Below are positions 1 to 64,000 of a DNA stretch of 64,000 nt, piece by piece. A program made the position numbers and the translations under genes. The notes under the pieces are model-generated. The model saw only the letters and a list, made by a program, of their open reading frames with translations. It was not told the DNA's origin and searched no databases. The DNA is taken from the NCBI RefSeq assembly GCF_012044895.1, contig NZ_CP050695.1:650501-714500 (forward strand), read 5' to 3'. The DNA is from Aquisalimonas sp. 2447. GTDB taxonomy: Bacteria; Pseudomonadota; Gammaproteobacteria; Nitrococcales; Aquisalimonadaceae. The number at the start of each line of letters is the position of its first letter. Positions within the stretch are counted from its first letter, which is position 1.

Positions 1-27
1 GATGATTCCCCAGGGGCTGCCGCATGA
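1..27 (+). CDS. 3' tail of upstream gene, probably nuoF (partial)
   Basis: In frame 1 the first eight codons read DDSPGAAA and end at a TGA that overlaps the nuoG start as ATGA. Such an overlap is usual inside nuo operons, and nuoF normally precedes nuoG. An alternative is a stop at bases 3-5 in another frame. The tail is too short for homology, so the nuoF assignment rests on position only. Confidence 0.35.
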   Translation, partial: DDSPGAAA

Positions 28-2435
28 CAGACAAGGCTGAAGCGAACAACCCGGACATGGTCACCATCGAGGTGGACGGCGTCGAGCTGGAAGCGCCAAA
101 GGGGTCCATGCTCATCGAGGCCACCGACAACGCGGACATCCATGTGCCGCGGTTCTGCTACCACCGCAAGCTGTCGGTGGTGGCCAACTGCCGCATGTGC
201 CTGGTGGACGTGGAAAAGGCGCCCAAGCCCCTGCCGGCGTGTGCGACACCCGTCGCCGACGGCATGAAAGTGCGCACCCGCTCCGAGCGTGCGCTGAAGG
301 CGCAGAAGGGCGTGATGGAGTTCCTGCTGATCAACCATCCGCTGGACTGCCCCATCTGCGATCAGGGCGGCGAGTGCGAGCTGCAGGATCTGGCGCTGGG
401 CTACGGGCGCGGCGTCTCGCGCTTCACCGAGCGCAAGCGCGTGGTGGAGGACGAGGATCTCGGTCCGCTCATCGAGACCGAGATGACGCGCTGCATCCAC
501 TGCACCCGCTGCGTGCGCTTCCTGGATGAAGTCGCCGGCTTCCGCGAGCTGGGCGGCATGGGCCGCGGCGAGCACACGGAAATCGGTACCTTCGTTGAGG
601 CTGGGGTGCACTCGGAGATGTCGGGCAACATCATCGACCTCTGCCCTGTGGGTGCGCTCACCTCCAAACCCTACCGTTTCAGCGCGCGCGCCTGGGAGAT
701 GCTGAGCCACCCGGCGGTGTCGCCCCACGACTGTGTCGGCTCGAATCTGCAGCTCCACCATGTGCGCGGGGCCGTCAAGCGCGTGGTGCCGCGGGAAAAT
801 GAATCCGTCAACGAGTGCTGGATCGCCGACCGCGACCGCTTCGCCTACGAGGGCGTGAAGAGCCCGGATCGCCTGGAAGTCCCCATGGTGCGTGACACCG
901 GCGGCGAGTGGCGCGAGGTGGACTGGGAGACCGCCCTTGAGGCCGCTGGCGAGCATCTCAAGGGCGTGTCCACCCGCGAGGGCGGCGATGCCCTGGGTAC
1001 GCTGGTCTCCCCCAACGCCACGTTGGAGGAGATGTACCTGGCCGGGCAGCTCACTCGCGGACTGTATTCCCGCAACATCGATGCGCGCCTGCGCGAGAGC
1101 GACTTCAGCGATCAGGACCGCATGGGCGCATTCCCGGCCCTGGGGATCGAGATCGAGGCGCTGGAGAGCCTCGAGGCTGCGCTGCTGGTGGGCAGCGAGC
1201 CCCGCTGGGATCAGCCCATCATTAACCATCGCCTGCGCAAGGCGGCGCTGCGCGGTGGCGCAGTGATGTCGCTGAACTACCGTGCCCAGGCGTCGAATTT
1301 CGATCTGGCCGCCGAACATGTGGTGAGCCCGGCCGCCATGGTCGCCGAGTTCGCCGGCGTGGCAAAGGCGCTGCTGGAGGATGCCGGCAAGAAGGCGCCC
1401 AACGGCTTCAATAACCTGCTGGGCAAGCAGAAGGTCACCGACATCCACCGCACCATGGCCGGCCGCCTGAAGGAAACGGCCCGCGCCGCCGTGTTGCTGG
1501 GGCAGGGGGCGCAGGCCCACCCCCGGGCGGCGGACCTGCGCCTGCTGGCCGGCCTGATCGCCGAACTCGCTGACTGCCGGGTGGGCATTCTCACCGACGG
1601 TGCCAACCAGGCCGGTGCCTGGCTTGCCGGCGCAGTCCCGCATCGCCGGGTCGGCGGTGCCGCCGAGGACAAACCTGGCCGCACGGTGGCCGACATGCTC
1701 GCGGAGCCCCGGCAGGCGTACCTGCTGGTGGGGGTCGAGCCCGAACACGACTGCTGGGATGGCGCTGCCGCCCTGGCGGCTCTGAAGCAGGCCCGCAGCG
1801 TGGTCTGCCTGACCCCGTTTGTCACCGACACCATGCGCGAGTACGCCAGCGTCCTGCTGCCGGTGGGCAGCTTCGGTGAGACCCACGGCACGTACGTCAA
1901 CGCCGAGGGCCGCTGGCAGAGCTTTCCCGGAGTGGCCCAGCCGGCGGGCGAGGCGCGGCCGGCGTGGAAAGTGCTGCGGGTGCTCGGCAACGTCCTCGAA
2001 CTGGATGGTTTCGCGTATGATGCGCCGGACGCCATCACCGCGGAAATCACCGACCGCTGTGGTGATGCGGCCGCCACCGGGCGCCTGGGCTGGCTCGCTC
2101 CCGGGGATGACCGCCCGGCCGTGGAAGGTGAGCTGGTGCGGGTCGGCCTGGTACCGATCTATGGTGGCGACGCCCTGGTGCGCCGCGCGGATGCACTGCA
2201 ACGGACCAGCCACGCTGCAGACAGCGCCAAGGTGCGGCTGAACCGGGGCACCGCCGAGAAGCTGGGTGTCGCCGACGCCGATCAGGTGCGTGTGGAGCAG
2301 GGGGGCGGCGCGGCAACTCTGCCGCTACTGATCGACGACGGGCTTGCCGACGGGACTGTCTGGCTGCACACCGGGTTGCCGGCAGCGGCCGGGCTCGGGC
2401 CCATGTTCGGCAACGTCACAGTGGCGCGCGCCTGA
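24..2435 (+). CDS. nuoG: NADH-quinone oxidoreductase subunit G
   Basis: This is the large iron-sulfur subunit of the peripheral arm of complex I, which passes electrons from NADH towards quinone. The 803-residue product has an N-terminal ferredoxin-type 2Fe-2S domain with Cys45, Cys56, Cys59 and Cys73. It is followed by the His-Cys3 cluster motif (His105, Cys109, Cys112, Cys118) and a further cysteine series ending in DLCPVGAL. The remainder is a molybdopterin-oxidoreductase-like domain, which is structural in this family. The length is in the family range. A CAGGGG ribosome binding site lies just upstream of the ATG, and the start overlaps the preceding stop codon. It is the first full gene of the nuo operon seen here. 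Confidence 0.97.
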   Translation: MTDKAEANNPDMVTIEVDGVELEAPKGSMLIEATDNADIHVPRFCYHRKLSVVANCRMCLVDVEKAPKPLPACATPVADGMKVRTRSERALKAQKGVMEFLLINHPLDCPICDQGGECELQDLALGYGRGVSRFTERKRVVEDEDLGPLIETEMTRCIHCTRCVRFLDEVAGFRELGGMGRGEHTEIGTFVEAGVHSEMSGNIIDLCPVGALTSKPYRFSARAWEMLSHPAVSPHDCVGSNLQLHHVRGAVKRVVPRENESVNECWIADRDRFAYEGVKSPDRLEVPMVRDTGGEWREVDWETALEAAGEHLKGVSTREGGDALGTLVSPNATLEEMYLAGQLTRGLYSRNIDARLRESDFSDQDRMGAFPALGIEIEALESLEAALLVGSEPRWDQPIINHRLRKAALRGGAVMSLNYRAQASNFDLAAEHVVSPAAMVAEFAGVAKALLEDAGKKAPNGFNNLLGKQKVTDIHRTMAGRLKETARAAVLLGQGAQAHPRAADLRLLAGLIAELADCRVGILTDGANQAGAWLAGAVPHRRVGGAAEDKPGRTVADMLAEPRQAYLLVGVEPEHDCWDGAAALAALKQARSVVCLTPFVTDTMREYASVLLPVGSFGETHGTYVNAEGRWQSFPGVAQPAGEARPAWKVLRVLGNVLELDGFAYDAPDAITAEITDRCGDAAATGRLGWLAPGDDRPAVEGELVRVGLVPIYGGDALVRRADALQRTSHAADSAKVRLNRGTAEKLGVADADQVRVEQGGGAATLPLLIDDGLADGTVWLHTGLPAAAGLGPMFGNVTVARA

Positions 2436-2548
2436 CGCGGCGGCGCCGAGACAATCAATGAAACCCGACCGCCCCGGGGTACGGGCGGTCCGGGGCACAA
2501 GCGCCGGTGGCACCCCGGGCGCTGGCATTGCAGGGGACTGACAAGCCC

Positions 2549-3571
2549 ATGGCGATATTGACGGAAATCATCTGGAATCTGTTCAAGATCATCCTGATCG
2601 TGGGGCCGCTGATCATTGCCGTGGCGTACCTCACGCTGGCCGAGCGCAAGGTCATTGGCTGGATGCAGCTGCGCAACGGCCCCAACCGTGTCGGCCCCTA
2701 TGGTCTGCTGCAGCCGTTCGCGGATGTGTTCAAGCTGCTGTTCAAGGAAGTCCTGCTGCCGGCCAACGCTAACCGCTTCCTGTTCCTGATCGCGCCGCTG
2801 ATGTCGCTGATGCCGGCTCTGGCCGCCTGGGCAGTGATTCCATTCGGCGAAGGGCTGGTGCTGTCGGACATCAACGCCGGGTTGCTGTACGTGCTGGCCA
2901 TGACGTCCCTGGGTGTCTACGGGGTCATCATTGCCGGCTGGGCGTCCAACTCCAAGTACGCCATGCTTGGCTCCATGCGCGCCGCGGCGCAGATCGTTGC
3001 CTACGAAATCGCCCTGGGCTTTGCCCTGGTGGGCGTGCTCATGGCTGCCGGCACGCTGAACATGTCCGGTATCGTGCAGTCCCAGAGCGGGCCGTTCTGG
3101 CACTGGTTCTGGCTGCCGCTGCTGCCGCTATTCGTGGTTTACTGGATTTCCGGCGTTGCCGAGACGCACCGCGCGCCCTTCGATACCGCCGAAGGTGAGC
3201 ACGAGATCGTCAGCGGCTACCAGGTGGAGTACTCCGGCGTGGCCTTCGCCGTGTTCTTCCTGGCCGAGTACGCCAACATGATCCTGATCTCCGGGCTTGC
3301 GGTGATCCTGTTCTTCGGTGGCTGGTATTCACCCTTCGAGGGCATTCCCCTGCTGGGTCCGCTGTTCGCCTGGGTGCCGGAGCTCATCTGGTTCGTGCTC
3401 AAGATTGCCTTCTTCCTGTACCTGTACCTGGCATTCCGGGCGACCTTCCCGGCCTACCGGTACGACCAGATCATGCGTCTGGGCTGGAAGGTCCTGATTC
3501 CGGTCACCGTGGTCTGGATTTTCGTTGTCGCCGCGATGGTCCTCACGGGCTTCGGGCCCTGGTTCGACTGA
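2549..3571 (+). CDS. nuoH: NADH-quinone oxidoreductase subunit H
   Basis: NuoH is the membrane subunit of complex I that contacts the peripheral arm and forms part of the quinone site. The 340-residue protein has about eight hydrophobic segments and the conserved stretch [17 protein letters not shown] near residues 30-50. It also has the acidic loop around [12 protein letters not shown]. The open frame extends upstream to 2507. The ATG at 2549 is preferred because family members begin a few residues before the first helix and a GGGGA sits about 11 bases upstream. It is followed directly by nuoI. Confidence 0.97.
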
Positions 3572-3583
3572 TTGGGTGTCGCC

Positions 3584-4072
3584 ATGACTTCAGTACGCGA
3601 TTTCTTCCGCACATTCTTCCTCTGGGAGCTGTTCCTGGGACTGAAGCTCACCGGGCGGCACCTGTTCGCGCGTAAGCTCACTATCCAGTACCCGGAGGAG
3701 AGCGCACCGCAGTCACCCAGGTTCCGGGGGCTGCACGCCCTGCGCCGCTACCCCAACGGCGAGGAGCGCTGCATCGCCTGCAAACTCTGCGAGGCGGTCT
3801 GCCCGGCGCTGGCCATCACCATCGACTCCGAGCAGCGCGAGGACGGCACGCGGCGCACCACCCGCTACGACATCGACCTGTTCAAGTGCATTTACTGCGG
3901 ATTCTGCGAGGAATCCTGCCCGGTGGACTCTATCGTCGAGACCCGCATCTTCGAATACCACATGGAGAACCGGGGCGAGAACATCATCACCAAGGACCAG
4001 TTGCTGGCCATCGGTGACAAGTACGAACACCAGATTGCCCAAGACCGGGCGATGGATGCGCCGTTCCGCTGA
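3584..4072 (+). CDS. nuoI: NADH-quinone oxidoreductase subunit I
   Basis: NuoI carries the two 4Fe-4S clusters (N6a and N6b) that relay electrons to the terminal cluster of complex I. The 162-residue protein shows two ferredoxin motifs: Cys63, Cys66, Cys69, Cys73 and Cys102, Cys105, Cys108, Cys112. Both have the usual CxxCxxCxxxCP spacing. A TTG at 3572 would give a four-residue extension. The ATG at 3584 (MTSVRDFF) matches usual family starts better. It lies within the nuo operon, between nuoH and nuoJ. Confidence 0.96.
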
Positions 4073-4110
4073 AGCGGTGGACGGATAACGAGTCCTGGGA
4101 GCGATAAGGC

Positions 4111-4746
4111 GTGATCGAAAAGCTACTGTTCTACGTATTCGCCGCGATCCTGATCTTCGCGGCGACCATGGTCATCACCGCGCGCAACCCGGTGCACGCG
4201 GCGCTGTTCCTGGTGCTGGCGTTCTTCAATAGCGCCGCGCTATGGATCATCGCCGGGGCGGAGTTCCTGGGCATCGTGCTGGTGCTGGTCTACGTGGGCG
4301 CAGTGATGGTGCTGTTCCTGTTCGTGGTGATGATGCTGGACATCAACCTGGAGCGGCTGCGTGAAGGGTTCGCGCGCCACCTGGCCATCGGCTTGCCCAT
4401 CGCCGCCATTATCGTCGTCCAGATGATCCTGGTGGTGACCACCGGCGCCCTGTCGCCGGGGGAGCTCCCGGATCCCACCTATCCGATCCCGGATCCGGCG
4501 GAGACCGGTAACACCACGGTGATCGGCGGCGTGCTCTACACCGTCTATGTCTACCCCTTCGAGCTGGCCGCAGTCATCCTGCTGGTGGCGATCATCGCCT
4601 CCATTATGCTGACCCTGCGCCGCCGTGAGGGCGTCAAGCACCAGGACGTGTCCAAACAGGTCCGGGTGCGCAAGGAGGATCGCCTGCGCATGGCCCGTTC
4701 CCTGGGCCCGCGTGGCAGCGATAACAACGAACAGTCGGGCAGGTGA
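4111..4746 (+). CDS. nuoJ: NADH-quinone oxidoreductase subunit J
   Basis: NuoJ is a membrane-arm subunit of complex I. The 211-residue product has five predicted membrane helices, including the conserved [18 protein letters not shown] region near residues 50-70, where a pi-bulge helix lies in known structures. The start is GTG, the only GTG among the nuo starts seen here, with a purine-rich stretch upstream. The C-terminal tail after the last helix is long, basic and hydrophilic. nuoK begins four bases after its stop. Confidence 0.95.
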
Positions 4747-4750
4747 CGCA

Positions 4751-5056
4751 ATGATCGAGTTGGCTGACTTTCTGGTCCTCGGGGCCATCCTGTTTGCGCT
4801 GGGCATGGCCGGCATCTTCCTGAATCGGAAGAACGCCATCGTGCTGCTCATGTCCATCGAGCTGATCCTGCTGGCGGTGAATTTCAACTTCATCGCCTTC
4901 TCGACGTTCATGGGCGACGTCGCCGGTCAGGTGTTCGTGTTCTTCATACTCACGGTGGCCGCCGCCGAAGCCGCCATCGGGCTGGCGATCCTGGTGACGC
5001 TGTTCCGCACCAGCGACTCCATCGACGTCGCCGACCTGGACACCATGAAGGGCTGA
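4751..5056 (+). CDS. nuoK: NADH-quinone oxidoreductase subunit K
   Basis: NuoK is a small membrane subunit of complex I, homologous to MrpC antiporter subunits. The 101-residue product has three hydrophobic helices with conserved buried glutamates, in [10 protein letters not shown] and in [11 protein letters not shown], which form part of the central proton channel. The open frame runs upstream to 4625 inside nuoJ. The ATG at 4751 gives the family length of about 101 residues and follows the nuoJ stop by four bases. Confidence 0.96.
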
Positions 5057-5060
5057 CCCA

Positions 5061-7049
5061 ATGCAGACACTCTATCTCGCCATTGTTCTCGCCCCGCTGA
5101 TCGGCGCCATCGCTGCCGGCTTCTTCGGTAGTCAGCTCGGCCGGGTCGGGGCGCACCGGGTCACCATCGGCCTGGTGGCGGTGTCGACGCTGCTGTCGCT
5201 GTACGTGCTCAGCGGCTTCATGTGGGGCAATCGCGCCACCTTCGACGAGACCGTCTACACCTGGATGACCGTGGGCGGTCTCCATTTCGAGATCGGCTTC
5301 CTGGTGGACGAGCTCACGGCCATGATGATGGCGGTGGTGACCTTCGTCTCCCTGATGGTGCACATCTATACCATCGGCTACATGGCCGACGAGGACCACA
5401 ACTGGCCGTCGGACAGCAAGCTCGGGCCCCACGCCTACCAGCGCTTCTTCGCCTACATCAGCCTGTTCACCTTCTCCATGCTGATGCTGGTGATGGCGAA
5501 CAATTTCCTGCAGCTGTTCTTCGCCTGGGAAGCCGTGGGCCTGGTCTCCTACCTGCTGATCGGCTTCTGGATGAACCGTCCCAGCGCCGTGTTCGCCAAC
5601 CTCAAGGCGTTCCTGGTCAACCGCGTGGGCGACTTCGGCTTCCTGCTCGGCATCGGCGCCATACTGCTTTACTTTGGCAGCCTCAATTACGCCGAGGTGT
5701 TCTCGGCGGTGGCCGCCAATCCCGACCAGACCATGACCATCTTCGGCACCGCCGAGTGGCAGGTGGTTACCGTGGCGGCGATCCTGTTGTTCATCGGCGC
5801 CATGGGCAAATCGGCCCAGGTGCCGCTGCACGTCTGGCTGCCGGACTCCATGGAAGGCCCCACGCCGATCTCCGCACTGATCCACGCCGCCACCATGGTG
5901 ACCGCCGGCATCTTCCTGGTGGCGCGCATGTCGCCCATCTTCGAGTTCTCGGAAGCGGCCCTGGCGTTCATCCTGGTCATCGGTGCCATCACCGCCCTGT
6001 TCATGGGCCTGGTGGGCCTGGTGCAGCGGGACATCAAGCGCGTGGTGGCGTACTCCACGCTGTCCCAGCTGGGCTACATGGTGGTGGCCTTGGGCGCCTC
6101 GGCCTACGCCGCCGGGGTCTACCACCTGATGACCCACGCCTTCTTCAAGGCGCTTCTGTTCCTCGGTGCCGGCTCGGTGATCATCGCCATGCACCACAAG
6201 CAGGACATGTTCGAGATGGGTGGGCTGAAGAAGTACATGCCCGTGACCTACTGGACCATGCTCCTCGGAACCCTGGCGCTGATCGGCTTCCCTGCCTTCT
6301 CCGGGTTCTTCTCCAAGGACGCCATCATCGAGGCCGTGGCTCATTCCGAGCGCGCCGGCTCCACCTTCGCTTACTGGGCGGTGCTGCTGGGCGTGTTCGT
6401 GACTGCGCTGTACAGTTTCCGGCTGCTGTTCCTGGTGTTCCACGGCAAGGAGCGCATGGATGAACACACCCGCAGCCATCTGCACGAGAGCCCGAAGGTG
6501 GTGACGGTGCCGCTGATCCTGCTGGCCATCCCGTCGGTGCTCATCGGCCTGCCCACCGTCGGCCCCATGGTCTTTGGCGGGTGGTTCGGCGAGAGCATCA
6601 CCGTGCTGCCGGAGAATGACACCCTTGCCGCGGTCGGCTTCGAGAGCGTGCTGGGCTTCCTGGCCCACGCCTTCGTGGCGCCGGTGATCTACCTGGCCGC
6701 TGCGGGCTTCGGTGTTGCCTACTACCTGTACGTGTTGCGTCCGGACTTGCCGGGGGTGCTGGCCAACCGCTTCCCCATGCCGTTCCGGGTGCTGGAGAAG
6801 AAGTACGGCTTCGACGAGCTGTATCTGAACGTGTTCGCCGCCGGCAGCCGCGGGCTGGGTACGCTGCTGTGGCGTGGTGCCGACATGAAGATCATCGACG
6901 CCCTGCTGGTCAACGGCACCGCGCGCACCATCGGTCGGGTGGCGGCCCTGCTGCGTCACGGCCAGACCGGATATCTGTACCACTATGCGTTCGTGATGAT
7001 TGTTGGCTTGATGGTGTTGCTGACCTGGTTCGTCTTCACCCTGCGGTGA
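5061..7049 (+). CDS. nuoL: NADH-quinone oxidoreductase subunit L
   Basis: NuoL is the distal antiporter-like proton-pumping subunit of complex I. The 662-residue protein has many transmembrane helices and the antiporter signatures WLPDSMEGPTPISALIHAAT and FSGFFSKDAI. Its C-terminal region is consistent with the long lateral helix that braces the membrane arm. Length is normal for gammaproteobacterial NuoL. It begins four bases after nuoK, in the same transcription unit. Confidence 0.97.
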   Translation: MQTLYLAIVLAPLIGAIAAGFFGSQLGRVGAHRVTIGLVAVSTLLSLYVLSGFMWGNRATFDETVYTWMTVGGLHFEIGFLVDELTAMMMAVVTFVSLMVHIYTIGYMADEDHNWPSDSKLGPHAYQRFFAYISLFTFSMLMLVMANNFLQLFFAWEAVGLVSYLLIGFWMNRPSAVFANLKAFLVNRVGDFGFLLGIGAILLYFGSLNYAEVFSAVAANPDQTMTIFGTAEWQVVTVAAILLFIGAMGKSAQVPLHVWLPDSMEGPTPISALIHAATMVTAGIFLVARMSPIFEFSEAALAFILVIGAITALFMGLVGLVQRDIKRVVAYSTLSQLGYMVVALGASAYAAGVYHLMTHAFFKALLFLGAGSVIIAMHHKQDMFEMGGLKKYMPVTYWTMLLGTLALIGFPAFSGFFSKDAIIEAVAHSERAGSTFAYWAVLLGVFVTALYSFRLLFLVFHGKERMDEHTRSHLHESPKVVTVPLILLAIPSVLIGLPTVGPMVFGGWFGESITVLPENDTLAAVGFESVLGFLAHAFVAPVIYLAAAGFGVAYYLYVLRPDLPGVLANRFPMPFRVLEKKYGFDELYLNVFAAGSRGLGTLLWRGADMKIIDALLVNGTARTIGRVAALLRHGQTGYLYHYAFVMIVGLMVLLTWFVFTLR

Positions 7050-7126
7050 GGGCGCCTGTCGCGATACCACGGTGGCGGCCGGACAGCCGGCGCCCAAACC
7101 CGTTTGAACTGGTAAGGAAGTAACGG

Positions 7127-8638
7127 ATGTTGGAATCCTCCTGGCCCTTGTTGAGCGTGCTCATCTGGCTGCCCATCCTCGGGGGCGCCCTGATCTTCCT
7201 GCTTGGTGACCACAAGGCCGAGCGGGCGCGCATGATCGCGCTGCTGGTCAGCGGTCTGACATTCGTCCTCAGTCTCGGCCTGATCATCGGTTTCGAGCCG
7301 GGCACCGCGGCCATGCAGTTCGTGGAGAAGCGCCCCTGGGTGGAAGTGCTGGGCGTGAACTACCACCTGGGCGTGGACGGTATCTCCATGCCGCTGGTGG
7401 TGCTGAGCACCTTCTCCACCCTGCTGGTGGTGCTGGCGGCGGGGCAGAAGATCAAATACCGCCCGGCCATGTACCTGGCCTGCTTCCTGATCATGGAAGG
7501 CATCATGGTGGGCGTGTTCGCTGCGCTGGACGCCATCCTGTTCTACGTGTTCTGGGAAGCCATCCTGGTGCCGATGTTCCTGCTGATCGGCATCTGGGGC
7601 GGCGCCGAGCGCATCTACGCCACCATCAAGTTCTTCCTCTACACCTTCGTGGGCTCGGTGCTCATGCTGGTGTCGGTGATCTACTTGCAGCTGCAGGCGG
7701 GCAGCTTCGGCATTCTCGACATGTACGGCCTGGACCTGCCCCTGGGCACGCAGACCTGGCTGTTCGTCGCCTTTCTGCTGGCCTTCGCCATCAAGGTGCC
7801 CATGTGGCCGGTCCATACCTGGTTGCCGGATGCCCACGTGCAGGCGCCCACCGGCGGCTCGGTGATTCTGGCGGCGATCATGCTGAAGCTGGGTGGCTAC
7901 GGGTTCGTGCGCTTCGCCCTGCCCATTGTGCCCGAGGCGAGCATGGAGCTGGACTGGCTGATGATCGGCCTGTCCCTGGTGGCGGTGGTCTACATTGGCC
8001 TGGTGGCGATGATGCAGGAGGATCTGAAGAAGCTCATCGCGTACTCCTCCATCGCCCACATGGGCTTCGTCACCCTCGGCTTCTTCCTGATCTTCCAGAT
8101 CGTGGTCCGCGGCGGCGAGGATGGTGCACTGCTGGCGCTGGAAGGCGCCATGGTGCAGATGATCTCCCACGGCTTCGTCTCGGCGGCCATGTTCCTCTGC
8201 GTGGGCGTGCTGTATGACCGCATGCACACCCGCATGATCAGCGAGTACGGCGGCGTTGCCCACCGCATGCCGGTGTTCGCGGGGCTGTTCGTGCTGTTCG
8301 CCATGGCCAATGCCGGGCTGCCGGGCACGTCGGGCTTTGTCGGTGAATTCATGGTGATCCTGGCCGCGTTCCAGGCGAACTTCTGGTACGCCTTCTTGGC
8401 CGGCCTGACGCTGATTCTCGGCGCCGCCTACACCCTGTGGATGGTCAAGCGCGTGATGTACGGCGAGGTGGCCAACGACAAGGTATCGGCGCTGCAGGAT
8501 CTGGATGGCAACGAGAAACTGGTGCTCGGCCTGCTGGCCGTGGCCGTTCTCTGGCTGGGTATCTGGCCAGCGCCGCTGATCAATGTGATGGAGCCGTCCC
8601 TGGCCCACCTCCTCGAGGTGATCACCGCCGGGCTGTAA
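7127..8638 (+). CDS. nuoM: NADH-quinone oxidoreductase subunit M
   Basis: NuoM is the second antiporter-like proton-pumping subunit. The 503-residue protein contains the antiporter motifs VPMWPVHTWLPDAHVQAPT and LIAYSSIAHMGFV, plus about fourteen hydrophobic segments. The ATG at 7127 follows an AAGGAAG-type ribosome binding site. The 77-base gap after nuoL holds no separate gene. Confidence 0.97.
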   Translation: MLESSWPLLSVLIWLPILGGALIFLLGDHKAERARMIALLVSGLTFVLSLGLIIGFEPGTAAMQFVEKRPWVEVLGVNYHLGVDGISMPLVVLSTFSTLLVVLAAGQKIKYRPAMYLACFLIMEGIMVGVFAALDAILFYVFWEAILVPMFLLIGIWGGAERIYATIKFFLYTFVGSVLMLVSVIYLQLQAGSFGILDMYGLDLPLGTQTWLFVAFLLAFAIKVPMWPVHTWLPDAHVQAPTGGSVILAAIMLKLGGYGFVRFALPIVPEASMELDWLMIGLSLVAVVYIGLVAMMQEDLKKLIAYSSIAHMGFVTLGFFLIFQIVVRGGEDGALLALEGAMVQMISHGFVSAAMFLCVGVLYDRMHTRMISEYGGVAHRMPVFAGLFVLFAMANAGLPGTSGFVGEFMVILAAFQANFWYAFLAGLTLILGAAYTLWMVKRVMYGEVANDKVSALQDLDGNEKLVLGLLAVAVLWLGIWPAPLINVMEPSLAHLLEVITAGL

Positions 8639-8704
8639 CACGCTAACGGATACGCGCGGCAGCCCCGACTGGTTGCCGCCGGGCTTTGAGCTCAGAGGAA
8701 CGCT

Positions 8705-10147
8705 ATGACGACGGACACCTTCGAGACACCGAACCTGATGATCGCCTTCCCGGAGATCTGGATGCTGGGAATGGCGTGCCTGGTGCTGGTGGTCGATCTG
8801 TTCAGCTCGGACCGGGATCACACTCCGGCCTACTGGCTCTCGCAGCTGGCTCTGCTGAGCAGCGTGGTGGTCACCGTCTGGACGCAGTGGGGCCTCGATG
8901 CCACGACCTTCACCGGTAACTACATTGCCGACTCCTTCGGGGTGATCCTGAAGGTCGCCGTGCTGCTGCTGACGTTCCTGGGTTTTGCCTACTCCCGGGC
9001 GTACCTGCGCGAGCGCGGCATGCTCAAAGGGGAGTTCTACCTGCTGACGCTGTTCGCCACCCTGGGCATGATGGTGACCATTTCCGCCCACAGCATGCTG
9101 GTGCTGTACCTGGGCGTGGAACTGATGTCCCTGTCCCTGTATGCGCTGGTGGCCATGCGCCGCGGGTCGCAGGTCGCGTCCGAGGCGGCCTTCAAGTACT
9201 TCGTGCTGGGCGCGCTGGCGTCCGGCCTCCTGCTCTACGGCATGTCCATGATCTACGGCGCCACCGGCAGCCTGGAGCTGTCGGCCATCGCCGGTGCTGC
9301 CGCCGGCGAGGATCGCCTGCTGCTGACATTCGGCCTGGTGTTCGCACTGGTGGGCGTGGCCTTCAAGTTCGGCGCGGTGCCGTTCCACATGTGGGTGCCG
9401 GACGTCTACCAGGGGGCGCCCACGGCGGTGACACTGTTCATCGCCACCGCGTCCAAGGTCGCGGCCGTGGGCCTGTTCATTCGGCTGTTCGGGGAGGCCC
9501 TGCAGCCGCTGCACGGCGACTGGCAGCACATGGTCATGCTGCTGGCCGTGGGCTCGCTGCTGCTGGGGAATACCGTTGCCCTGGTGCAGACCAACATCAA
9601 GCGCATGCTGGCGTACTCCACCTTCAACCACATCGGTTTCATCTTCCTGGGGCTTCTGGCGGGCACCCCCGAGGGATACGGTGCCGCGACCTTCTACGCC
9701 GTGACCTACGCCTTCACGGTTGCGGCAACCTTTGGCGTGGTGATGCTGCTCAGCCGTGAAGGTTTCGAGGCCGAGAACCTGTCTGACTTCAAGGGCCTCA
9801 ACGAGCGCAGCCCGCTGTTCGCCCTGGTGATGTTGCTGTTGATGATCTCGCTGACCGGCATTCCCGGGACCGTGGGTTTCTACGCCAAGTGGATGGTGAT
9901 CCAGGCGACCGTGGACGGTGGCCATATCTGGCTTGCGGTGCTTGCAGTGATCGGCGCAGTGGTCGGCGCCTTCTACTACCTGCGGATCGTGCGCTTGTGC
10001 TACTTCGACAAACCGGAAGGTGACGGCCCGCAGCCCAGCGGCTCCGCCGGATTTCAGGCCGTGCTCGCGGCCAACGGCTTTGGTGTGCTGCTGCTGGGCC
10101 TGTTCCCGGGGGCGCTGGTGGCGGTCTGCATGGCGGCGTTCGGCTGA
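8705..10147 (+). CDS. nuoN: NADH-quinone oxidoreductase subunit N
   Basis: NuoN is the third antiporter-like subunit of complex I. The 480-residue protein has the family signatures FKFGAVPFHMWVPDVYQGAP and RMLAYSTFNHIGFI, with conserved lysines in the membrane helices. A CAGAGGAACG ribosome binding site precedes the ATG at 8705. It closes the nuoG-to-nuoN series, and the next gene starts ten bases after its stop. Confidence 0.97.
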   Translation: MTTDTFETPNLMIAFPEIWMLGMACLVLVVDLFSSDRDHTPAYWLSQLALLSSVVVTVWTQWGLDATTFTGNYIADSFGVILKVAVLLLTFLGFAYSRAYLRERGMLKGEFYLLTLFATLGMMVTISAHSMLVLYLGVELMSLSLYALVAMRRGSQVASEAAFKYFVLGALASGLLLYGMSMIYGATGSLELSAIAGAAAGEDRLLLTFGLVFALVGVAFKFGAVPFHMWVPDVYQGAPTAVTLFIATASKVAAVGLFIRLFGEALQPLHGDWQHMVMLLAVGSLLLGNTVALVQTNIKRMLAYSTFNHIGFIFLGLLAGTPEGYGAATFYAVTYAFTVAATFGVVMLLSREGFEAENLSDFKGLNERSPLFALVMLLLMISLTGIPGTVGFYAKWMVIQATVDGGHIWLAVLAVIGAVVGAFYYLRIVRLCYFDKPEGDGPQPSGSAGFQAVLAANGFGVLLLGLFPGALVAVCMAAFG

Positions 10148-10156
10148 GGACCACGC

Positions 10157-10477
10157 ATGGGCATGACCGCCGCTGTGATCCTGTTGTTCGTGCTGGCGCT
10201 GGTGGCCGCGAACCTGCCCTGGCTTACGGAGCGCCGGTTTCTGCTGTTCGCGCCTCCGGCGGACGGCAAGCGTGAATGGCTGCGGTTGCTGGAATGGCTG
10301 CTGCTCTTCGGCGTTGCCGGTCTGCTGGCCGCTGGCCTCGAATACCAGGTGATTGGCGAAATCTACGCCCAGGACTGGGAGTTCTGGGTGGTCAACCTCT
10401 GCCTGTTCGCGGTGTTTGCGCTGCCGGGGTTCATCTACCATCATGATTTGCGCCGCTACCTGCGCAAGCGCCGTTAA
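10157..10477 (+). CDS. DUF2818-type small membrane protein
   Basis: This 106-residue protein has three or so hydrophobic segments: residues 4-18, about 35-55 and about 75-95. A basic tail (HHDLRRYLRKRR) follows. Small proteins of this kind (DUF2818, recalled family) commonly follow nuoN in beta- and gammaproteobacteria. Its function is unknown. The ten-base spacing after nuoN suggests cotranscription and perhaps a role in complex I assembly, which is inference. Confidence 0.8.
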   Translation: MGMTAAVILLFVLALVAANLPWLTERRFLLFAPPADGKREWLRLLEWLLLFGVAGLLAAGLEYQVIGEIYAQDWEFWVVNLCLFAVFALPGFIYHHDLRRYLRKRR

Positions 10478-10548
10478 GGAAACGCTGAACAATTCCCGCG
10501 TGCCTGTTGCATTCCCCTGAGGCGGGCGCTACCATGCGCAGCGTCAAT

Positions 10549-10625
<77 letters not shown>

Positions 10626-10634
10626 AGCACTATC

Positions 10635-10660
10635 AAAAGGCGGCCCAAGGGCCGCCTTTT
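10635..10660 (+). terminator. Intrinsic terminator after tRNA-fMet
   Basis: A perfect 12-base-pair stem (AAAAGGCGGCCC) with a two-base loop ends in TTTT. It lies ten bases after the tRNA CCA end. It should stop transcription of the tRNA and any nuo read-through, and its A-rich left arm could also serve the convergent minus-strand gene. Confidence 0.88.
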
Positions 10661-10705
10661 GTCGTTTCAGGCTCCGGTGCGCCTGCGCGCCCGTCCGAGT
10701 ATCGT

Positions 10706-11899
10706 TCAGTCCTCACGCACCCTGGCGCCGTCGTCCACCCGCTGGCCGGGGTGAGTGATCACGCGAGCGCCAGCCTGCAGGCCGTCGCGGATCTCTGTCA
10801 TCAGACCGCTACGCCTGCCCGGCTGGATGGCGGTCCGGTGGGCACGGCCATCTTCGGCGACGTACACGAACCACTGATCATCCCTGCGGAACAGTGCGCT
10901 GGTCGGTGCCTGCAGCACGTCATCGTCCTGCCAGAGAATGAAGCGCGCCTCCACCCGGTAATCGTCACCCAACGCCTGCCATTGCTCGCGGGGTGAGGTG
11001 ATGGCGACCCTCACGGGGACGCGCTGTTCGTCCACGCCCAGGGCGGATACCTTCAGGAACCCGCTGGGTTCCACCCGCAGGACTTCCCCCTCCAGGGCGC
11101 CGTCGCCCCCCCAGCGCTCCAGCACCACCGGCATGCCCGGGCGGATGCGCACGGCGTCCATGGACAGCAGATCCACCTGCACTTCCAGGGTGGACAGGTC
11201 GCCGATATCCACCACCGGCTCGCCAGCGCTGACTGGCCCCTCACTGTGCCGGTGCCTGCGGGTCACCACCCCGTTCACCGGCGCGCGCACCTCCATGCGT
11301 GGCTGGTCGCCCGGAGCCCGCGTTCCGTCCGCCACCTCCAGGACGGCGCGGGCTGCGTCCAGCTCGAAGCGCGCCACCTCCGCAGCGTGCCTTGCGGCGC
11401 GTTCGGCGACGCGGCTGGATTCCCGCTGTGCACGCGTGCGCTCCATGACCTCCGCGGAGACCAGCTCGCGGTCGTACATCTGCTGGTAGCGCTGGTCCTC
11501 GGATCGGGCGAGTTGGTGTTGTATCTCCCGCGCTTCCAGCTCGGCTTCCGCGGCCTCATGTCGCGCCCGGGCGGCAGCCACGGATTCGCGCGCCTGGGTG
11601 CGCGCCCGGGCGTCCAGCGCTGGCACCGGCGGAGGCTCCAGGGTGAACACTACCTGGTCCGCCTCAATCGCATCACCCGGTTCCGTTGTGACGCGCTGAA
11701 GATAGCCGGTGACTGGCGCCGACACGGTGTGGGGGGCAGGCAATTGCGTGCGCCCTTCGTCCTCAACGGTTTCGGCGAAATGACCCCGTTCCACCGTTGC
11801 AACGCTGACTGGCACCGGGGACGGCCACAATGCCAGGCCCAGCAACACGGCCATGGCGACTGCGATGAGAACGAGAATGATCTTCTTGCGTGTTGTCAT
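10706..11899 (-). CDS. HlyD/MacA-type periplasmic adaptor
   Basis: The 397-residue protein has an N-terminal membrane anchor (about residues 5-25) followed by a split lipoyl/barrel-sandwich domain (VSAPVTGYLQRV and MEVRAPVNGVV). A long alpha-helical hairpin rich in Ala, Glu and Arg lies between the halves (about residues 85-195), followed by a beta-barrel domain. This is the architecture of membrane fusion proteins that link an inner-membrane transporter to outer-membrane export. It lies six bases downstream of the permease gene, so it is the last gene of a three-gene ABC operon. The substrate is not evident. Confidence 0.85.
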   Translation of the reverse strand: MTTRKKIILVLIAVAMAVLLGLALWPSPVPVSVATVERGHFAETVEDEGRTQLPAPHTVSAPVTGYLQRVTTEPGDAIEADQVVFTLEPPPVPALDARARTQARESVAAARARHEAAEAELEAREIQHQLARSEDQRYQQMYDRELVSAEVMERTRAQRESSRVAERAARHAAEVARFELDAARAVLEVADGTRAPGDQPRMEVRAPVNGVVTRRHRHSEGPVSAGEPVVDIGDLSTLEVQVDLLSMDAVRIRPGMPVVLERWGGDGALEGEVLRVEPSGFLKVSALGVDEQRVPVRVAITSPREQWQALGDDYRVEARFILWQDDDVLQAPTSALFRRDDQWFVYVAEDGRAHRTAIQPGRRSGLMTEIRDGLQAGARVITHPGQRVDDGARVRED

Positions 11900-11905
11900 G
11901 GACTA

Positions 11906-14269
11906 CTACTCAACCGTCTTCAGTGCGGAAACCATATCCAGTTGCCGGAGTCGGCGCAGGATCAGCAGGACAGAAAGGGCTGTTGCTGCCAGAACTCCGC
12001 CGGCGGCGAAGGCGTAGGTCTGCGTGGTGATCACGAAGGGCACCCGGAACAGCTCAGTGCTCATGGCCTCGCTCAGCGCCAGCGCGAACCCGATGCCCAG
12101 GACCCAGCCCAGCGGGATTGCCAGCAGTGTCAGCGCTGCGATCTCGCCCAAAAGGATCCAGCCCACCTCGCCACGGGTGTAGCCCAACACCCGCAGGGTG
12201 GCGAGTTCCCGTGCACGCTCGGCGAAGGCGATCCGGGCGTTGTTGTACGCCACGGCAAAGGTGATCGAGCCCGCCAGTACAAGCAGAACACCCATCATCA
12301 CCAGTACCGTGTCATCGATGTAATCGCGGATGGCAGCCTCGGCCTCGCCGATCATCCCGATGCTGGCGATCCGGGGCGCGTCCCAAAGGGCATCATAGAG
12401 TGCCGCGTGCTGGCTCTCGTCGGTCAGCAACCAGACGCCGGATATGGCGGGACCTTCGCGCATCAGGCGGTTCAGGGCCTGACGTTCCATGTATGCGCTC
12501 ACGCCCACCGGCTCGTTCACGGTGGCGGCGAGTGCCACCTCCAGCGTGCGCCGGTGGCCTTCCATGATCTCCACCTGCACCGTCCCGCCGGGCCGCACGC
12601 CCAGATAGTTCGCCAGGTAATCGGTAAGCACCAGGCCCTCGGGTGGCAGGCGCTGCGGTGTACCGCGAGCGTCGATGAGCCGGCGCAGCTGTGGCTCCGC
12701 ATCCATGCCGAGAATGGTGGTCCGGCAGTCCCTGTCACCGCTAACCAGGCGCACCGGCACATTGCGGAATCCCTCCACGTGCTGCACCCCCGGCTTGTGC
12801 CGGAGACTGGCTACCGCGTGGGCCGAGGTCGGCTCGCTGAAGTAGAGGTTGATGTCCATGGTGTGCATCAGCCGGCACTGGGTATCGAGCATGGCGTCCA
12901 CCGCGCCGAACTGGTAGCTGCCAACCAGCAGCAATGCGCCGGAGAGGCCGATGCCCAGCACCGAGAGGCCGGATTTCATGCGGTGGCGGGCGAGATTGCG
13001 CACAATGATGCGGGTGGGTTGATCCAGGAGTTGCCCCAGCCGCGAGCGCTCCAGCCAGCCCTGGTGGAACGTCTCCGGCGCCGGGGGGCGCATGGCCTCG
13101 GCCGGTGGCAGGCTCACCGCCCCGCGCACGGCCCGGTAGGTGCCCAGGGCCGCGGCGCCGGTGGCAACAGCCACCGCCAGCAGCACCACCTGGGGCTGGA
13201 GCCGGAAGCTGATGGCCGGAAAGCGGAAATACTCCATGTACACCGCGGCCAGGGCGTCCGCCGCCCAGGCGCCGAGTCCGACCCCGACGGCCAGGCCGAT
13301 CAGCACGATCAACCCTGTCAGTAACCCGTAGTGCACCGCCATGTCGCCGTTGCCGTAGCCGAAGGCCTTGAGCACGGCGACCTGCTGGCGCTGGGTACGC
13401 ACGATCCGCCCCATGAGCACATTCAGCAGGAACGCGGCTACGCCGAGAAACAGGGTGGGCAGGAAGACAGCCATGACACGCAACTGGTCCAGTTCCATGG
13501 ACAGGAACTGGTGTGAGGCCTGGTCGTCCCGGTCATGGGCGCCGATGCCGCCGTAACGGGCCAACAGGTCGTCCACGGCATCGATCACGGGCGACGCATC
13601 TGCCCCCGCCTGCAGGGAGAGCACCGCGTTGTTGAACGCGCCGTCCATGCCGAAGGCGTTGGCCAGCGCGCGCCGGTTCATCCACAGGATGCCGAAGCGC
13701 TCGTAGTCCGGCAGCAGATCCGCCGGCCCGATCTGATAGACGAACTCCGGCGACAAGGCCACGCCGCTGACGGTCATGGTCTCCAGACGGCCGCGGATGA
13801 TGGCGGTGAGGGTGTCGCCCGGGCGCAGGCCATGTGCCTCCGAGAAGGGTTCGCTGATCACCACCTGGTCTGTGTGCCCCGACTCCGGCAGGTTGCCCTC
13901 GCGCAGGTGCAGCCGGTTCAGATCGGGCTGGCGGCCATCGGGAACGGACAGTAACTGGCCGCGGACCGGGTCCGGGTATCCGGGCACCTCGATGCGTACC
14001 GGTGCGCTGACACGGGTGTCCACATGATCCACGCCCGGAATCTCGCGCAATCGCTCGGCCAGGCCCTCCGGCGCCCGCTTGAGGTCGACGAATACGTCGG
14101 CAAAGCGGTAGTCCCGGTAGAAGCGGTCCTGGGTGAGGCTGATGGCGTCCAGGGTGGTCACTGCAATGATCAGCGTCATCACCCCTGCGGCCACCACCAC
14201 GGCGATCGCCGCCACCTGGCCCTTGAGTTCCACCAGGTCGCGCAGGAGCTTGCGGTGGATGGTACGCAT
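11906..14269 (-). CDS. ABC transporter permease, MacB/FtsX-like
   Basis: The 787-residue protein has an N-terminal helix (about 15-37), a large periplasmic domain, then a cluster of three membrane segments near residues 265-370. A further helix at about 430-450, a second periplasmic domain and three C-terminal helices follow. This duplicated FtsX layout is typical of permeases that extrude lipids, lipoproteins or drugs by a mechanotransmission mechanism. It sits six bases after the ATPase gene and six before the adaptor gene. Substrate is unknown. Confidence 0.85.
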
Positions 14270-14275
14270 GCCCGC

Positions 14276-15031
14276 CTACCAGCTCAGTTCGGCCGGGGAT
14301 TTGCGTTGTGCGTTCACACGCACGTCGCTGACCCGCCCGTCACTCAGTCGCACCACCCGATCCGCCATTTCAGCGATGACCACATTGTGGGTGATCACCG
14401 CCGTGGTGGTCCGCAGTTCGCGGTTGACGTGGGCGATGGCTTCCAGCACCTGGACCCCGGTGCGCGAGTCCAGCGCTCCCGTGGGCTCGTCGCACAGCAG
14501 CACCGCCGGGCGCTTGGCGATGGCCCGGGCGATGGCCACCCGCTGCTGCTCGCCGCCGGAGAGCTGGGAGGGGAAATGATCCAGGCGCTCGCTGAGACCC
14601 ACGAGCGCCAGCGCCTCCTCGGGACGCATGGGGCTGCGGCTGATCTCCGTGACGATGGCCACGTTCTCCCGCGCCGTCAGGCTGGAGATGAGATTGTAGA
14701 ACTGGAAGACGAAGCCAACATGCTCGCGCCGATATGCCGTGAGCACCCGGTCTCCGCCGGCGACCAGATCCTGATCGCCGTAGCGCACCTCACCGTCAGT
14801 GGCACTGTCCAGGCCGCCGAGGATGTTCAGCAGGGTGGACTTCCCCGAGCCCGATGCGCCGAGCATCACCGTGAGTTCACCGGCGTACAGGTCCAGGTCC
14901 ACGCCGCGCAGGGCATGGATGACCATAGCGCCGTTGCGGTAGACCTTGGTCAGCCCCCGGGTGGCGAAGACGACCTGGGTGGAGAGGGCGTCGGAGTGGT
15001 CCATGGCGCGTCCGCTGCTGTCTTTTCCCAT
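14276..15031 (-). CDS. ABC transporter ATP-binding protein (LolD/MacB-type)
   Basis: The 251-residue ATPase has Walker [10 protein letters not shown], the signature [14 protein letters not shown] and Walker [13 protein letters not shown]. The last is characteristic of the LolD/MacB/FtsE class that pairs with FtsX-like permeases. An open TTG lies two codons upstream at 15037. The ATG at 15031 is taken here, and another ATG at 15004 is possible. It is the first gene of the minus-strand operon and would energise the permease encoded six bases downstream. Confidence 0.92.
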
Positions 15032-15145
15032 GCACAATAGCAGTGGCGTCAGTGCGCGGTGTTGATCAGTGTCAATGCCGTGAAACTTCCGGCGCAGTTG
15101 ACTTCCCGGGCAATGACGATGTTCTCCGGGGAGGTGCGGATGCGT

Positions 15146-15265
15146 TCAGGCGGCGGATCGCTCGTGTTCGTCGCCCACGATCGATCCTCGACCGTTGCCC
15201 TTGGCCGCATACATCCGCTGGTCCGCGAGATCGACCAGGTCCGGCCAGTCCGTGTCCAGATCGTC
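15146..15265 (-). pseudogene. C-terminal remnant of a GGDEF domain protein
   Basis: Read on the minus strand, the frame gives DDLDTDWPDLVDLADQRMYA followed by AKGNGRGSIVGDEHERSAA and a TGA. The stretch LADQRMYAAKGNGR is the typical last helix and strand of diguanylate cyclase GGDEF domains. An in-frame TAG directly precedes it, and the rest of the domain is absent because the chemoreceptor gene begins at 15323. About 39 codons remain, with no start codon fitting a functional gene. I read it as the debris of a deleted cyclase. Confidence 0.75.
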
Positions 15266-15322
15266 CTAAAGGGTTTGTTTCCGGTGCCGATAAGACAGGG
15301 TGACTGAGAAGCGGGTTCTGCC

Positions 15323-16822
15323 ATGACTGCACAGCATGATCTTTCCAGGTTGTACCGGTTCGGTGATCGCATCTCGGTGGCGATACTGTGGCTTGGCGTG
15401 CTGCTGGCCCTGGCGCTGGCACCGCTCCACGGCACCTGGATGGAGTGGTTCCTGGTGGCGTTGCCGGCGGCGCTGTTGCCCTCCGCGCTGGCTTTTCTGC
15501 TCCCGGGCCATCGGCTCACCCGCGTGGCGGTCGGTGTGGCGTACATGGTGTTCTCGGCGCTGATCATTCACCAGACGCGGGGCATGGCAGAGCTGCACTT
15601 CTCCATCTTCGCGTTGCTGGCTTTTCTGCTGGTCTACCGCGACTGGCTGCCCATCGTCGCAGCCGCAGGCGTGATCGCGATCCACCACCTGTCCTTCAAC
15701 CTGCTGCAGGCGGCGGATGTCGGCGTTTACGTGTTTCCCGAGCCGGGGTTGCACATGGTGTTGGTGCACGCCGCATTCGTCGTTTTCCAGACAGCCATCC
15801 TGGTGTTGCTGGCGGTGATCGGCCGCCGCGACTCCCTTGCGGGTGCGGAGCTGGACGCGGTGGCGCGTGGCCTGCGCGCGGACGAGGGGGATATTGACCT
15901 CCGCTACCGTTTCCCGGCGCCCACCAGTGCGGTGACCGAGGACATGCACGAATCCCTGAGTGCCATCCAGGAGTCCGTGTTATCCGTGCGCAGCACGCTG
16001 GATGATGTCGCCGGACTCGGCCAGACCATGGACGCCGACTCCCGGGTTGCCGTGGAGCAGGCCACGGCGCAGTCGGACGAAACGCGCACCCTGGCGACAT
16101 CGGTCACGGAAATGACTGCCTCCATCGAGGAAGTCGCCCGGAACGCCGGCACCACCGCGGAGACCACTCGCAGCTTCAGTCGGCGGCTGGAGGAGGCGCG
16201 CGACGGCGTGAGCAACGCCAGCAACTCCATCCAGCAGGTGCTCCAGCGGCTGCAGCAGGGCAGCGAGCGCATGACGGCGCTGGAGAAACAGGCCGAGGAG
16301 ATCGGCAGTGTCCTGGACGTGATCCGGAACATTACCGAGCAGACCAACCTGCTGGCGCTCAATGCCTCCATCGAGGCGGCAAGGGCCGGCGATCACGGGC
16401 GTGGTTTCGCCGTTGTCGCCGAGGAAGTCCGTAACCTGGCGGCGCGCACCAGTGAGTCCGCGGGACAGATCGAAGGCATGATTACCGGGCTGCGGCAGGA
16501 GACCGCCGCCAGTGTCAACGCCATGGAGGAGGGGGTCACGGAAACCGGGCGCGGTGCCGATCTGATCACCGGGGCCGACCACACCATGGGTGAACTCCTG
16601 GGCGAGGTGCACCACCTGGACGAGATCACCGCTGGAATCGCCTCCGCTGCGGAGGAGCAGAGTCAGGTTGCCGCGGACATCGATCGGCGTCTCAACCGCA
16701 TCAACGATCAGGCGGAACAGACCCGCGCCCGCACCAGCGACACGGCCGACAACGCCGTGCGCATGCACGCCCTGGTGGAGGACCTGCAGGGGCGCCTGCA
16801 GCGCTTCCTGGTGCGCGACTGA
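15323..16822 (+). CDS. Methyl-accepting chemotaxis protein with membrane-embedded sensor
   Basis: The 499-residue chemoreceptor has about six hydrophobic helices in residues 17-166 and almost no periplasmic domain. The cytoplasmic coiled coil then carries the kinase-control hairpin (NLLALNASIEAARAGDHGRG, then FAVVAEEVRNLA). Histidines are concentrated in or near the membrane helices (His83, 92, 121, 122, 144, 149). The same sensor type (HFSIFALLAFLLVYRDW) is recalled from other proteobacterial receptors without an assigned ligand. No HAMP domain is obvious. It is monocistronic and likely works with a chemotaxis kinase encoded elsewhere. Confidence 0.88.
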   Translation: MTAQHDLSRLYRFGDRISVAILWLGVLLALALAPLHGTWMEWFLVALPAALLPSALAFLLPGHRLTRVAVGVAYMVFSALIIHQTRGMAELHFSIFALLAFLLVYRDWLPIVAAAGVIAIHHLSFNLLQAADVGVYVFPEPGLHMVLVHAAFVVFQTAILVLLAVIGRRDSLAGAELDAVARGLRADEGDIDLRYRFPAPTSAVTEDMHESLSAIQESVLSVRSTLDDVAGLGQTMDADSRVAVEQATAQSDETRTLATSVTEMTASIEEVARNAGTTAETTRSFSRRLEEARDGVSNASNSIQQVLQRLQQGSERMTALEKQAEEIGSVLDVIRNITEQTNLLALNASIEAARAGDHGRGFAVVAEEVRNLAARTSESAGQIEGMITGLRQETAASVNAMEEGVTETGRGADLITGADHTMGELLGEVHHLDEITAGIASAAEEQSQVAADIDRRLNRINDQAEQTRARTSDTADNAVRMHALVEDLQGRLQRFLVRD

Positions 16823-16892
16823 TCCATGCCCGGCGGCGCCCGCCCCGAGGCGGATGTTACGATGCAGCAAAACCGCTGCACAGGAGCATCCC

Positions 16893-18302
16893 ATGGCCGC
16901 CCGCGATACGGAGCTCACCACTGACCAGAAAGCCCTGGCCATCAACCTGGACAAGTTCAAGTTCGGCTCCATCGTGGAAATCGGCGCCGGCCAGGAAGTG
17001 GCGCGGCGGTTTTTCTCGGTGGGCGCGGCCGCCGGGACGGTGGCCAAGACCATGTCCGCCTACGACATGGCCGTCAGCGACGACATCTACGGCCCGGTGG
17101 ACCGCTACGTCAGCCGCGCCCGGCTGATGCAGATGCTGGACAAGGAGTTCAGCCAGGTGGTCAACCGGCTCACCGACGTCCGGCCCCGCAATTCCACGTT
17201 CTTCGCTTATGCGGCCACGGTGACCGCCCGCAGCTTCAAGCAGCAGAACGAGTGCCACGGCTGGGTGGGGATCCGCGCGCAGTTCCACCCCGGTGCTGCT
17301 CCCAGCGACATCGTGCTGCACGTGCGCATGCTGGACCAGGACAACGCCCAGCAGGCCGACGCCCTGGGCATTCTGGGCGTGAACCTGATTCACGCGGCTT
17401 TCTACTACCACAACCGCCCGGAGGACATCATCGACAGTCTTCGGGACGAACTCGGCACCGACCGCATCGAGGTGGACGTGGTCCACTTCTCCGGGCCGTA
17501 CTTCGAGGAGGTGGACAACCGCCGCATGAACGTGCAGCTCATCCGCAGCTGGCTCACGCGGGCGGTGATCTTCAATCCCGACGGCAATGTGGTGGTGCCG
17601 GGGGAGCTGTTCTTCCGCAAGCCGGTGCTGGTGATCCGCGGCCTGTTCAAGCCGGTGACCAAGGTCAACGCGGACATGATGCTGGCGGGGCAGCAGCAGT
17701 TCGACAAGCTCGCCGCCGTGGACCACGACGACACCGTGTCCCTGGCGGAGGTCACCATGAGTTCGCCGACGGCCGCGGACGAAACCGATGACGCCGACTT
17801 GCTGGAGCGCGCGGATCTGCTCGCCGCCCTGGGCTACACGGTGATGATCTCCGATTACGTACGCTTCTTCCGCCTGCGCGCCTACCTGCGCCGCTACACC
17901 CAGAAACCCATCGGCATCGTGCTCAGCGTGCGCGATTTCGGCACCCTGTTCGACGAGAAGTACTACGAAGGCGTCGAGGGCGGCATCCTGGAGGCCTTCG
18001 GCAAGCTGTTCCCGGACAACACCCAGGTGTATGTGTATCCCTCGCGCCGGGACGGCGAGACCGAAACCACGACCCTGCACAACGTCCAGGTGCCGGGGCA
18101 CCTGCGGCATCTGCTCGCTCACCTGGTGGAGAACGGCAAGCTGCAGGCCGTCGAGCCCACTGACGAAAGCTGGCTGCACATCGATGCCGGCGAGGTGCTC
18201 CACGGCGTGCGCCAGGGGCGCGGGGCGTGGGAGGAGGCCGTGCCGGCACCGGTGGCCGAGACCATCATCCAGCGTCGCCTGCTGGGCTTCGACAGGGACT
18301 GA
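16893..18302 (+). CDS. Conserved protein of unknown function (469 residues)
   Basis: The start at 16893 has an AGGAG eight bases upstream. The protein lacks a signal peptide or membrane helices and so appears cytoplasmic. It has conserved-looking blocks near the N-terminus (EIGAGQEVARRFFSVG, SAYDMAVSDDIYGP) and in the middle (GILGVNLIHAAFYYH, FSGPYFEEVDNRRMNVQLI). Similar proteins are recalled from many proteobacteria and cyanobacteria under inconsistent names, none of which the sequence supports. It is flanked by unrelated genes, so context gives no function. Confidence 0.8.
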   Translation: MAARDTELTTDQKALAINLDKFKFGSIVEIGAGQEVARRFFSVGAAAGTVAKTMSAYDMAVSDDIYGPVDRYVSRARLMQMLDKEFSQVVNRLTDVRPRNSTFFAYAATVTARSFKQQNECHGWVGIRAQFHPGAAPSDIVLHVRMLDQDNAQQADALGILGVNLIHAAFYYHNRPEDIIDSLRDELGTDRIEVDVVHFSGPYFEEVDNRRMNVQLIRSWLTRAVIFNPDGNVVVPGELFFRKPVLVIRGLFKPVTKVNADMMLAGQQQFDKLAAVDHDDTVSLAEVTMSSPTAADETDDADLLERADLLAALGYTVMISDYVRFFRLRAYLRRYTQKPIGIVLSVRDFGTLFDEKYYEGVEGGILEAFGKLFPDNTQVYVYPSRRDGETETTTLHNVQVPGHLRHLLAHLVENGKLQAVEPTDESWLHIDAGEVLHGVRQGRGAWEEAVPAPVAETIIQRRLLGFDRD

Positions 18303-18409
18303 GAACCGCCCCTGGCGCTGATCGGAGACACGCTGCCTGATTGCCGTGGGCGGGGTATCATTCGCACCGCGACACTGTTGCTTCATGTTTCCGTATCGGA
18401 GGCCATGCC

Positions 18410-19201
18410 ATGACCACGCCGTTTTCCCTGCGCCCCGTTGCCGCGGGCGCCATCATGTCCACAGTTGCCCTGGCCGGTTTCACGGCCCCGGCCCATTCCC
18501 AGGAGCGCCCCCTGCTGGTGGAGCGCGCCACCGTGCTGCCCGCCGGCGAGGCGGCGGTGTTCGGGCATCTTGCTTATGAGATCGGGCGGGAGGCCCCTGG
18601 TGGCCTCGAATATGACAACGCGCGGCTCGGCCCGTTTGGAGCACGCTTCGGGCTTGGTGATCGCGTTGAGGTCGGCGGCTCTCTTACGGCCAACATCAAC
18701 GATGAGGATGACATCGGTGCACCGGACAATTCGGGGCTCGAGGGGCTGACCGTCTACGGCAAGATCGCGGCCAACGACTACATTGCCGTGACTACGGGCC
18801 TGACGGCTGCCGGCTCGAACGACGTCGGTCCATATCCCAATGATGGCCTCGACTTCTTCGTCAACCTGCCCATGCAGCGGCCACTGGGTGTTGGCCTCCT
18901 CTACGGCGAACTTGGCTATACGGTGCAGGACAGTGACGTCGGCGGCAGTTTCGTCAATTACGGAATCGGCTATTCCGTGCCCATGAACGAAGAACTTTCG
19001 CTGAACGCCGAGCTTGTAGGCGAGGAAGCCGGAGGCACAGTTGACGGATTTAATCCGCGCAACGGGAACAGCATGAGCCTGGTCCTCGGCGGCAATTTCC
19101 AGCCGCAACGCAACATGGACATTGCCCCTTACGTCTCCATGGGTCTCTACGATGCAGCGCCCAGCGTCGCCCTGGGGGCTTCTTTCGAGATGCGCATGTA
19201 A
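18410..19201 (+). CDS. Predicted outer-membrane beta-barrel protein
   Basis: The ATG at 18410 opens a clear signal peptide of about 30 residues (cleavage near AHS-QE), with TCGGAGG upstream. The open frame extends to 18341, but the extension would spoil the signal peptide. The mature part alternates polar and hydrophobic residues in short strands, has many glycines and ends in FEMRM. This fits a barrel of about ten strands, although the terminal residue is Met rather than Phe. Function is unknown. A terminator follows directly. Confidence 0.75.
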   Translation: MTTPFSLRPVAAGAIMSTVALAGFTAPAHSQERPLLVERATVLPAGEAAVFGHLAYEIGREAPGGLEYDNARLGPFGARFGLGDRVEVGGSLTANINDEDDIGAPDNSGLEGLTVYGKIAANDYIAVTTGLTAAGSNDVGPYPNDGLDFFVNLPMQRPLGVGLLYGELGYTVQDSDVGGSFVNYGIGYSVPMNEELSLNAELVGEEAGGTVDGFNPRNGNSMSLVLGGNFQPQRNMDIAPYVSMGLYDAAPSVALGASFEMRM

Positions 19202-19230
19202 CCCGGCCGGGCCACCTGGCCATGCTCGTG

Positions 19231-19266
19231 AACCCCGGCTGCCGCGCCCGCGGCTCCGGGGTTTTT
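19231..19266 (+). terminator. Intrinsic terminator after the barrel gene
   Basis: AACCCCGG pairs with CCGGGGTT around an inner GCCGCG/CGCGGC stem, followed by a run of five T residues. It lies 30 bases after the stop at 19201. Confidence 0.8.
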
Positions 19267-19382
19267 CGGTCAAGCCCTGTGGACATGGTGCCCCGCCAAG
19301 GCCACTATGCAGGCGAGGGTGGTCGTGACCCGAGCCGGATGTCCGGTCCGCGGGCACATCCGCCGCGACGACAAGGGCCATC

Positions 19383-21386
19383 ATGACCGAAGGCAACAGC
19401 GAGCAGCAGCAGCGGCTCGATCGATTCGCGCAGCGCCTGGATCAGGCCTGCGAACGGCTGGCGCGCACGTCTGCGTTTGCCAAGTTTACCCACAGCTCCG
19501 AGGTCATCGAGGCCGCCCGCCGGCTGCTGGCGGAGCCGGGTGGCGCAGAAGCGGTTTACCACCGCATCGGTGCACTGGACGCCGCCGGTATCTTCTCCGG
19601 CAGCGACTGGGAAACCCCGGAGCTGCTGCAGCCGGAGATGGCGGCCAACACCCTGAAGCTGAGCAGCGATCACATGCTGATCCTGGAATGCCTCAGCGAG
19701 CTGCGCATGGTGGCCATCATTGAGGGCGAGCTGCCACCGGAGCGGTTGTCCCCCGAGGATGCGCGACACTTCCTGGCCAAGGTGCTCGCCCTCAACGTGC
19801 ACCTGGTCTTCGGTGAGCTCAACGAGGCAGAGCGCGTGCGTCTGGGCCGGCACGCCAGCATGGTGCGCCAGCACCAGCGATTCGTGCTGGAGCGCGTGGG
19901 TTTCGATGCGGTGGTGGAGGAGCTGATCACCGAGATCTGGCGCATCCTCCAGCAGCGGCCCATCCAGCTGGACAACGTCAAGGAGATGATCACCAACGTC
20001 GCGGTGTACCTGAACAGCGACGCACCGGGTGTGCCCATGGCCAGCACGCGCGGCGCCGAGCGCCTGATCAGTGCACTGTACGGCCCCACCCGGGCCAGTC
20101 AGGAAGACCCCGGCCTTGATGCGTTCATCCAGCGCCTGCAGAGCATGGACGATCAGACCCTGCGCAACGAGGCCCTGGGCTTCGGCCGCGCCATGCACGA
20201 CACGGGTCTGGTGTCGCCGTACCACGCCACGTTCCTGCGTTTCGTCCTGGACAATGCCCCTGACCTGGTGCCATCCACGCTGGGGCTCAGCAGTACCGGC
20301 GTCGAGGTGCTGGGGAGTTACAGTGAGCTGGTGCACCGCCTGATCCGCGAGGCCATCTGGCCGGAAACCGCCGATGCCATTTACGGGCTGGCGGGTCTGC
20401 TGGAACGCGGCGTGCTCTACCACGGGCCGGTGCCGCCGGCGCTGTGGCGCCAGATCCACCTGAATCTGTCCGACGATGCCCAGCGGCTGCTGGCGCATAC
20501 CGAGTTCGCCGGCGGGCCGTCCGCACGGGTGCGGCTGCTGGCGGGCGTCATCAGCATGCTGGGCCGGCCCCTGGGCATCGGCCAGGGGGACAATCCCACC
20601 TGCCAGTCAGCCCGGGCACTGTCCATGTGGTCCACCAACGACCCGGACTATCTGTTGCAGGTGGTGGCCTGGGCCGCCCGCGACAGTGATGTGATCACCC
20701 ACTTCGAAGGTCATGCATTGTCGTCGTCGGGACTGGCTGCACGGCAGCCACCGCAGCCCCTGTGGGACGTGGATCCGGTGTCGGCGGTCACGGTGCCTCA
20801 CCTGGACGCGCTGTACATGGAGATGGGGCGTTTGTGCGTGGGCCGCGGCGAGGATCCACACCGCTGGGTGAACCCGGAGTTCCACGGCTGGTGGGTAGGC
20901 CGCGGGTTCGCCATCGTCGTGGACGTGGCCACCGGCATGCTGGTGGACCAGGAAGGCTTCGTGTGCCGCTTCTACGCTTGCTACCACCCGCTCTACAACG
21001 GCAATAACCCGGTGATCCACTCGCAGCCGGCAGGCATCGCCGTGACCGATGCCACCGCCCGCTTCATCGGCTGGCACGCCATTTCCATCGAACGGGTGGG
21101 CTTCGATCCCGAGGGCGTCATGCGGGTGTATTTCTTCAACCCCAACAACGACAGTACCCAGGACTGGGGCAACGGCGTGGTGGTCTCCACGGAAGGGGCC
21201 GGGGAGTATCACGGCGAGTCGTCACTGCCGTTCGAGGAGTTTGTCTCCCGGCTCTACATCTTTCACTACGATCCCCGTGACGAGGCCCAGGGCGTGGAGG
21301 TGCCGGAGGAGGCCATGGCGCGCATTCATGCCATGGTTGCCGATAGCTGGGGAGCGGACCGCCAGGCGCCCGCGGAGGACGCCTGA
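19383..21386 (+). CDS. Large orphan with papain-like catalytic pattern
   Basis: I do not recognise this 667-residue protein. It has no signal peptide and no membrane helix, and the first 380 residues look mostly helical. The C-terminal part contains GQGDNPTCQSARALSMW with Gln401 and Cys407, GWHAISIE with His565, and YFFNPNNDS with Asn586 and Asp590. Papain-like peptidases use Gln19, Cys25, His159 and Asn175, and the Gln-to-Cys spacing of six is identical. The inference is a cysteine peptidase, transglutaminase or deamidase fold. It stands alone on its strand, converging on an ATP-grasp gene. Confidence 0.8.
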   Translation: MTEGNSEQQQRLDRFAQRLDQACERLARTSAFAKFTHSSEVIEAARRLLAEPGGAEAVYHRIGALDAAGIFSGSDWETPELLQPEMAANTLKLSSDHMLILECLSELRMVAIIEGELPPERLSPEDARHFLAKVLALNVHLVFGELNEAERVRLGRHASMVRQHQRFVLERVGFDAVVEELITEIWRILQQRPIQLDNVKEMITNVAVYLNSDAPGVPMASTRGAERLISALYGPTRASQEDPGLDAFIQRLQSMDDQTLRNEALGFGRAMHDTGLVSPYHATFLRFVLDNAPDLVPSTLGLSSTGVEVLGSYSELVHRLIREAIWPETADAIYGLAGLLERGVLYHGPVPPALWRQIHLNLSDDAQRLLAHTEFAGGPSARVRLLAGVISMLGRPLGIGQGDNPTCQSARALSMWSTNDPDYLLQVVAWAARDSDVITHFEGHALSSSGLAARQPPQPLWDVDPVSAVTVPHLDALYMEMGRLCVGRGEDPHRWVNPEFHGWWVGRGFAIVVDVATGMLVDQEGFVCRFYACYHPLYNGNNPVIHSQPAGIAVTDATARFIGWHAISIERVGFDPEGVMRVYFFNPNNDSTQDWGNGVVVSTEGAGEYHGESSLPFEEFVSRLYIFHYDPRDEAQGVEVPEEAMARIHAMVADSWGADRQAPAEDA

Positions 21387-21410
21387 CGGTCGCATTGCGG
21401 CTGGATCGTC

Positions 21411-22637
21411 CTAGACGTAGAAGTCCAGGTCTTCCTGGTGTTTCAGCAGATCCCGCAGCTTGTGCGGGTTGTCCCCGAAGAAGTACACCAGCCCCCAGTG
21501 CGTGCCGAAGGCCGTGCGTTTGGTGACGGTCTCTTCCAGCGGCGGGGTCAGCTCGTGGTACTCGAAGTACTCATGATTCTCGGTCTCCTCCGGAATCTCC
21601 AGCTTCGAGACCACGCGCCGGCGGGGATACACGCCGAAGCAGCCGGCGTGGCCCTTGGCGTCCTGTACCGGCGTCGGGAAAAAGGCCTCGATCTCTTCCT
21701 CGGTGGTCTTGGGATCGAAGCACAGCACCATGCCCTGGTAGGCATTGAAGCCGTAGGCGCGCTCCAGCAGCTCGAACACCTTGAACCCCGGCGGCCGGTA
21801 AGCGACTTCGCCGAAGTACATGGTGCCGTCGCTGGTGACGAAGTACTCCGGGTGGATGAAGCCGAACTCGATGTCGAAGGTCTTGATCAGCTTCTCGATT
21901 TCCTTGGTGATGAGATTCCGCCAGCTCTCCAGCTCCGGCGTGGCCGGTACGAACACGGAGTAGCCCAGGGTGACGTACTCGGAGATGTTCAGGAAGCGGA
22001 TCTTGCCGTTGTGGATCCACGCCTCCACGGCGAACTCCCAGCCATCCAGGTGGCTTTCCATGAGCAGCGGATACTCTTCGTCCGGGATGGTGTCGATCTC
22101 GTCCGGATGGCGAATCACCCGGTGGCCCAGGCAGCCGGCCTTGTCAAAGGCCTTGAGGTGGATGGGGTCGTCCGGGTCGCCGTCGAGCTTCAGCAGGGTC
22201 TGGTTGACGCGCTTGAGGAAGCGGACCACGTCCTCCTTGTCATGGGCCTCCTCGAAAATGCCCACGCGGATGCCGCCGAGCTGGGCGCGGCGCTTCATCA
22301 GCGCCTTGTCGCGGAACAGCACCGCCTGGCCGTGGAGGCGCGGGTTGCCCATAAGGACGGCGTTGATGGCGCCGGCCCACTCCACGGTCTCCTCGAACAA
22401 CGGGATCGCCACGTCCACGCCTTCCTCCTTGAGGCGTTCGGCGATCTCCATGGAGCGGTCGTTCAGGCGTTCGAAATCCCAGGTCATGTGAGGGATTCCG
22501 TGCTCCTTGGCATAGTCCTCGGCCCACTCCGGAGCCACGATGATGTAGCGGCGGTCGAAGCGTTCCAGGGCATCGATGCAGTTGATGCTCCATCCCAGGA
22601 TGGCGACATAGCCCTTGTTCGGATCTTTTTCAGTCAT
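21411..22637 (-). CDS. ATP-grasp domain protein
   Basis: The 408-residue protein has an N-terminal Rossmann-like region (GYVAILGWSINCIDAL) and the central features of an ATP-grasp ligase. These include QTLLKLDGDPDDPIHLKAF, LLMESHLDGWEFAVEAWI and a metal-binding region FIHPEYFVTSDGTMYFGEVAYRPPG. The fold couples ATP hydrolysis to C-N or C-O ligation of a carboxylate. The substrate cannot be read from the sequence or from the neighbours. The ATG at 22637 is the only good start. A 17-base palindrome lies about 65 bases upstream. Confidence 0.85.
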   Translation of the reverse strand: MTEKDPNKGYVAILGWSINCIDALERFDRRYIIVAPEWAEDYAKEHGIPHMTWDFERLNDRSMEIAERLKEEGVDVAIPLFEETVEWAGAINAVLMGNPRLHGQAVLFRDKALMKRRAQLGGIRVGIFEEAHDKEDVVRFLKRVNQTLLKLDGDPDDPIHLKAFDKAGCLGHRVIRHPDEIDTIPDEEYPLLMESHLDGWEFAVEAWIHNGKIRFLNISEYVTLGYSVFVPATPELESWRNLITKEIEKLIKTFDIEFGFIHPEYFVTSDGTMYFGEVAYRPPGFKVFELLERAYGFNAYQGMVLCFDPKTTEEEIEAFFPTPVQDAKGHAGCFGVYPRRRVVSKLEIPEETENHEYFEYHELTPPLEETVTKRTAFGTHWGLVYFFGDNPHKLRDLLKHQEDLDFYV

Positions 22638-22702
22638 GCGTGCGGCTCCGTTGTGAAAGGGCCCCGCGCCGTGTGGCGTGTTGCCGATGCGCGAGGACGG
22701 TA

Positions 22703-22719
22703 AAGGAATCGCATTCCTT
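22703..22719. promoter_or_regulatory. Palindrome upstream of the ATP-grasp gene
   Basis: The sequence AAGGAAT-CGC-ATTCCTT has two perfect seven-base arms around three bases. It lies between the divergent-facing end of the PagL-like gene and the start of the ATP-grasp gene. It could be an operator or a small RNA hairpin. No regulator gene is adjacent. Confidence 0.4.
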
Positions 22720-22787
22720 CACGCAGCGTAGCACGCTGTTCGGGTAGGCCCGTATGTTGGGCTGATACAGGACGTACAAGAATTGTT

Positions 22788-23345
22788 CTAGAACCGGTAC
22801 CGCAACCCCGCGGTCAGGAAGTTGGATCCGCCCTCCGTGCCGTACAGCCCGAATACCCCGGACCGGTGGTGAAGCCGCGTGACCAGGCTCCAGCGGGGAT
22901 TGCCCGGTGGGCTGAAGGAGATGTCCGCGTGCATGTAGTGGAGCAGGCGGCGCGTGTTCTCCTCCAGGGGAGGGCGCCGGGTGGCGCGGGACAGGCCCTG
23001 GGCGAAGGAGATGCGGGTGTCCAGCCAGTGATTCCACGGGAAGCGCGTCCAGTACACCACCAGCGCGGCGTTCTTCTCCCAGTGGGACTGCTTGCCCCAG
23101 TGCCGGACCAGTTGCGCCTCCCCTTCCCACACGACCCCGTCCCACCCGTGTCCGAGGTGGCGACCGAGGATGGCCGCACCCATGTAGGACGGGCCGGTTT
23201 CGCCGCCGTCGGCGGCGAGGATGTCGAGAAAACGGCTATCATCGAACTGCCCCGCCAGGGCAGTAACCGACCAGGGTGTTTCGGTCGCGGCGGCCTTGCT
23301 GCTCAGCGGCGCCAGCAGCAGCGCCAACAGAAGAAGTTTCACCAT
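22788..23345 (-). CDS. PagL-like outer-membrane barrel (acyloxyacyl hydrolase family)
   Basis: The start at 23345 gives a 185-residue protein with a signal peptide (MVKLLLLALLLAPLSSKAAA). The frame upstream of it is unlikely to be coding. The mature part resembles a small beta-barrel and ends in GLRYRF, with Phe as the last residue, an outer-membrane sorting signal. Near the end, RLHHRSGVFGLYGTEGGSN resembles the His-x-Ser motif plus a nearby Glu used by the lipid A 3-O-deacylase PagL. The spacing to Glu is slightly shorter than in the reference enzyme, so activity is uncertain. Confidence 0.65.
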   Translation of the reverse strand: MVKLLLLALLLAPLSSKAAATETPWSVTALAGQFDDSRFLDILAADGGETGPSYMGAAILGRHLGHGWDGVVWEGEAQLVRHWGKQSHWEKNAALVVYWTRFPWNHWLDTRISFAQGLSRATRRPPLEENTRRLLHYMHADISFSPPGNPRWSLVTRLHHRSGVFGLYGTEGGSNFLTAGLRYRF

Positions 23346-23422
23346 CGGTCTTGCGCGTTCCTTCCGTCTGCGTGAGGCAATGCCCTCCAGTATACGGTTG
23401 CATGATGCCGCGCAAGGTTCCA

Positions 23423-24334
23423 CTAGCGGGGCGCCACCCCCGCTTCGCTGCCGAGATGCTTCTGGCCGAAGAAAATCAGCGCCGTGGCCGCACCGAACAT
23501 CAGCAGGCCGTAGATGGCCGAGGGCATGATCATCACGTCCCCGTCCAGGCCGTGAACGCCGTGCAGTAGCGTGCCGGCCACGGCCATGCCCAGCGGCGTA
23601 TTCTGGATGCCAACCTCGATGCCGATGGTCAGCGCCTGGCGCAGCTTCAGGGCGAGCAGCCAGGCGAGGCCCAGTCCAATGGCGGTCATGATGAGGTTCA
23701 GTGCCAGGCTGACTCCGCCGACCATTGGCAGGATGGTGAGCAGATCGTCGCGTTCGGCCCACAGGATGACCAGCACGATGAACAGGAATGCCAGGGCGGC
23801 GAAGCGGTCGTAGAGCGGCCCGATGCGCATGGAGAAGCGGGGCGCCAGCCTGCGGATCAGCATGCCCAGGGAGATGGGCACGATGGTGAAGGCAAAGACC
23901 CCGAACATGACCTGGAGCACGGGAGTCGGCACGTCATCCGGGGTGGTGCCGACGAAGTAGTTGATCGCCAGAGCAAGCAGCAACGGGATGGTGAACACCA
24001 CCACGCAGCTGTTCACCGCCGTGAGGGTGATGGACAGGGGCTTGTCGCCCCGGGCGAGGTGGGACACCAGGTTGGACGTGGTGCCGCCGGGGCAGGCCGC
24101 CAGGATGATCAGGCCAATGGCCAGCTCCGGCGGCAGGTTCCACGCCAGCGCCAGGAGAAAGCCCACCACGGGCAGCAGGACGACCTGCACGATCAGGCCG
24201 GCGACCACCGCGCGCGGGTAGTCCTTGAGACGGATGAAATCCTTCACCCGGAGGGTCATGCCCATGCCGAACATGATCAGGATCAGGGTGATCGGCAGGA
24301 TGATGTCCACCAGGACGTTAAGGTCGTTCTCCAT
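23423..24334 (-). CDS. Bile acid:sodium symporter (BASS) family transporter
   Basis: The 303-residue protein has about nine or ten hydrophobic helices. Family landmarks are FGMGMTLRVKDF near the N-terminus, ACPGGTTSNLVSHLARGD near residues 90-108 and GIEVGIQNTPLGMAVA near 250. These are the sodium-binding and crossover regions of this fold. Members move organic anions such as bile acids, keto acids or pyruvate with sodium. The substrate here is unknown. It is separate from its neighbours and transcribed toward the PagL-like gene. Confidence 0.88.
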   Translation of the reverse strand: MENDLNVLVDIILPITLILIMFGMGMTLRVKDFIRLKDYPRAVVAGLIVQVVLLPVVGFLLALAWNLPPELAIGLIILAACPGGTTSNLVSHLARGDKPLSITLTAVNSCVVVFTIPLLLALAINYFVGTTPDDVPTPVLQVMFGVFAFTIVPISLGMLIRRLAPRFSMRIGPLYDRFAALAFLFIVLVILWAERDDLLTILPMVGGVSLALNLIMTAIGLGLAWLLALKLRQALTIGIEVGIQNTPLGMAVAGTLLHGVHGLDGDVMIMPSAIYGLLMFGAATALIFFGQKHLGSEAGVAPR

Positions 24335-24583
24335 GCGACTCCTCCGGTCACTGTGTCTCGTTGTGTTCGATACAGACGGCGTGCTGCCCCAGTGCGGATA
24401 CTACGGTGAAATCCGTTCCTGGGTAAAACGATTGCAGAAAGTGTCAATCGACCTTCATGACCAACCGGCGCCTAGCACAACAAGCCAGCAGGCATTCCCG
24501 GGGTGCAGGATCCGGCCGTTATTGATGGATTCATGGTGCCGCGCCCGGGCGGGACGCGGCATCTGGGCGGGAAGTGCCGGGGG

Positions 24584-25579
24584 TCAGCGACTGTTCAGGG
24601 AACGGCCCACCCAGGGGTCGTCGGTGATACGGGCACAAGCCTGGCGGTACTCGTCCTGCAGGCGTGCCACCACATCGGCCGTGGGCTGGACCTCCCGGAT
24701 GCTGCCCACGCCCTGGCCGGCGCCCCAGATATCCCGCCAGGCCTTGGACTTGTTGCTGCCGCCGGAGCCGAAGGCCATGTTCGCCGGATCGCCCTCGGGC
24801 AGAGCGTTGGGGTCCAGGCCGGCGTTGCTGATGCTGCCGGCGAGGTAGTTGCCGTGGACGCCGGTGAAGTAGCTGGTATAGACGATGTCCTTGGCCGAGG
24901 ACTCGACGATCATGTCCTTGTAGCGCTGATCGGCGTTGGCCTCCTCGGTGGCGATGAAGCGCGTGCCCATGTAGGCCAGGTCCGCCCCCATGGCCTGGGC
25001 GGCGAGCACATGATCACCGCGGCTGATGGCGCCGGAGAGGATGATCGGGCCATCGTAGAAACTGCGGATCTCCGAGACCAGGGCGAAGGGGTTGAACGTG
25101 CCGGCATGCCCGCCGGCCCCGGTGCATACCAGGATCAGCCCGTCCACCCCGGCCTCGATGGCCTTCTCGGCATGGCGCACGCTGATCACGTCGTGGAACA
25201 CCAGCCCGCCGTAGGAGTGCACCGCCGGGATCGCTTCCGTGGGGGCGCGCAGGCTGGTGATCACGATGGGCACCTGGTACTTCACGCACATCTCGAGATC
25301 GTGTTCCAGGCGGTCGTTGCTCTTGTGCACAATCTGGTTCACGGCGAAGGGCGCGACCCGGGCGTCCGGGTTGGCCGCCCTGTAGTCCGCCAGTTCCGAG
25401 GTGATCCGCTGCAGCCACACCTCCAGCTCCTCCGCCGGTCGCGCGTTCAGTGCCGGGAACGAGCCCACAATGCCGGCCTTGCACTGGGCCAGCACCAGGT
25501 CCGGGTTGGAGACGATGAACATGGGCGAGCCGATCACCGGCAGGGAGAGATTGTCTTCAAGGATCTTGGGTAGGGTCAT
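24584..25579 (-). CDS. Nitronate monooxygenase family (FMN, TIM barrel)
   Basis: The 331-residue protein has the 2-nitropropane dioxygenase-like pattern: PVIGSPMFIVSNPDLVLA at the N-terminus, VCTGAGGHAGTFNPFALV with the putative catalytic His, and ALPEGDPANMAFG. The barrel phosphate-binding part includes IILSGAISRGDHVLAAQAMGADLAYMGTRF. Members bind FMN and oxidise alkyl nitronates, although many have other flavin reactions. The ATG at 25579 gives the family length. The open frame continues far upstream without homology. It is divergent from the acetoacetyl-CoA synthetase gene. Confidence 0.88.
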   Translation of the reverse strand: MTLPKILEDNLSLPVIGSPMFIVSNPDLVLAQCKAGIVGSFPALNARPAEELEVWLQRITSELADYRAANPDARVAPFAVNQIVHKSNDRLEHDLEMCVKYQVPIVITSLRAPTEAIPAVHSYGGLVFHDVISVRHAEKAIEAGVDGLILVCTGAGGHAGTFNPFALVSEIRSFYDGPIILSGAISRGDHVLAAQAMGADLAYMGTRFIATEEANADQRYKDMIVESSAKDIVYTSYFTGVHGNYLAGSISNAGLDPNALPEGDPANMAFGSGGSNKSKAWRDIWGAGQGVGSIREVQPTADVVARLQDEYRQACARITDDPWVGRSLNSR

Positions 25580-25752
25580 GGGCCGTCTCTCTGCAGCGTT
25601 CGTTGTTTTCCGGTTACCAGTGGGGTTGCGCGCTCTGGCATGCGCGACCCGGATGATGCCGGAACCTGACAATGGTCCCGGGGACAGGGCAGGGGTATCG
25701 TACAGGAAGACACCGAAAATCAGGACCATTACAACGGGAGGAGCCACGACAC

Positions 25753-27741
25753 ATGGGCGCGCATAAGCAGCCGGAAGTCCTGTGGTCACCGAGCGCGGAG
25801 CGGATTGCCGGGAGCCGGCTCCGGGAGTACATGGACTGGCTGGCCCGGGAGAAGGGGGTGGTCTGCCAGGATTACGACAGCCTCTGGCAGTGGTCCACGG
25901 AGCACCTGGAGGATTTCTGGGCGTCCATCTGGGAATACTTCGCCATCCCCCATGCCGCACCCTACGAGAGTGTCCTCCGGGAGCGAGTGATGCCGGGCGC
26001 GCAATGGTTCCCCGGCGCCCGGCTGAACATCGCCGAGCAGATCTTCCGTTTCCATGCTGCGGACGGTGATGTGCCCGCAATCTTCTCCCGCTCCGAGTTG
26101 CGACCGCTGCAGAGCCTGAGCTGGGACGAACTGAGAAGCCAGGTGGCAAGCGTTGCCACGGCCCTGCGGTCCATGGGCGTGCAGCGGGGCGACCGGGTAG
26201 TGGCGTACTTGCCGAATATCCCGGAGACCGTCGTGGCGTTCTTCGCCTGTGCCAGTCTCGGCGCCATCTGGTCCAGTTGCTCGCCGGATATGGGCACCCG
26301 CAGCGTGCTGGATCGCTTCCGGCAGATCGACCCGAAGGTTCTGCTCACGGTGGATGGTTACCGCTATGGCGGGACGGACCATGATCGGCGTGAGGTGGTG
26401 GAGCAACTCCGCAGTGAGCTGACAACGCTGGAGCACACGGTGTTACTGCCCTATCTGGACGGTGATGCGGACAGGGCAGGGGTATGGTCCTGGGCGGCGC
26501 TGCTGGATCACGCCGGGCCCATGGAGTTCGAGCCCGTGCCCTTCGATCACCCGCTGTGGGTGGTGTACTCCTCCGGGACCACCGGTCTGCCGAAGCCCAT
26601 CGTGCATGGTCACGGTGGAGCGCTACTGGAGACGGTCAAGGGCCACGGTCTGCACCTGGACATGGGACCGACGGACCGTTTCATGTGGCTGACCACCACC
26701 GGCTGGATCATGTGGAATTCCCAGATCGGGGGCCTGCTGGTCGGCGCCACCATCTGCCTGTACGACGGCAACCCCGGATATCCGGACCTGAACACCCTGT
26801 GGCGCTTTGCCGACGAGACCGACATGACCGTCTTCGGCGCCGGCGCAGCGTTCTTCATGAACTGCCGCAAGGAGACCGTTGAGCCCCGTCGCGTGGCGGA
26901 CCTGAGCCGGTTACGCACCGTCGGCTCCACCGGGTCGCCTTTACCCGAAGAGGGCTACCGCTGGCTGAGCGATGAGCTGGGTGACGTGCTCATCGCCGCC
27001 ATCAGCGGTGGCACGGATGTGGCGGCGGCCTTCGTCGGCGCCTGTCCGATTCTGCCCGTGGTCGCCGGCGAGATGCAGTGCCGCTCCCTGGGCGTTGCGG
27101 TGCATGCGGCCGATGATCAGGGCAACCTGGTCATGGACGAAGTCGGCGAGCTGGTGGTCACCGAGCCCATGCCGTCCATGCCCATCTATTTCTGGAACGA
27201 CCCGGACGGTCAGCGCCTGCGGGAGAGCTATTTCGAGATGTACCCCGGCTGGTGGCGGCACGGCGACTGGATCCGGATCACGCCCCGCGGTGGCGCGGTG
27301 ATCTACGGCCGTTCGGATACCACCATCAACCGCCACGGCATCCGCATGGGCACCGCCGAGATCTACCGGGTGGTGGAGGAGTTCCCCGAGGTGCTGGACA
27401 GCCTGGTGGTGGATCTCGAATACCTGGGCCGGGAGTCGTGGATGCCGTGTTTCGTGGTGCTGCGCGAGGGCGCGACCCTGGACGACGATCTCGCCGCGTC
27501 CATCAAGCAGGCCATCCGGACCAAGCTCTCCGCCCGTCATGCCCCCAACGAGATCGTGGCGGTGGATGAGATTCCGCGGACGCTGACTGGCAAGAAGATG
27601 GAACTGCCCGTCAAGAAGCTGCTGCTCGGCATGCCCCTGGACAAGGCCGCCAACCCGGACGCCATGGCCAACCCGCACAGCCTGGAGTACTACATGGCGT
27701 TTGCCCGCAAGCGGAACACCGCTGCGAGCTCAACGGAATGA
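25753..27741 (+). CDS. Acetoacetyl-CoA synthetase (acetoacetate-CoA ligase)
   Basis: This 662-residue adenylate-forming enzyme activates acetoacetate to acetoacetyl-CoA with ATP. It has the AMP-binding loop YSSGTTGLPKPIVHGHGG near residue 280, the motif YGRSDTTINRHGIRMGTAEIYR in the hinge region and the acylation lysine in RTLTGKKMELPVKK. The N-terminal WLAREKGVVCQDYDSLWQWS block and overall length separate it from acetyl-CoA synthetases. GGGAGGA lies ten bases before the ATG at 25753, which is preferred over the upstream open frame. The convergent thiolase suggests a link to acetoacetyl-CoA and PHB metabolism. Confidence 0.92.
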   Translation: MGAHKQPEVLWSPSAERIAGSRLREYMDWLAREKGVVCQDYDSLWQWSTEHLEDFWASIWEYFAIPHAAPYESVLRERVMPGAQWFPGARLNIAEQIFRFHAADGDVPAIFSRSELRPLQSLSWDELRSQVASVATALRSMGVQRGDRVVAYLPNIPETVVAFFACASLGAIWSSCSPDMGTRSVLDRFRQIDPKVLLTVDGYRYGGTDHDRREVVEQLRSELTTLEHTVLLPYLDGDADRAGVWSWAALLDHAGPMEFEPVPFDHPLWVVYSSGTTGLPKPIVHGHGGALLETVKGHGLHLDMGPTDRFMWLTTTGWIMWNSQIGGLLVGATICLYDGNPGYPDLNTLWRFADETDMTVFGAGAAFFMNCRKETVEPRRVADLSRLRTVGSTGSPLPEEGYRWLSDELGDVLIAAISGGTDVAAAFVGACPILPVVAGEMQCRSLGVAVHAADDQGNLVMDEVGELVVTEPMPSMPIYFWNDPDGQRLRESYFEMYPGWWRHGDWIRITPRGGAVIYGRSDTTINRHGIRMGTAEIYRVVEEFPEVLDSLVVDLEYLGRESWMPCFVVLREGATLDDDLAASIKQAIRTKLSARHAPNEIVAVDEIPRTLTGKKMELPVKKLLLGMPLDKAANPDAMANPHSLEYYMAFARKRNTAASSTE

Positions 27742-27742
27742 T

Positions 27743-27770
27743 CCAGCGCCCGGCGTAACCCGGGCGCTGG
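27743..27770. terminator. Hairpin between convergent genes
   Basis: CCAGCGCCCGG and CCGGGCGCTGG form a perfect 11-base stem with a six-base loop between the acetoacetyl-CoA synthetase stop and the thiolase stop. It could serve both directions. There is no T run, so termination is a probable but unproven role. Confidence 0.55.
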
Positions 27771-27778
27771 CCTGCGGG

Positions 27779-28960
27779 CTACAGCCGCTCGATGATGGTG
27801 ACGTTGGCCATGCCACCGCCTTCGCACATGGTCTGCAGGCCGTAACGGCCCCCGCGCTGCCGCAGGGCGTGAACCAGCGTGGTCATGAGCTTGGTGCCGG
27901 AGCCACCCAGGGGGTGCCCCAGGGCAATGGCGCCGCCGTTGACATTGAGCCGCTCGGGGTCGGCGTCGGTGACCTCCAGCCAGGCCAGTGGCACCGGCGC
28001 AAAGGCCTCGTTGACCTCGAACAGATCGATGTCGTTGATGCCCAGCCCCGATTTCTTCAGTGCCTGCTGGGTGGCCGGCAGTGGCGCCTCCAGCATGATC
28101 ACCGGGTCGTGACCGATGACGCTCATGTGGTGGATGCGTGCCAGGGGGTCGACGCCCAGCGCCTTCAGACCGCGTTCGCTGACCACCATGACACCGCTGG
28201 CACCGTCACAGATCTGACTGGCGTTGGCGGCGGTGATGCAGCCACCCTCCTGGAGCGTATCGAGGCTGCTCATGCGGTCCATGGAGGCATCGAAGCGAAT
28301 TCCCTCGTCGGCGGTGTGGATACCGCCTTCGCCTTCACCATCCTGGGTGCGCACCGCCACCGGCAGGATCTCGTCCTGGAAACGCCCGGCCTCGGTGGCC
28401 TTCATGGCGCGCTGGTGACTCTGCAGGGCGTAGCGGTCCAGCTGTTCGCGGTTATGACCGTACTTGTTCGCAATCATTTCCGCGCCCATGAACTGTGTGA
28501 ATTCCTCCACGTCCGGGTAGCGCTTGTGGATGCCCGGGCTCATGTAGTGCCCCATGCCCGCCTTCTGGTGCAGCTTGATGGTGGAGAACATGGGCACCCG
28601 GCTCATGCTCTCCACGCCAGCGGCGATCACGGCATCCATGCTGCCGGCCAGCACCGCCTGAGCGGCGAAGTGCAGCGCCTGCTGGGAGGAGCCACACTGG
28701 CGGTCCACGGTGGTGCCGGGGACGGACTCCGGCAGTTTCGACGCCAGCACCGCGTTGCGGCCCACGTTCATGGCCTGCTCGCCGCCCTGGCTGACACAGC
28801 CCATGATCACGTCTTCCACCATGGCCGGGTCGGCCCCGGTGCGGTCCACCAGGCCGTTGATCACTTCGGCGGCGAGGTCCGCCGGATGCCAGCCCGAAAG
28901 CTTGCCGCCCTTGCGGCCCCCTGCCGTGCGCGTCGCGGCTACGATGTAGGCGTCGGCCAT
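27779..28960 (-). CDS. Acetyl-CoA acetyltransferase / thiolase family
   Basis: The 393-residue thiolase has the nucleophile Cys89 in DRQCGSSQQALHF, His349 in ALGHPLGGSGT and the second active cysteine Cys379 in MCEGGGMAN. These match the triad of biosynthetic and degradative thiolases. It either condenses two acetyl-CoA to acetoacetyl-CoA or cleaves 3-ketoacyl-CoA. The convergent acetoacetyl-CoA synthetase favours a role around acetoacetyl-CoA. The symbol is left open because several thiolases coexist in such genomes. Confidence 0.9.
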   Translation of the reverse strand: MADAYIVAATRTAGGRKGGKLSGWHPADLAAEVINGLVDRTGADPAMVEDVIMGCVSQGGEQAMNVGRNAVLASKLPESVPGTTVDRQCGSSQQALHFAAQAVLAGSMDAVIAAGVESMSRVPMFSTIKLHQKAGMGHYMSPGIHKRYPDVEEFTQFMGAEMIANKYGHNREQLDRYALQSHQRAMKATEAGRFQDEILPVAVRTQDGEGEGGIHTADEGIRFDASMDRMSSLDTLQEGGCITAANASQICDGASGVMVVSERGLKALGVDPLARIHHMSVIGHDPVIMLEAPLPATQQALKKSGLGINDIDLFEVNEAFAPVPLAWLEVTDADPERLNVNGGAIALGHPLGGSGTKLMTTLVHALRQRGGRYGLQTMCEGGGMANVTIIERL

Positions 28961-29110
28961 GATGTGATGCCTCCCTCCGGGATGTTTGTATCGCTGTTAT
29001 CTGGCTGCGTTGGAAAAGCCCGCGCAGTCCGCAAACTTCCGAATCCGAAAGAATGAACGACACGGGCTTTCAGGGGAAGGGGCATTCCGGGGGATCGTCC
29101 AGTGTTTCCT

Positions 29111-31024
29111 TCACGCTTGCTTCCGCGGTGTTTCGAGCACCTCGCGGATCTCCTCGATCTCCAGCGCCTCACGTTCTTCCAGGGCCTGAGCCAGTGCGTC
29201 CAGCAGGTGACGGTTGTCCTCCAGGGTCCGGCGGGCGTGATCGGCGATTTCGGTGATGATGCGCCGTACTTCCTCGTCGATGAGCTCGGCGGTGGCTTCG
29301 CTGTGCTCCCGCCCCTGAGCCAGTTCCTTGCCCAGGAACACGTGCTGGTCGCTCTGGGGGAAGGCCACCGGTCCCACCTTGGGGCTCATGCCCCAGTGCG
29401 CCACCATGCGGCGTGCCAGCTGGGTGGCCTGCTGCAGGTCGTTCTCGGCGCCGCTGCTGACTTCATCGAAAATGATCGCCTCGGACGTGCGGCCGCCCAG
29501 CATCACGGCGATGCGGTCGCGCAGATAGGCCTCGCCGTAGTTGTAACGCTCCTCGCTGGGCACCTGTGCGGTGATCCCCAGGGCCTGTCCCCGCGGCACC
29601 ACGGTGACCTTCTCCAGCGGGTCCGCATTGGGGAGCAGGTAGGCAAGCAGGGCATGGCCGGATTCGTGGTAGGCGACAATGCGCCGTTCGCGGTCCGACA
29701 GTGCGCCCTCGCGGCTCTCGCCCAGGAGAATCCGGTCGCGGGCACTGGAAAAGCACTCCCAGTCCACCTCACTGCGACGGTACCTTCCGGCGAGCAGCGC
29801 CGCCTCATTGACGAGGTTGGCCAGATCCGCGCCGGAGAAACCGATGGTCACTTCCGCCAGACGCCCCAGGTCCACGTCCTCGGCCAAGGGAACCTTGCGG
29901 GTGTGAACCTTCAGAATGGCCTTGCGGGCGTCCCTGTGCGGCCGCTCCAGCGTCAGCTTGCGATCGAATCGGCCGGGGCGCATCAGGGCGGCATCCAGCA
30001 CGTCCGGCCGGTTGGTCGCCGCCAGGACCACCACGGACTCAGTGGCATCGAAGCCGTCCATTTCGGCAAGGATCTGGTTGAGGGTCTGTTCCCGCTCATC
30101 GTGGCCACCGCCCATGCCGGTGCCGCGGGACCGGCCGATGGAGTCGATCTCGTCGATGAACACCACCGCCGGCGCTTCCTGTTTGGCCTGCTTGAACAGG
30201 TCGCGGACGCGGGAGGCGCCCACGCCGACGAACATCTCGATGAACTCCGAGCCGCTGATGGAGAAAAACGGCACGCCGGCCTCGCCGGCCACTGCCTTCG
30301 CCATGAGAGTCTTGCCCGTGCCCGGCGGTCCCATCATCAGCAGCCCGCGCGGGATCTGTGCTCCCAGGCGCTGGAACCGTGCCGGGTCCTTGAGGAATTC
30401 CACCACCTCGACCACGTCTTTCTTGGCGTTGTCGGAGCCCGCCACGTCGTCCAGCGTGACGGTGCTGTCCTCGCGATGAAACTTCTTCGCCTGGGAACGA
30501 CCGAAGCCGAACGGTCCCCCGCCGGACATGGCGCGCTGCTGCATGCGGTGAAACAGCCAGAACAGCAGCGCGAGAAGCAGGATCCAGGGCAGGGCTCCCA
30601 CCAGGATTTCCTGCCACCAGGGCGGGTCTGCCGGGCGTGCCGCGATGGTGACGCCGTGTTCCTCCAGGGTCCTCAGCAGCTGGCGATCCTCGATGTCCGG
30701 GCGCACGCTCTCGAAGCGCTCCGCCTCGCCGACATCCAGAGCCTCGTGGCCTTCCTCGGTGAGTTCTCCCTCGACGTGCTCGCCGCGCAGGGTGACGGCG
30801 GAGACATACCCGGACTCCACCGCTTCGATGAACTCCGAATAGCCCAGCTCGGCGTATTCCTGTTCCTGCAGCGCATCCAGGTAATAGAAGCCGAGCAGTA
30901 TGCCCAGCGACAGCCACAGGAACAGCAGCCACTGCTGTTGTCGCGGGAGTTGCTCCGCGCCCTGTGCGTCCTGCCAGCCCTTTTGCCGGTTCTGGTTGTC
31001 GTTGTCCCGGTTACGCTCCGTCAT
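29111..31024 (-). CDS. ftsH: ATP-dependent zinc metalloprotease FtsH
   Basis: The 637-residue membrane protease has one N-terminal helix (about residues 31-50), a periplasmic domain and a second helix (about 143-163). The AAA domain has Walker A GPPGTGKT and Walker B VVFIDEID. The zinc site is His453-Glu454-Ser455-Gly456-His457. FtsH degrades misfolded or unassembled membrane proteins and regulators. The N-terminal region is unusually acidic and is preceded by an Asn/Gln/Arg-rich tail, so it may be a second FtsH paralogue rather than the housekeeping copy. The usual rrmJ and folP neighbours are absent. Confidence 0.92.
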   Translation of the reverse strand: MTERNRDNDNQNRQKGWQDAQGAEQLPRQQQWLLFLWLSLGILLGFYYLDALQEQEYAELGYSEFIEAVESGYVSAVTLRGEHVEGELTEEGHEALDVGEAERFESVRPDIEDRQLLRTLEEHGVTIAARPADPPWWQEILVGALPWILLLALLFWLFHRMQQRAMSGGGPFGFGRSQAKKFHREDSTVTLDDVAGSDNAKKDVVEVVEFLKDPARFQRLGAQIPRGLLMMGPPGTGKTLMAKAVAGEAGVPFFSISGSEFIEMFVGVGASRVRDLFKQAKQEAPAVVFIDEIDSIGRSRGTGMGGGHDEREQTLNQILAEMDGFDATESVVVLAATNRPDVLDAALMRPGRFDRKLTLERPHRDARKAILKVHTRKVPLAEDVDLGRLAEVTIGFSGADLANLVNEAALLAGRYRRSEVDWECFSSARDRILLGESREGALSDRERRIVAYHESGHALLAYLLPNADPLEKVTVVPRGQALGITAQVPSEERYNYGEAYLRDRIAVMLGGRTSEAIIFDEVSSGAENDLQQATQLARRMVAHWGMSPKVGPVAFPQSDQHVFLGKELAQGREHSEATAELIDEEVRRIITEIADHARRTLEDNRHLLDALAQALEEREALEIEEIREVLETPRKQA

Positions 31025-31144
31025 TGCTCACCCAGCCGGTTGCCCTGTCCTTACTGACCTTCCCAGCAATTCTTGTGTAGACAACCCTGCGTCGATCCTG
31101 ATCACTGATGTCGTGCTCGTGTTCCAACTCGGTTCTTCTCCCCG

Positions 31145-31636
31145 CTACTCTTCGCCAATCGGCGCAATCCGGTGGCGTTCGGAGGTGCTGACGACGTCGG
31201 CGCAACGACCATCCTGGAAGCAGAAGAGGGAGATCAGATGCGGTTCACCGTGGATGCACAGACCGGTGTCCTGGCAGATCCACACCCGGGGAGAGCCCTT
31301 GATCTCCGGCACCTCGGTGGCGGCCTCCGTGGCAATGCGGGAGCGGGCGCTGGCGGCCTCCCGGGCGTCGGCCTCGCGCAGTGCGCCCTCGAGGGCGTGG
31401 TTGATACGGCCTTCATGGGGCAGACGGCAGACCAGGGCCACGGCATCCCGTTCGCGCTCCGGGCTAATGTTGATCAGTACGGCGGCATCGTAGGGCGTCA
31501 GCAACACGTAGACCGGACCCCGGTAACTGTGGCTGGCGGCGCAGTAGTCGTCCGCGGCTGCGCCGAAGGTCCAGTTGGGCACCAGCAGGCTGAAGTCGGG
31601 GGCGATGAAGCTGTTCAGGGTGTACAGGCGCGTCAC
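31145..31636 (-). CDS. Hypothetical protein (163 residues)
   Basis: I do not recognise it. A GTG at 31636 gives VTRLYTLNSFIAPDF as the N-terminus and is preferred. The frame continues to 31675 at a TTG-like start, but this would overlap the next gene upstream. The sequence is soluble, with several cysteines (YCAAS, VCRLP, ICQDTGLCIH, FCFQDGRC). The Ala/Arg/Glu-rich middle section (about residues 80-110) is probably helical. Spacing of about ten bases to the PLDc_N-like gene suggests a shared transcript. Confidence 0.6.
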   Translation of the reverse strand: MTRLYTLNSFIAPDFSLLVPNWTFGAAADDYCAASHSYRGPVYVLLTPYDAAVLINISPERERDAVALVCRLPHEGRINHALEGALREADAREAASARSRIATEAATEVPEIKGSPRVWICQDTGLCIHGEPHLISLFCFQDGRCADVVSTSERHRIAPIGEE

Positions 31637-31646
31637 GGGCTCGTGC

Positions 31647-31823
31647 CTACTTCGGTCCCAGCAACAGCCAGGCAATCAGGCCGATCACCGGCAGCACCAG
31701 CAGGATGACGATCCACAGCGCCTTGGCCGCGGGGCCGGCGGGGCTCTGGGCCGTGCGGATGATGGCCCAGATGACGATGAACAGCCACAGTATGCTGAGG
31801 ATACCGCCGACTTCGATGCCCAT
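31647..31823 (-). CDS. Small PLDc_N-like membrane protein (58 residues)
   Basis: The frame reads MGIEVGGILSILWLFIVIWA, then a short loop with AQSPAGPAAKALWIVILLVL and a tail ending in WLLLGPK. Two transmembrane segments and the LLPxxGLIAWLLLG pattern match the phospholipase D N-terminal (PLDc_N) family of small membrane proteins, which has no known enzymatic activity. GGAGT lies just before the ATG. It lies between two other small genes on the same strand, three bases from the upstream gene's stop. Confidence 0.78.
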   Translation of the reverse strand: MGIEVGGILSILWLFIVIWAIIRTAQSPAGPAAKALWIVILLVLPVIGLIAWLLLGPK

Positions 31824-31826
31824 GGG

Positions 31827-32360
31827 TTACTCCTTGTGTTCGTTGCTTGTGCGCCGGTGGCGGTGACCGCCCCGGCCCTTGTCGCCACCACCAGGCCCCG
31901 CTGCCGGCGTGTCCGGGTCAAGCATGATCAGGGGCTGAATCGCCAGGGCATACTCGTCCTCCGGTGGCAGCATCCCCTGGCGCTCCCGTTCCAGAACCTG
32001 CTTCACCTGCTCCCGGGCGCCGGCCGGCAGCTCGTCCACCCGTGATTCACCGACCGCGTCGGCGTAGTTGCTCAGGAACTGCACGGCCCGCAAGCGCCGG
32101 GTGTGTCCGCCGATGGCGCGGAGCCACAACCGCCGTCGCAGCCAGTCCACGAGAAAGAACGCGATGACGGGGATGATCACGGCGGCGGCCATGAGTGCCG
32201 CGTTGGCCATGGCCGGATCCAGATCCAGCTCGCCCAGAGCCACCAGCACCCCGATGATGAGTGCTGCAACCACCACCAGCGTGACCACGCCGGCCTGGAT
32301 GAACGAGCGAATGCCGAGGCCCAACAGCTTCTGGCGCTCTTCGCGCAGCCAATCGTCCAT
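31827..32360 (-). CDS. Hypothetical two-helix membrane protein
   Basis: The ATG at 32360 gives a 177-residue protein beginning MDDWLREERQKLLGLGIRS. Two hydrophobic helices (about residues 18-40 and 52-70) are followed by a charged cytoplasmic region and a Gly/His/Arg-rich tail (GGGDKGRGGHRHRR). The frame upstream is not coding. The stop lies three bases before the PLDc_N-like gene, so the three small genes at 31145-32360 look like one operon. Function is not recognised. Confidence 0.65.
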   Translation of the reverse strand: MDDWLREERQKLLGLGIRSFIQAGVVTLVVVAALIIGVLVALGELDLDPAMANAALMAAAVIIPVIAFFLVDWLRRRLWLRAIGGHTRRLRAVQFLSNYADAVGESRVDELPAGAREQVKQVLERERQGMLPPEDEYALAIQPLIMLDPDTPAAGPGGGDKGRGGHRHRRTSNEHKE

Positions 32361-32525
32361 TGCCTGCCCTCTTGTTCGCTTTCCCTGGTGTTCTACATGG
32401 TGGCGAGGGCGCTGTCGATAAAGGGAGCGCGCGGCAGTCTGCCGAAATCGGAGTTTCAGCGGGCCGCCGGAACACTTGCAGCCGGGATGTACAATGGATA
32501 CCACGATATGCGGAGAGGGTGTTGC

Positions 32526-33125
32526 ATGGTTGTGGATACCAGTGCAGTGAATCGTGGTCGTGCAGTCTTCGCCGACCGGGACAGTCTGTGGCTGTTCGGC
32601 TACGGCTCGCTGCTGTACAAGGCGGGATTCCCGTATCTGGAGGCGCGGCCGGCCACGATTACTGGCTGGACGCGCCGTTTCTGGCAGGGCTCCCACGACC
32701 ACCGCGGCACGCCGGAAGCGCCGGGGCGGGTGGCGACGCTGGTGGAGGATGCCGGCGCGCGGTGTGCCGGCATGGCCTATCGCATTACCCACGAGGTGCT
32801 GGAGCCGCTGGATATCCGCGAGAAGAACGGCTATCTGCGTTTCACCACGCCCATGGACTTTCACGACGGGACCATGGAGCAGGGGCTGGTCTATATCGCC
32901 ACCGAGAGCAACGCCGCGTTCCTGGGGGCTGCGCCTCTGGGGGACATGGCTGCCCATATTGCCCGCTCCATCGGGCCCAGCGGCCCCAACCGCGAGTATC
33001 TGCTGGGTGTTGCAGCGGTGCTGCGGGAACTCGGTGTGGACGATCCCCACGTGTTCGCCCTGGAGGACGCGATGCTGGCCTGGGAGGCCGGCGGCGTTAC
33101 CGGAGCAGGGGAACGCGCAGGCTGA
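32526..33125 (+). CDS. ChaC-type gamma-glutamylcyclotransferase
   Basis: The 199-residue protein shows the family start LWLFGYGSLLYKAGFPY, the RRFWQGSHDHRGTPEAPGRVATL block and LDIREKNGYLRF with the likely catalytic acid Glu. ChaC enzymes cleave glutathione to 5-oxoproline and Cys-Gly in the cytoplasm. GGAGAGG sits eight bases before the ATG at 32526. Its 3' end overlaps the convergent histidine kinase gene by 29 bases. The frame upstream to 32103 is not coding. Confidence 0.88.
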   Translation: MVVDTSAVNRGRAVFADRDSLWLFGYGSLLYKAGFPYLEARPATITGWTRRFWQGSHDHRGTPEAPGRVATLVEDAGARCAGMAYRITHEVLEPLDIREKNGYLRFTTPMDFHDGTMEQGLVYIATESNAAFLGAAPLGDMAAHIARSIGPSGPNREYLLGVAAVLRELGVDDPHVFALEDAMLAWEAGGVTGAGERAG

Positions 33126-34446
33126 TGCGGGCGCCGCCCAGGGGCGAGGTGTCCAGTTCCAGCGTGCCGCTGTAGGCGGCCACCAGATCCGCCACCACGG
33201 CGAGCCCGATGCCTTCGCCGGGGTGGCGTGTGTCAGCGCGTTCTCCCCGGCGGGTGACCCGCTCCCGGGCATGCGCCGGAATGCCCGGCCCGTCGTCCTC
33301 GACCAGGATCTCCAGTTCCGAGCCGCCGGCCACCGTTGCAGCCACCCGGACCCGGTGTCTGCAGTGGCGCACCGCGTTGTCCAGGACGTTCCCCAGAAGT
33401 TCCATCAGTTCGTCCTCCGGGCCGGGAAAGACCACGTCGTCGCCGCAGTCCAGTTCCATGTCCGGCACGGGGGTGCGCTGTCCCGACAGGGCCCGGAGCA
33501 GCCGCTCCGCGACAGGCCGCAGCGGTGTGTGCTCGCCCAGCCGTTCGCGGCTGCGGCCCGCTCTGGACAGGTGGTAGCGAACGCTGCCGTCGATACGCTC
33601 GACCTGTTCCAGGCCCTCCCGGCTGGCCCCGTGGGTTGCGCCGGTCTCCAGGGTTCCGCGCAGGACCGCCAAGGGCGTCTTCAGGCTGTGAGCCAGGTCC
33701 GCCAGGCTGGTCTGGTACTGGCGGCGGCGCTCACGCTCCGCCCGCAAGAGGCGATTGACCCCGTCGGCCAGTGGCACGAGTTCCGGAGGCGCGGCGGCGT
33801 CCAGCTGCGCCTTGCGCCCCTGACGAACGTCCCGAAGCTCGCGCACCAGCCGACGCAGCGGCCGTAGCCCCCAGTGCTGCAGCAGGGCCTGACTGAGCAG
33901 CAGTCCGACACCGGCGGCGATCAGCCAGCCCCAGAGCGTCCGGCGATAGGCGCTCAGCTCCTCGCGGCTGTCCAGGCGTGACTCTGCCACTTCCACGGTG
34001 TACTCCCGGGTGCCGGCGTCCGGATCGCTCCAGCGGACGCCGTAGCCCAGGCTGCGGGCCTGCTCCTGGTTCAGCTCCAGGCGGCCGAAGCGCAGATCGC
34101 CGGGGCCGGCGGTTTCTGCCCGTGGCCATTGCAGCCCGCTCAGTGAGCCGGAGCGCCAGGTCACGTCGCCATCGGCGTCACTGATGCGCCCGTACAGTCC
34201 ACCCCCGGCTTGAGCGAAACGGCCATCGGGCAGATCCCCGGGGATGCGCAGTGCGCCGTCCTCCACCCGGGCCGCCGCCAGCAGCGTGTAGACGTGGTTC
34301 TGCAGCCGTTCCCGTTCCGCCTGGGCAAGGCTGCTGCGGAAAGCCTGATCCAGGGCCGCACCGGTGAGCCCGAGGAACAGCACGGCGACCACCAGCGCCC
34401 CCAGTAGCAGACGGCGGTGCAGCGAGAGCCCACCATTACTGCTCAT
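33097..34446 (-). CDS. Sensor histidine kinase, PhoQ-like
   Basis: The 449-residue kinase has a first membrane helix (about 11-31), a periplasmic region of some 135 residues, a second helix (about 171-190), HAMP-like and dimerisation regions, and an ATPase domain. The phosphorylated residue is His253 in LAHSLKTPLAVLRG, and the ATP-lid motifs are NVLDNAVRH and EDDGPGIP. It overlaps the response regulator gene by four bases (ATGA), indicating translational coupling. The PhoQ-like call rests on its closest family resemblance and on the partner, so ligand specificity is open. Confidence 0.88.
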   Translation of the reverse strand: MSSNGGLSLHRRLLLGALVVAVLFLGLTGAALDQAFRSSLAQAERERLQNHVYTLLAAARVEDGALRIPGDLPDGRFAQAGGGLYGRISDADGDVTWRSGSLSGLQWPRAETAGPGDLRFGRLELNQEQARSLGYGVRWSDPDAGTREYTVEVAESRLDSREELSAYRRTLWGWLIAAGVGLLLSQALLQHWGLRPLRRLVRELRDVRQGRKAQLDAAAPPELVPLADGVNRLLRAERERRRQYQTSLADLAHSLKTPLAVLRGTLETGATHGASREGLEQVERIDGSVRYHLSRAGRSRERLGEHTPLRPVAERLLRALSGQRTPVPDMELDCGDDVVFPGPEDELMELLGNVLDNAVRHCRHRVRVAATVAGGSELEILVEDDGPGIPAHARERVTRRGERADTRHPGEGIGLAVVADLVAAYSGTLELDTSPLGGARISLRVPLLR

Positions 34447-35129
34447 TGGTCGTGGTCCGGTGACTGGCGGAGGGTGTAACCCAGACCCCGATGGGTGACC
34501 ACCGGCTGATGGGCGCCGTCCGGGTCGAGCTTGCGCCGCAGGCGGCGGATGAAGACCTCGATCACGTTGCTGTCCCGGTCGGCCTCGTCCGGGTACAGGT
34601 GCTCGGTGAGTTCCTGCTTGGAGATGACCCGCTCCGGGTGCAGGGCCAGGTATTCCAGTAGTCGGTATTCGAACGCGGTGAGGGGGATGGGTGTGTCGTC
34701 GAGGCGGACCTGCTTGTTGGCGGTGTCCAGGGTGTAGCCGCCGAAGGGCACCACGGGATGCGCCCAGCCGGCGGCGCGGCGGAGCAGTGCATTGACCCGG
34801 GCCAGCAGTTCGGCGGCATGAAACGGTTTGGTCAGGTAGTCGTCGGCGCCGTTCTCCAGCCCGTTGACGCGATCCTGCCAGCCGTCGCGGGCCGTGAGGA
34901 CCAGCACGGGGAGCCGGCTGCCCTCGCTGCGGATGGTCCGTAGCAGTTCGAGCCCCGAGCGCCCCGGCAGGCCCAGGTCCACCACCGCCAGGTCCAGCGG
35001 GTACTCACGGGCCAGGTAGAGGCCGGTGTCGCCGTCCGCGGCCGTGTCCACCACGAACCCCTCGTTGCGGAACTGCTCCGAGAGTTGCTGCAGCAGGGTC
35101 TGTTCGTCCTCGACAATCAGCAGGCGCAT
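34443..35129 (-). CDS. OmpR/PhoP-family response regulator
   Basis: The 228-residue regulator has a receiver domain with phospho-acceptor Asp51 (VVDLGLPG), acidic residues Glu7 and Asp8, and Lys101 (YLTKPF). A winged-helix DNA-binding domain follows, with DSNVIEVFIRRLRRKLDPDG and THRGLGYTLR. It is transcribed with the kinase encoded directly downstream, and the PepSY gene lies 24 bases upstream on the same strand. The cluster resembles PhoPQ systems that respond to divalent cations or envelope stress. Confidence 0.93.
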   Translation of the reverse strand: MRLLIVEDEQTLLQQLSEQFRNEGFVVDTAADGDTGLYLAREYPLDLAVVDLGLPGRSGLELLRTIRSEGSRLPVLVLTARDGWQDRVNGLENGADDYLTKPFHAAELLARVNALLRRAAGWAHPVVPFGGYTLDTANKQVRLDDTPIPLTAFEYRLLEYLALHPERVISKQELTEHLYPDEADRDSNVIEVFIRRLRRKLDPDGAHQPVVTHRGLGYTLRQSPDHDQ

Positions 35130-35153
35130 GACCGCGGCTCCTCGCTGGTGGCT

Positions 35154-35465
35154 TCAGTGCCGGACGGCCCCGGACCGTCGATCCACTTCGTAGACGCGCA
35201 CCTCGCCTTCGCGCACCAGAACCCGGATGCGGAAATAGTCCTCGTTGCGGGTATCCACCCCGAGGATCCGACCGTCGGTGTGTTCGCGCACCTGCTCAAT
35301 GGCCTGATCACGGCTGAGGCGCGGTTCGTCCCCCAGTACTACGCCGGCCGAGGTTACGGACGCCCCCAGCAGCAGTGCCAGCACAACCGCGCGCGCCGAC
35401 CGCCGCGAGGAGTGATTCCCGTGGATGCAGAGCAATGACATCGTTCCGGATTGTTCCGTCTTCAT
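35154..35465 (-). CDS. PepSY domain periplasmic protein
   Basis: The ATG at 35465 is preferred over a GTG at 35474. The 103-residue product has a hydrophobic leader (AVVLALLLGASVTSAGVV) for export. A single PepSY domain follows: DEPRLSRDQAIEQVREHTDG then ILGVDTRNEDYFRIRVLVREGEVRVYEVDRR. PepSY domains are often found with two-component systems as periplasmic modulators. The gene lies upstream of the response regulator with short spacing, so it is probably the first gene of the three-gene operon. Confidence 0.82.
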   Translation of the reverse strand: MKTEQSGTMSLLCIHGNHSSRRSARAVVLALLLGASVTSAGVVLGDEPRLSRDQAIEQVREHTDGRILGVDTRNEDYFRIRVLVREGEVRVYEVDRRSGAVRH

Positions 35466-35678
35466 GCAGGACACTCGATTGCGAACCGGAAGTGTACCGC
35501 AGGCACTTCTCGCTGAAACGGTATCTGTCCCTGCCTGAACGCTCGCTGAACGCGCTGTCGGAGAAGATTCCGGGGTCGCGCAGGATGGGCGATTCCGGGG
35601 GGGGCGGTTCGTTCAGCTGCGGTTCAGCTTGCCGGCGGCAGACTGATCCCGAGTTCAGCCAGAAGGGAGCTGTGAACC

Positions 35679-36104
35679 ATGAAGTACCTGATGACCGGAT
35701 TGCTTGCCCTGTTCCTGATCGCACCCGGCGCCGCGCTGGCGGATCGTCTCAGCGAGAGGGCGCTGCTGGGGGGTGCCATCGGCGGTGGCGTGGGGAGTTA
35801 CATCGGCGCCGAGATCGGAGGACGTGAAGGCGCCATGATGGGCGGTGCCGTGGGTGGTCTCACGGGTGCAGGCCTGGCCACGCGCGGCCATGATCGCTAC
35901 CGCGGCGGCCACAAGTACCGCGGTGGCCACAAGTCTCACCGCGGCGGACGGGACCATTACAAGGGCAGATCGCACAAGTCCTACCGCAAGCACCATGGTG
36001 GCTACCGGACACCGCACCGTGGCAGTAAGGGGCGTTACACCAGTTCCCGCGGGCGTGGCGGCGGCTTCTGCCCACCGGGGCTGGCCCGCCAGGGACGCTG
36101 CTGA
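35679..36104 (+). CDS. Exported glycine-zipper protein with basic RGGHK-rich tail
   Basis: The 141-residue protein has a signal peptide (MKYLMTGLLALFLIAPGAALA), a glycine-zipper segment (LLGGAIGGGVGSYIGAEIGG then AMMGGAVGGLTGAG) and a strongly basic tail rich in Gly, His, Lys and Arg (RYRGGHKYRGGHKSHRGG and similar). It ends in CPPGLARQGRC. Such zipper proteins sit in or at the outer membrane. The tail could bind anionic surface polymers or metals, which is inference. It is divergent from the PhoPQ-like/PepSY operon, and control by that system is plausible. Confidence 0.75.
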   Translation: MKYLMTGLLALFLIAPGAALADRLSERALLGGAIGGGVGSYIGAEIGGREGAMMGGAVGGLTGAGLATRGHDRYRGGHKYRGGHKSHRGGRDHYKGRSHKSYRKHHGGYRTPHRGSKGRYTSSRGRGGGFCPPGLARQGRC

Positions 36105-36120
36105 GCAGTCACGGCAACTC

Positions 36121-36143
36121 GTGTCCTGTCCCGGACAGGACAC
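36121..36143. repeat. 23-base perfect palindrome
   Basis: The arm GTGTCCTGTCC is repeated inverted as GGACAGGACAC around a single C. It lies 16 bases after the glycine-zipper gene stop and just before a second hairpin. It may be an extra terminator stem or a protein site. Confidence 0.6.
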
Positions 36144-36146
36144 TAA

Positions 36147-36180
36147 AGGGCCCCGCCGGCTTGTTGCCGCGCGGGGCCCT
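36147..36180 (+). terminator. Hairpin terminator candidate
   Basis: AGGGCCCCGC pairs perfectly with GCGGGGCCCT over a 14-base loop. It lies between the convergent glycine-zipper gene and bacterioferritin. It has no clear T run, so its strength is uncertain. Confidence 0.55.
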
Positions 36181-36225
36181 GGTCGTTCCGGGCGCGGATC
36201 CCGCGGAGGGATCCTGGTTCCTGAA

Positions 36226-36714
36226 TTATTCGCCTTCCGCCGGGGCTTCACCCATGGCGGACTGCTCGTAGTTCTGGATGCCGATACGCTCGATGAGATC
36301 CAGCTGGGTGTCCAGGAAGTCGTAGTGGCCTTCCTCGTCGGCCAGAAGCTGCCCGAACAGGTCACGGCTGGCGTAGTCCCGCACCTTCTCGCAGTGACCC
36401 ATGGCTTCCCGGTACAGGGCCAGGGCCTCGGACTCGGCGGCCAGGTCGGACTCGAGGATCTCCTTGACGTTGCCACCCACGCGGACCGTGTCCATGTCCT
36501 GCACGTTCGGATTGCCGCCCAGGAACAGGATCCGGCGGATGAACCGGTCGGCGTGCTGCATTTCTTCCCGCGCTTCTTCTTCCTGCTTGCGGGCGAGGGT
36601 GTTCAGGCCCCAGTGCTCAAGCAGCCGCGCATTCAGGACGTACTGGTGGACAGCGGTAAGCTCGCTGCGCAGCCCGCGGTTGAGATACTCAATGACCTTG
36701 TCGTCACCCTTCAT
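36226..36714 (-). CDS. bfr: Bacterioferritin
   Basis: The 162-residue protein stores and oxidises iron in a 24-subunit cage with heme at the dimer interface. All ferroxidase ligands are at the usual numbers: Glu18, Glu51, His54, Glu94, Glu127 and His130, plus Tyr25. The heme ligand Met52 is present, so it is a true heme-binding Bfr rather than a ferritin. Length is standard. It diverges from the cytochrome b561 gene across a 198-base control region. Confidence 0.96.
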   Translation of the reverse strand: MKGDDKVIEYLNRGLRSELTAVHQYVLNARLLEHWGLNTLARKQEEEAREEMQHADRFIRRILFLGGNPNVQDMDTVRVGGNVKEILESDLAAESEALALYREAMGHCEKVRDYASRDLFGQLLADEEGHYDFLDTQLDLIERIGIQNYEQSAMGEAPAEGE

Positions 36715-36731
36715 GCTGCCTCCTGGTGGTC

Positions 36732-36770
36732 CGTGTCTATAGTTACTGTAATTGTCCCTACAAAAGCCTC
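36732..36770 (-). promoter_or_regulatory. Putative promoter of bfr
   Basis: On the minus strand a TTTGTA hexamer is followed after 17 bases by TATAGA, shortly before the bfr ribosome binding site. A small TTACTGTAA palindrome lies between the hexamers and could be an operator. The hexamers match sigma-70 only partly. Confidence 0.35.
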
Positions 36771-36846
36771 TGTTGGCTAGTCCGGGGTACGGGCCTCGCC
36801 ACGGGCGTGCCGGCGGCTCGCCGGAGCGATTGAGTCTGGGCCGGCA

Positions 36847-36873
36847 ATTATCGGTACCATTTAGTACGATAAT
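36847..36873 (+). promoter_or_regulatory. Operator-like inverted repeat upstream of cytochrome b561
   Basis: ATTATCGGTAC and GTACGATAAT form an inverted repeat with one unpaired G, separated by six bases. It lies 40 bases before the cytochrome b561 start. The right arm contains GATAAT, a good -10 match, so a bound repressor would block the promoter. The regulator is not encoded nearby. Confidence 0.55.
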
Positions 36874-36912
36874 GGACTATCCTTTATTGGATCGAACGCT
36901 GGAGAAAGATCG

Positions 36913-37482
36913 ATGGCCCTGACCAATACCCGAAACGGCTTCGGCCTGGTGGCGATCCTGTTCCACTGGGTTGCCGCCGTGCTTGCCATCGGGCTGTTCG
37001 CGTCCGATCTGTGGATGACGGGCCTGGGGTACTACGACCCCTGGTACAACCGTGCGCCGGATCTTCACCGCGCCTTCGGCGTGGTCCTGTTCATCCTGCT
37101 GGGGCTGCGGCTGATCTGGCGCCTGGTGAATCCCGCGCCCCGTCCGGAACCAGGGACCCGCCGCTGGGAGCACCTGCTTGCAGTCACGGTGCAATGGAGC
37201 ATGTACGTGCTGCTGTTCGCCATCATCGTGGCCGGCTATCTCCTGTCCACGGTGGACGGCCGCTCCATCGACGTGTTCGGGCTTTTTCAGGTGCCGTCCT
37301 TCTACCGTGCCGGCGACGGCTTCGAGGACCTGGCCGGCGACGTTCACTACTGGCTGGCGATGGTGATCGCCGGCCTGGTGGGTCTCCACACCCTGGGGGC
37401 CATGAAGCACCACTTCATCGACCGTAACCGCACCCTGGTGCGGATATTTCGCCCGGTTCGCCGACGCGGATACAACCAATGA
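36913..37482 (+). CDS. Cytochrome b561 (prokaryotic diheme type)
   Basis: The 189-residue membrane protein has four helices and four heme-ligand histidines in family positions: His18 (ILFHWV), His52 (DLHRAF), His145 (GDVHYW) and His159 (VGLHTL). It passes electrons between quinol and periplasmic or cytoplasmic partners. GGAGA lies seven to ten bases before the ATG. The next gene encodes a YceI protein 19 bases downstream. b561 and YceI are frequently paired, and YceI-type proteins bind isoprenoid quinones. Confidence 0.92.
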   Translation: MALTNTRNGFGLVAILFHWVAAVLAIGLFASDLWMTGLGYYDPWYNRAPDLHRAFGVVLFILLGLRLIWRLVNPAPRPEPGTRRWEHLLAVTVQWSMYVLLFAIIVAGYLLSTVDGRSIDVFGLFQVPSFYRAGDGFEDLAGDVHYWLAMVIAGLVGLHTLGAMKHHFIDRNRTLVRIFRPVRRRGYNQ

Positions 37483-37501
37483 TCCAACGGAGGCAACACC
37501 C

Positions 37502-38083
37502 ATGCGACATCTTCTGACCAGCAGCGCGACCGCCCTGGCCCTTGCCGTGACCATGAGCACCGCCCATGCCGAGCCGGAGCACTACAACCTGGATACCGAA
37601 CACAGCTTCATCCAGTTCAAGATCAGCCATCTGGGCTTTTCCTGGCTGGTGGGCCGGTTCAACGACTTCGAGGGCGAGTTCACCTACGATCCTGACGAAC
37701 CCGCCAATTCCGAGGTGAACGTCACCGTGCAGACGCAGAGCATCGACTCCAACCACTCGGAGCGGGACCGTCATCTGCGCGACGACGATTTTCTGGACGT
37801 GAGCGAATACCCCGAGGCGCGCTTCGTGTCCACGGATTTCGAACGGACGGGAGAGGGCGAGTACACCCTGAACGGCGAGCTGACCCTGCATGGCACCACA
37901 CGGCCCATCAGCATCGATGTCACCCACGTGGGCGCCGGCGAGGACCCGTGGGGCGAGTATCGCCGCGGCTTCGAGGGCACCGTGACGCTGACCCGCGCGG
38001 ACTTCGGCATCGACTACGATCTGGGCGAAGAGGCCGAGGAAGTGGAGATGTATCTCTCGGTGGAAGGTATTCGGCAGGACTGA
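37502..38083 (+). CDS. YceI family periplasmic lipid-binding protein
   Basis: The 193-residue protein begins with a signal peptide (MRHLLTSSATALALAVTMST, cleavage near AHA-EP). The mature part has the YceI lipocalin-like fold, with NLDTEHSFIQFKISHLGFS at the start, SIDSNHSERDRHLRDDDFLD in the middle and LHGTTRPISIDV. These proteins carry polyisoprenoid or quinone ligands in the periplasm. It follows cytochrome b561 by 19 bases and ends just before a terminator. Confidence 0.93.
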   Translation: MRHLLTSSATALALAVTMSTAHAEPEHYNLDTEHSFIQFKISHLGFSWLVGRFNDFEGEFTYDPDEPANSEVNVTVQTQSIDSNHSERDRHLRDDDFLDVSEYPEARFVSTDFERTGEGEYTLNGELTLHGTTRPISIDVTHVGAGEDPWGEYRRGFEGTVTLTRADFGIDYDLGEEAEEVEMYLSVEGIRQD

Positions 38084-38111
38084 GGCTGAAGCGACGGTCG
38101 TCGGTACTGGA

Positions 38112-38142
38112 AGGGTCGGCCGCGCATTGGCCGGCCCTTTTT
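38112..38142 (+). terminator. Terminator after the b561-yceI operon
   Basis: AGGGTCGGCC pairs with GGCCGGCCCT around a short loop, with one T-G mismatch, and is followed by TTTTT. It lies 29 bases after the yceI stop. Confidence 0.85.
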
Positions 38143-38206
38143 CGTCTCGCGGGATGGCTCGGGCCCTGGCATGAAGCCTCTGCGCAGCATTGACAGATCT
38201 GTTCTG

Positions 38207-38964
38207 TCAGGTCTTTAGTCGGTACCCGGTCTTGAAAATCCACCACACCACGGCGAGGCAGACGGTCAGGAAGGCGCCGATGGTCAGCAGACTGGCCGCG
38301 AGGCTGACGTCGGCGATGCCGTAGAAGCTCCAGCGGAAGCCACTGATGAGGTAGACCACCGGGTTGAACAGCGTCACGGTCTGCCACGCAGGGGGCAGCA
38401 TGTCGATGGCGTAGAAAGTGCCGCCCAGGAAGGCCAGCGGGGTGATGATCAGCAGCGGGATGAACTGCAGCTTCTCGAAGCCGTCCGCCCAGATTCCGAT
38501 GATGAAACCCAGCAGGCTGAAGGTCACCGCCGTGAGCACCAGGAACACGATCATCCACACCGGGTGAGCGATCTGCAGGTCCACGAACAGGTTGGCCGTG
38601 GCGAGGATGATCAGCCCCAGAATGACGGATTTGGTCGCCGCCGCGCCGACGTAGCCCAGCACGATCTCGAAGGATGACACCGGTGCCGACAGCAGCTCGT
38701 AGATGGTGCCGTTGAACTTGGGAAAGTAGATGGCGAAGGCGGCGTTGGACACGCTCTGGGTGAGCAACATGAGCATGATCAGCCCGGGCACGATGAATGC
38801 GCCGTAGCTTACGCCACCCACCTCGGTGATGTGGGAGCCGATGGCGGCACCGAACACCACGAAGTACAGCGAGGTGGAGAGCACCGGGGAGACCACACTC
38901 TGGAACAGCGTCCGCAGGGCGCGGTGCATCTCGTGGGCATAGATGGTACGGACAGCGTAAATGT

Positions 38965-38968
<4 letters not shown>
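38207..38968 (-). CDS. ABC-2 type permease, YadH-like
   Basis: The 253-residue permease has six hydrophobic helices. Its N-terminal amphipathic segment ([20 protein letters not shown] then [11 protein letters not shown]) is like that of E. coli YadH. This ABC-2 class exports drugs, polysaccharides or lipids. Its start overlaps the ATPase stop by four bases, so the two are translationally coupled. The substrate is unknown. Confidence 0.88.
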
Positions 38969-39978
<1,010 letters not shown>

Positions 39979-40056
39979 GAAGGGAACGATCCGTGCGCTA
40001 AAGGCGCGCTGCATAAAGCGCATAGTGTAACTGATCGACAGCCGACTGCGGGACGG

Positions 40057-40746
40057 TTAGCGCGGGTATTGCCGTCCCCAGATGTCCTCGAATACCAGGT
40101 CGTTCAGCGTCCGGCGCTGATCCCAGCCCTCCTGCTCCAGCATGGGGGCGTCGTAGAACTGCTCCACGTGGCCAAGGCAGAGAATGGCGATCGGGCGCCC
40201 CCCTTCCGGGATGCCCAGCAGTGTGCGCAGCGTTTCGGGATCGAACAGGGACACCCAGCCCATACCGAGGCCCTCGGCGCGGGCGGCAAGCCACAGGTTC
40301 TGGATGCCGCAGGCCACTGAAGCCAGATCCATCTCCGGCAGTGTGCGCCGGCCGAACACGAACCGCTCCCGGTCCGGCATCAGCGAGACCACCAGGACCT
40401 CTCCGGCTTCGCGGATGCCCTCCACCTTCAGCCGCATGAACTCGGCTCCGCGCTCGCCCAGGGCGTCAGCGGTGGCCAGGCGTTCCGCCTCCACCAGTTC
40501 TCCGAGCCTGCCCCGCAGGCCACGGTCGGTCACGCGGATGAAACGCCATGGCTGCATGTAGCCGACACTGGGGGCGCAGTGCGCGGCCTCCAGCAGGCGG
40601 GTGAGGATCGCCGGCGCCACCGGATCCGGCAGGAAGTGGCGCATGTCGCGGCGGCTGCGAATGGCCCGGTACACGGCTTCGATTTCGGGGGACGAGAACG
40701 CATGCGGCGTGGCGCCCCCGGATTCATCGCGGGATGATACACTCAT
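40057..40746 (-). CDS. bluB: 5,6-dimethylbenzimidazole synthase
   Basis: This 229-residue nitroreductase-fold enzyme resembles BluB, which breaks down reduced FMN with oxygen to form dimethylbenzimidazole, the lower ligand of cobalamin. Landmarks are YRAIRSRRDMRHFLPDPV for flavin phosphate binding, HCAPSVGYMQPWRFI and RTLPEMDLASVACGIQNLWL. The start at 40746 is chosen because it gives the family length. The frame upstream is not coding. No other cobalamin genes are in the window, so salvage or distant biosynthesis must supply the rest. Confidence 0.87.
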   Translation of the reverse strand: MSVSSRDESGGATPHAFSSPEIEAVYRAIRSRRDMRHFLPDPVAPAILTRLLEAAHCAPSVGYMQPWRFIRVTDRGLRGRLGELVEAERLATADALGERGAEFMRLKVEGIREAGEVLVVSLMPDRERFVFGRRTLPEMDLASVACGIQNLWLAARAEGLGMGWVSLFDPETLRTLLGIPEGGRPIAILCLGHVEQFYDAPMLEQEGWDQRRTLNDLVFEDIWGRQYPR

Positions 40747-40796
40747 GGCCGCGAAGCCTAGCACATCCCTGTGCCGGCCTGCGGCGGGGCGTTTCT

Positions 40797-42221
40797 TCAG
40801 TAGCCGATGTCCCGGTAGGACCGCGAGATTTTCTCGATGGCAATGGCGTAGGCGGCCATGCGGTAGTCGCGGATGCGGTCGTCGCTGCGCCTGCGCTCGA
40901 TGATCTCCCGGAACGCGAGCCGCATGGTGTCGTCCAGGCCGGAGCGCACCAGGTCGAACTCGTCCGCGCCGCGGGCGATCTCGTTGTGAATCCAGTCGGG
41001 CACCTTGGTGTTGGTTGCCATTTCGATGGCGGTGACGATGTGGTTGCCCCGGGCCTCGTGGAAGCGTTTTTCGATACGGCCGAAGCGCACGTGGGCCAGG
41101 TTCCGGATCCACTCGAAGTAGGAGACGATGACGCCGCCGGCATTGCAGAAGGCGTCGGGGATGATCTCCACGCCGCGCTGCTGGAGGATGGCGTCGGCCT
41201 CGTAGGTCACCGGCCCGTTGGCCGCCTCGGCGATGAGGCGGGTCTTGATCCTCGGCGCATTCTCCTCATGGATGACCCCTTCCAGCGCCGCCGGGATGAG
41301 AATGTCGCAGTCCATCTCCAGGATCTGCGCGCCGTTTTCCTCGTATGCGCCGCCGTGGAAGCCCTTGACTCCGCCGTTGGCCTGGATGTGCGTGCGCAGG
41401 GCGTCAACATCGATGCCGTCCTGGTTGACCACGGCGCCGTCGCGCTCGATCACCGCGATCACCCGGGCACTGTCATCCCTGGAGAGGAAATGCGCGGCGT
41501 GATAGCCCACGTTTCCCAGGCCCTGGACGATGACCCGTTTGCCCTCGAGGCCGCCGCTCAGCCCTGCCCGCTGGACCTCCTCGCCATTGCGGAAGAACTC
41601 CCGCAGGGCGTACTGGACGCCGCGCCCGGTGGCCTCGTTGCGCCCGCGGACCCCGCCGTGTTCCACCGGCTTGCCGGTGACCGCGCCGATGTAGTTGATG
41701 TCATCGGGGAACAGCTGGCGGTAGGTGTCCACCATCCAGCCCATCTCCCGGGGGCCGGTGCCCATGTCCGGCGCCGGCACGTTCTTGGCCGGGCTGAGGT
41801 AGCCCTTCTTGATAAGCTCCCGGGCGAAACGCCGGGTGATGGCCTCCAACTGCTTCCGGGTGTAGTTCCGGGGCTCCAGAATCAAGCCGCCCTTGGAGCC
41901 GCCGAAGGGCACGTCGACGATGGCGCACTTGTAGGTCATCAGCGCCGCCAGGGCTTCCACCTCGTCCTGATCCACGTGGGTGGCATAGCGGATGCCGCCC
42001 TTGGCCGGCAGGCGGTGGTCGCTATGGGTGGCCCGCCAGCCGGTGAATATTTCGGCACGGCCGTCGATCTCCACCGGGAACGAGACCTGCAGCACCGAGT
42101 CGCAGCTCTTGAGCGCATCCCCCATGCCGGGCTCCAGCTGCATTACCTCGATGGCGTGGTCCACCATGTGATCGACACTTTCCCGGAATGACAGGCCGCC
42201 CTGTGCGAGTTTCTCCCCCAT
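40797..42221 (-). CDS. Glu/Leu/Phe/Val dehydrogenase (glutamate dehydrogenase)
   Basis: The 474-residue enzyme has the substrate motif PAKGGIRYATHVDQDEVEAL with the substrate lysine, the catalytic region PAPDMGTGPREMGWMVD and a Rossmann domain with GLGNVGYHAAHF. It most likely interconverts glutamate and 2-oxoglutarate using NAD. Family members of this length that lack the E. coli GdhA signature are commonly NAD-linked and catabolic. The coenzyme preference is not proven. It lies alone on its strand, with a 205-base upstream region that shows no other gene. Confidence 0.88.
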   Translation of the reverse strand: MGEKLAQGGLSFRESVDHMVDHAIEVMQLEPGMGDALKSCDSVLQVSFPVEIDGRAEIFTGWRATHSDHRLPAKGGIRYATHVDQDEVEALAALMTYKCAIVDVPFGGSKGGLILEPRNYTRKQLEAITRRFARELIKKGYLSPAKNVPAPDMGTGPREMGWMVDTYRQLFPDDINYIGAVTGKPVEHGGVRGRNEATGRGVQYALREFFRNGEEVQRAGLSGGLEGKRVIVQGLGNVGYHAAHFLSRDDSARVIAVIERDGAVVNQDGIDVDALRTHIQANGGVKGFHGGAYEENGAQILEMDCDILIPAALEGVIHEENAPRIKTRLIAEAANGPVTYEADAILQQRGVEIIPDAFCNAGGVIVSYFEWIRNLAHVRFGRIEKRFHEARGNHIVTAIEMATNTKVPDWIHNEIARGADEFDLVRSGLDDTMRLAFREIIERRRSDDRIRDYRMAAYAIAIEKISRSYRDIGY

Positions 42222-42426
42222 GATCAGCTCCTTTCTGCTTGTTGGTTGTTGCGATGTGCGGTGCGTTGCCGCGTGGTCGTCGGCGCCCAGTACCTCGGTG
42301 ACACTATGTTCCGGACAAGGTAGCTCAACGGCGGGATGTCAGCGAGGGACCTGCGTTGGCGTCGACAGCGCGTGAATCACCGAAGCATTCGGCACTGCCT
42401 GCGGGGATCAGCGGCGTCGTTGTACT

Positions 42427-43092
42427 TCAGCTCCCGGACTGCAGTTCCGCGAACACCTCGCGCATTGTCTCCGGCGTGAACTGCATGGTATCCACCCCGG
42501 GTGATCGCCAGCTCCGGTAGCGCTCGCCCCGCAGGCGTTTCGCCAGTTCGATAGCGTCGTAGATCTCGATGCCGTAGACCCAGTTGGCCATGATCAGGAT
42601 GGCCGCCATGTGCGCGCCCTCGTTGGAGGTGGCGCAGATGTCCTTGATCAGATGGATGCGGTAGTCCCGGAAGTAGCCGTCGAAGACGGAGGTCATCAGG
42701 CAGCCGTCCGTCACCAGGCCGCCGATGAGCAGGTTCTTCGTCCCCAGGCTGCGCAGGGTCAGATCCAGATTGGTGGCGTAGAAACTACTCCAGCGCTGCT
42801 TGTCGATCACGATGTCCCCGGGCTGCGGGGCGATGGCGTCGATGATGTCCACGTCCGCGGTGTCCGCGGCATAGAGCTGCGGGCGTCCGTCGGCATTCAG
42901 CGGTTCGTCGAGGGACAAGCCGACACCGTCGGCGCGGTTGATCTGCCGGGTGTAAATCACAGGGATGCCGATTGCGCGGGCGCAATCGAGCAGGTGGCTG
43001 GTGTTGTCGACCACGGCGTCCACGCCCCGGACGCCGAAGTCGCTCTCCTTCTGAAGATCGATGAGAACCAGTGCAGTGTCGGACAATTCCAT
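42427..43092 (-). CDS. Isochorismatase-family cysteine hydrolase
   Basis: The 221-residue protein has the family triad Asp12 (LVLIDLQKE), Lys98 (IDKQRWSSF) and Cys131 (LVTDGCLMTS). These enzymes hydrolyse amides or isochorismate-like substrates. The substrate here is unknown. Candidates include ureidoacrylate, biuret or nicotinamide relatives, and no catabolic cluster supports a choice. It is divergent from the BLUF gene across a 201-base spacer. Confidence 0.88.
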   Translation of the reverse strand: MELSDTALVLIDLQKESDFGVRGVDAVVDNTSHLLDCARAIGIPVIYTRQINRADGVGLSLDEPLNADGRPQLYAADTADVDIIDAIAPQPGDIVIDKQRWSSFYATNLDLTLRSLGTKNLLIGGLVTDGCLMTSVFDGYFRDYRIHLIKDICATSNEGAHMAAILIMANWVYGIEIYDAIELAKRLRGERYRSWRSPGVDTMQFTPETMREVFAELQSGS

Positions 43093-43293
43093 GGGTAGCT
43101 CCGGTGGCCGCTCATGCTGGCATCCCTCCCGGCTGTCAGCGGAACGTGGGCGGGAGGCGCGACGGCGCGCAGTCTAACGTGAAATCTGCCCCGTTTCCCC
43201 GAAATGGGGTGTCCGGAGCCGGCTTGCGAAGCCGTGTCGGTTTGCGCATGCTCCGGAGTTTCCGCGTGAACAAACAGACAAGAGGCAGCATTC

Positions 43294-43809
43294 ATGGGTG
43301 AAGACCTGGTACGGCTGAACTATGCGAGCACGGCAACGTTCGAACCCAATGAAGCCGGTGGGATCGAGGTGGAGGTGGCACGCATTCTCGCCCAATCGCG
43401 GAAGAACAATAAGGCCAAGGCGGTCGGCGGCGTCCTGCATTACGGCAACGGCTACTTCTTCCAGGCCCTGGAAGGCGAGCGAGGGGTCGTCAATGACCTC
43501 TACAAGACCATCTCGTCGGATCCCCGGCACCGAGACGTGCAGATTCTCTCCGTGAACCCCGTTCAGGAGCGGCTGTTCGCCGACTGGTCGATGAAATACG
43601 TCCCCATTGAGGAGCAGATCAAGGGACTTCTTGATCGCCACCGCATCGAGTTCAATCCCTACCGCTTCGATGACGCCTTCATTCGGGAATTCCTTGAGTT
43701 GTGCGTCTACGGTCAGGATCCCACGACGCGACTTGAGCAGGAGGCCGAGCGGGACGCCGCAGAAGGTCGCGACCAGCGGCCCTGGTGGAAACGGTTGCTG
43801 GGATTGTAG
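43294..43809 (+). CDS. Short BLUF-domain blue-light receptor
   Basis: The 171-residue protein begins with a BLUF domain of about 100 residues that binds FAD. The key photocycle residues are present at canonical spacing: Tyr10, Asn39, Gln57, Trp98 and Met100, corresponding to Tyr21, Asn45, Gln63, Trp104 and Met106 of AppA. No EAL or GGDEF output domain is attached. The C-terminal 70 residues are helical and basic and may contact partners. It is followed by a glycosyltransferase gene 15 bases downstream. Confidence 0.93.
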   Translation: MGEDLVRLNYASTATFEPNEAGGIEVEVARILAQSRKNNKAKAVGGVLHYGNGYFFQALEGERGVVNDLYKTISSDPRHRDVQILSVNPVQERLFADWSMKYVPIEEQIKGLLDRHRIEFNPYRFDDAFIREFLELCVYGQDPTTRLEQEAERDAAEGRDQRPWWKRLLGL

Positions 43810-43824
43810 GGCCATGCCGCCGCC

Positions 43825-44916
43825 ATGGACCCCGCCGGCGCCATGACATTGCCCACCGTCTGGCTGCTGTCGGCCTACCGGGCGGACAGTCACGCCGCCT
43901 GGGCGGACTGGCTCACCGCTGAAGTGACAGCAGTGGACTGGGTGGTGCGGGAGTTGCCCGGCCGTCATTTCCGCTGGCGGATTCGTGGCAACCCACTGTC
44001 CTGGCTGGATGAGCTCCCTGAACTGGTGCCCGCGCGTATCCTTGCCACCTCCATGGTGGATATCGCCACGCTCAAGGGGCTCCATCCGCGGTTGGCCCGC
44101 GTTCCCGTGGACTACTACTTCCACGAAAACCAGTTCGCCTACCCGGTGAGCGCGCAGCAGGTGCGTTCGGTGGAGCCGCAAATCGTCCAACTCTACGGTG
44201 CGCTGGCCGCGGACCGGCTGCTGTTCAACTCCGTGTTCAATCGCGACTCCTTTCTGGAGGGCGTGGATGAGCTGCTGCGCCGCATGCCGGACGCCGTCCC
44301 GCGAGGCGTGCGCCGGCGTCTCGCCCCGCGCTGTGATGTGCTGCCGGTGCCCGTGCAGGCGGTGCCCCCTGCCCGCGAGCGCGATCCCCGGCTGATCCTG
44401 TGGAACCACCGCTGGGAGTACGACAAGGCGCCGGAGGTGTTCGCCGACGCCCTGGTGCGACTGCATGACTCCGGCCGCGACTTCCGACTGGCCCTGCTGG
44501 GGCGCCGACCGCCGCGGGAAACGCCGGCCGCACTGACGCGCATCCGCGAGATGATGCCGGAGCGCATCATCGCCGATGGTCGGGTGGATGACGCCCGCTA
44601 TCGTGCGCTGGTGGGCGGTGCGGGCGTCGTCGTGAGCTCGGCGATCCACGAGTTCCAGGGTCTGTCCGTGCTGGAGGCGTGCAGTGCCGGGGCGCGGCCG
44701 CTGGTACCGGATGCCCTGTGCTATCCGGAGCAGTACCCGGGACACTACCGCTACCCGCCGGGGGATGCCCGGGCGCTGGCCGACCGGCTCGCCGGCTGGC
44801 TGGACGGCGGTCTGCCGGAGCCGGTGGACGTTTCTGCCTGGCTGGCAACGGCCGTGGCTCCCCGCTGGCGGAGCCTGTTCTCACCTGATGTCGTAACTGA
44901 CGAGGATCTGTCGTGA
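43825..44916 (+). CDS. DUF3524 glycosyltransferase (tRNA-queuosine mannosyltransferase type)
   Basis: The 363-residue protein has the N-terminal DUF3524 block (VWLLSAYRADSHAAWADWL, VDYYFHENQFAYPVS) and a GT-B C-terminal half with LILWNHRWEYDKAPEVF and SSAIHEFQGLSVLEA. The human member GTDC1 mannosylates queuosine in tRNA, and bacterial DUF3524 proteins are now often given that name. The bacterial substrate is inferred. The start is the ATG at 43825. A second ATG at 43843 (MTLPTVW) is equally likely. It overlaps the next gene at TGATG. Confidence 0.85.
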   Translation: MDPAGAMTLPTVWLLSAYRADSHAAWADWLTAEVTAVDWVVRELPGRHFRWRIRGNPLSWLDELPELVPARILATSMVDIATLKGLHPRLARVPVDYYFHENQFAYPVSAQQVRSVEPQIVQLYGALAADRLLFNSVFNRDSFLEGVDELLRRMPDAVPRGVRRRLAPRCDVLPVPVQAVPPARERDPRLILWNHRWEYDKAPEVFADALVRLHDSGRDFRLALLGRRPPRETPAALTRIREMMPERIIADGRVDDARYRALVGGAGVVVSSAIHEFQGLSVLEACSAGARPLVPDALCYPEQYPGHYRYPPGDARALADRLAGWLDGGLPEPVDVSAWLATAVAPRWRSLFSPDVVTDEDLS

Positions 44917-45893
44917 TGTATCGCGCGATGCGCTGTACGGCGTTGACGGGGCCCGCCGCCCTGTCCCTGGAGCAAGTGGAGGAAGCAGCGCCGGGCCCTG
45001 GTGAAGTCCGGGTGCAGGTGCGGGCCATTGGCGTGAACTATCCGGACCTGCTCATGACCCGCGGTGCCTATCAACTGCGCCTGGAGCCGCCCTTCACCCC
45101 CGGCATGGAGGTGGCAGGGGAAATCGCCGAGACAGGGCCCGGCGTGCAGGACTGGTCCCCCGGTGACCGGGTGATCGCGCTGCTGCGCCACGGAGGCTAT
45201 GCCGAGCAGGTGGTAGTACCGGAGGACGCCCTGATTCCGTTGCCGACCCCGTTCGGCTTCGACGAAGGCGCCACCTTCCACGTGGCGACGCGCACGGCTT
45301 ATCACGCCCTGGTGGATCGGGGTCGTCTGCAGTCCGGCGAGACGCTGCTGGTGCTGGGCAGTACAGGAGGCGTCGGTCTGACTGCCGTGGAGATCGGTCG
45401 GCTCCAGGGGGCGCGGGTGATCGCCGTGGGTTCCAGCGACGAGCGGCTCGCCGTCGCACGGCAGCGGGGTGCCGACGCGGTGGTGAACTACCGGGAGCAG
45501 GACCTGGTGGATGCCGTGAAGTCGGTCACCGACGGTGCTGGTGTCGACGTGGTCTATGACCCCATCGGCGGTGAGCTCTCCCGTGCCAGCACCCGTTTGC
45601 TTCGCTGGAGTGGCCGGCTGCTGGTCGTGGGGTTCGCCAGCGGCGAGATCGCCGATTATCCCGCCAACCATGCGCTGCTCAAGGGTTACAGCATTGTCGG
45701 CGTGCGCGCCGGCGAAGGAGCCCGGCGTGACCCTGCCCAGGCGCAGCGCGGCCGCGAGGCCATGCTTGCCTGGGCGGAGCAGGGCCATCTGCGACCCCAT
45801 ATCTGTCGTGCATACCCCCTGGGGCAGGCCGCCGACGCGCTGAGATCCCTGGAATCGCGAGGCGTGGTTGGGCGCGTCGCGCTGCGTCCCTGA
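44916..45893 (+). CDS. Quinone oxidoreductase (zinc-independent MDR family)
   Basis: The 325-residue protein has the medium-chain dehydrogenase layout. It has an N-terminal GroES-like domain (VNYPDLLMTRGAYQ, PGMEVAGEIAETGPGV) and a Rossmann domain with LGSTGGVGLTAVEIGRLQGA. The catalytic zinc cysteine and histidine ligands are absent, as in QorA-type NADPH:quinone reductases. The ATG at 44916 shares its first base with the stop of the preceding gene, and GAGGA lies 14 bases upstream, so translational coupling is likely. Confidence 0.9.
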   Translation: MYRAMRCTALTGPAALSLEQVEEAAPGPGEVRVQVRAIGVNYPDLLMTRGAYQLRLEPPFTPGMEVAGEIAETGPGVQDWSPGDRVIALLRHGGYAEQVVVPEDALIPLPTPFGFDEGATFHVATRTAYHALVDRGRLQSGETLLVLGSTGGVGLTAVEIGRLQGARVIAVGSSDERLAVARQRGADAVVNYREQDLVDAVKSVTDGAGVDVVYDPIGGELSRASTRLLRWSGRLLVVGFASGEIADYPANHALLKGYSIVGVRAGEGARRDPAQAQRGREAMLAWAEQGHLRPHICRAYPLGQAADALRSLESRGVVGRVALRP

Positions 45894-45948
45894 CGTTTGG
45901 TTTGACCGGGCTCTCGAGCACGTGTCGGAGGAGTTGTGCATCGAGATG

Positions 45949-45977
45949 TTGCAATGCACCAAATCATGATATATGAT
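45949..45977 (+). promoter_or_regulatory. Sigma-70 promoter of the phasin gene
   Basis: TTGCAA and TATGAT are separated by exactly 17 bases, 66 bases before the phasin ATG. The hexamers lie within nested inverted repeats: an outer GTTGCAATGCA paired with TGCACCGCAAC and an inner ATCAT/ATGAT. This AT-rich stretch stands out from the local GC content. Confidence 0.65.
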
Positions 45978-46043
45978 GCACCGCAACAAGGTTGGAGAAG
46001 GGCTCCACGCCTTGGTCAATCAACGCATCGACGGAGGTGCACT

Positions 46044-46451
46044 ATGACGAATCCGACCATCAATCAGTTCAACGAACAGTTCGACAAGCTCTTCGGCGGC
46101 CCGGCCCGCGCTTTTGCCGAGCTGAGCGTCAATCACCTGGACTCCCTGGTCTCCACGCAGATGGACGCTGCCAAGGCCTACACCGATCTCGGCATCCGCC
46201 AGGTCCGCACCGCGCTGGACATCCGCGAACCGCAGGACGTGCAGAAGTACGTCCAGGGTCAGCAGGAAGTCGCCAAGGAGCTTGGTGATCGCGTGAAGGG
46301 CGACGCCGAGAAGGTAGTGGCGCTGAACCAGAAGTTTGCCGAAGAGGCGCAGAAGCTGTCCCAGCAGAACGCCCAGGGCGTGCAGAAGGCGGCCACCAGC
46401 AAGACTGGCGGCTCCAAGAGCACCGGCAAGCAGGCCGCCCAGGCCAAGTAA
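46044..46451 (+). CDS. Phasin family protein
   Basis: The 135-residue protein is helical and amphipathic, with the phasin pattern FNEQFDKLFGGPARAFAELS and long Gln/Glu/Ala/Lys-rich helices. A Lys/Ala tail (TSKTGGSKSTGKQAAQAK) follows. Phasins coat polyhydroxyalkanoate granules and control their size and number. The ATG at 46044 has GGAGG eight bases upstream. The frame upstream to 45936 is not coding because the promoter lies there. A strong terminator follows. PHA synthase is not in the window. Confidence 0.88.
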   Translation: MTNPTINQFNEQFDKLFGGPARAFAELSVNHLDSLVSTQMDAAKAYTDLGIRQVRTALDIREPQDVQKYVQGQQEVAKELGDRVKGDAEKVVALNQKFAEEAQKLSQQNAQGVQKAATSKTGGSKSTGKQAAQAK

Positions 46452-46490
46452 GACGGGCTTTGTCCGCGGCGCAGCGCCGCGGGTTGAGAG

Positions 46491-46519
46491 AAAACGCCGG
46501 CCCTCGGGCCGGCGTTTTT
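46491..46519 (+). terminator. Terminator after the phasin gene
   Basis: AAAACGCCGGCCC pairs with GGGCCGGCGTTTT around a two-base loop and ends in TTTTT. It is bidirectional in form and sits between the convergent phasin and EAL genes. Confidence 0.92.
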
Positions 46520-46555
46520 GTTCATGGTATCTGCCGGATGACCGGTGCCGGAGCG

Positions 46556-47614
46556 CTAACCCGGTCGTGGCGGCTCGGCAGCGGGGCGGGCGAAATAGAA
46601 TCCCTGGACGTAGTCCACGTGGTGCCTGCGCAGCCACTCCCAGTCCTCCCGGGTCTCGATGCCCTCCGCGATCACCGCGACTTCCAGTTCCCGCGCCATG
46701 TCGATCAGCCGTGAAGTGATGGATGCCCGGTAGCTGTCGTGGCTGACACCGTCCACCATGCCGCGGTCCAGCTTCACGAAGTCCGGTCGGATGCTCTGCA
46801 TCAGGTTGAGGGATCCGTAGCCCGCGCCGAGGTCGTCCAGGGCCACGCGGAAACCGTGGCGGCGATATTCCCGCAGAATCCCCTCCAGATGGCCGGGATC
46901 CTCGACCAGATCCGTCTCCACGACCTCGAAGACATATCGTGATGGCGAAGAGCCGTGGCGCTCCACCTCATCAAAGGTGGTCTGCAGGCAGAACACCGGA
47001 TCGTAGACCGAGGTGGGGTTGAAGTTGATGAACACGTTCTCCTGGATCCCGTTCTCGGCGGCCTGCCGGATGGCCGCGATGCGCGCCGCCCGGTCCAGAT
47101 GGAACATCAGGTCGCTGGCTCGGGCTGCCGGAAACAACTGTCCGGGACTGATTATGCCCCCATCGCGTCCAATGCCCCGTGCCAGGCACTCGTAGGCGAA
47201 GATGTCGTGACCGGACTCGGCGTGGAGAATCGGCTGGAAATGCATCTTCAGGCGGTCCTCGCTGAGCAAATCGCCGAGCCAGCGGTTTTCCTGCCGGGCG
47301 ATCAGAACGGCGAGTGGCACCGTGCTGCCCAGGTGCTGCACGCCGAATTCCTCGCGTTCCGAGAGCAGCAGTGCCGGGCAGTTGGACTGCTCCGGCCGTG
47401 ACAGCATCCAGGAGAGGTCATCCAGGGCCGCCTCGGCATGTGCTTCGCTGAGCTTCAGGTAGAACACGTTGTCGTCCAGGAACTCGACTACCCAGCCCCG
47501 ATCCCGGAGCTGTCGGATGGCTGTGGCCCGCGTGTGCGCCAGCTTAGGCGCCAGATACAGGCGACTGGTATTGCTTTCGATGGTTGGGACGACTTCACAG
47601 CCGGGACATGCCAT
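46556..47614 (-). CDS. EAL-domain c-di-GMP phosphodiesterase
   Basis: The 352-residue protein has an N-terminal region of about 110 residues of unknown function with a CPGC pair, followed by an EAL domain. The signature reads ECL instead of EAL (Glu near residue 142). The other metal and catalytic positions look intact: NFNP, FEVVE, ALDDLGAGYGS, KLDR, AEGIET and QGFYF. It therefore probably hydrolyses c-di-GMP. It begins 29 bases downstream of a truncated GGDEF frame on the same strand. Confidence 0.9.
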   Translation of the reverse strand: MACPGCEVVPTIESNTSRLYLAPKLAHTRATAIRQLRDRGWVVEFLDDNVFYLKLSEAHAEAALDDLSWMLSRPEQSNCPALLLSEREEFGVQHLGSTVPLAVLIARQENRWLGDLLSEDRLKMHFQPILHAESGHDIFAYECLARGIGRDGGIISPGQLFPAARASDLMFHLDRAARIAAIRQAAENGIQENVFINFNPTSVYDPVFCLQTTFDEVERHGSSPSRYVFEVVETDLVEDPGHLEGILREYRRHGFRVALDDLGAGYGSLNLMQSIRPDFVKLDRGMVDGVSHDSYRASITSRLIDMARELEVAVIAEGIETREDWEWLRRHHVDYVQGFYFARPAAEPPRPG

Positions 47615-47643
47615 TCGTACACACCCTCTTTATCAGTATGCAA

Positions 47644-48015
47644 TCAACGGACAAGTTCCACGTCCACCTGGTTCTTGCCGTTTTCCTTCGCCCGGTAAAG
47701 GGCACGGTCCGCCCGGCGCATCAGCGCCCTGATGGAATCGTTATCGGCAACTTCCGTGATTCCGCAACTTAGCGTGATGCCACGCGGCAGGGCAAACGAG
47801 TGCGTCGCAACCAGGCGGCTGAGCGCCAGGGCGCCGCTCCGGGCGTCGGCGGCGAGCGTATCGGGCATCAGCAGCGTGAACTCTTCGCCGCCCCATCGCC
47901 CTACGGTGTCTCCGGCCCGACTGCTGTGAGACAGCAGCTGCCCGAGTTGCCGCAGCACGTCGTCGCCGGCTTCGTGTCCATGGGCATCGATCCGCGCACC
48001 ATGTGGTGGGACGTA
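47644..48015 (-). pseudogene. N-terminally truncated GGDEF domain
   Basis: The open frame starts after a TGA at 48016-48018. It reads ARIDAHGHEAGDDVLRQLGQ, then RWGGEEF and ADRALYRAKENGKNQ to the end. The strand bearing the metal-binding Asp (DxDxFK) and all sensory sequence are missing, so it cannot be an active cyclase. A GTG at 47958 could start a 104-residue protein. It lies between hrpB and the EAL gene on the same strand and may be the relic of an upstream partner of the EAL protein. Confidence 0.75.
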
Positions 48016-48104
48016 TCAGGGCGGTTTACGCTATGCAAAACGTCAGGTGGGTGCTGTCGATTGCATCACAGCATTGCGTTCCCTGCCCGCAGGCGCCTCG
48101 TGAC

Positions 48105-50447
48105 TCAGCGGATTTCGACCTCCCGGCTGGCCTTGCGGAAATAGATCCGCCACCCGGGCCAGGCGGGGAGCTGCCAGCGTTCAGGTGGTTTGCGGGCACT
48201 GCCACCCACCTGCTCGGCGGTAATGCGTTTGCGTGCGACGTCATAGTGGATGGCCAGTTCCAGGTCCCGCAGTGACCAGTGGCGTGGGTAACGCTCGTCG
48301 AAGCGCTCGCGTTCCCACTCGGGGATGCCCGGGAAGCGAAGATCCTCCGCGCTCAGGAGTTCCAGGTCCTGGGCGTCCTCCACGCCCAGAGCCGTCAGGC
48401 GCTCCTGGAGCCATTGCCGTGGCTCCGGTGCGGGCTCGTTGAGGGCGTTCAGCGCCTGATAGATCTCCCAGGCCTGAACGTCGTCCTTCAGCCGCCTTCC
48501 GGCGGGCTTCAGCAGGCGCCCCTGCAGAATCAGTTCCGTCGCCGCGCGGCGCGCCTCGGCACCGGACGGTTCCAGCTCCTCGGTGCGAAGCGCGCGACCC
48601 GCGTAGCGCCAGGTCTGTGTGCAGAGCAGTTGTCCTTTCCGCAGCGTGGGATTGTCGATGTCCACTTCGGCAAGCCCCTGGTCGATGAGTGTTTTCAGGG
48701 GAATCGGCGCCATGCAGGTGGCCACGGTGATGGTCTGGCGGGTGCCGCGGCCCGGGACGCTGAGATCGTCGAACACCATTGCCGCCTCGTCCGCCTCGCC
48801 GAACAGGCTTTCGCGGCCCGGAAACAGTTCCCCGTGGCCGTTACCCAGTGCCTCGCGGCGTTTCTCCCGGCGTACGAAGGCCATCACGGGGGCGCTGCCG
48901 GCGGCTGCAGCCAGTGCCTGTTCAATGATTCCGGGATCCAGATCCCCCGGAACCGCGGGTAGGCCCAGCTGTTCCCGGAGGTGCTCGGCCAGCGCCAGGG
49001 CCTCGTCACGGGCCCGGCGACCCACGGTCACCCCCGGCAGATCCAGCCCCCGGAGTGCGGCAACCCGCAGGGTGGCATCGCAGCGCCGCCGCAGCATCTT
49101 CTGCAGGCGTTCCCGATCGTCGGGGTCGCCGGTCACGGTGGCCAGGGCGGGCCCTGCATGAAGGCCTGCGGCCAGGTCCGCCATGAACCCGGCGGTATCC
49201 TGGTCCGGCATGGCCAGGATCAGAGCGGCGAACTGCGTATCCACCGGCAGGGCGAACAGGCGGCGGCCGAGCGCCGTGGCCTGTCCCGCCGCATCAAGGG
49301 CCCCCATCGCTGTCAGCGCCCGTTCCGCCCGCTCCAGGCTCTGGGCCCGGGGCGGGTCGGGGAAGGTCAGTGTCATCACCGGCGTGTCCGACACCGCGGC
49401 CGCCAGCACCAGGTCGGCGAGATCCTCCCGCTGCGTCTCCGGTGGTGCCGCCGCCTGTAGCGGTGCCTGACTGCCCCACAGCCGCAGGCAGACGCCGGGC
49501 TGGGTGCGTCCCGCGCGCCCGCGGCGCTGGTCCGCATTGGCGCGGGCAATGGGTTGAAGGGTCAGCACCGTACGGCCGTTGCGCTGTGCCGTACGCCGTT
49601 CCAGACCGCTGTCCACCACGGCAGTCACGCCCGGTACCGTCAGCGATGTCTCGGCGACGTTGGTGGCCAGGACCGCGCGGCGCCGTCCACCACTGCGCAG
49701 GGCGCGCTCCTGTTCCCTGATGGACGCGGACCCGTGCAGCGGCACTACATCCGCGTCAATGCCGTCCAACTGTTGGGCCGTGGCGCGGATTTCACCGCGG
49801 CCGGGGAGAAAGGCGAGCACGTCGCCGTCGGTCTCCTGCAGCGCTCGCTGCACCGCCGCCGCCATCCGCGCAGCCAGGTCTTTTGACGCGGGCATCTCCC
49901 GAGGCCCCTCGGCCAGGTGGTGTACCGTGACCGGATGCCCCTGGCCGGGCGCTTCCAGGTGGTGTCCATGGAGGAACGAGGCCAGGCGCTCACCGTCCAC
50001 GGTGGCAGAGGTCAGCACCAGCCGGTGCTGCCCCCGGGCCTGCAGCAGCGCCAGCAGCAGGTCCGTATCCCAGCGGCGCTCGTGGAACTCGTCCAGAACA
50101 ACGGTGGCGAATTGCGACAGCCCCGACTCGGCCAGCCAGTTGAGGGCAATCCCCGGGGTGACGAAACAGATTTCCGTCTCGGGCCCATGGCGGGTGTCCA
50201 GTCGCACCGCGTAACCGATCCGTTCGCCGGCACGCTCACCGGACTCCTCGGCGATGCGCAGCGCCAGGCTCACCGCCGCCACCCGCCGAGGCTCCACCAC
50301 CAGTACGCGCCCGGACCGTGCCGCCCACAACGGCAGGCGCGTGGACTTGCCGGTGCCGGTGGCGGCAGTGACCACCACATGGCCGGCGTCCAGGGCCCGC
50401 TCGAAATCGTCCCGGAGGGTATCAATGGGGAGCTCGGAAAAACGCAT
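48105..50447 (-). CDS. hrpB: ATP-dependent helicase HrpB
   Basis: The 780-residue DExH-box helicase has Walker A TAATGTGKSTRLPLW, motif II VVLDEFHERRWDTD, motif III LTSATVDGE and motif VI QRRGRAGRTQPGVC. A long C-terminal region typical of HrpB includes ALGNGHGELFPGRESL. HrpB-type proteins are RNA helicase-like, and their role in bacteria is not settled. Length is slightly below the usual 800-830 residues. The stop lies just downstream of the truncated GGDEF frame's upstream boundary. Confidence 0.95.
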   Translation of the reverse strand: MRFSELPIDTLRDDFERALDAGHVVVTAATGTGKSTRLPLWAARSGRVLVVEPRRVAAVSLALRIAEESGERAGERIGYAVRLDTRHGPETEICFVTPGIALNWLAESGLSQFATVVLDEFHERRWDTDLLLALLQARGQHRLVLTSATVDGERLASFLHGHHLEAPGQGHPVTVHHLAEGPREMPASKDLAARMAAAVQRALQETDGDVLAFLPGRGEIRATAQQLDGIDADVVPLHGSASIREQERALRSGGRRRAVLATNVAETSLTVPGVTAVVDSGLERRTAQRNGRTVLTLQPIARANADQRRGRAGRTQPGVCLRLWGSQAPLQAAAPPETQREDLADLVLAAAVSDTPVMTLTFPDPPRAQSLERAERALTAMGALDAAGQATALGRRLFALPVDTQFAALILAMPDQDTAGFMADLAAGLHAGPALATVTGDPDDRERLQKMLRRRCDATLRVAALRGLDLPGVTVGRRARDEALALAEHLREQLGLPAVPGDLDPGIIEQALAAAAGSAPVMAFVRREKRREALGNGHGELFPGRESLFGEADEAAMVFDDLSVPGRGTRQTITVATCMAPIPLKTLIDQGLAEVDIDNPTLRKGQLLCTQTWRYAGRALRTEELEPSGAEARRAATELILQGRLLKPAGRRLKDDVQAWEIYQALNALNEPAPEPRQWLQERLTALGVEDAQDLELLSAEDLRFPGIPEWERERFDERYPRHWSLRDLELAIHYDVARKRITAEQVGGSARKPPERWQLPAWPGWRIYFRKASREVEIR

Positions 50448-50540
50448 GGCTCAGGCGCTGTCGCTGACAGGGATGGGCGCAGAGCATAGCAATTCGTGGC
50501 GGCCGGAGCCGAAGAACGTCGCCATGTGACGTCAATTTGG

Positions 50541-50554
50541 ATGGACCGGTCCAT
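50541..50554. promoter_or_regulatory. TetR-type operator palindrome
   Basis: ATGGACCGGTCCAT is a perfect 14-base palindrome, 67 bases before the DUF4382 start and 93 bases upstream of the hrpB start. It resembles the TAGACCGGTCTA boxes bound by NemR-like TetR regulators. It lies in the control region of both divergent genes. Confidence 0.5.
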
Positions 50555-50621
50555 TTCTGTACAACCAAGGTGGCAACTTACCAACAGGGCCCATTCGCCC
50601 TGTCATTCACCGGGGGGCACG

Positions 50622-51584
50622 ATGCAACACCAGAAGATTCCGTTACTCGCCACCTTGCTGGCAGTACCTTTCCTGATCACGGCCTGTTTGAGCAGTGACG
50701 ATTCGTCAACTGGGGGCGACACCGGTCAGATGTCCCTGGCTGTGACGGACGCGCCGGTCGATGACGCTGAAAGAGTGTTGGTTCGTTTTACCAGCGTCGA
50801 GTTGCGACCCGTAGAGGGGGAGCCTGTCGTCTACGAGTTCGATGATGTGCGTACAATTGACCTACTCGCACAGCAGGGCAGCGATCACGAGTGGCTCTTC
50901 GAAGACCACGAAGTGCCCGCCGGTGAGTATGAGCAGATCCGCCTTCACTTGGAACCGGGCGGACTCTCGGATGGGCCGCCGGCATCTGTGCTGGGTACGA
51001 CGTCCACCATTGAATTCCCGGATCGTACACCATCCCCCCTAGCGGTCCCCAGTGGTTTGCAGACCGGGCTGAAATTGGTGAGTGGTTTTGTCGTTCCTGC
51101 GGATGGCGAGGCCTCCTTGACGGTGGACTTCGATCTGCGCAAGGCCATTACCCGGCCCAAGGGGGAGCCCTGGGTCGCTAACGATTACTATTTCCTGCGC
51201 CCGGCTCTGCGGCTGGTTGACAACACGGAGGTTGGCCATCTGGAGGGCGAAATCGACCCGGACCTGGTCGATGCCAACAACGACGCTTGCACGGGCGGCA
51301 ACGCGGTCTATGTGTTCGATGATCCGGAACAGGATCCCAGGGATATCCGTGATGAAAACGGGGACCCGGTCACCACTGCTCTCGTGAAGCAGACGGAAGA
51401 GTCCGCGGCGGAGGGTACCGAGACCTGGGCATACCGTGTGGGCTTTCTCACCGCAGGTACGTATCGGATCGCCTTCACCTGTGACGCAGAACGGGACGAT
51501 CCGGAAGAGGCCGACGACTTGAACTTCCAGTCCGAGGCCGCGGTGACCATCGAGGCCGGGGAGACGACGCAGCAGAACCTGTGA
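50622..51584 (+). CDS. DUF4382 lipoprotein, first copy
   Basis: The 320-residue protein has a lipoprotein signal (LITAC lipobox, then a Ser/Asp-rich linker) and is probably anchored by an acylated Cys. The DUF4382 domain follows, with GQMSLAVTDAPVDDAERVLV and FTSVEL. A second beta-rich part at residues 200-320 contains FTCDAERDDPEEADDL. Function is unknown. The protein is strongly acidic, as in halophiles. A GGGGGG purine run precedes the ATG at 50622. It is followed 58 bases later by a paralogue. Confidence 0.82.
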   Translation: MQHQKIPLLATLLAVPFLITACLSSDDSSTGGDTGQMSLAVTDAPVDDAERVLVRFTSVELRPVEGEPVVYEFDDVRTIDLLAQQGSDHEWLFEDHEVPAGEYEQIRLHLEPGGLSDGPPASVLGTTSTIEFPDRTPSPLAVPSGLQTGLKLVSGFVVPADGEASLTVDFDLRKAITRPKGEPWVANDYYFLRPALRLVDNTEVGHLEGEIDPDLVDANNDACTGGNAVYVFDDPEQDPRDIRDENGDPVTTALVKQTEESAAEGTETWAYRVGFLTAGTYRIAFTCDAERDDPEEADDLNFQSEAAVTIEAGETTQQNL

Positions 51585-51642
51585 ACCCCGCCGCGAAATC
51601 TGGCACGCTGTTTTCTCTGTAATAGGAACGGAGCGTGTCCGG

Positions 51643-52536
51643 ATGGAATCGCGGAATACCCATTGGTTGCGGCCGCTGGCACTGGTGTCGGCGGCCGCTG
51701 TTGTTCTGAGCGCCTGCAAGCTCTACCTGCCGGAAACCGATGACGAGGGTGACGGCGAAGTGACCTTCGCCATCCAGGAAGTGCCGCACGCACCTGTGTC
51801 TCGGGTGGTTCTCGCGGTGGAGGCCGTCGAACTGGAGCGCGCCAACGGCAATGTTCGCGAAGTCGATCTCAGCGGCAACCCGCAGACCGTGGATCTACTG
51901 CCTGCCGATGAGGTGGCGGATCCTCAGGCGCGGGTCGTGTTCTCGCGCGAGTCATTGCCTGCCGGGGACTATCAACGCCTGACGCTGGTGATCGATACGG
52001 AGCAGAGTACTGTTACCAATCTCGCGGGTGGTACCGTCCCGGTCGAGGCCGCGGGAGATGGCGAACGGCTGGATGTCGAATCGAACTTCCGCTTGGATGG
52101 GGAGGGTGGCGAGGAACTCATCCTGACTGTGGACCTTCACCTGGGCCTTAAGGAAGTCGATGGCCGTTTCGAACTTGAGCCCGGGCGTTTTGTTACCACC
52201 GACGCAACCAGTGGTTCCCTGCTGATAAGACAGCGACCGCCTTGCTCGGAACTCGGTCTCTACTTCTACGAAGGCGAGAATCAGGATGCTGCGGAGTTGG
52301 GCGCAACCGATGCGCCATGGTTCACGCTTCGCCCGGAGTCGCAGAGGTCGGACGTGTTCATGCCTTATTTCCCCAGCGGTGAGTACACGGTCTGGTATAC
52401 CTGCGAGGCCGATCAGGACAGCCCGGACTCTGTCGACGGTATCGAGTTCGAGGAGTCCGAGAACCTGGAGGTCGAAGACGGGCGGTGCAGTCAGCTGGAG
52501 TTTGATGGCGGACCCGGCGAGCCTGGCACCTGCTGA
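51643..52536 (+). CDS. DUF4382-related lipoprotein, second copy
   Basis: The 297-residue protein has a lipobox (VVLSAC) and a domain parallel to the upstream gene (EVTFAIQEVPHAPVSRVVLA with VEAVELERANG, then the PAGDYQRLTLVIDT region). The C-terminal part ends like the first copy in a WYTCEADQDSPDSVDGIEF motif. The two are probably ancient tandem duplicates. It is acidic and presumably surface or periplasm anchored. Function is unknown. Confidence 0.8.
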   Translation: MESRNTHWLRPLALVSAAAVVLSACKLYLPETDDEGDGEVTFAIQEVPHAPVSRVVLAVEAVELERANGNVREVDLSGNPQTVDLLPADEVADPQARVVFSRESLPAGDYQRLTLVIDTEQSTVTNLAGGTVPVEAAGDGERLDVESNFRLDGEGGEELILTVDLHLGLKEVDGRFELEPGRFVTTDATSGSLLIRQRPPCSELGLYFYEGENQDAAELGATDAPWFTLRPESQRSDVFMPYFPSGEYTVWYTCEADQDSPDSVDGIEFEESENLEVEDGRCSQLEFDGGPGEPGTC

Positions 52537-52616
52537 GGGGGCATGTGCCCCGTTCCCTTGGTGCCGGCGCCAGCTGCCGGCATACTCGTCGTTCGACTGC
52601 CACAGGAGTGCCCACA

Positions 52617-53243
52617 ATGCTGCCTACCCCGGATATCGCCCGCGTCACGCCCGGGAAATTCCTGCGCGGCCGTGTCGCCCATGTCTGGCCGTTTGCCGCG
52701 GTGAGCTTCCTGTTCGCCGTGGTCATTCTCCTGATGCCGCGCACCTTTGACGGCACGGCGGTGGAGTGGCTGCATACCCTGCGACCGGTGAACGCCCTGC
52801 TACGGGAACTGGCCATCGGTGCGCTGCTGCTGTTCGGCGGTGTCGTCCTGATACTGCGTCGGGTGCCGCCGGGGCCGACGGTGCTGAAGTTCACGGCGAC
52901 CCTGTCCCAGGCGTTCATCACCTTCTTCTTCTACCTGGTGGCGCTGTTCGGCGGGCTGCTGGTGGCCTGGCCGCTGGCGGTGTGGCTGGAAGCGCCCCTG
53001 CGCAATGTCCAGCCCGGGTTGCAGGGTCTGCTCTTCGGAGTGCTCAGCGTTCTGCTGGTCTACATGGTGTTCGCGCTGGTGCATCGGCTCGGCAAGGGGC
53101 GCTGGCCCGGTCAGGAGTCCGGTGGGGGCAAACTTGACGGCGCGCTGCGCCTCGATCGTATCCCGGATCTGGCGGTGCGCGCCGCCGGCGCGGCCATGGT
53201 GCTGGTGTGCGCCGCGCTGTTCTGGACCGGAACCATCCTCTGA
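52617..53243 (+). CDS. Hypothetical membrane protein (208 residues)
   Basis: The ATG at 52617 has CAGGAG upstream. The frame extends to 52545 without coding character. The protein has five predicted helices: about residues 27-47, 62-83, 96-127, 140-163 and 185-205. A basic segment precedes the last helix. I do not recognise the family. Its stop overlaps the start of the following manC/algA gene (TGATG), so it is translated with it and may share a role in envelope polysaccharide or lipid work. Confidence 0.65.
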   Translation: MLPTPDIARVTPGKFLRGRVAHVWPFAAVSFLFAVVILLMPRTFDGTAVEWLHTLRPVNALLRELAIGALLLFGGVVLILRRVPPGPTVLKFTATLSQAFITFFFYLVALFGGLLVAWPLAVWLEAPLRNVQPGLQGLLFGVLSVLLVYMVFALVHRLGKGRWPGQESGGGKLDGALRLDRIPDLAVRAAGAAMVLVCAALFWTGTIL

Positions 53244-54688
53244 TGGCGGGCAATGAAATGACAAGAATCACTCCACTGGTGCTCTCCGGGGGCTCGGGCA
53301 CGCGGCTGTGGCCGTTGTCCCGCGAACTCTACCCGAAGCAGCTGCTGCCGCTGACCGATCCCGACCACACCATGCTGCAGAGCACCGTGGAGCGACTGCG
53401 CGGTCTGCCGGACCTGGCAGAGCAGTCGGTGGTGATCTGCAACGAGGCGCACCGCTTCCTGGTGGCGGAACAGCTCCGCGGCACGCATCTCCCCGCGGCG
53501 GCCATCCTGCTGGAACCGGTGGGGCGCAACACGGCGCCCGCCGTGTGCGCGGGCGCCCTGCACGCCCTGGCCGGGGATCCGGATGCGCTGCTGCTGGTCA
53601 TGCCGGCGGATCACCAGATCGCCGACCCCGCCGCCTTCCGCGAGGCCATCGGCGCCGGCCGCACTGCGGCGGAGCAGGGCGCGCTGGTCACTTTCGGAAT
53701 CCGGCCCGCCTATGCGGAGACCGGCTACGGCTACATTCGAGCGCGCCTGAATGGCGGCGGGGTCAGCGGTGAGCCCGTGCCCGTCGCCGAGTTCGTGGAA
53801 AAACCCGACGCCGCCACCGCCCGGCAGTACGTGGAGTCGGGCGACTACCTCTGGAACAGCGGCCTGTTTCTGTTCCGGGCCGATCGCTACATCCAGGAAC
53901 TGGAACGCTTCGAGCCGGACATGGTGGCCGCCTGCCGCGAAGCCCTGGAAAGCGCCGGCCGTGATCTGGACTTCATCCGCCTGGACTCGGAGGCGTTCGC
54001 CCGCTGCCGTTCCGATTCCATTGACTACGCGGTCATGGAGCGCACCGATGACGCCATGGTGGTGCCCATGGACCCGGGCTGGAGCGATCTCGGTTCCTGG
54101 GCGGCGCTGCAGGCGGTCAGTCCGGTGGATGGCGACGGCAACGTGGCCATCGGCGATGTGCTCTCCCAGGGCACCAGCAACAGCTACATCCGTTCCGAGC
54201 ATCGGCTGGTGGCGGCGGTGGGGATGGAGAACGCCGTGATTGTCGAGACGGCTGACGCGGTGCTGGTGGCCGACCGGGAACACGTGCAGGACGTGAAGAA
54301 GGTGGTGGAGCGCCTGCGCGCCGACGGCCGGCCGGAACCGTTGACCCACAGCCGCGTGGTTCGCCCCTGGGGGTCCTATGAGAGCATTGCCAGTGGCGAG
54401 CGCTTCCAGGTCAAGCGCATCATCGTCACACCGGGGGCGAGCCTGTCCCTGCAGATGCACCACCACCGTGCCGAGCACTGGGTGGTGGTCCGGGGCACCG
54501 CGCGCATCTCCCGGGACGGCGAGGAGTTCCTGCTGAGCGAGGACCAGTCCACGTACATTCCGCTGGGAGTGCAGCACCGCCTGGACAATCCCGGGAAGAT
54601 CCCGCTGGAGCTGATCGAGGTTCAGTCCGGCAGCTATCTGGGCGAGGACGACATCGTGCGCTTCGAGGATGTCTACGGGCGAGGGTGA
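53243..54688 (+). CDS. Mannose-1-phosphate guanylyltransferase / mannose-6-phosphate isomerase
   Basis: This bifunctional ManC/AlgA-type enzyme makes GDP-mannose from mannose-1-phosphate and isomerises fructose-6-phosphate to mannose-6-phosphate. The nucleotidyltransferase domain starts LVLSGGSGTRLWPLSRELYP and includes FVEKPDAATARQYVESG. The cupin-type isomerase domain at the C-terminus has MHHHRAEHWVVVRGTA. The start at 53243 overlaps the previous stop. An internal ATG at 53258 (MTRITPLVLSGG) is equally plausible. GDP-mannose feeds exopolysaccharide or O-antigen synthesis. Confidence 0.94.
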   Translation: MAGNEMTRITPLVLSGGSGTRLWPLSRELYPKQLLPLTDPDHTMLQSTVERLRGLPDLAEQSVVICNEAHRFLVAEQLRGTHLPAAAILLEPVGRNTAPAVCAGALHALAGDPDALLLVMPADHQIADPAAFREAIGAGRTAAEQGALVTFGIRPAYAETGYGYIRARLNGGGVSGEPVPVAEFVEKPDAATARQYVESGDYLWNSGLFLFRADRYIQELERFEPDMVAACREALESAGRDLDFIRLDSEAFARCRSDSIDYAVMERTDDAMVVPMDPGWSDLGSWAALQAVSPVDGDGNVAIGDVLSQGTSNSYIRSEHRLVAAVGMENAVIVETADAVLVADREHVQDVKKVVERLRADGRPEPLTHSRVVRPWGSYESIASGERFQVKRIIVTPGASLSLQMHHHRAEHWVVVRGTARISRDGEEFLLSEDQSTYIPLGVQHRLDNPGKIPLELIEVQSGSYLGEDDIVRFEDVYGRG

Positions 54689-54712
54689 GAGCGGGCGGCT
54701 ATAAACCCGCGC

Positions 54713-54798
54713 AGGGTGCATCTTGATGCACCTTCTCCCGACATGCCGCCCCGAGGCGGTTTGTCGAAGCACATTTGCGGTGCATCAAGATGCACCCT
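54713..54798. repeat. 20-base inverted repeat pair
   Basis: The arms at 54713-54732 and 54779-54798 are exact reverse complements. Each contains GGTGCATC/GATGCACC, so it is also internally palindromic. The 46-base spacer holds a further CCGCCCCGAGGCGG hairpin. It lies between the convergent manC/algA and ettA genes. Confidence 0.8.
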
Positions 54799-54805
54799 AC
54801 TGGGC

Positions 54806-54903
54806 TGTGGGAGCGGCTTCAGCCGCGATGGCGGAGGTTCCTCCGCCGGGGATGCTCCTGGAAATCGCGGCTGAAGTGCGCAGGGCGGATCTTCAGATCC
54901 GCC
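54806..54903. repeat. REP/BIME-like palindromic cluster
   Basis: TGTGGGAGCGGCTTCAGCCG at 54806 starts a REP-like sequence. Its CTTCAGCCGCGAT (54817-54829) recurs inverted at 54864-54876. Then GGCGGATC-TTCA-GATCCGCC (54884-54903) forms a perfect eight-base stem. Similar REP sequences are known from Pseudomonas and Halomonas. Confidence 0.75.
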
Positions 54904-54947
54904 GTTCCCTGAAGTCGGGCACCAATCGGGCCGTGCGGCCGTACCCC

Positions 54948-56609
<1,662 letters not shown>

Positions 56610-56689
56610 GGGTCAGTTGAACCTGCTGTTCCGGGAAATGATGCGACATTCTACCTGTCGCGTCGGTGCTGGCCAGTCCTTTGAGATGT

Positions 56690-56898
56690 GTTTGGTGATG
56701 AATCCGCGCGGGACAGCGGTGAGGGCTCCGGAGCTCCGCCTGTTTCCTCCGCTCCGGACTGGCCTGGCGACAGCACATCCCTGTGCTGACGCCAGGTCGC
56801 TTCATCCATGAAGCGACCCCTGTCGGGGCCGGTCGCCCTGCGCTCCGGGGCTCCGCTAGTCGCCCTCACCGCTGTCCCGCGCGCATTCATCACCAAAC
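56690..56898. mobile_element. MITE-like element with 37-base terminal inverted repeats
   Basis: The left arm (56690-56726) and right arm (56862-56898) are reverse complements with 36 of 37 bases matching. The single difference is at the fifteenth base from each end. The 135-base interior has further hairpins: CTGGCGaCAGCAC with GTGCTGaCGCCAG, and GGTCGCTTCAT with ATGAAGCGACC. No transposase frame is present. No obvious target-site duplication is visible. It fills most of the 340-base gap between ettA and rimK. Confidence 0.7.
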
Positions 56899-56949
56899 GG
56901 GTTGTTTGATGGTGGGGTTGCGGCACCGGGCCACCAGGAGCACCGCTGC

Positions 56950-57855
56950 TTACCCCTTGCCGCGCGTCCTTGTCTTCCCCTTGCGCCCGCTCTTCTCCAG
57001 GAATTGGATGACGGAGGCGGCGATGTCCTTGTTTGTCGCCTTCTCGATGCCCTGCAGGCCGGGAGATGAATTTACTTCCAGCACCACCGGCCCGTGGTTA
57101 GAGCGCATGATGTCCACACCCGAGGTGTTCAGGCCCATGATGCGGGCCGCGCGGACCGCCGTGGAGCGCTCCTCCGGCGTAATGCGGATGGCGCGCACGC
57201 TGCCGCCGCGGTGGACGTTGGAGCGGAACTCGCCATCCTTCGCCTGGCGGATCATCGCGCCCACCACCTTGTCGCCCACCACGAAACAGCGGATGTCCGC
57301 GCCGTTGGCCTCGCGGATGTACTCCTGGGTGAGGAAGTAGGCGTTGAGGCCGCGGAAGGCGTCGATCACGCTCTCCGCCGCCTTGTTCGTCTCCGCCAGC
57401 ACCACCCCGCGGCCCTGGGTGCCCTCCAGCAGTTTGACCACCAGCGGCGCGCCGCCCACCAGGTTGATAAGGTCCTGGTTGTCGTCCGGTGAGTAGCCGA
57501 AGCCGGTCACCGGCAGGCCGATGCCCTTGCGGGCCAGCAGCTGCAGCGAGCGCAGCTTGTCCCGCGAGCGGCTGATGGCCACGGATTCGTTCAGGGGGAA
57601 CACGCCCATCATCTCGAACTGCCGGACCACCGCCGTGCCGTAGAAGGTGACGGAGGCGCCGATGCGCGGAATCACCGCGTCCGGCATCTCCAGGACTTCG
57701 CCCTGGTAGTGGATCTCCGGCTTGTGGGAGCTGATGTTCATGTAGCAGCGCAGCGGGTCCACCACACGCATGGTGTGCCCGCGCTCCTCCCCGGCCTCCA
57801 CCAGGCGCCGGGTGGAGTACAGCTTGCGGTTGCGCGAGAGAATGACGATATTCAT
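56950..57855 (-). CDS. rimK: Alpha-L-glutamate ligase, RimK family
   Basis: The 301-residue ATP-grasp ligase resembles RimK, which adds glutamate to the C-terminus of ribosomal protein S6. It has [11 protein letters not shown]-type spacing in the N-terminal half, [18 protein letters not shown] for ATP binding and a metal region near [20 protein letters not shown]. The C-terminal tail is basic. The rimB-type protease gene lies 21 bases upstream on the same strand. In Pseudomonas the Rim proteins link ribosome modification to c-di-GMP. Confidence 0.93.
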
Positions 57856-57876
57856 CGGGCGGCGCAGCTCCGTGGC

Positions 57877-58338
57877 TCAGGTGGTTCGGTCCGGGTCCGT
57901 GGGCGGACCGCAGAGGAACGAGGCGGATGGGTTGACCAGTAGCCGGCGGCGCATGGCGCGCCGGCCGAGCAGCATACGAAAGCCCATGCTATCGCGATTC
58001 GTCAAGGTCAGGTCGATGGGCCAGCTTATACCCGCGAGCAGGATGCTGGTGCGGATCACCGGGCGGTACTCCTGGTGCCCCGTGGAACTGGTGACCTGGC
58101 GCTCACCCACGAGATCCGCCGTGCAGCGGATGGTCGGGTGACTGCGGCGCTGGAACGGGTGGATCTCGAAGGTGACGCGGGGCCGTTCATCCTCGGTGAA
58201 ACGGTGGACATGGATGGCGTGCAGCGCCGAAGTGAGCGCGCCGGTGTCGACTTTGATCTTGATCTCCGGGACGTCCAGGTCCGGGAGCCCGGCCCACTCG
58301 CGCCAGCCGACGGTCAGCTTGGAGACGGGTTTACGCAT
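57877..58338 (-). CDS. RimB-like retropepsin-fold protease
   Basis: The ATG at 58338 gives a 153-residue protein. The frame upstream to 58443 is not homologous. It contains the aspartic-protease-like motif Asp31-Thr32-Gly33 in KIKVDTGALTSALHA, a feature of the family often called ATP-dependent zinc protease. The C-terminal part ends with GFRMLLGRRAMRRRLLVNPS. In Pseudomonas RimB acts with RimK on S6 glutamate tails. The 21-base spacing to rimK supports an operon with RimB translated first. Confidence 0.88.
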   Translation of the reverse strand: MRKPVSKLTVGWREWAGLPDLDVPEIKIKVDTGALTSALHAIHVHRFTEDERPRVTFEIHPFQRRSHPTIRCTADLVGERQVTSSTGHQEYRPVIRTSILLAGISWPIDLTLTNRDSMGFRMLLGRRAMRRRLLVNPSASFLCGPPTDPDRTT

Positions 58339-58502
58339 GGCGTGGCTCGCTCCGGCATCAGGAAACCGCTGAATTCGGCACGCGCAGAGGCGCGTGCGGA
58401 CCGTTCCGCGTTTCCTTGTAGAGGAATCAGCCTTGTCGGGCAACCGTTGCCTGAGGCGGCGCCGGTGGTGTCGCCGGGGGTAAAGTGGGCGTCCGTGCAG
58501 GG

Positions 58503-58523
58503 GTAACCGGAATACGTTACACT
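58503..58523 (+). promoter_or_regulatory. Promoter/operator candidate for glyA
   Basis: GTAAC and GTTAC form a short inverted repeat with eight bases between, directly ahead of TACACT, a plausible -10. The -35 match is weak. It lies about 170 bases before the glyA ATG. Confidence 0.35.
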
Positions 58524-58585
58524 GCTAGGCTCTCCGATATTCAGAAGCGTGCGCGGGCGCTCGGCGCCGCCGCGACCCGATTCCC

Positions 58586-58653
58586 GTACCGGGGGTCCTG
58601 TTCCTCCCCGGGGCAGTGAATAGCGCCCGTCGTGGGCCGCCGCCCCCCGGTAC
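58586..58653 (+). promoter_or_regulatory. Structured leader candidate of glyA
   Basis: GTACCGGGGG (58586-58595) is exactly complementary to CCCCCGGTAC (58644-58653), enclosing 48 bases. It ends 37 bases before the glyA start. This could fold into a long stem in the 5' UTR. No known riboswitch consensus was recognised. Confidence 0.4.
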
Positions 58654-58689
58654 AGCACGATTTTCTATTGGCAACGTTGAGGGAGCCGA

Positions 58690-59946
58690 ATGTTCAACCA
58701 AGACATGAACATCGCCAGCTTTGATCCCGAACTCTGGGATGCCATGCAGAAGGAGACTGTGCGTCAGGAAGAGCACATCGAACTGATCGCCTCCGAGAAC
58801 TACGCCAGCCCGCGCGTGATGGAAGCTCAGGGCAGTGTGCTTACCAACAAGTATGCCGAGGGCTATCCCGGCAAGCGCTACTATGGTGGCTGTGAATTCG
58901 TCGACGAGGCCGAGCGTCTGGCGATCGAGCGCGCCAAGCAGCTCTACGGCGCCGATTACGCCAACGTGCAGCCGCACAGCGGCTCCCAGGCCAACGCTGC
59001 GGTCTACCTGGCCCTGGCCTCCCCGGGTGACACCATTCTGGGCATGAGCCTGGACCACGGTGGCCACCTGACCCACGGCGCCAAGGTCAACTTCTCCGGC
59101 AAGATCTTCAACGCCGTGCAGTACGGTCTGGATCCGGAAACCGGCGAGATCGACTACCAGCAGGTGGACGCACTCGCCCAGGAGCACAAGCCGAAGATCA
59201 TCGTTGCCGGCTTCTCCGCCTACTCCCGCGTGGTGGACTGGGCCCGCTTCCGCGAGATCGCCGACAAGGTGGGCGCCTATCTGGTTGTGGACATGGCTCA
59301 CGTCTCCGGGCTCATCGCCGCCGGCGTGTACCCCAACCCGGTGCCGTATGCCGATGCCTGCACCACCACCACCCACAAGACCCTGCGCGGCCCCCGCGGT
59401 GGCCTGATCGTCGCCCGCGAGAACCCGGAGATCACCAAGAAGTTCCAGTCGCTGATCTTCCCGGGCACCCAGGGTGGCCCGCTGATGCACGTCATCGCCG
59501 GCAAGGCCGTGGCCTTCAAGGAGGCCCTGGAGCCGGAGTTCAAGGACTACCAGCAGCGGGTGGTGGACAATGCCCGGGCCATGGCGGCCACGGTCAAGGA
59601 GCGCGGTTTCGACGTGGTCTCCGGCGGCACCGACAATCATCTGTTCCTGATCGATCTGGTCTCCAGGGGCCTCACCGGCAAGGATGCGGACGCCGCCCTG
59701 GGCGAGGCGCACATCACCGTGAACAAGAACACGGTGCCCAACGATCCCCAGTCGCCGTTCGTTACCTCCGGTCTGCGTATCGGCACCCCCGCCATCACCA
59801 CCCGCGGGTTCGATGTCGAGGATGCCAAACAGCTGGCCCACTGGATCTGCGACGTGCTGGATAACATCACCGACGCCGACACCATTGCCTCGGTGCGGGA
59901 GAAGGTGAAGGAAATCTGCGCGCGCAAGCCGGTCTACAAGGGCTGA
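58690..59946 (+). CDS. glyA: Serine hydroxymethyltransferase
   Basis: GlyA transfers the serine hydroxymethyl group to tetrahydrofolate, producing glycine and 5,10-methylene-THF. The 418-residue enzyme binds PLP through Lys230 in [13 protein letters not shown]. It has the family blocks [20 protein letters not shown] and [24 protein letters not shown] lies just before the ATG. Length is standard. It begins the nrdR-ribD-ribE-ribBX-ribH run, which continues with short gaps. Confidence 0.97.
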
Positions 59947-59955
59947 CGATCCGCC

Positions 59956-60432
59956 ATGCGCTGCCCGTACTGCCAGGCGCAGGATACCCGGGTGATCGAC
60001 TCGCGCCTCGCGCGGGAGGGTGACCAGGTCCGTCGGCGCCGGGAGTGCGGGCAGTGCGGCGAGCGCTTCACCACCTTCGAGTCGGCGGAACTGCTGATGC
60101 CGCGCATGGTGAAGCAGGACGGCACCCGCGAGCCCTTCGACGAGGACAAGCTGCGTACCGGCATGTTGCGGTCGCTGGAGAAGCGGCCGGTGGATACCGA
60201 GCGGGTGGAAGCGGCCATTCACCGCATCATCCGGAATATCCGTGCCCAGGGCGAGCGGGAAGTGCCGAGCCGCAACGTCGGCGAGTGGGTCATGGAAGAG
60301 CTGCGCGAGCTGGACAAGGTGGCCTTCGTGCGCTTTGCGTCGGTCTACCGCAGTTTCGAGGACGTCAGCGCCTTCCGTGAAGTCATCGAGGGGCTCGAGG
60401 ACTCGTCCTCCTCCCCCTCGTCTTCTTCCTAG
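59956..60432 (+). CDS. nrdR: Transcriptional repressor NrdR
   Basis: The 158-residue protein has an N-terminal zinc ribbon ([17 protein letters not shown] and [13 protein letters not shown]) and an ATP-cone domain ([16 protein letters not shown]). NrdR binds NrdR boxes to repress ribonucleotide reductase genes in response to dATP/ATP. The Ser-rich tail (SSSSPSSSS) is a local extension. It is located ten bases after glyA, and in gammaproteobacteria nrdR commonly precedes ribD. Confidence 0.96.
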
Positions 60433-60448
60433 GCGAGACGTGCCCGCC

Positions 60449-61576
60449 ATGAGCAGTGATGCCTTCAGCGCCGAGGATCACCAGTGGATGGCCCACGCGC
60501 TGCGGCTGGCCGAGCGAGGGGTCATGACCGCGCGCCCCAACCCGCGTGTCGGCTGCGTGATCGTGCGTGATGGGGAGTGTGTCGGTGAGGGCTGGCATGC
60601 CCGCACCGGTGAAGCCCACGCGGAGGTGCATGCCCTGCGCGCAGCCGGTGCTGAAGCACGCGGTGCCATCGTTTATGTCAACCTTGAGCCCTGTTCCCAT
60701 TTCGGCCGCACGCCGCCGTGTTGCGATGCGCTGCTGGAGGCAGGCGTTGCCGAAGTGGTTGTTGCCATGCGGGACCCGAACCCGGCGGTGGCCGGTAACG
60801 GCCTGGAGCGGCTGCGCCAGGGTGGCGTCCGTGTTCGTGAGGGGCTGCTTGAGCCCGGTGCCCTGGTGTTGAATGCCGGCTTTGCCCGGCGGATGCTGCG
60901 GCGGCGCCCCTGGGTGCGTTGCAAGCTCGCCGCCAGCCTGGATGGCCGTACCGCCATGGCCTCCGGTGAGAGCCGCTGGATCACCGGCGCCGCCGCTCGG
61001 GCGGACGTCCACCGCTGGCGCGCGCGATCCTGCGCCATTGTCACCGGCAGCGGCACAGTGCGCGCGGACGATCCGGCGCTCACCGTGCGTGACGTGACCG
61101 GTGCCGCGGAGATTCCACCGCCCCTGCGGGTGGTGCTGGATTCCGGTCTGACGACACCGCCGCATGCGCGCCTGCTGGCCGAGCCCGGCCCGGTCCTGAT
61201 CCTCACCGCCAGCGAGGACAACGAGCGGCGGGCTGCCCTGGAGGCCGCGGGAGCCGAGGTAGAGCGAATTGCCTCCCGGGATGGCGTGCTGGATCTGGAG
61301 GCCGTGCTGGAACTGCTGGCCGGGCGACAGGTCAACGAGGTGCTGGTGGAGTCCGGCCCCACCCTGGCAGGGGCGTTCCTGGGTGGTGGCTGGGTGGATG
61401 AGTTCATCGTCTACCAGGCGCCGCATCTCATGGGCCATCAGGCGCGGCCGCTGCTGCAGCTGCCGGGGCTGGAGACCATGGCCGGTCGCCGGCAGCTGAC
61501 GCTGCTGGACGTGCGGCGGGTGGGTGACGATATTCGTATCATGGCTCGGCCCGAGCCGGTCGCAGGAGAAGGCTGA
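60449..61576 (+). CDS. ribD: Bifunctional riboflavin deaminase/reductase
   Basis: The 375-residue RibD deaminates the first pyrimidine and reduces the ribose in riboflavin synthesis. The deaminase domain has the zinc motifs HAEVHAL and PCSHFGRTPPC, and the reductase domain begins near WVRCKLAASLDGRTAM. The ATG at 60449 is chosen because it gives the family start, and the long upstream frame is a shadow of nrdR. Its stop overlaps the ribE start. Confidence 0.96.
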   Translation: MSSDAFSAEDHQWMAHALRLAERGVMTARPNPRVGCVIVRDGECVGEGWHARTGEAHAEVHALRAAGAEARGAIVYVNLEPCSHFGRTPPCCDALLEAGVAEVVVAMRDPNPAVAGNGLERLRQGGVRVREGLLEPGALVLNAGFARRMLRRRPWVRCKLAASLDGRTAMASGESRWITGAAARADVHRWRARSCAIVTGSGTVRADDPALTVRDVTGAAEIPPPLRVVLDSGLTTPPHARLLAEPGPVLILTASEDNERRAALEAAGAEVERIASRDGVLDLEAVLELLAGRQVNEVLVESGPTLAGAFLGGGWVDEFIVYQAPHLMGHQARPLLQLPGLETMAGRRQLTLLDVRRVGDDIRIMARPEPVAGEG

Positions 61577-62238
61577 TGTTTACTGGGATCATCCAGGCCA
61601 TGGGGACCATCGGCGCCCGCGAGCGCCGGGGTGACGACGTCCGCCTGGAGGTTGCGGCTGCGGACCTGGGGCTGGCGGACGTTGCAGTCGGCGACAGCAT
61701 CGCCGTCAATGGTGTCTGCCTCACGGCGGTGCGCATCGACGACGGCGGCTTCGGCGCGGATGTGTCCGTGGAGACCCTGGACCGGACCAGCCTGGGGCAG
61801 CTGGACATCGGCAGCGCGGTGAACCTGGAAAAGGCCCTGACACCGTCGACCCCGCTGGGGGGGCACCTGGTCAGTGGCCACGTGGATGGTCTCGGCACGG
61901 TGGAGGAGCGCTATCAGGACGGCCGCTCCTGGCGTTTCCGTTTTCGCGCCCCCGACCGCCTGGCACGCTACATCGCGGAGAAGGGTTCCATCTGTATCGA
62001 CGGTGTCAGCCTGACGGTGAACGGCGTGGACGGCGCCTGCTTCGACGTCAATATTGTCCCGCACACCATGGACGTTACGCGCTTCGGCGGGTATCGTCCC
62101 GGCCAGTCGGTGAACCTGGAAGTGGACGTTATTGCCCGTTACCTGGAGCGCCTCATGCTCGGCGACGAGGCGGCCACGCCCGGGGCAGGTGGCATCACCC
62201 GCGAGTTTCTCGCCCGTAACGGCTTCCGCGCCGACTGA
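61576..62238 (+). CDS. ribE: Riboflavin synthase alpha chain
   Basis: The 220-residue enzyme performs the last step, dismutation of two 6,7-dimethyl-8-ribityllumazine. It is built of two homologous barrels. The first begins MFTGIIQAMGTIGARERRGD, the second near GHLVSGHVDGLGTVEERYQD. The ATG overlaps the ribD stop by one base (TGATG). Length is normal. Confidence 0.95.
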   Translation: MFTGIIQAMGTIGARERRGDDVRLEVAAADLGLADVAVGDSIAVNGVCLTAVRIDDGGFGADVSVETLDRTSLGQLDIGSAVNLEKALTPSTPLGGHLVSGHVDGLGTVEERYQDGRSWRFRFRAPDRLARYIAEKGSICIDGVSLTVNGVDGACFDVNIVPHTMDVTRFGGYRPGQSVNLEVDVIARYLERLMLGDEAATPGAGGITREFLARNGFRAD

Positions 62239-62285
62239 TCGAGCCCCGCCGGCGTTGCCGGTGCCCAGCAGACAGGATTTCAGCC

Positions 62286-63401
62286 ATGGCCATGAACAGC
62301 ACCCAGGAGATCATCGAGGACCTGCGCCAGGGGCGTATGGTGGTGATCATGGATGACGAGGATCGCGAGAACGAAGGCGACCTGGTCATGGCCTCGAGCA
62401 TGGTGCGTCCCGACGATATCAACTTCATGGCGCGCTATGGCCGCGGGCTGATCTGCATGACCCTGACCCGTGACCGCTGCGAGCAGTTGCGCCTGCCGCT
62501 GATGGTGGGCGGCACCGATGAGGCCCAGAGCACCAACTTTACCGTCTCCATCGAGGCCAGCACCGGGGTGACCACCGGCATTTCCGCCGCTGATCGCGCC
62601 CGCACGGTGCAGGCCGCCGTGGCGCCGCATGCGAAGCCCGAGGACATCACCCAGCCGGGGCATATCTTCCCGCTCATGGCACAGCCCGGTGGTGTGCTCA
62701 CCCGCGCCGGGCACACCGAGGCGGGCTGTGACCTGGCGCGCATGGCCGGTTTCGAGCCGTCGTCGGTGATTGTCGAGATCCTCAACGAGGATGGAACCAT
62801 GGCGCGCCGGGACGATCTCATTACCTTTGCCCGTGAGCATGGCCTCAAGATCGGCACCGTGGCCGATCTCATAGCGTACCGGGTGCGCAACGAGCGCACC
62901 GTGGAGCGGGTGGCGGACTGCGAGCTGCCCACCGAGTTCGGACCGTTCCACCTGTACGCCTACCAGGACAACGTCGACGACGCCCTGCACTTTGCCCTGG
63001 TGCGCGGCCGGCCGGAGCCGGACAGCCCGTGTCTGGTGCGGGTCCATTTGCAGAACACCCTGTCGGACGTGTTCGCCAGCACCGGGCCGTTGTGTGGCTG
63101 GCCGCTGCGCGCCGCGCTGCGCCAGGTGGCCGACGCCGGCGAGGGCGTGATCGTGGTGCTCCGCGGTGGCGAGGATGACTCCGCCATCCTCAAGCGCATG
63201 CACGAGTACCATCGGCAGGCCGACCGCAGTGAAGACGAGCCCGGCGCCCAGGCCAGCGGTGACCTGCGCACCTACGGTAAGGGCGCCCAGATTCTCACCG
63301 ATCTCGGCGTGCGCCGCATGCGGGTGTTGAGCGCGCCCAAACGAATGCATGCGCTGTCCGGCTTCGGCATGGAAGTGGTTGAATACGTGGATCCGGCATA
63401 A
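62286..63401 (+). CDS. ribBX: 3,4-dihydroxy-2-butanone 4-phosphate synthase with degenerate GTP cyclohydrolase II domain
   Basis: The 371-residue protein has an intact DHBP synthase domain ([39 protein letters not shown]). It makes the four-carbon unit of riboflavin. The C-terminal half resembles GTP cyclohydrolase II. However, the zinc-binding region that normally reads as a Cys-rich SECLTGD...CDCG motif here reads [17 protein letters not shown], so three zinc cysteines are lost. Such proteins are termed RibBX. Cyclohydrolase II must therefore be encoded elsewhere. Confidence 0.92.
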
Positions 63402-63420
63402 GCCGGCAGGGATAATCGGG

Positions 63421-63897
63421 ATGACTGAAATGACAACGATCGAGGGTGATTTCACCTCCGTGGACGGGCGCTACGCTCTGGTGGTGGGGCGGTTCAACGC
63501 ATTCGTGGTGGAAAGCCTGCTGGAAGGCGCGCGGGATACCCTGCGGCGGCACGGTGTCGGCGATGAGCAGATCACCGTGGTGCGGGCGCCGGGTGCCTGG
63601 GAGCTGCCACTGGTCACCGACCGCGTGGCCGCCACCGGCACGTTTGACGCCATCATCGCCCTGGGGGCGGTGATCCGCGGCGGTACCCCCCACTTCGACT
63701 ACGTTGCCGGCGAGTGCAGCAAGGGTCTGGGCCAGGTGGCCATGCAGCGGGACCTGCCCGTGGCCTTCGGTGTGCTCACGGTGGATTCCATCGAGCAGGC
63801 CATTGAGCGTGCCGGCACCAAGGCCGGCAACAAGGGCGCCGAGGCCGCCATGTCGGCTATGGAAATGGTGAGCCTGCTGCGCCGGATTGGCGGCTGA
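63421..63897 (+). CDS. ribH: 6,7-dimethyl-8-ribityllumazine synthase
   Basis: The 158-residue lumazine synthase condenses the ribBX and ribD products. It has [20 protein letters not shown] at the substrate site, [13 protein letters not shown], and [21 protein letters not shown] with the catalytic His. The ATG at 63421 is preferred over the upstream frame. It lies 19 bases after ribBX and three bases before nusB. Confidence 0.96.
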
Positions 63898-63900
63898 ATC

Positions 63901-64000
63901 GTGACGCGACGCGGCCACCGACACGACCACAACCGCCAGCGACGGGCAGCGCGCCAGCGCGCCCTGCAGGCCCTCTATCAGTGGCAACTCACCGGTCAGA
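63901..64000 (+). CDS. nusB: Transcription antitermination factor NusB (5' part only)
   Basis: A GTG three bases after the ribH stop opens MTRRGHRHDHNRQRRAARQ followed by RALQALYQWQLTGQ, which runs off the window end. This is the start of NusB, a small RNA-binding protein of the antitermination complex. The rib-nusB order is the usual one. A slightly long basic, His-rich N-terminus precedes the core. Confidence 0.85.
   Translation, partial: MTRRGHRHDHNRQRRAARQRALQALYQWQLTGQ

Follow-up and report, generated by a model that had tools for sequence, protein, structure and literature searches.

In hundreds of species, one ligase gene goes with a large protein family that has neither a name nor a Pfam entry. 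The member of this family from Aquisalimonas sp. 2447, a 667 aa protein to which we refer as PAP, probably represents an undescribed, widespread family of cysteine enzymes with a probable papain-like core, and the gene that converges on it is predicted to encode an ATP-grasp enzyme of the L-amino-acid-ligase type. Carriers of the pair belong to two phyla or more, among them Proteobacteria and Actinobacteria, and include the genetically tractable Halomonas, Marinobacter and Streptomyces.

The PAP family and its predicted fold

The window, that is the whole stretch of 64,000 nucleotides that was analysed, corresponds to bases 650501-714500 of a 3.97 Mb genome present as a single contig. The features of PAP are as follows.

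19383..21386, + strand: PAP coding sequence, 667 aa, papain-like Cys-His-Asn protein; open reading frame with ATG start, homologues 43-94% identical
19386..20495, + strand: N-terminal all-helical region, residues 2-371, predicted to be alpha-solenoid-like; AlphaFold2 helices without strands, weak armadillo/HEAT-like matches
20481..21278, + strand: predicted papain-like catalytic domain, residues 367-632; VIA-align matches, 33% invariant positions
20583..20585, + strand: Gln401 codon; Gln in 133/133, from its conservation the probable oxyanion-hole glutamine
20601..20603, + strand: Cys407 codon; Cys in 133/133, probable nucleophile, with which the modelled helix 407-419 begins
21075..21077, + strand: His565 codon; His in 133/133, probable general base in the modelled strand 561-574
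21138..21140, + strand: Asn586 codon; Asn in 132/132, within an invariant N-P-N, probable third triad residue after the modelled strand 580-585

A further gene of the window (16782-18302, + strand) encodes a 506 aa protein with no Pfam or NCBIfam match and comes directly after a methyl-accepting chemotaxis gene (15323-16822); close relatives of this protein within the same genus were matched upstream of PAP at four loci (L002, L003, L031 and L032).

The first-pass annotation had proposed a papain-like set of residues in PAP, and the translated open reading frame carries Gln401, Cys407, His565 and Asn586 exactly where they were claimed, in the motifs GIGQ401GDNPTC407QSARALSMW, GWH565AISIE and FFN586PNND590. 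Their conservation is in line with the proposal, since none of the four was replaced at any readable position (133 or, for Asn586, 132) among 140 distinct PAP sequences and fragments, divergent paralogues included, and all four were identical in all 27-28 relatives of the first alignments. In the 28 relatives of at least 43% identity, the invariant residues comprised Q401, G402, P405, T406, C407, Q408 and S409 together with G563, H565, A566, N586, P587 and N588, and the surroundings of the Gln-Cys pair were conserved in the family as the motif QG[N/D]xPTCQ. Cys407 is the sole invariant cysteine of PAP. Conservation alone failed to pick out His565, because His493, His501 and His535 are also invariant, while the predicted fold did single it out. 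Invariant positions made up 33% of the catalytic part versus 13% of residues 1-375. No hydrophobic N-terminus was seen in PAP, in agreement with the earlier statement that a signal peptide is absent.

Scans of the PAP family against Pfam, NCBIfam, PADLOC and PHROG gave nothing above cut-off, with no PADLOC match up to E 10, and the PAP profile found only designed helical bundles among PDB sequences. An IcmF-related match (E 0.0065) came from one PAP member only and was taken as chance helical similarity.

An AlphaFold2 model of PAP built with 50 relatives (mean pLDDT 82, pTM 0.77) reproduced the helical front that had been surmised, over about 370 residues, and placed Cys407 at the opening of helix 407-419, His565 within strand 561-574 and Asn586 right after strand 580-585. 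A papain-like core had also been expected, and among solved structures, residues 367-632 of the model did best resemble papain-like peptidases, although the scores were modest. In the VIA-align search the calpain-1 core ranked top (Z 7.1, rmsd 4.5, 198 residues, model residues 367-631), a value obtained with the domain cut from the whole-protein model and to be read against the 7-8 that is usual for models lacking a clear match. It was followed, in a list ranging from 7.1 to 4.8, by the bacterial C1-type Pd_dinase (Z 5.5) and staphopain (Z 4.9), the last pairing model residues 393-630 with chain residues 10-173 and model residue 393 with chain residue 10. Gln401 and Cys407 would thus fall on staphopain Gln18 and Cys24, which we take to be catalytic, if the start of the match is ungapped. 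Foldseek with the whole PAP model returned nothing significant (E > 0.06), with solenoid matches on top.

Membership of PAP in known papain-like families was also assessed. C39_2 (PF13529) and DUF3335 (PF11814) were rejected, as hhalign gave probabilities of 0.2-0.3% and Pfam no match, while in the control these two families found each other at 97.6%. BtrH_N and transglutaminase membership were likewise without Pfam support; PAP had no match to Transglut_core (PF01841), and transglutaminases were missing from the VIA-align list, which does not exclude them. On the strength of the model, the catalytic part of PAP probably adopts a papain-like fold that forms a separate branch; its activity may be that of a peptidase, an acyltransferase, a deamidase or a transglutaminase.

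PAP had been described as an orphan, a label that does not hold, as at least 578 genome stretches encode a relative (578 of 596 among the peptide-pattern matches listed for genome_contigs). The nearest named relatives among the matches listed were from an Aquisalimonas MAG (94%) and A. lutea (79%), and the best 80 matches included Aquisalimonas, Halorhodospira, Halomonas, Vreelandella, Marinobacter, Oceanimonas and Pelagibius as well as the actinobacterial Streptomyces, Amycolatopsis and Saccharopolyspora. A PAP match was obtained in 32 of the 59 relatives' genomes, two at noise level (E 7e-4 and 6e-6), and in 13 of the 369 genomes of an even sample of the class, these 13 spanning ten families. 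Searches of phage records and viral contigs gave no match to PAP, and 72,556 plasmids gave one, on a 1.8 Mb megaplasmid of Halomonas sp. PA16-9; a phage or mobile origin was rejected on these grounds.

A ligase gene that accompanies PAP

The adjacent gene, which forms a conserved pair with PAP and was missing from the first-pass annotation, has two features of note.

21411..22637, - strand: ATP-grasp ligase coding sequence, 408 aa, of L-amino-acid-ligase type by Pfam and predicted fold; convergent with PAP, 24 bp from the PAP stop
21786..21854, - strand: putative ATP/Mg-binding segment HPEYFVTSDGTMYFGEVAYRPPG, residues 262-284, from the HMM alignment to RizA (4wd3) and BL00235 (3vot)

Pfam ATP-grasp_4 was matched by 37/37 ligase members. 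Over its whole length the ligase model resembled the solved folds of BL00235 (3vot, Z 23.8), BacD/YwfE (Z 23.6) and RizA (Z 23.1), the structures matched also including 3wnz, 3vmm and 4wd3, and the ligase HMM reached E 0.0026 to 3vot and E 0.0065 to RizA. The E-x-A-x-R segment was recovered, with GEVAYR of the ligase aligned to GEIAMR of RizA, and H262, P263, E264, E277, A279 and R281 were invariant in the ligase relatives. Across phyla, 36 relatives shared 79-96% identity with the ligase, a stronger constraint than that on PAP.

The two genes occur together. Of the 369 class genomes, the 13 with the ligase were also the 13 with PAP (hypergeometric P 3e-24, kinship ignored, with weak ATP-grasp cousins left out of the count), and among the relatives' genomes a mismatch between the two was seen only in incomplete genomes and in two chance matches. 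Both genes were kept though apart in five genomes (G339, G038, G022, G027 and G006), the distance being large in G339, G038 and G022 for example, and two others (G576 and G478) harboured a second pair, complete with a ligase paralogue of its own. At adjacent loci all four arrangements were encountered, with the ligase before PAP in 104, convergent genes in 20, divergent genes in 4 and PAP before the ligase in 4, some loci being counted more than once. The distance matrices of PAP and the ligase were correlated (r 0.77, 0/2000 permutations), and the PAP tree and the ligase tree both nest Actinobacteria within Gammaproteobacteria, from which we conclude that the pair was transferred together. 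Clustering of ORFs at 80 loci for a conserved third neighbour yielded, besides the ligase, only lineage-specific neighbours.

A second type of ligase, extended at its N-terminus (about 435-463 aa), was observed at five loci, adjoining its own PAP paralogue (motif VGRHAIT) in L146 and L159 and standing alone in L152, L157 and L158. A third PAP copy in G576, without a ligase, lies between Memo and GCS2-like plus AstE/AspA-like genes (locus L147, G576:C1:1655000-1672000, 6413-11868), as if it were part of a second small-amide pathway. In G038, where the ligase is some 19 kb from PAP, a C39_2 peptidase fused to TPR repeats (locus L154, 4078-5052, - strand) is encoded about 2 kb from the ligase; this neighbour belongs to a family unrelated to PAP by profile.

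The ectoine setting and the possible role of the pair

The ectoine synthase gene ectC was present in 13/13 carriers of the pair versus 53 of the 369 class genomes overall (P 3e-12, kinship ignored), a test that says nothing within the window's own order, because ectC is nearly universal there. About 40 ectC-bearing class genomes were without the pair, and ectC may merely mark salt tolerance, as may the pair itself. One contig (L160, G311:C12, 342-5437) carries the order PAP, HDAC-type deacetylase (PF00850), ligase and ectC (PF06339); the PAP and HDAC genes of this lineage overlap by a few bases, and fragments of the cluster were found in G053 and G049. Direct neighbourhood with ectC was confined to this one lineage of fragmented metagenome bins and one contig of Saccharopolyspora soli, in which ectC with a truncated ectB is 1.9 kb from the ligase. 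At the latter locus (L071, 2421-3191, - strand) apparently only the C-terminal end of ectB precedes ectC, and this ectoine cluster may be broken. An HDAC-type gene was found within 300 bp of PAP at 8 loci from at least five lineages, in varying orientation. The HDAC and ectC neighbours favour a chemistry on acylated amines.

Extra ectC-like genes in G034, G223, G330, G053-C400 and G003 were none of them near the pair. Away from the pair we also observed EctC domains within longer frames of about 560-620 aa (L166, 3670-5367; L168, 69-1751; L171, G330:C69, near 8346-8690), possibly fused ectoine-synthase-like proteins.

There is, in our estimate, an even chance that PAP and the ligase share one pathway in which an amide is made and then broken or transferred. 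The ligase would activate a carboxylate as an acyl phosphate (aminoacyl phosphate) and join it to an amine to give an amide. PAP would be a cytoplasmic papain-like cysteine enzyme with the triad Cys407-His565-Asn586 and Gln401 as the oxyanion residue, whose helical front probably binds substrate or partner; it would form a thioester at Cys407 and pass the acyl group either to water, breaking the bond, or to another amine or acceptor. An HDAC-type deacetylase would join the pathway in some lineages. We infer a common bond for the two enzymes, the direction in which they would act and a link to ectoine or osmotic stress. Ectoine-producing bacteria, most of them salt-tolerant, have retained the pair and passed it on as a unit, and its product therefore most likely has a place in their metabolism or stress physiology. 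In the boldest form of this reading, which we regard as a long shot, the pair would form a so far undescribed branch of ectoine/diaminobutyrate metabolism or else a novel type of amide osmolyte pathway, in which the ligase and a papain-like acyltransferase, sometimes with HDAC and EctC, make and recycle a solute, acylated or peptide, in several hundred species that tolerate salt.

Other readings place the two activities differently. By analogy with BtrH, which acts after BtrJ in butirosin biosynthesis, or with phytochelatin synthase, PAP could be a biosynthetic acyltransferase that passes on a ligase-made acyl group, the product being a small amide of osmolyte type, perhaps with 2,4-diaminobutyrate or a different precursor of ectoine as its base. 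Acyltransferases with a papain fold have been described (PMC10318531), and the tight co-occurrence with ectC, the PAP-HDAC-ligase-ectC cluster of G311 and the third PAP copy in G576, beside genes that are all for small-amide enzymes, are in line with such a role. However, no acyl carrier protein was seen next to the pair, PAP has no BtrH_N Pfam match and ectC is a neighbour in very few lineages, and we hold this proposal to be possible but tentative. Somewhat more doubtful, again by analogy, is a reversible protein modification, in which the ligase would attach an amino acid or a peptide to some target protein, from which PAP would remove it. The same two activities make up the couples TTL/vasohibin on tubulin and RimK/RimB on a ribosomal protein, the constancy of the ligase across phyla would be expected if it recognised a conserved macromolecule, and the helical front of PAP could be a protein-binding solenoid, but no target protein is encoded nearby, where HDAC and ectC are the only recurrent third genes, and the nearest ligase folds are those of free-amino-acid ligases and not of RimK or TTL.

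That PAP is a plain cytoplasmic cysteine protease whose link with the ligase has an unrelated cause, both being mere passengers of salt-adapted genomes, is highly improbable; while its nearest folds are proteases, the perfect co-occurrence, the four arrangements, the paralogous pairs and the joint transfer to Actinobacteria all speak against it. A defence or anti-phage module, as an undescribed enzyme pair that crossed phyla might suggest, can practically be dismissed, as PADLOC and the phage and viral records gave no match, the pair is chromosomal and near-universal in whole genera, and no variable defence-type neighbours were seen.

The shared make-and-break or make-and-transfer pathway remains our preferred reading. 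The constant partner offers two genes that can be tested, a chemistry to look for (an amide formed at the expense of ATP, then reversed or transferred) and the setting of ectoine producers. Should the product be a new solute or a protein modification, bacterial salt adaptation would gain an extra layer, one carried by industrial Halomonas strains.

Comparison with known systems

PAP shares with the clan CA peptidases (calpain C2, C1B Pd_dinase and staphopain C47) the order Gln, Cys, His, Asn and the Gln-Cys spacing of six, and in the model also the Cys that opens a helix and the His in a strand, the best PDB fold matches, modest in score, lying in this clan. Unlike them, it lacks profile similarity to the two families tested (C39_2 and DUF3335) and has no Pfam family, has its Cys helix and His565 separated by about 150 residues, has a predicted helical front of about 370 aa, and is probably intracellular. 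The partner resembles the L-amino acid ligases BL00235, RizA and BacD/YwfE in its modelled whole-length fold (Z 23-24), in ATP-grasp_4 and in the E-x-A-x-R segment, but it is only 10-18% identical to them and is tied to a cysteine enzyme; in contrast to antibiotic-type ligases, it is conserved at about 80% across phyla.

In the eukaryotic tubulin tyrosine ligase/vasohibin couple, a cysteine peptidase whose core is papain/transglutaminase-like reverses the action of an ATP-grasp ligase. The substrate there is a protein, and the likeness to the PAP-ligase pair is in logic only. Gene neighbourhoods combining amidoligases and peptidases were reportedly surveyed by Iyer et al. 2009, which PMC10318531 and PMC12239564 cite, and the pair resembles them in linking a probable papain-like domain to a peptide-ligase gene, PAP itself having no DUF3335 profile match. 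Our literature search outside that survey found no description of a ligase-protease pair in halophiles, and a search for ATP-grasp enzymes in Halomonas in connection with salt found only the unrelated DMSP lyase DddX. Papain-like DUF3335 domains have been linked to peptide ligases (PMC10318531, citing Iyer et al. 2009).

The RimK-RimB and Rlo operons couple an ATP-grasp protein with a retropepsin-like peptidase, and Rlo has been linked with osmotic stress (PMC12239564). The PAP-ligase pair has the same two-step logic of ATP-grasp protein and peptidase. Their peptidase, however, is aspartic (DTG motif), whereas PAP carries conserved Cys, His and Asn and matches no aspartic-peptidase family of Pfam, the partner matches ATP-grasp_4 and not RimK, and no RloB-like membrane protein was seen. 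Couples of an ATP-grasp enzyme and a peptidase are thus already known, and the PAP-ligase pair differs from them in the class of its peptidase, the type of its ligase and its hosts.
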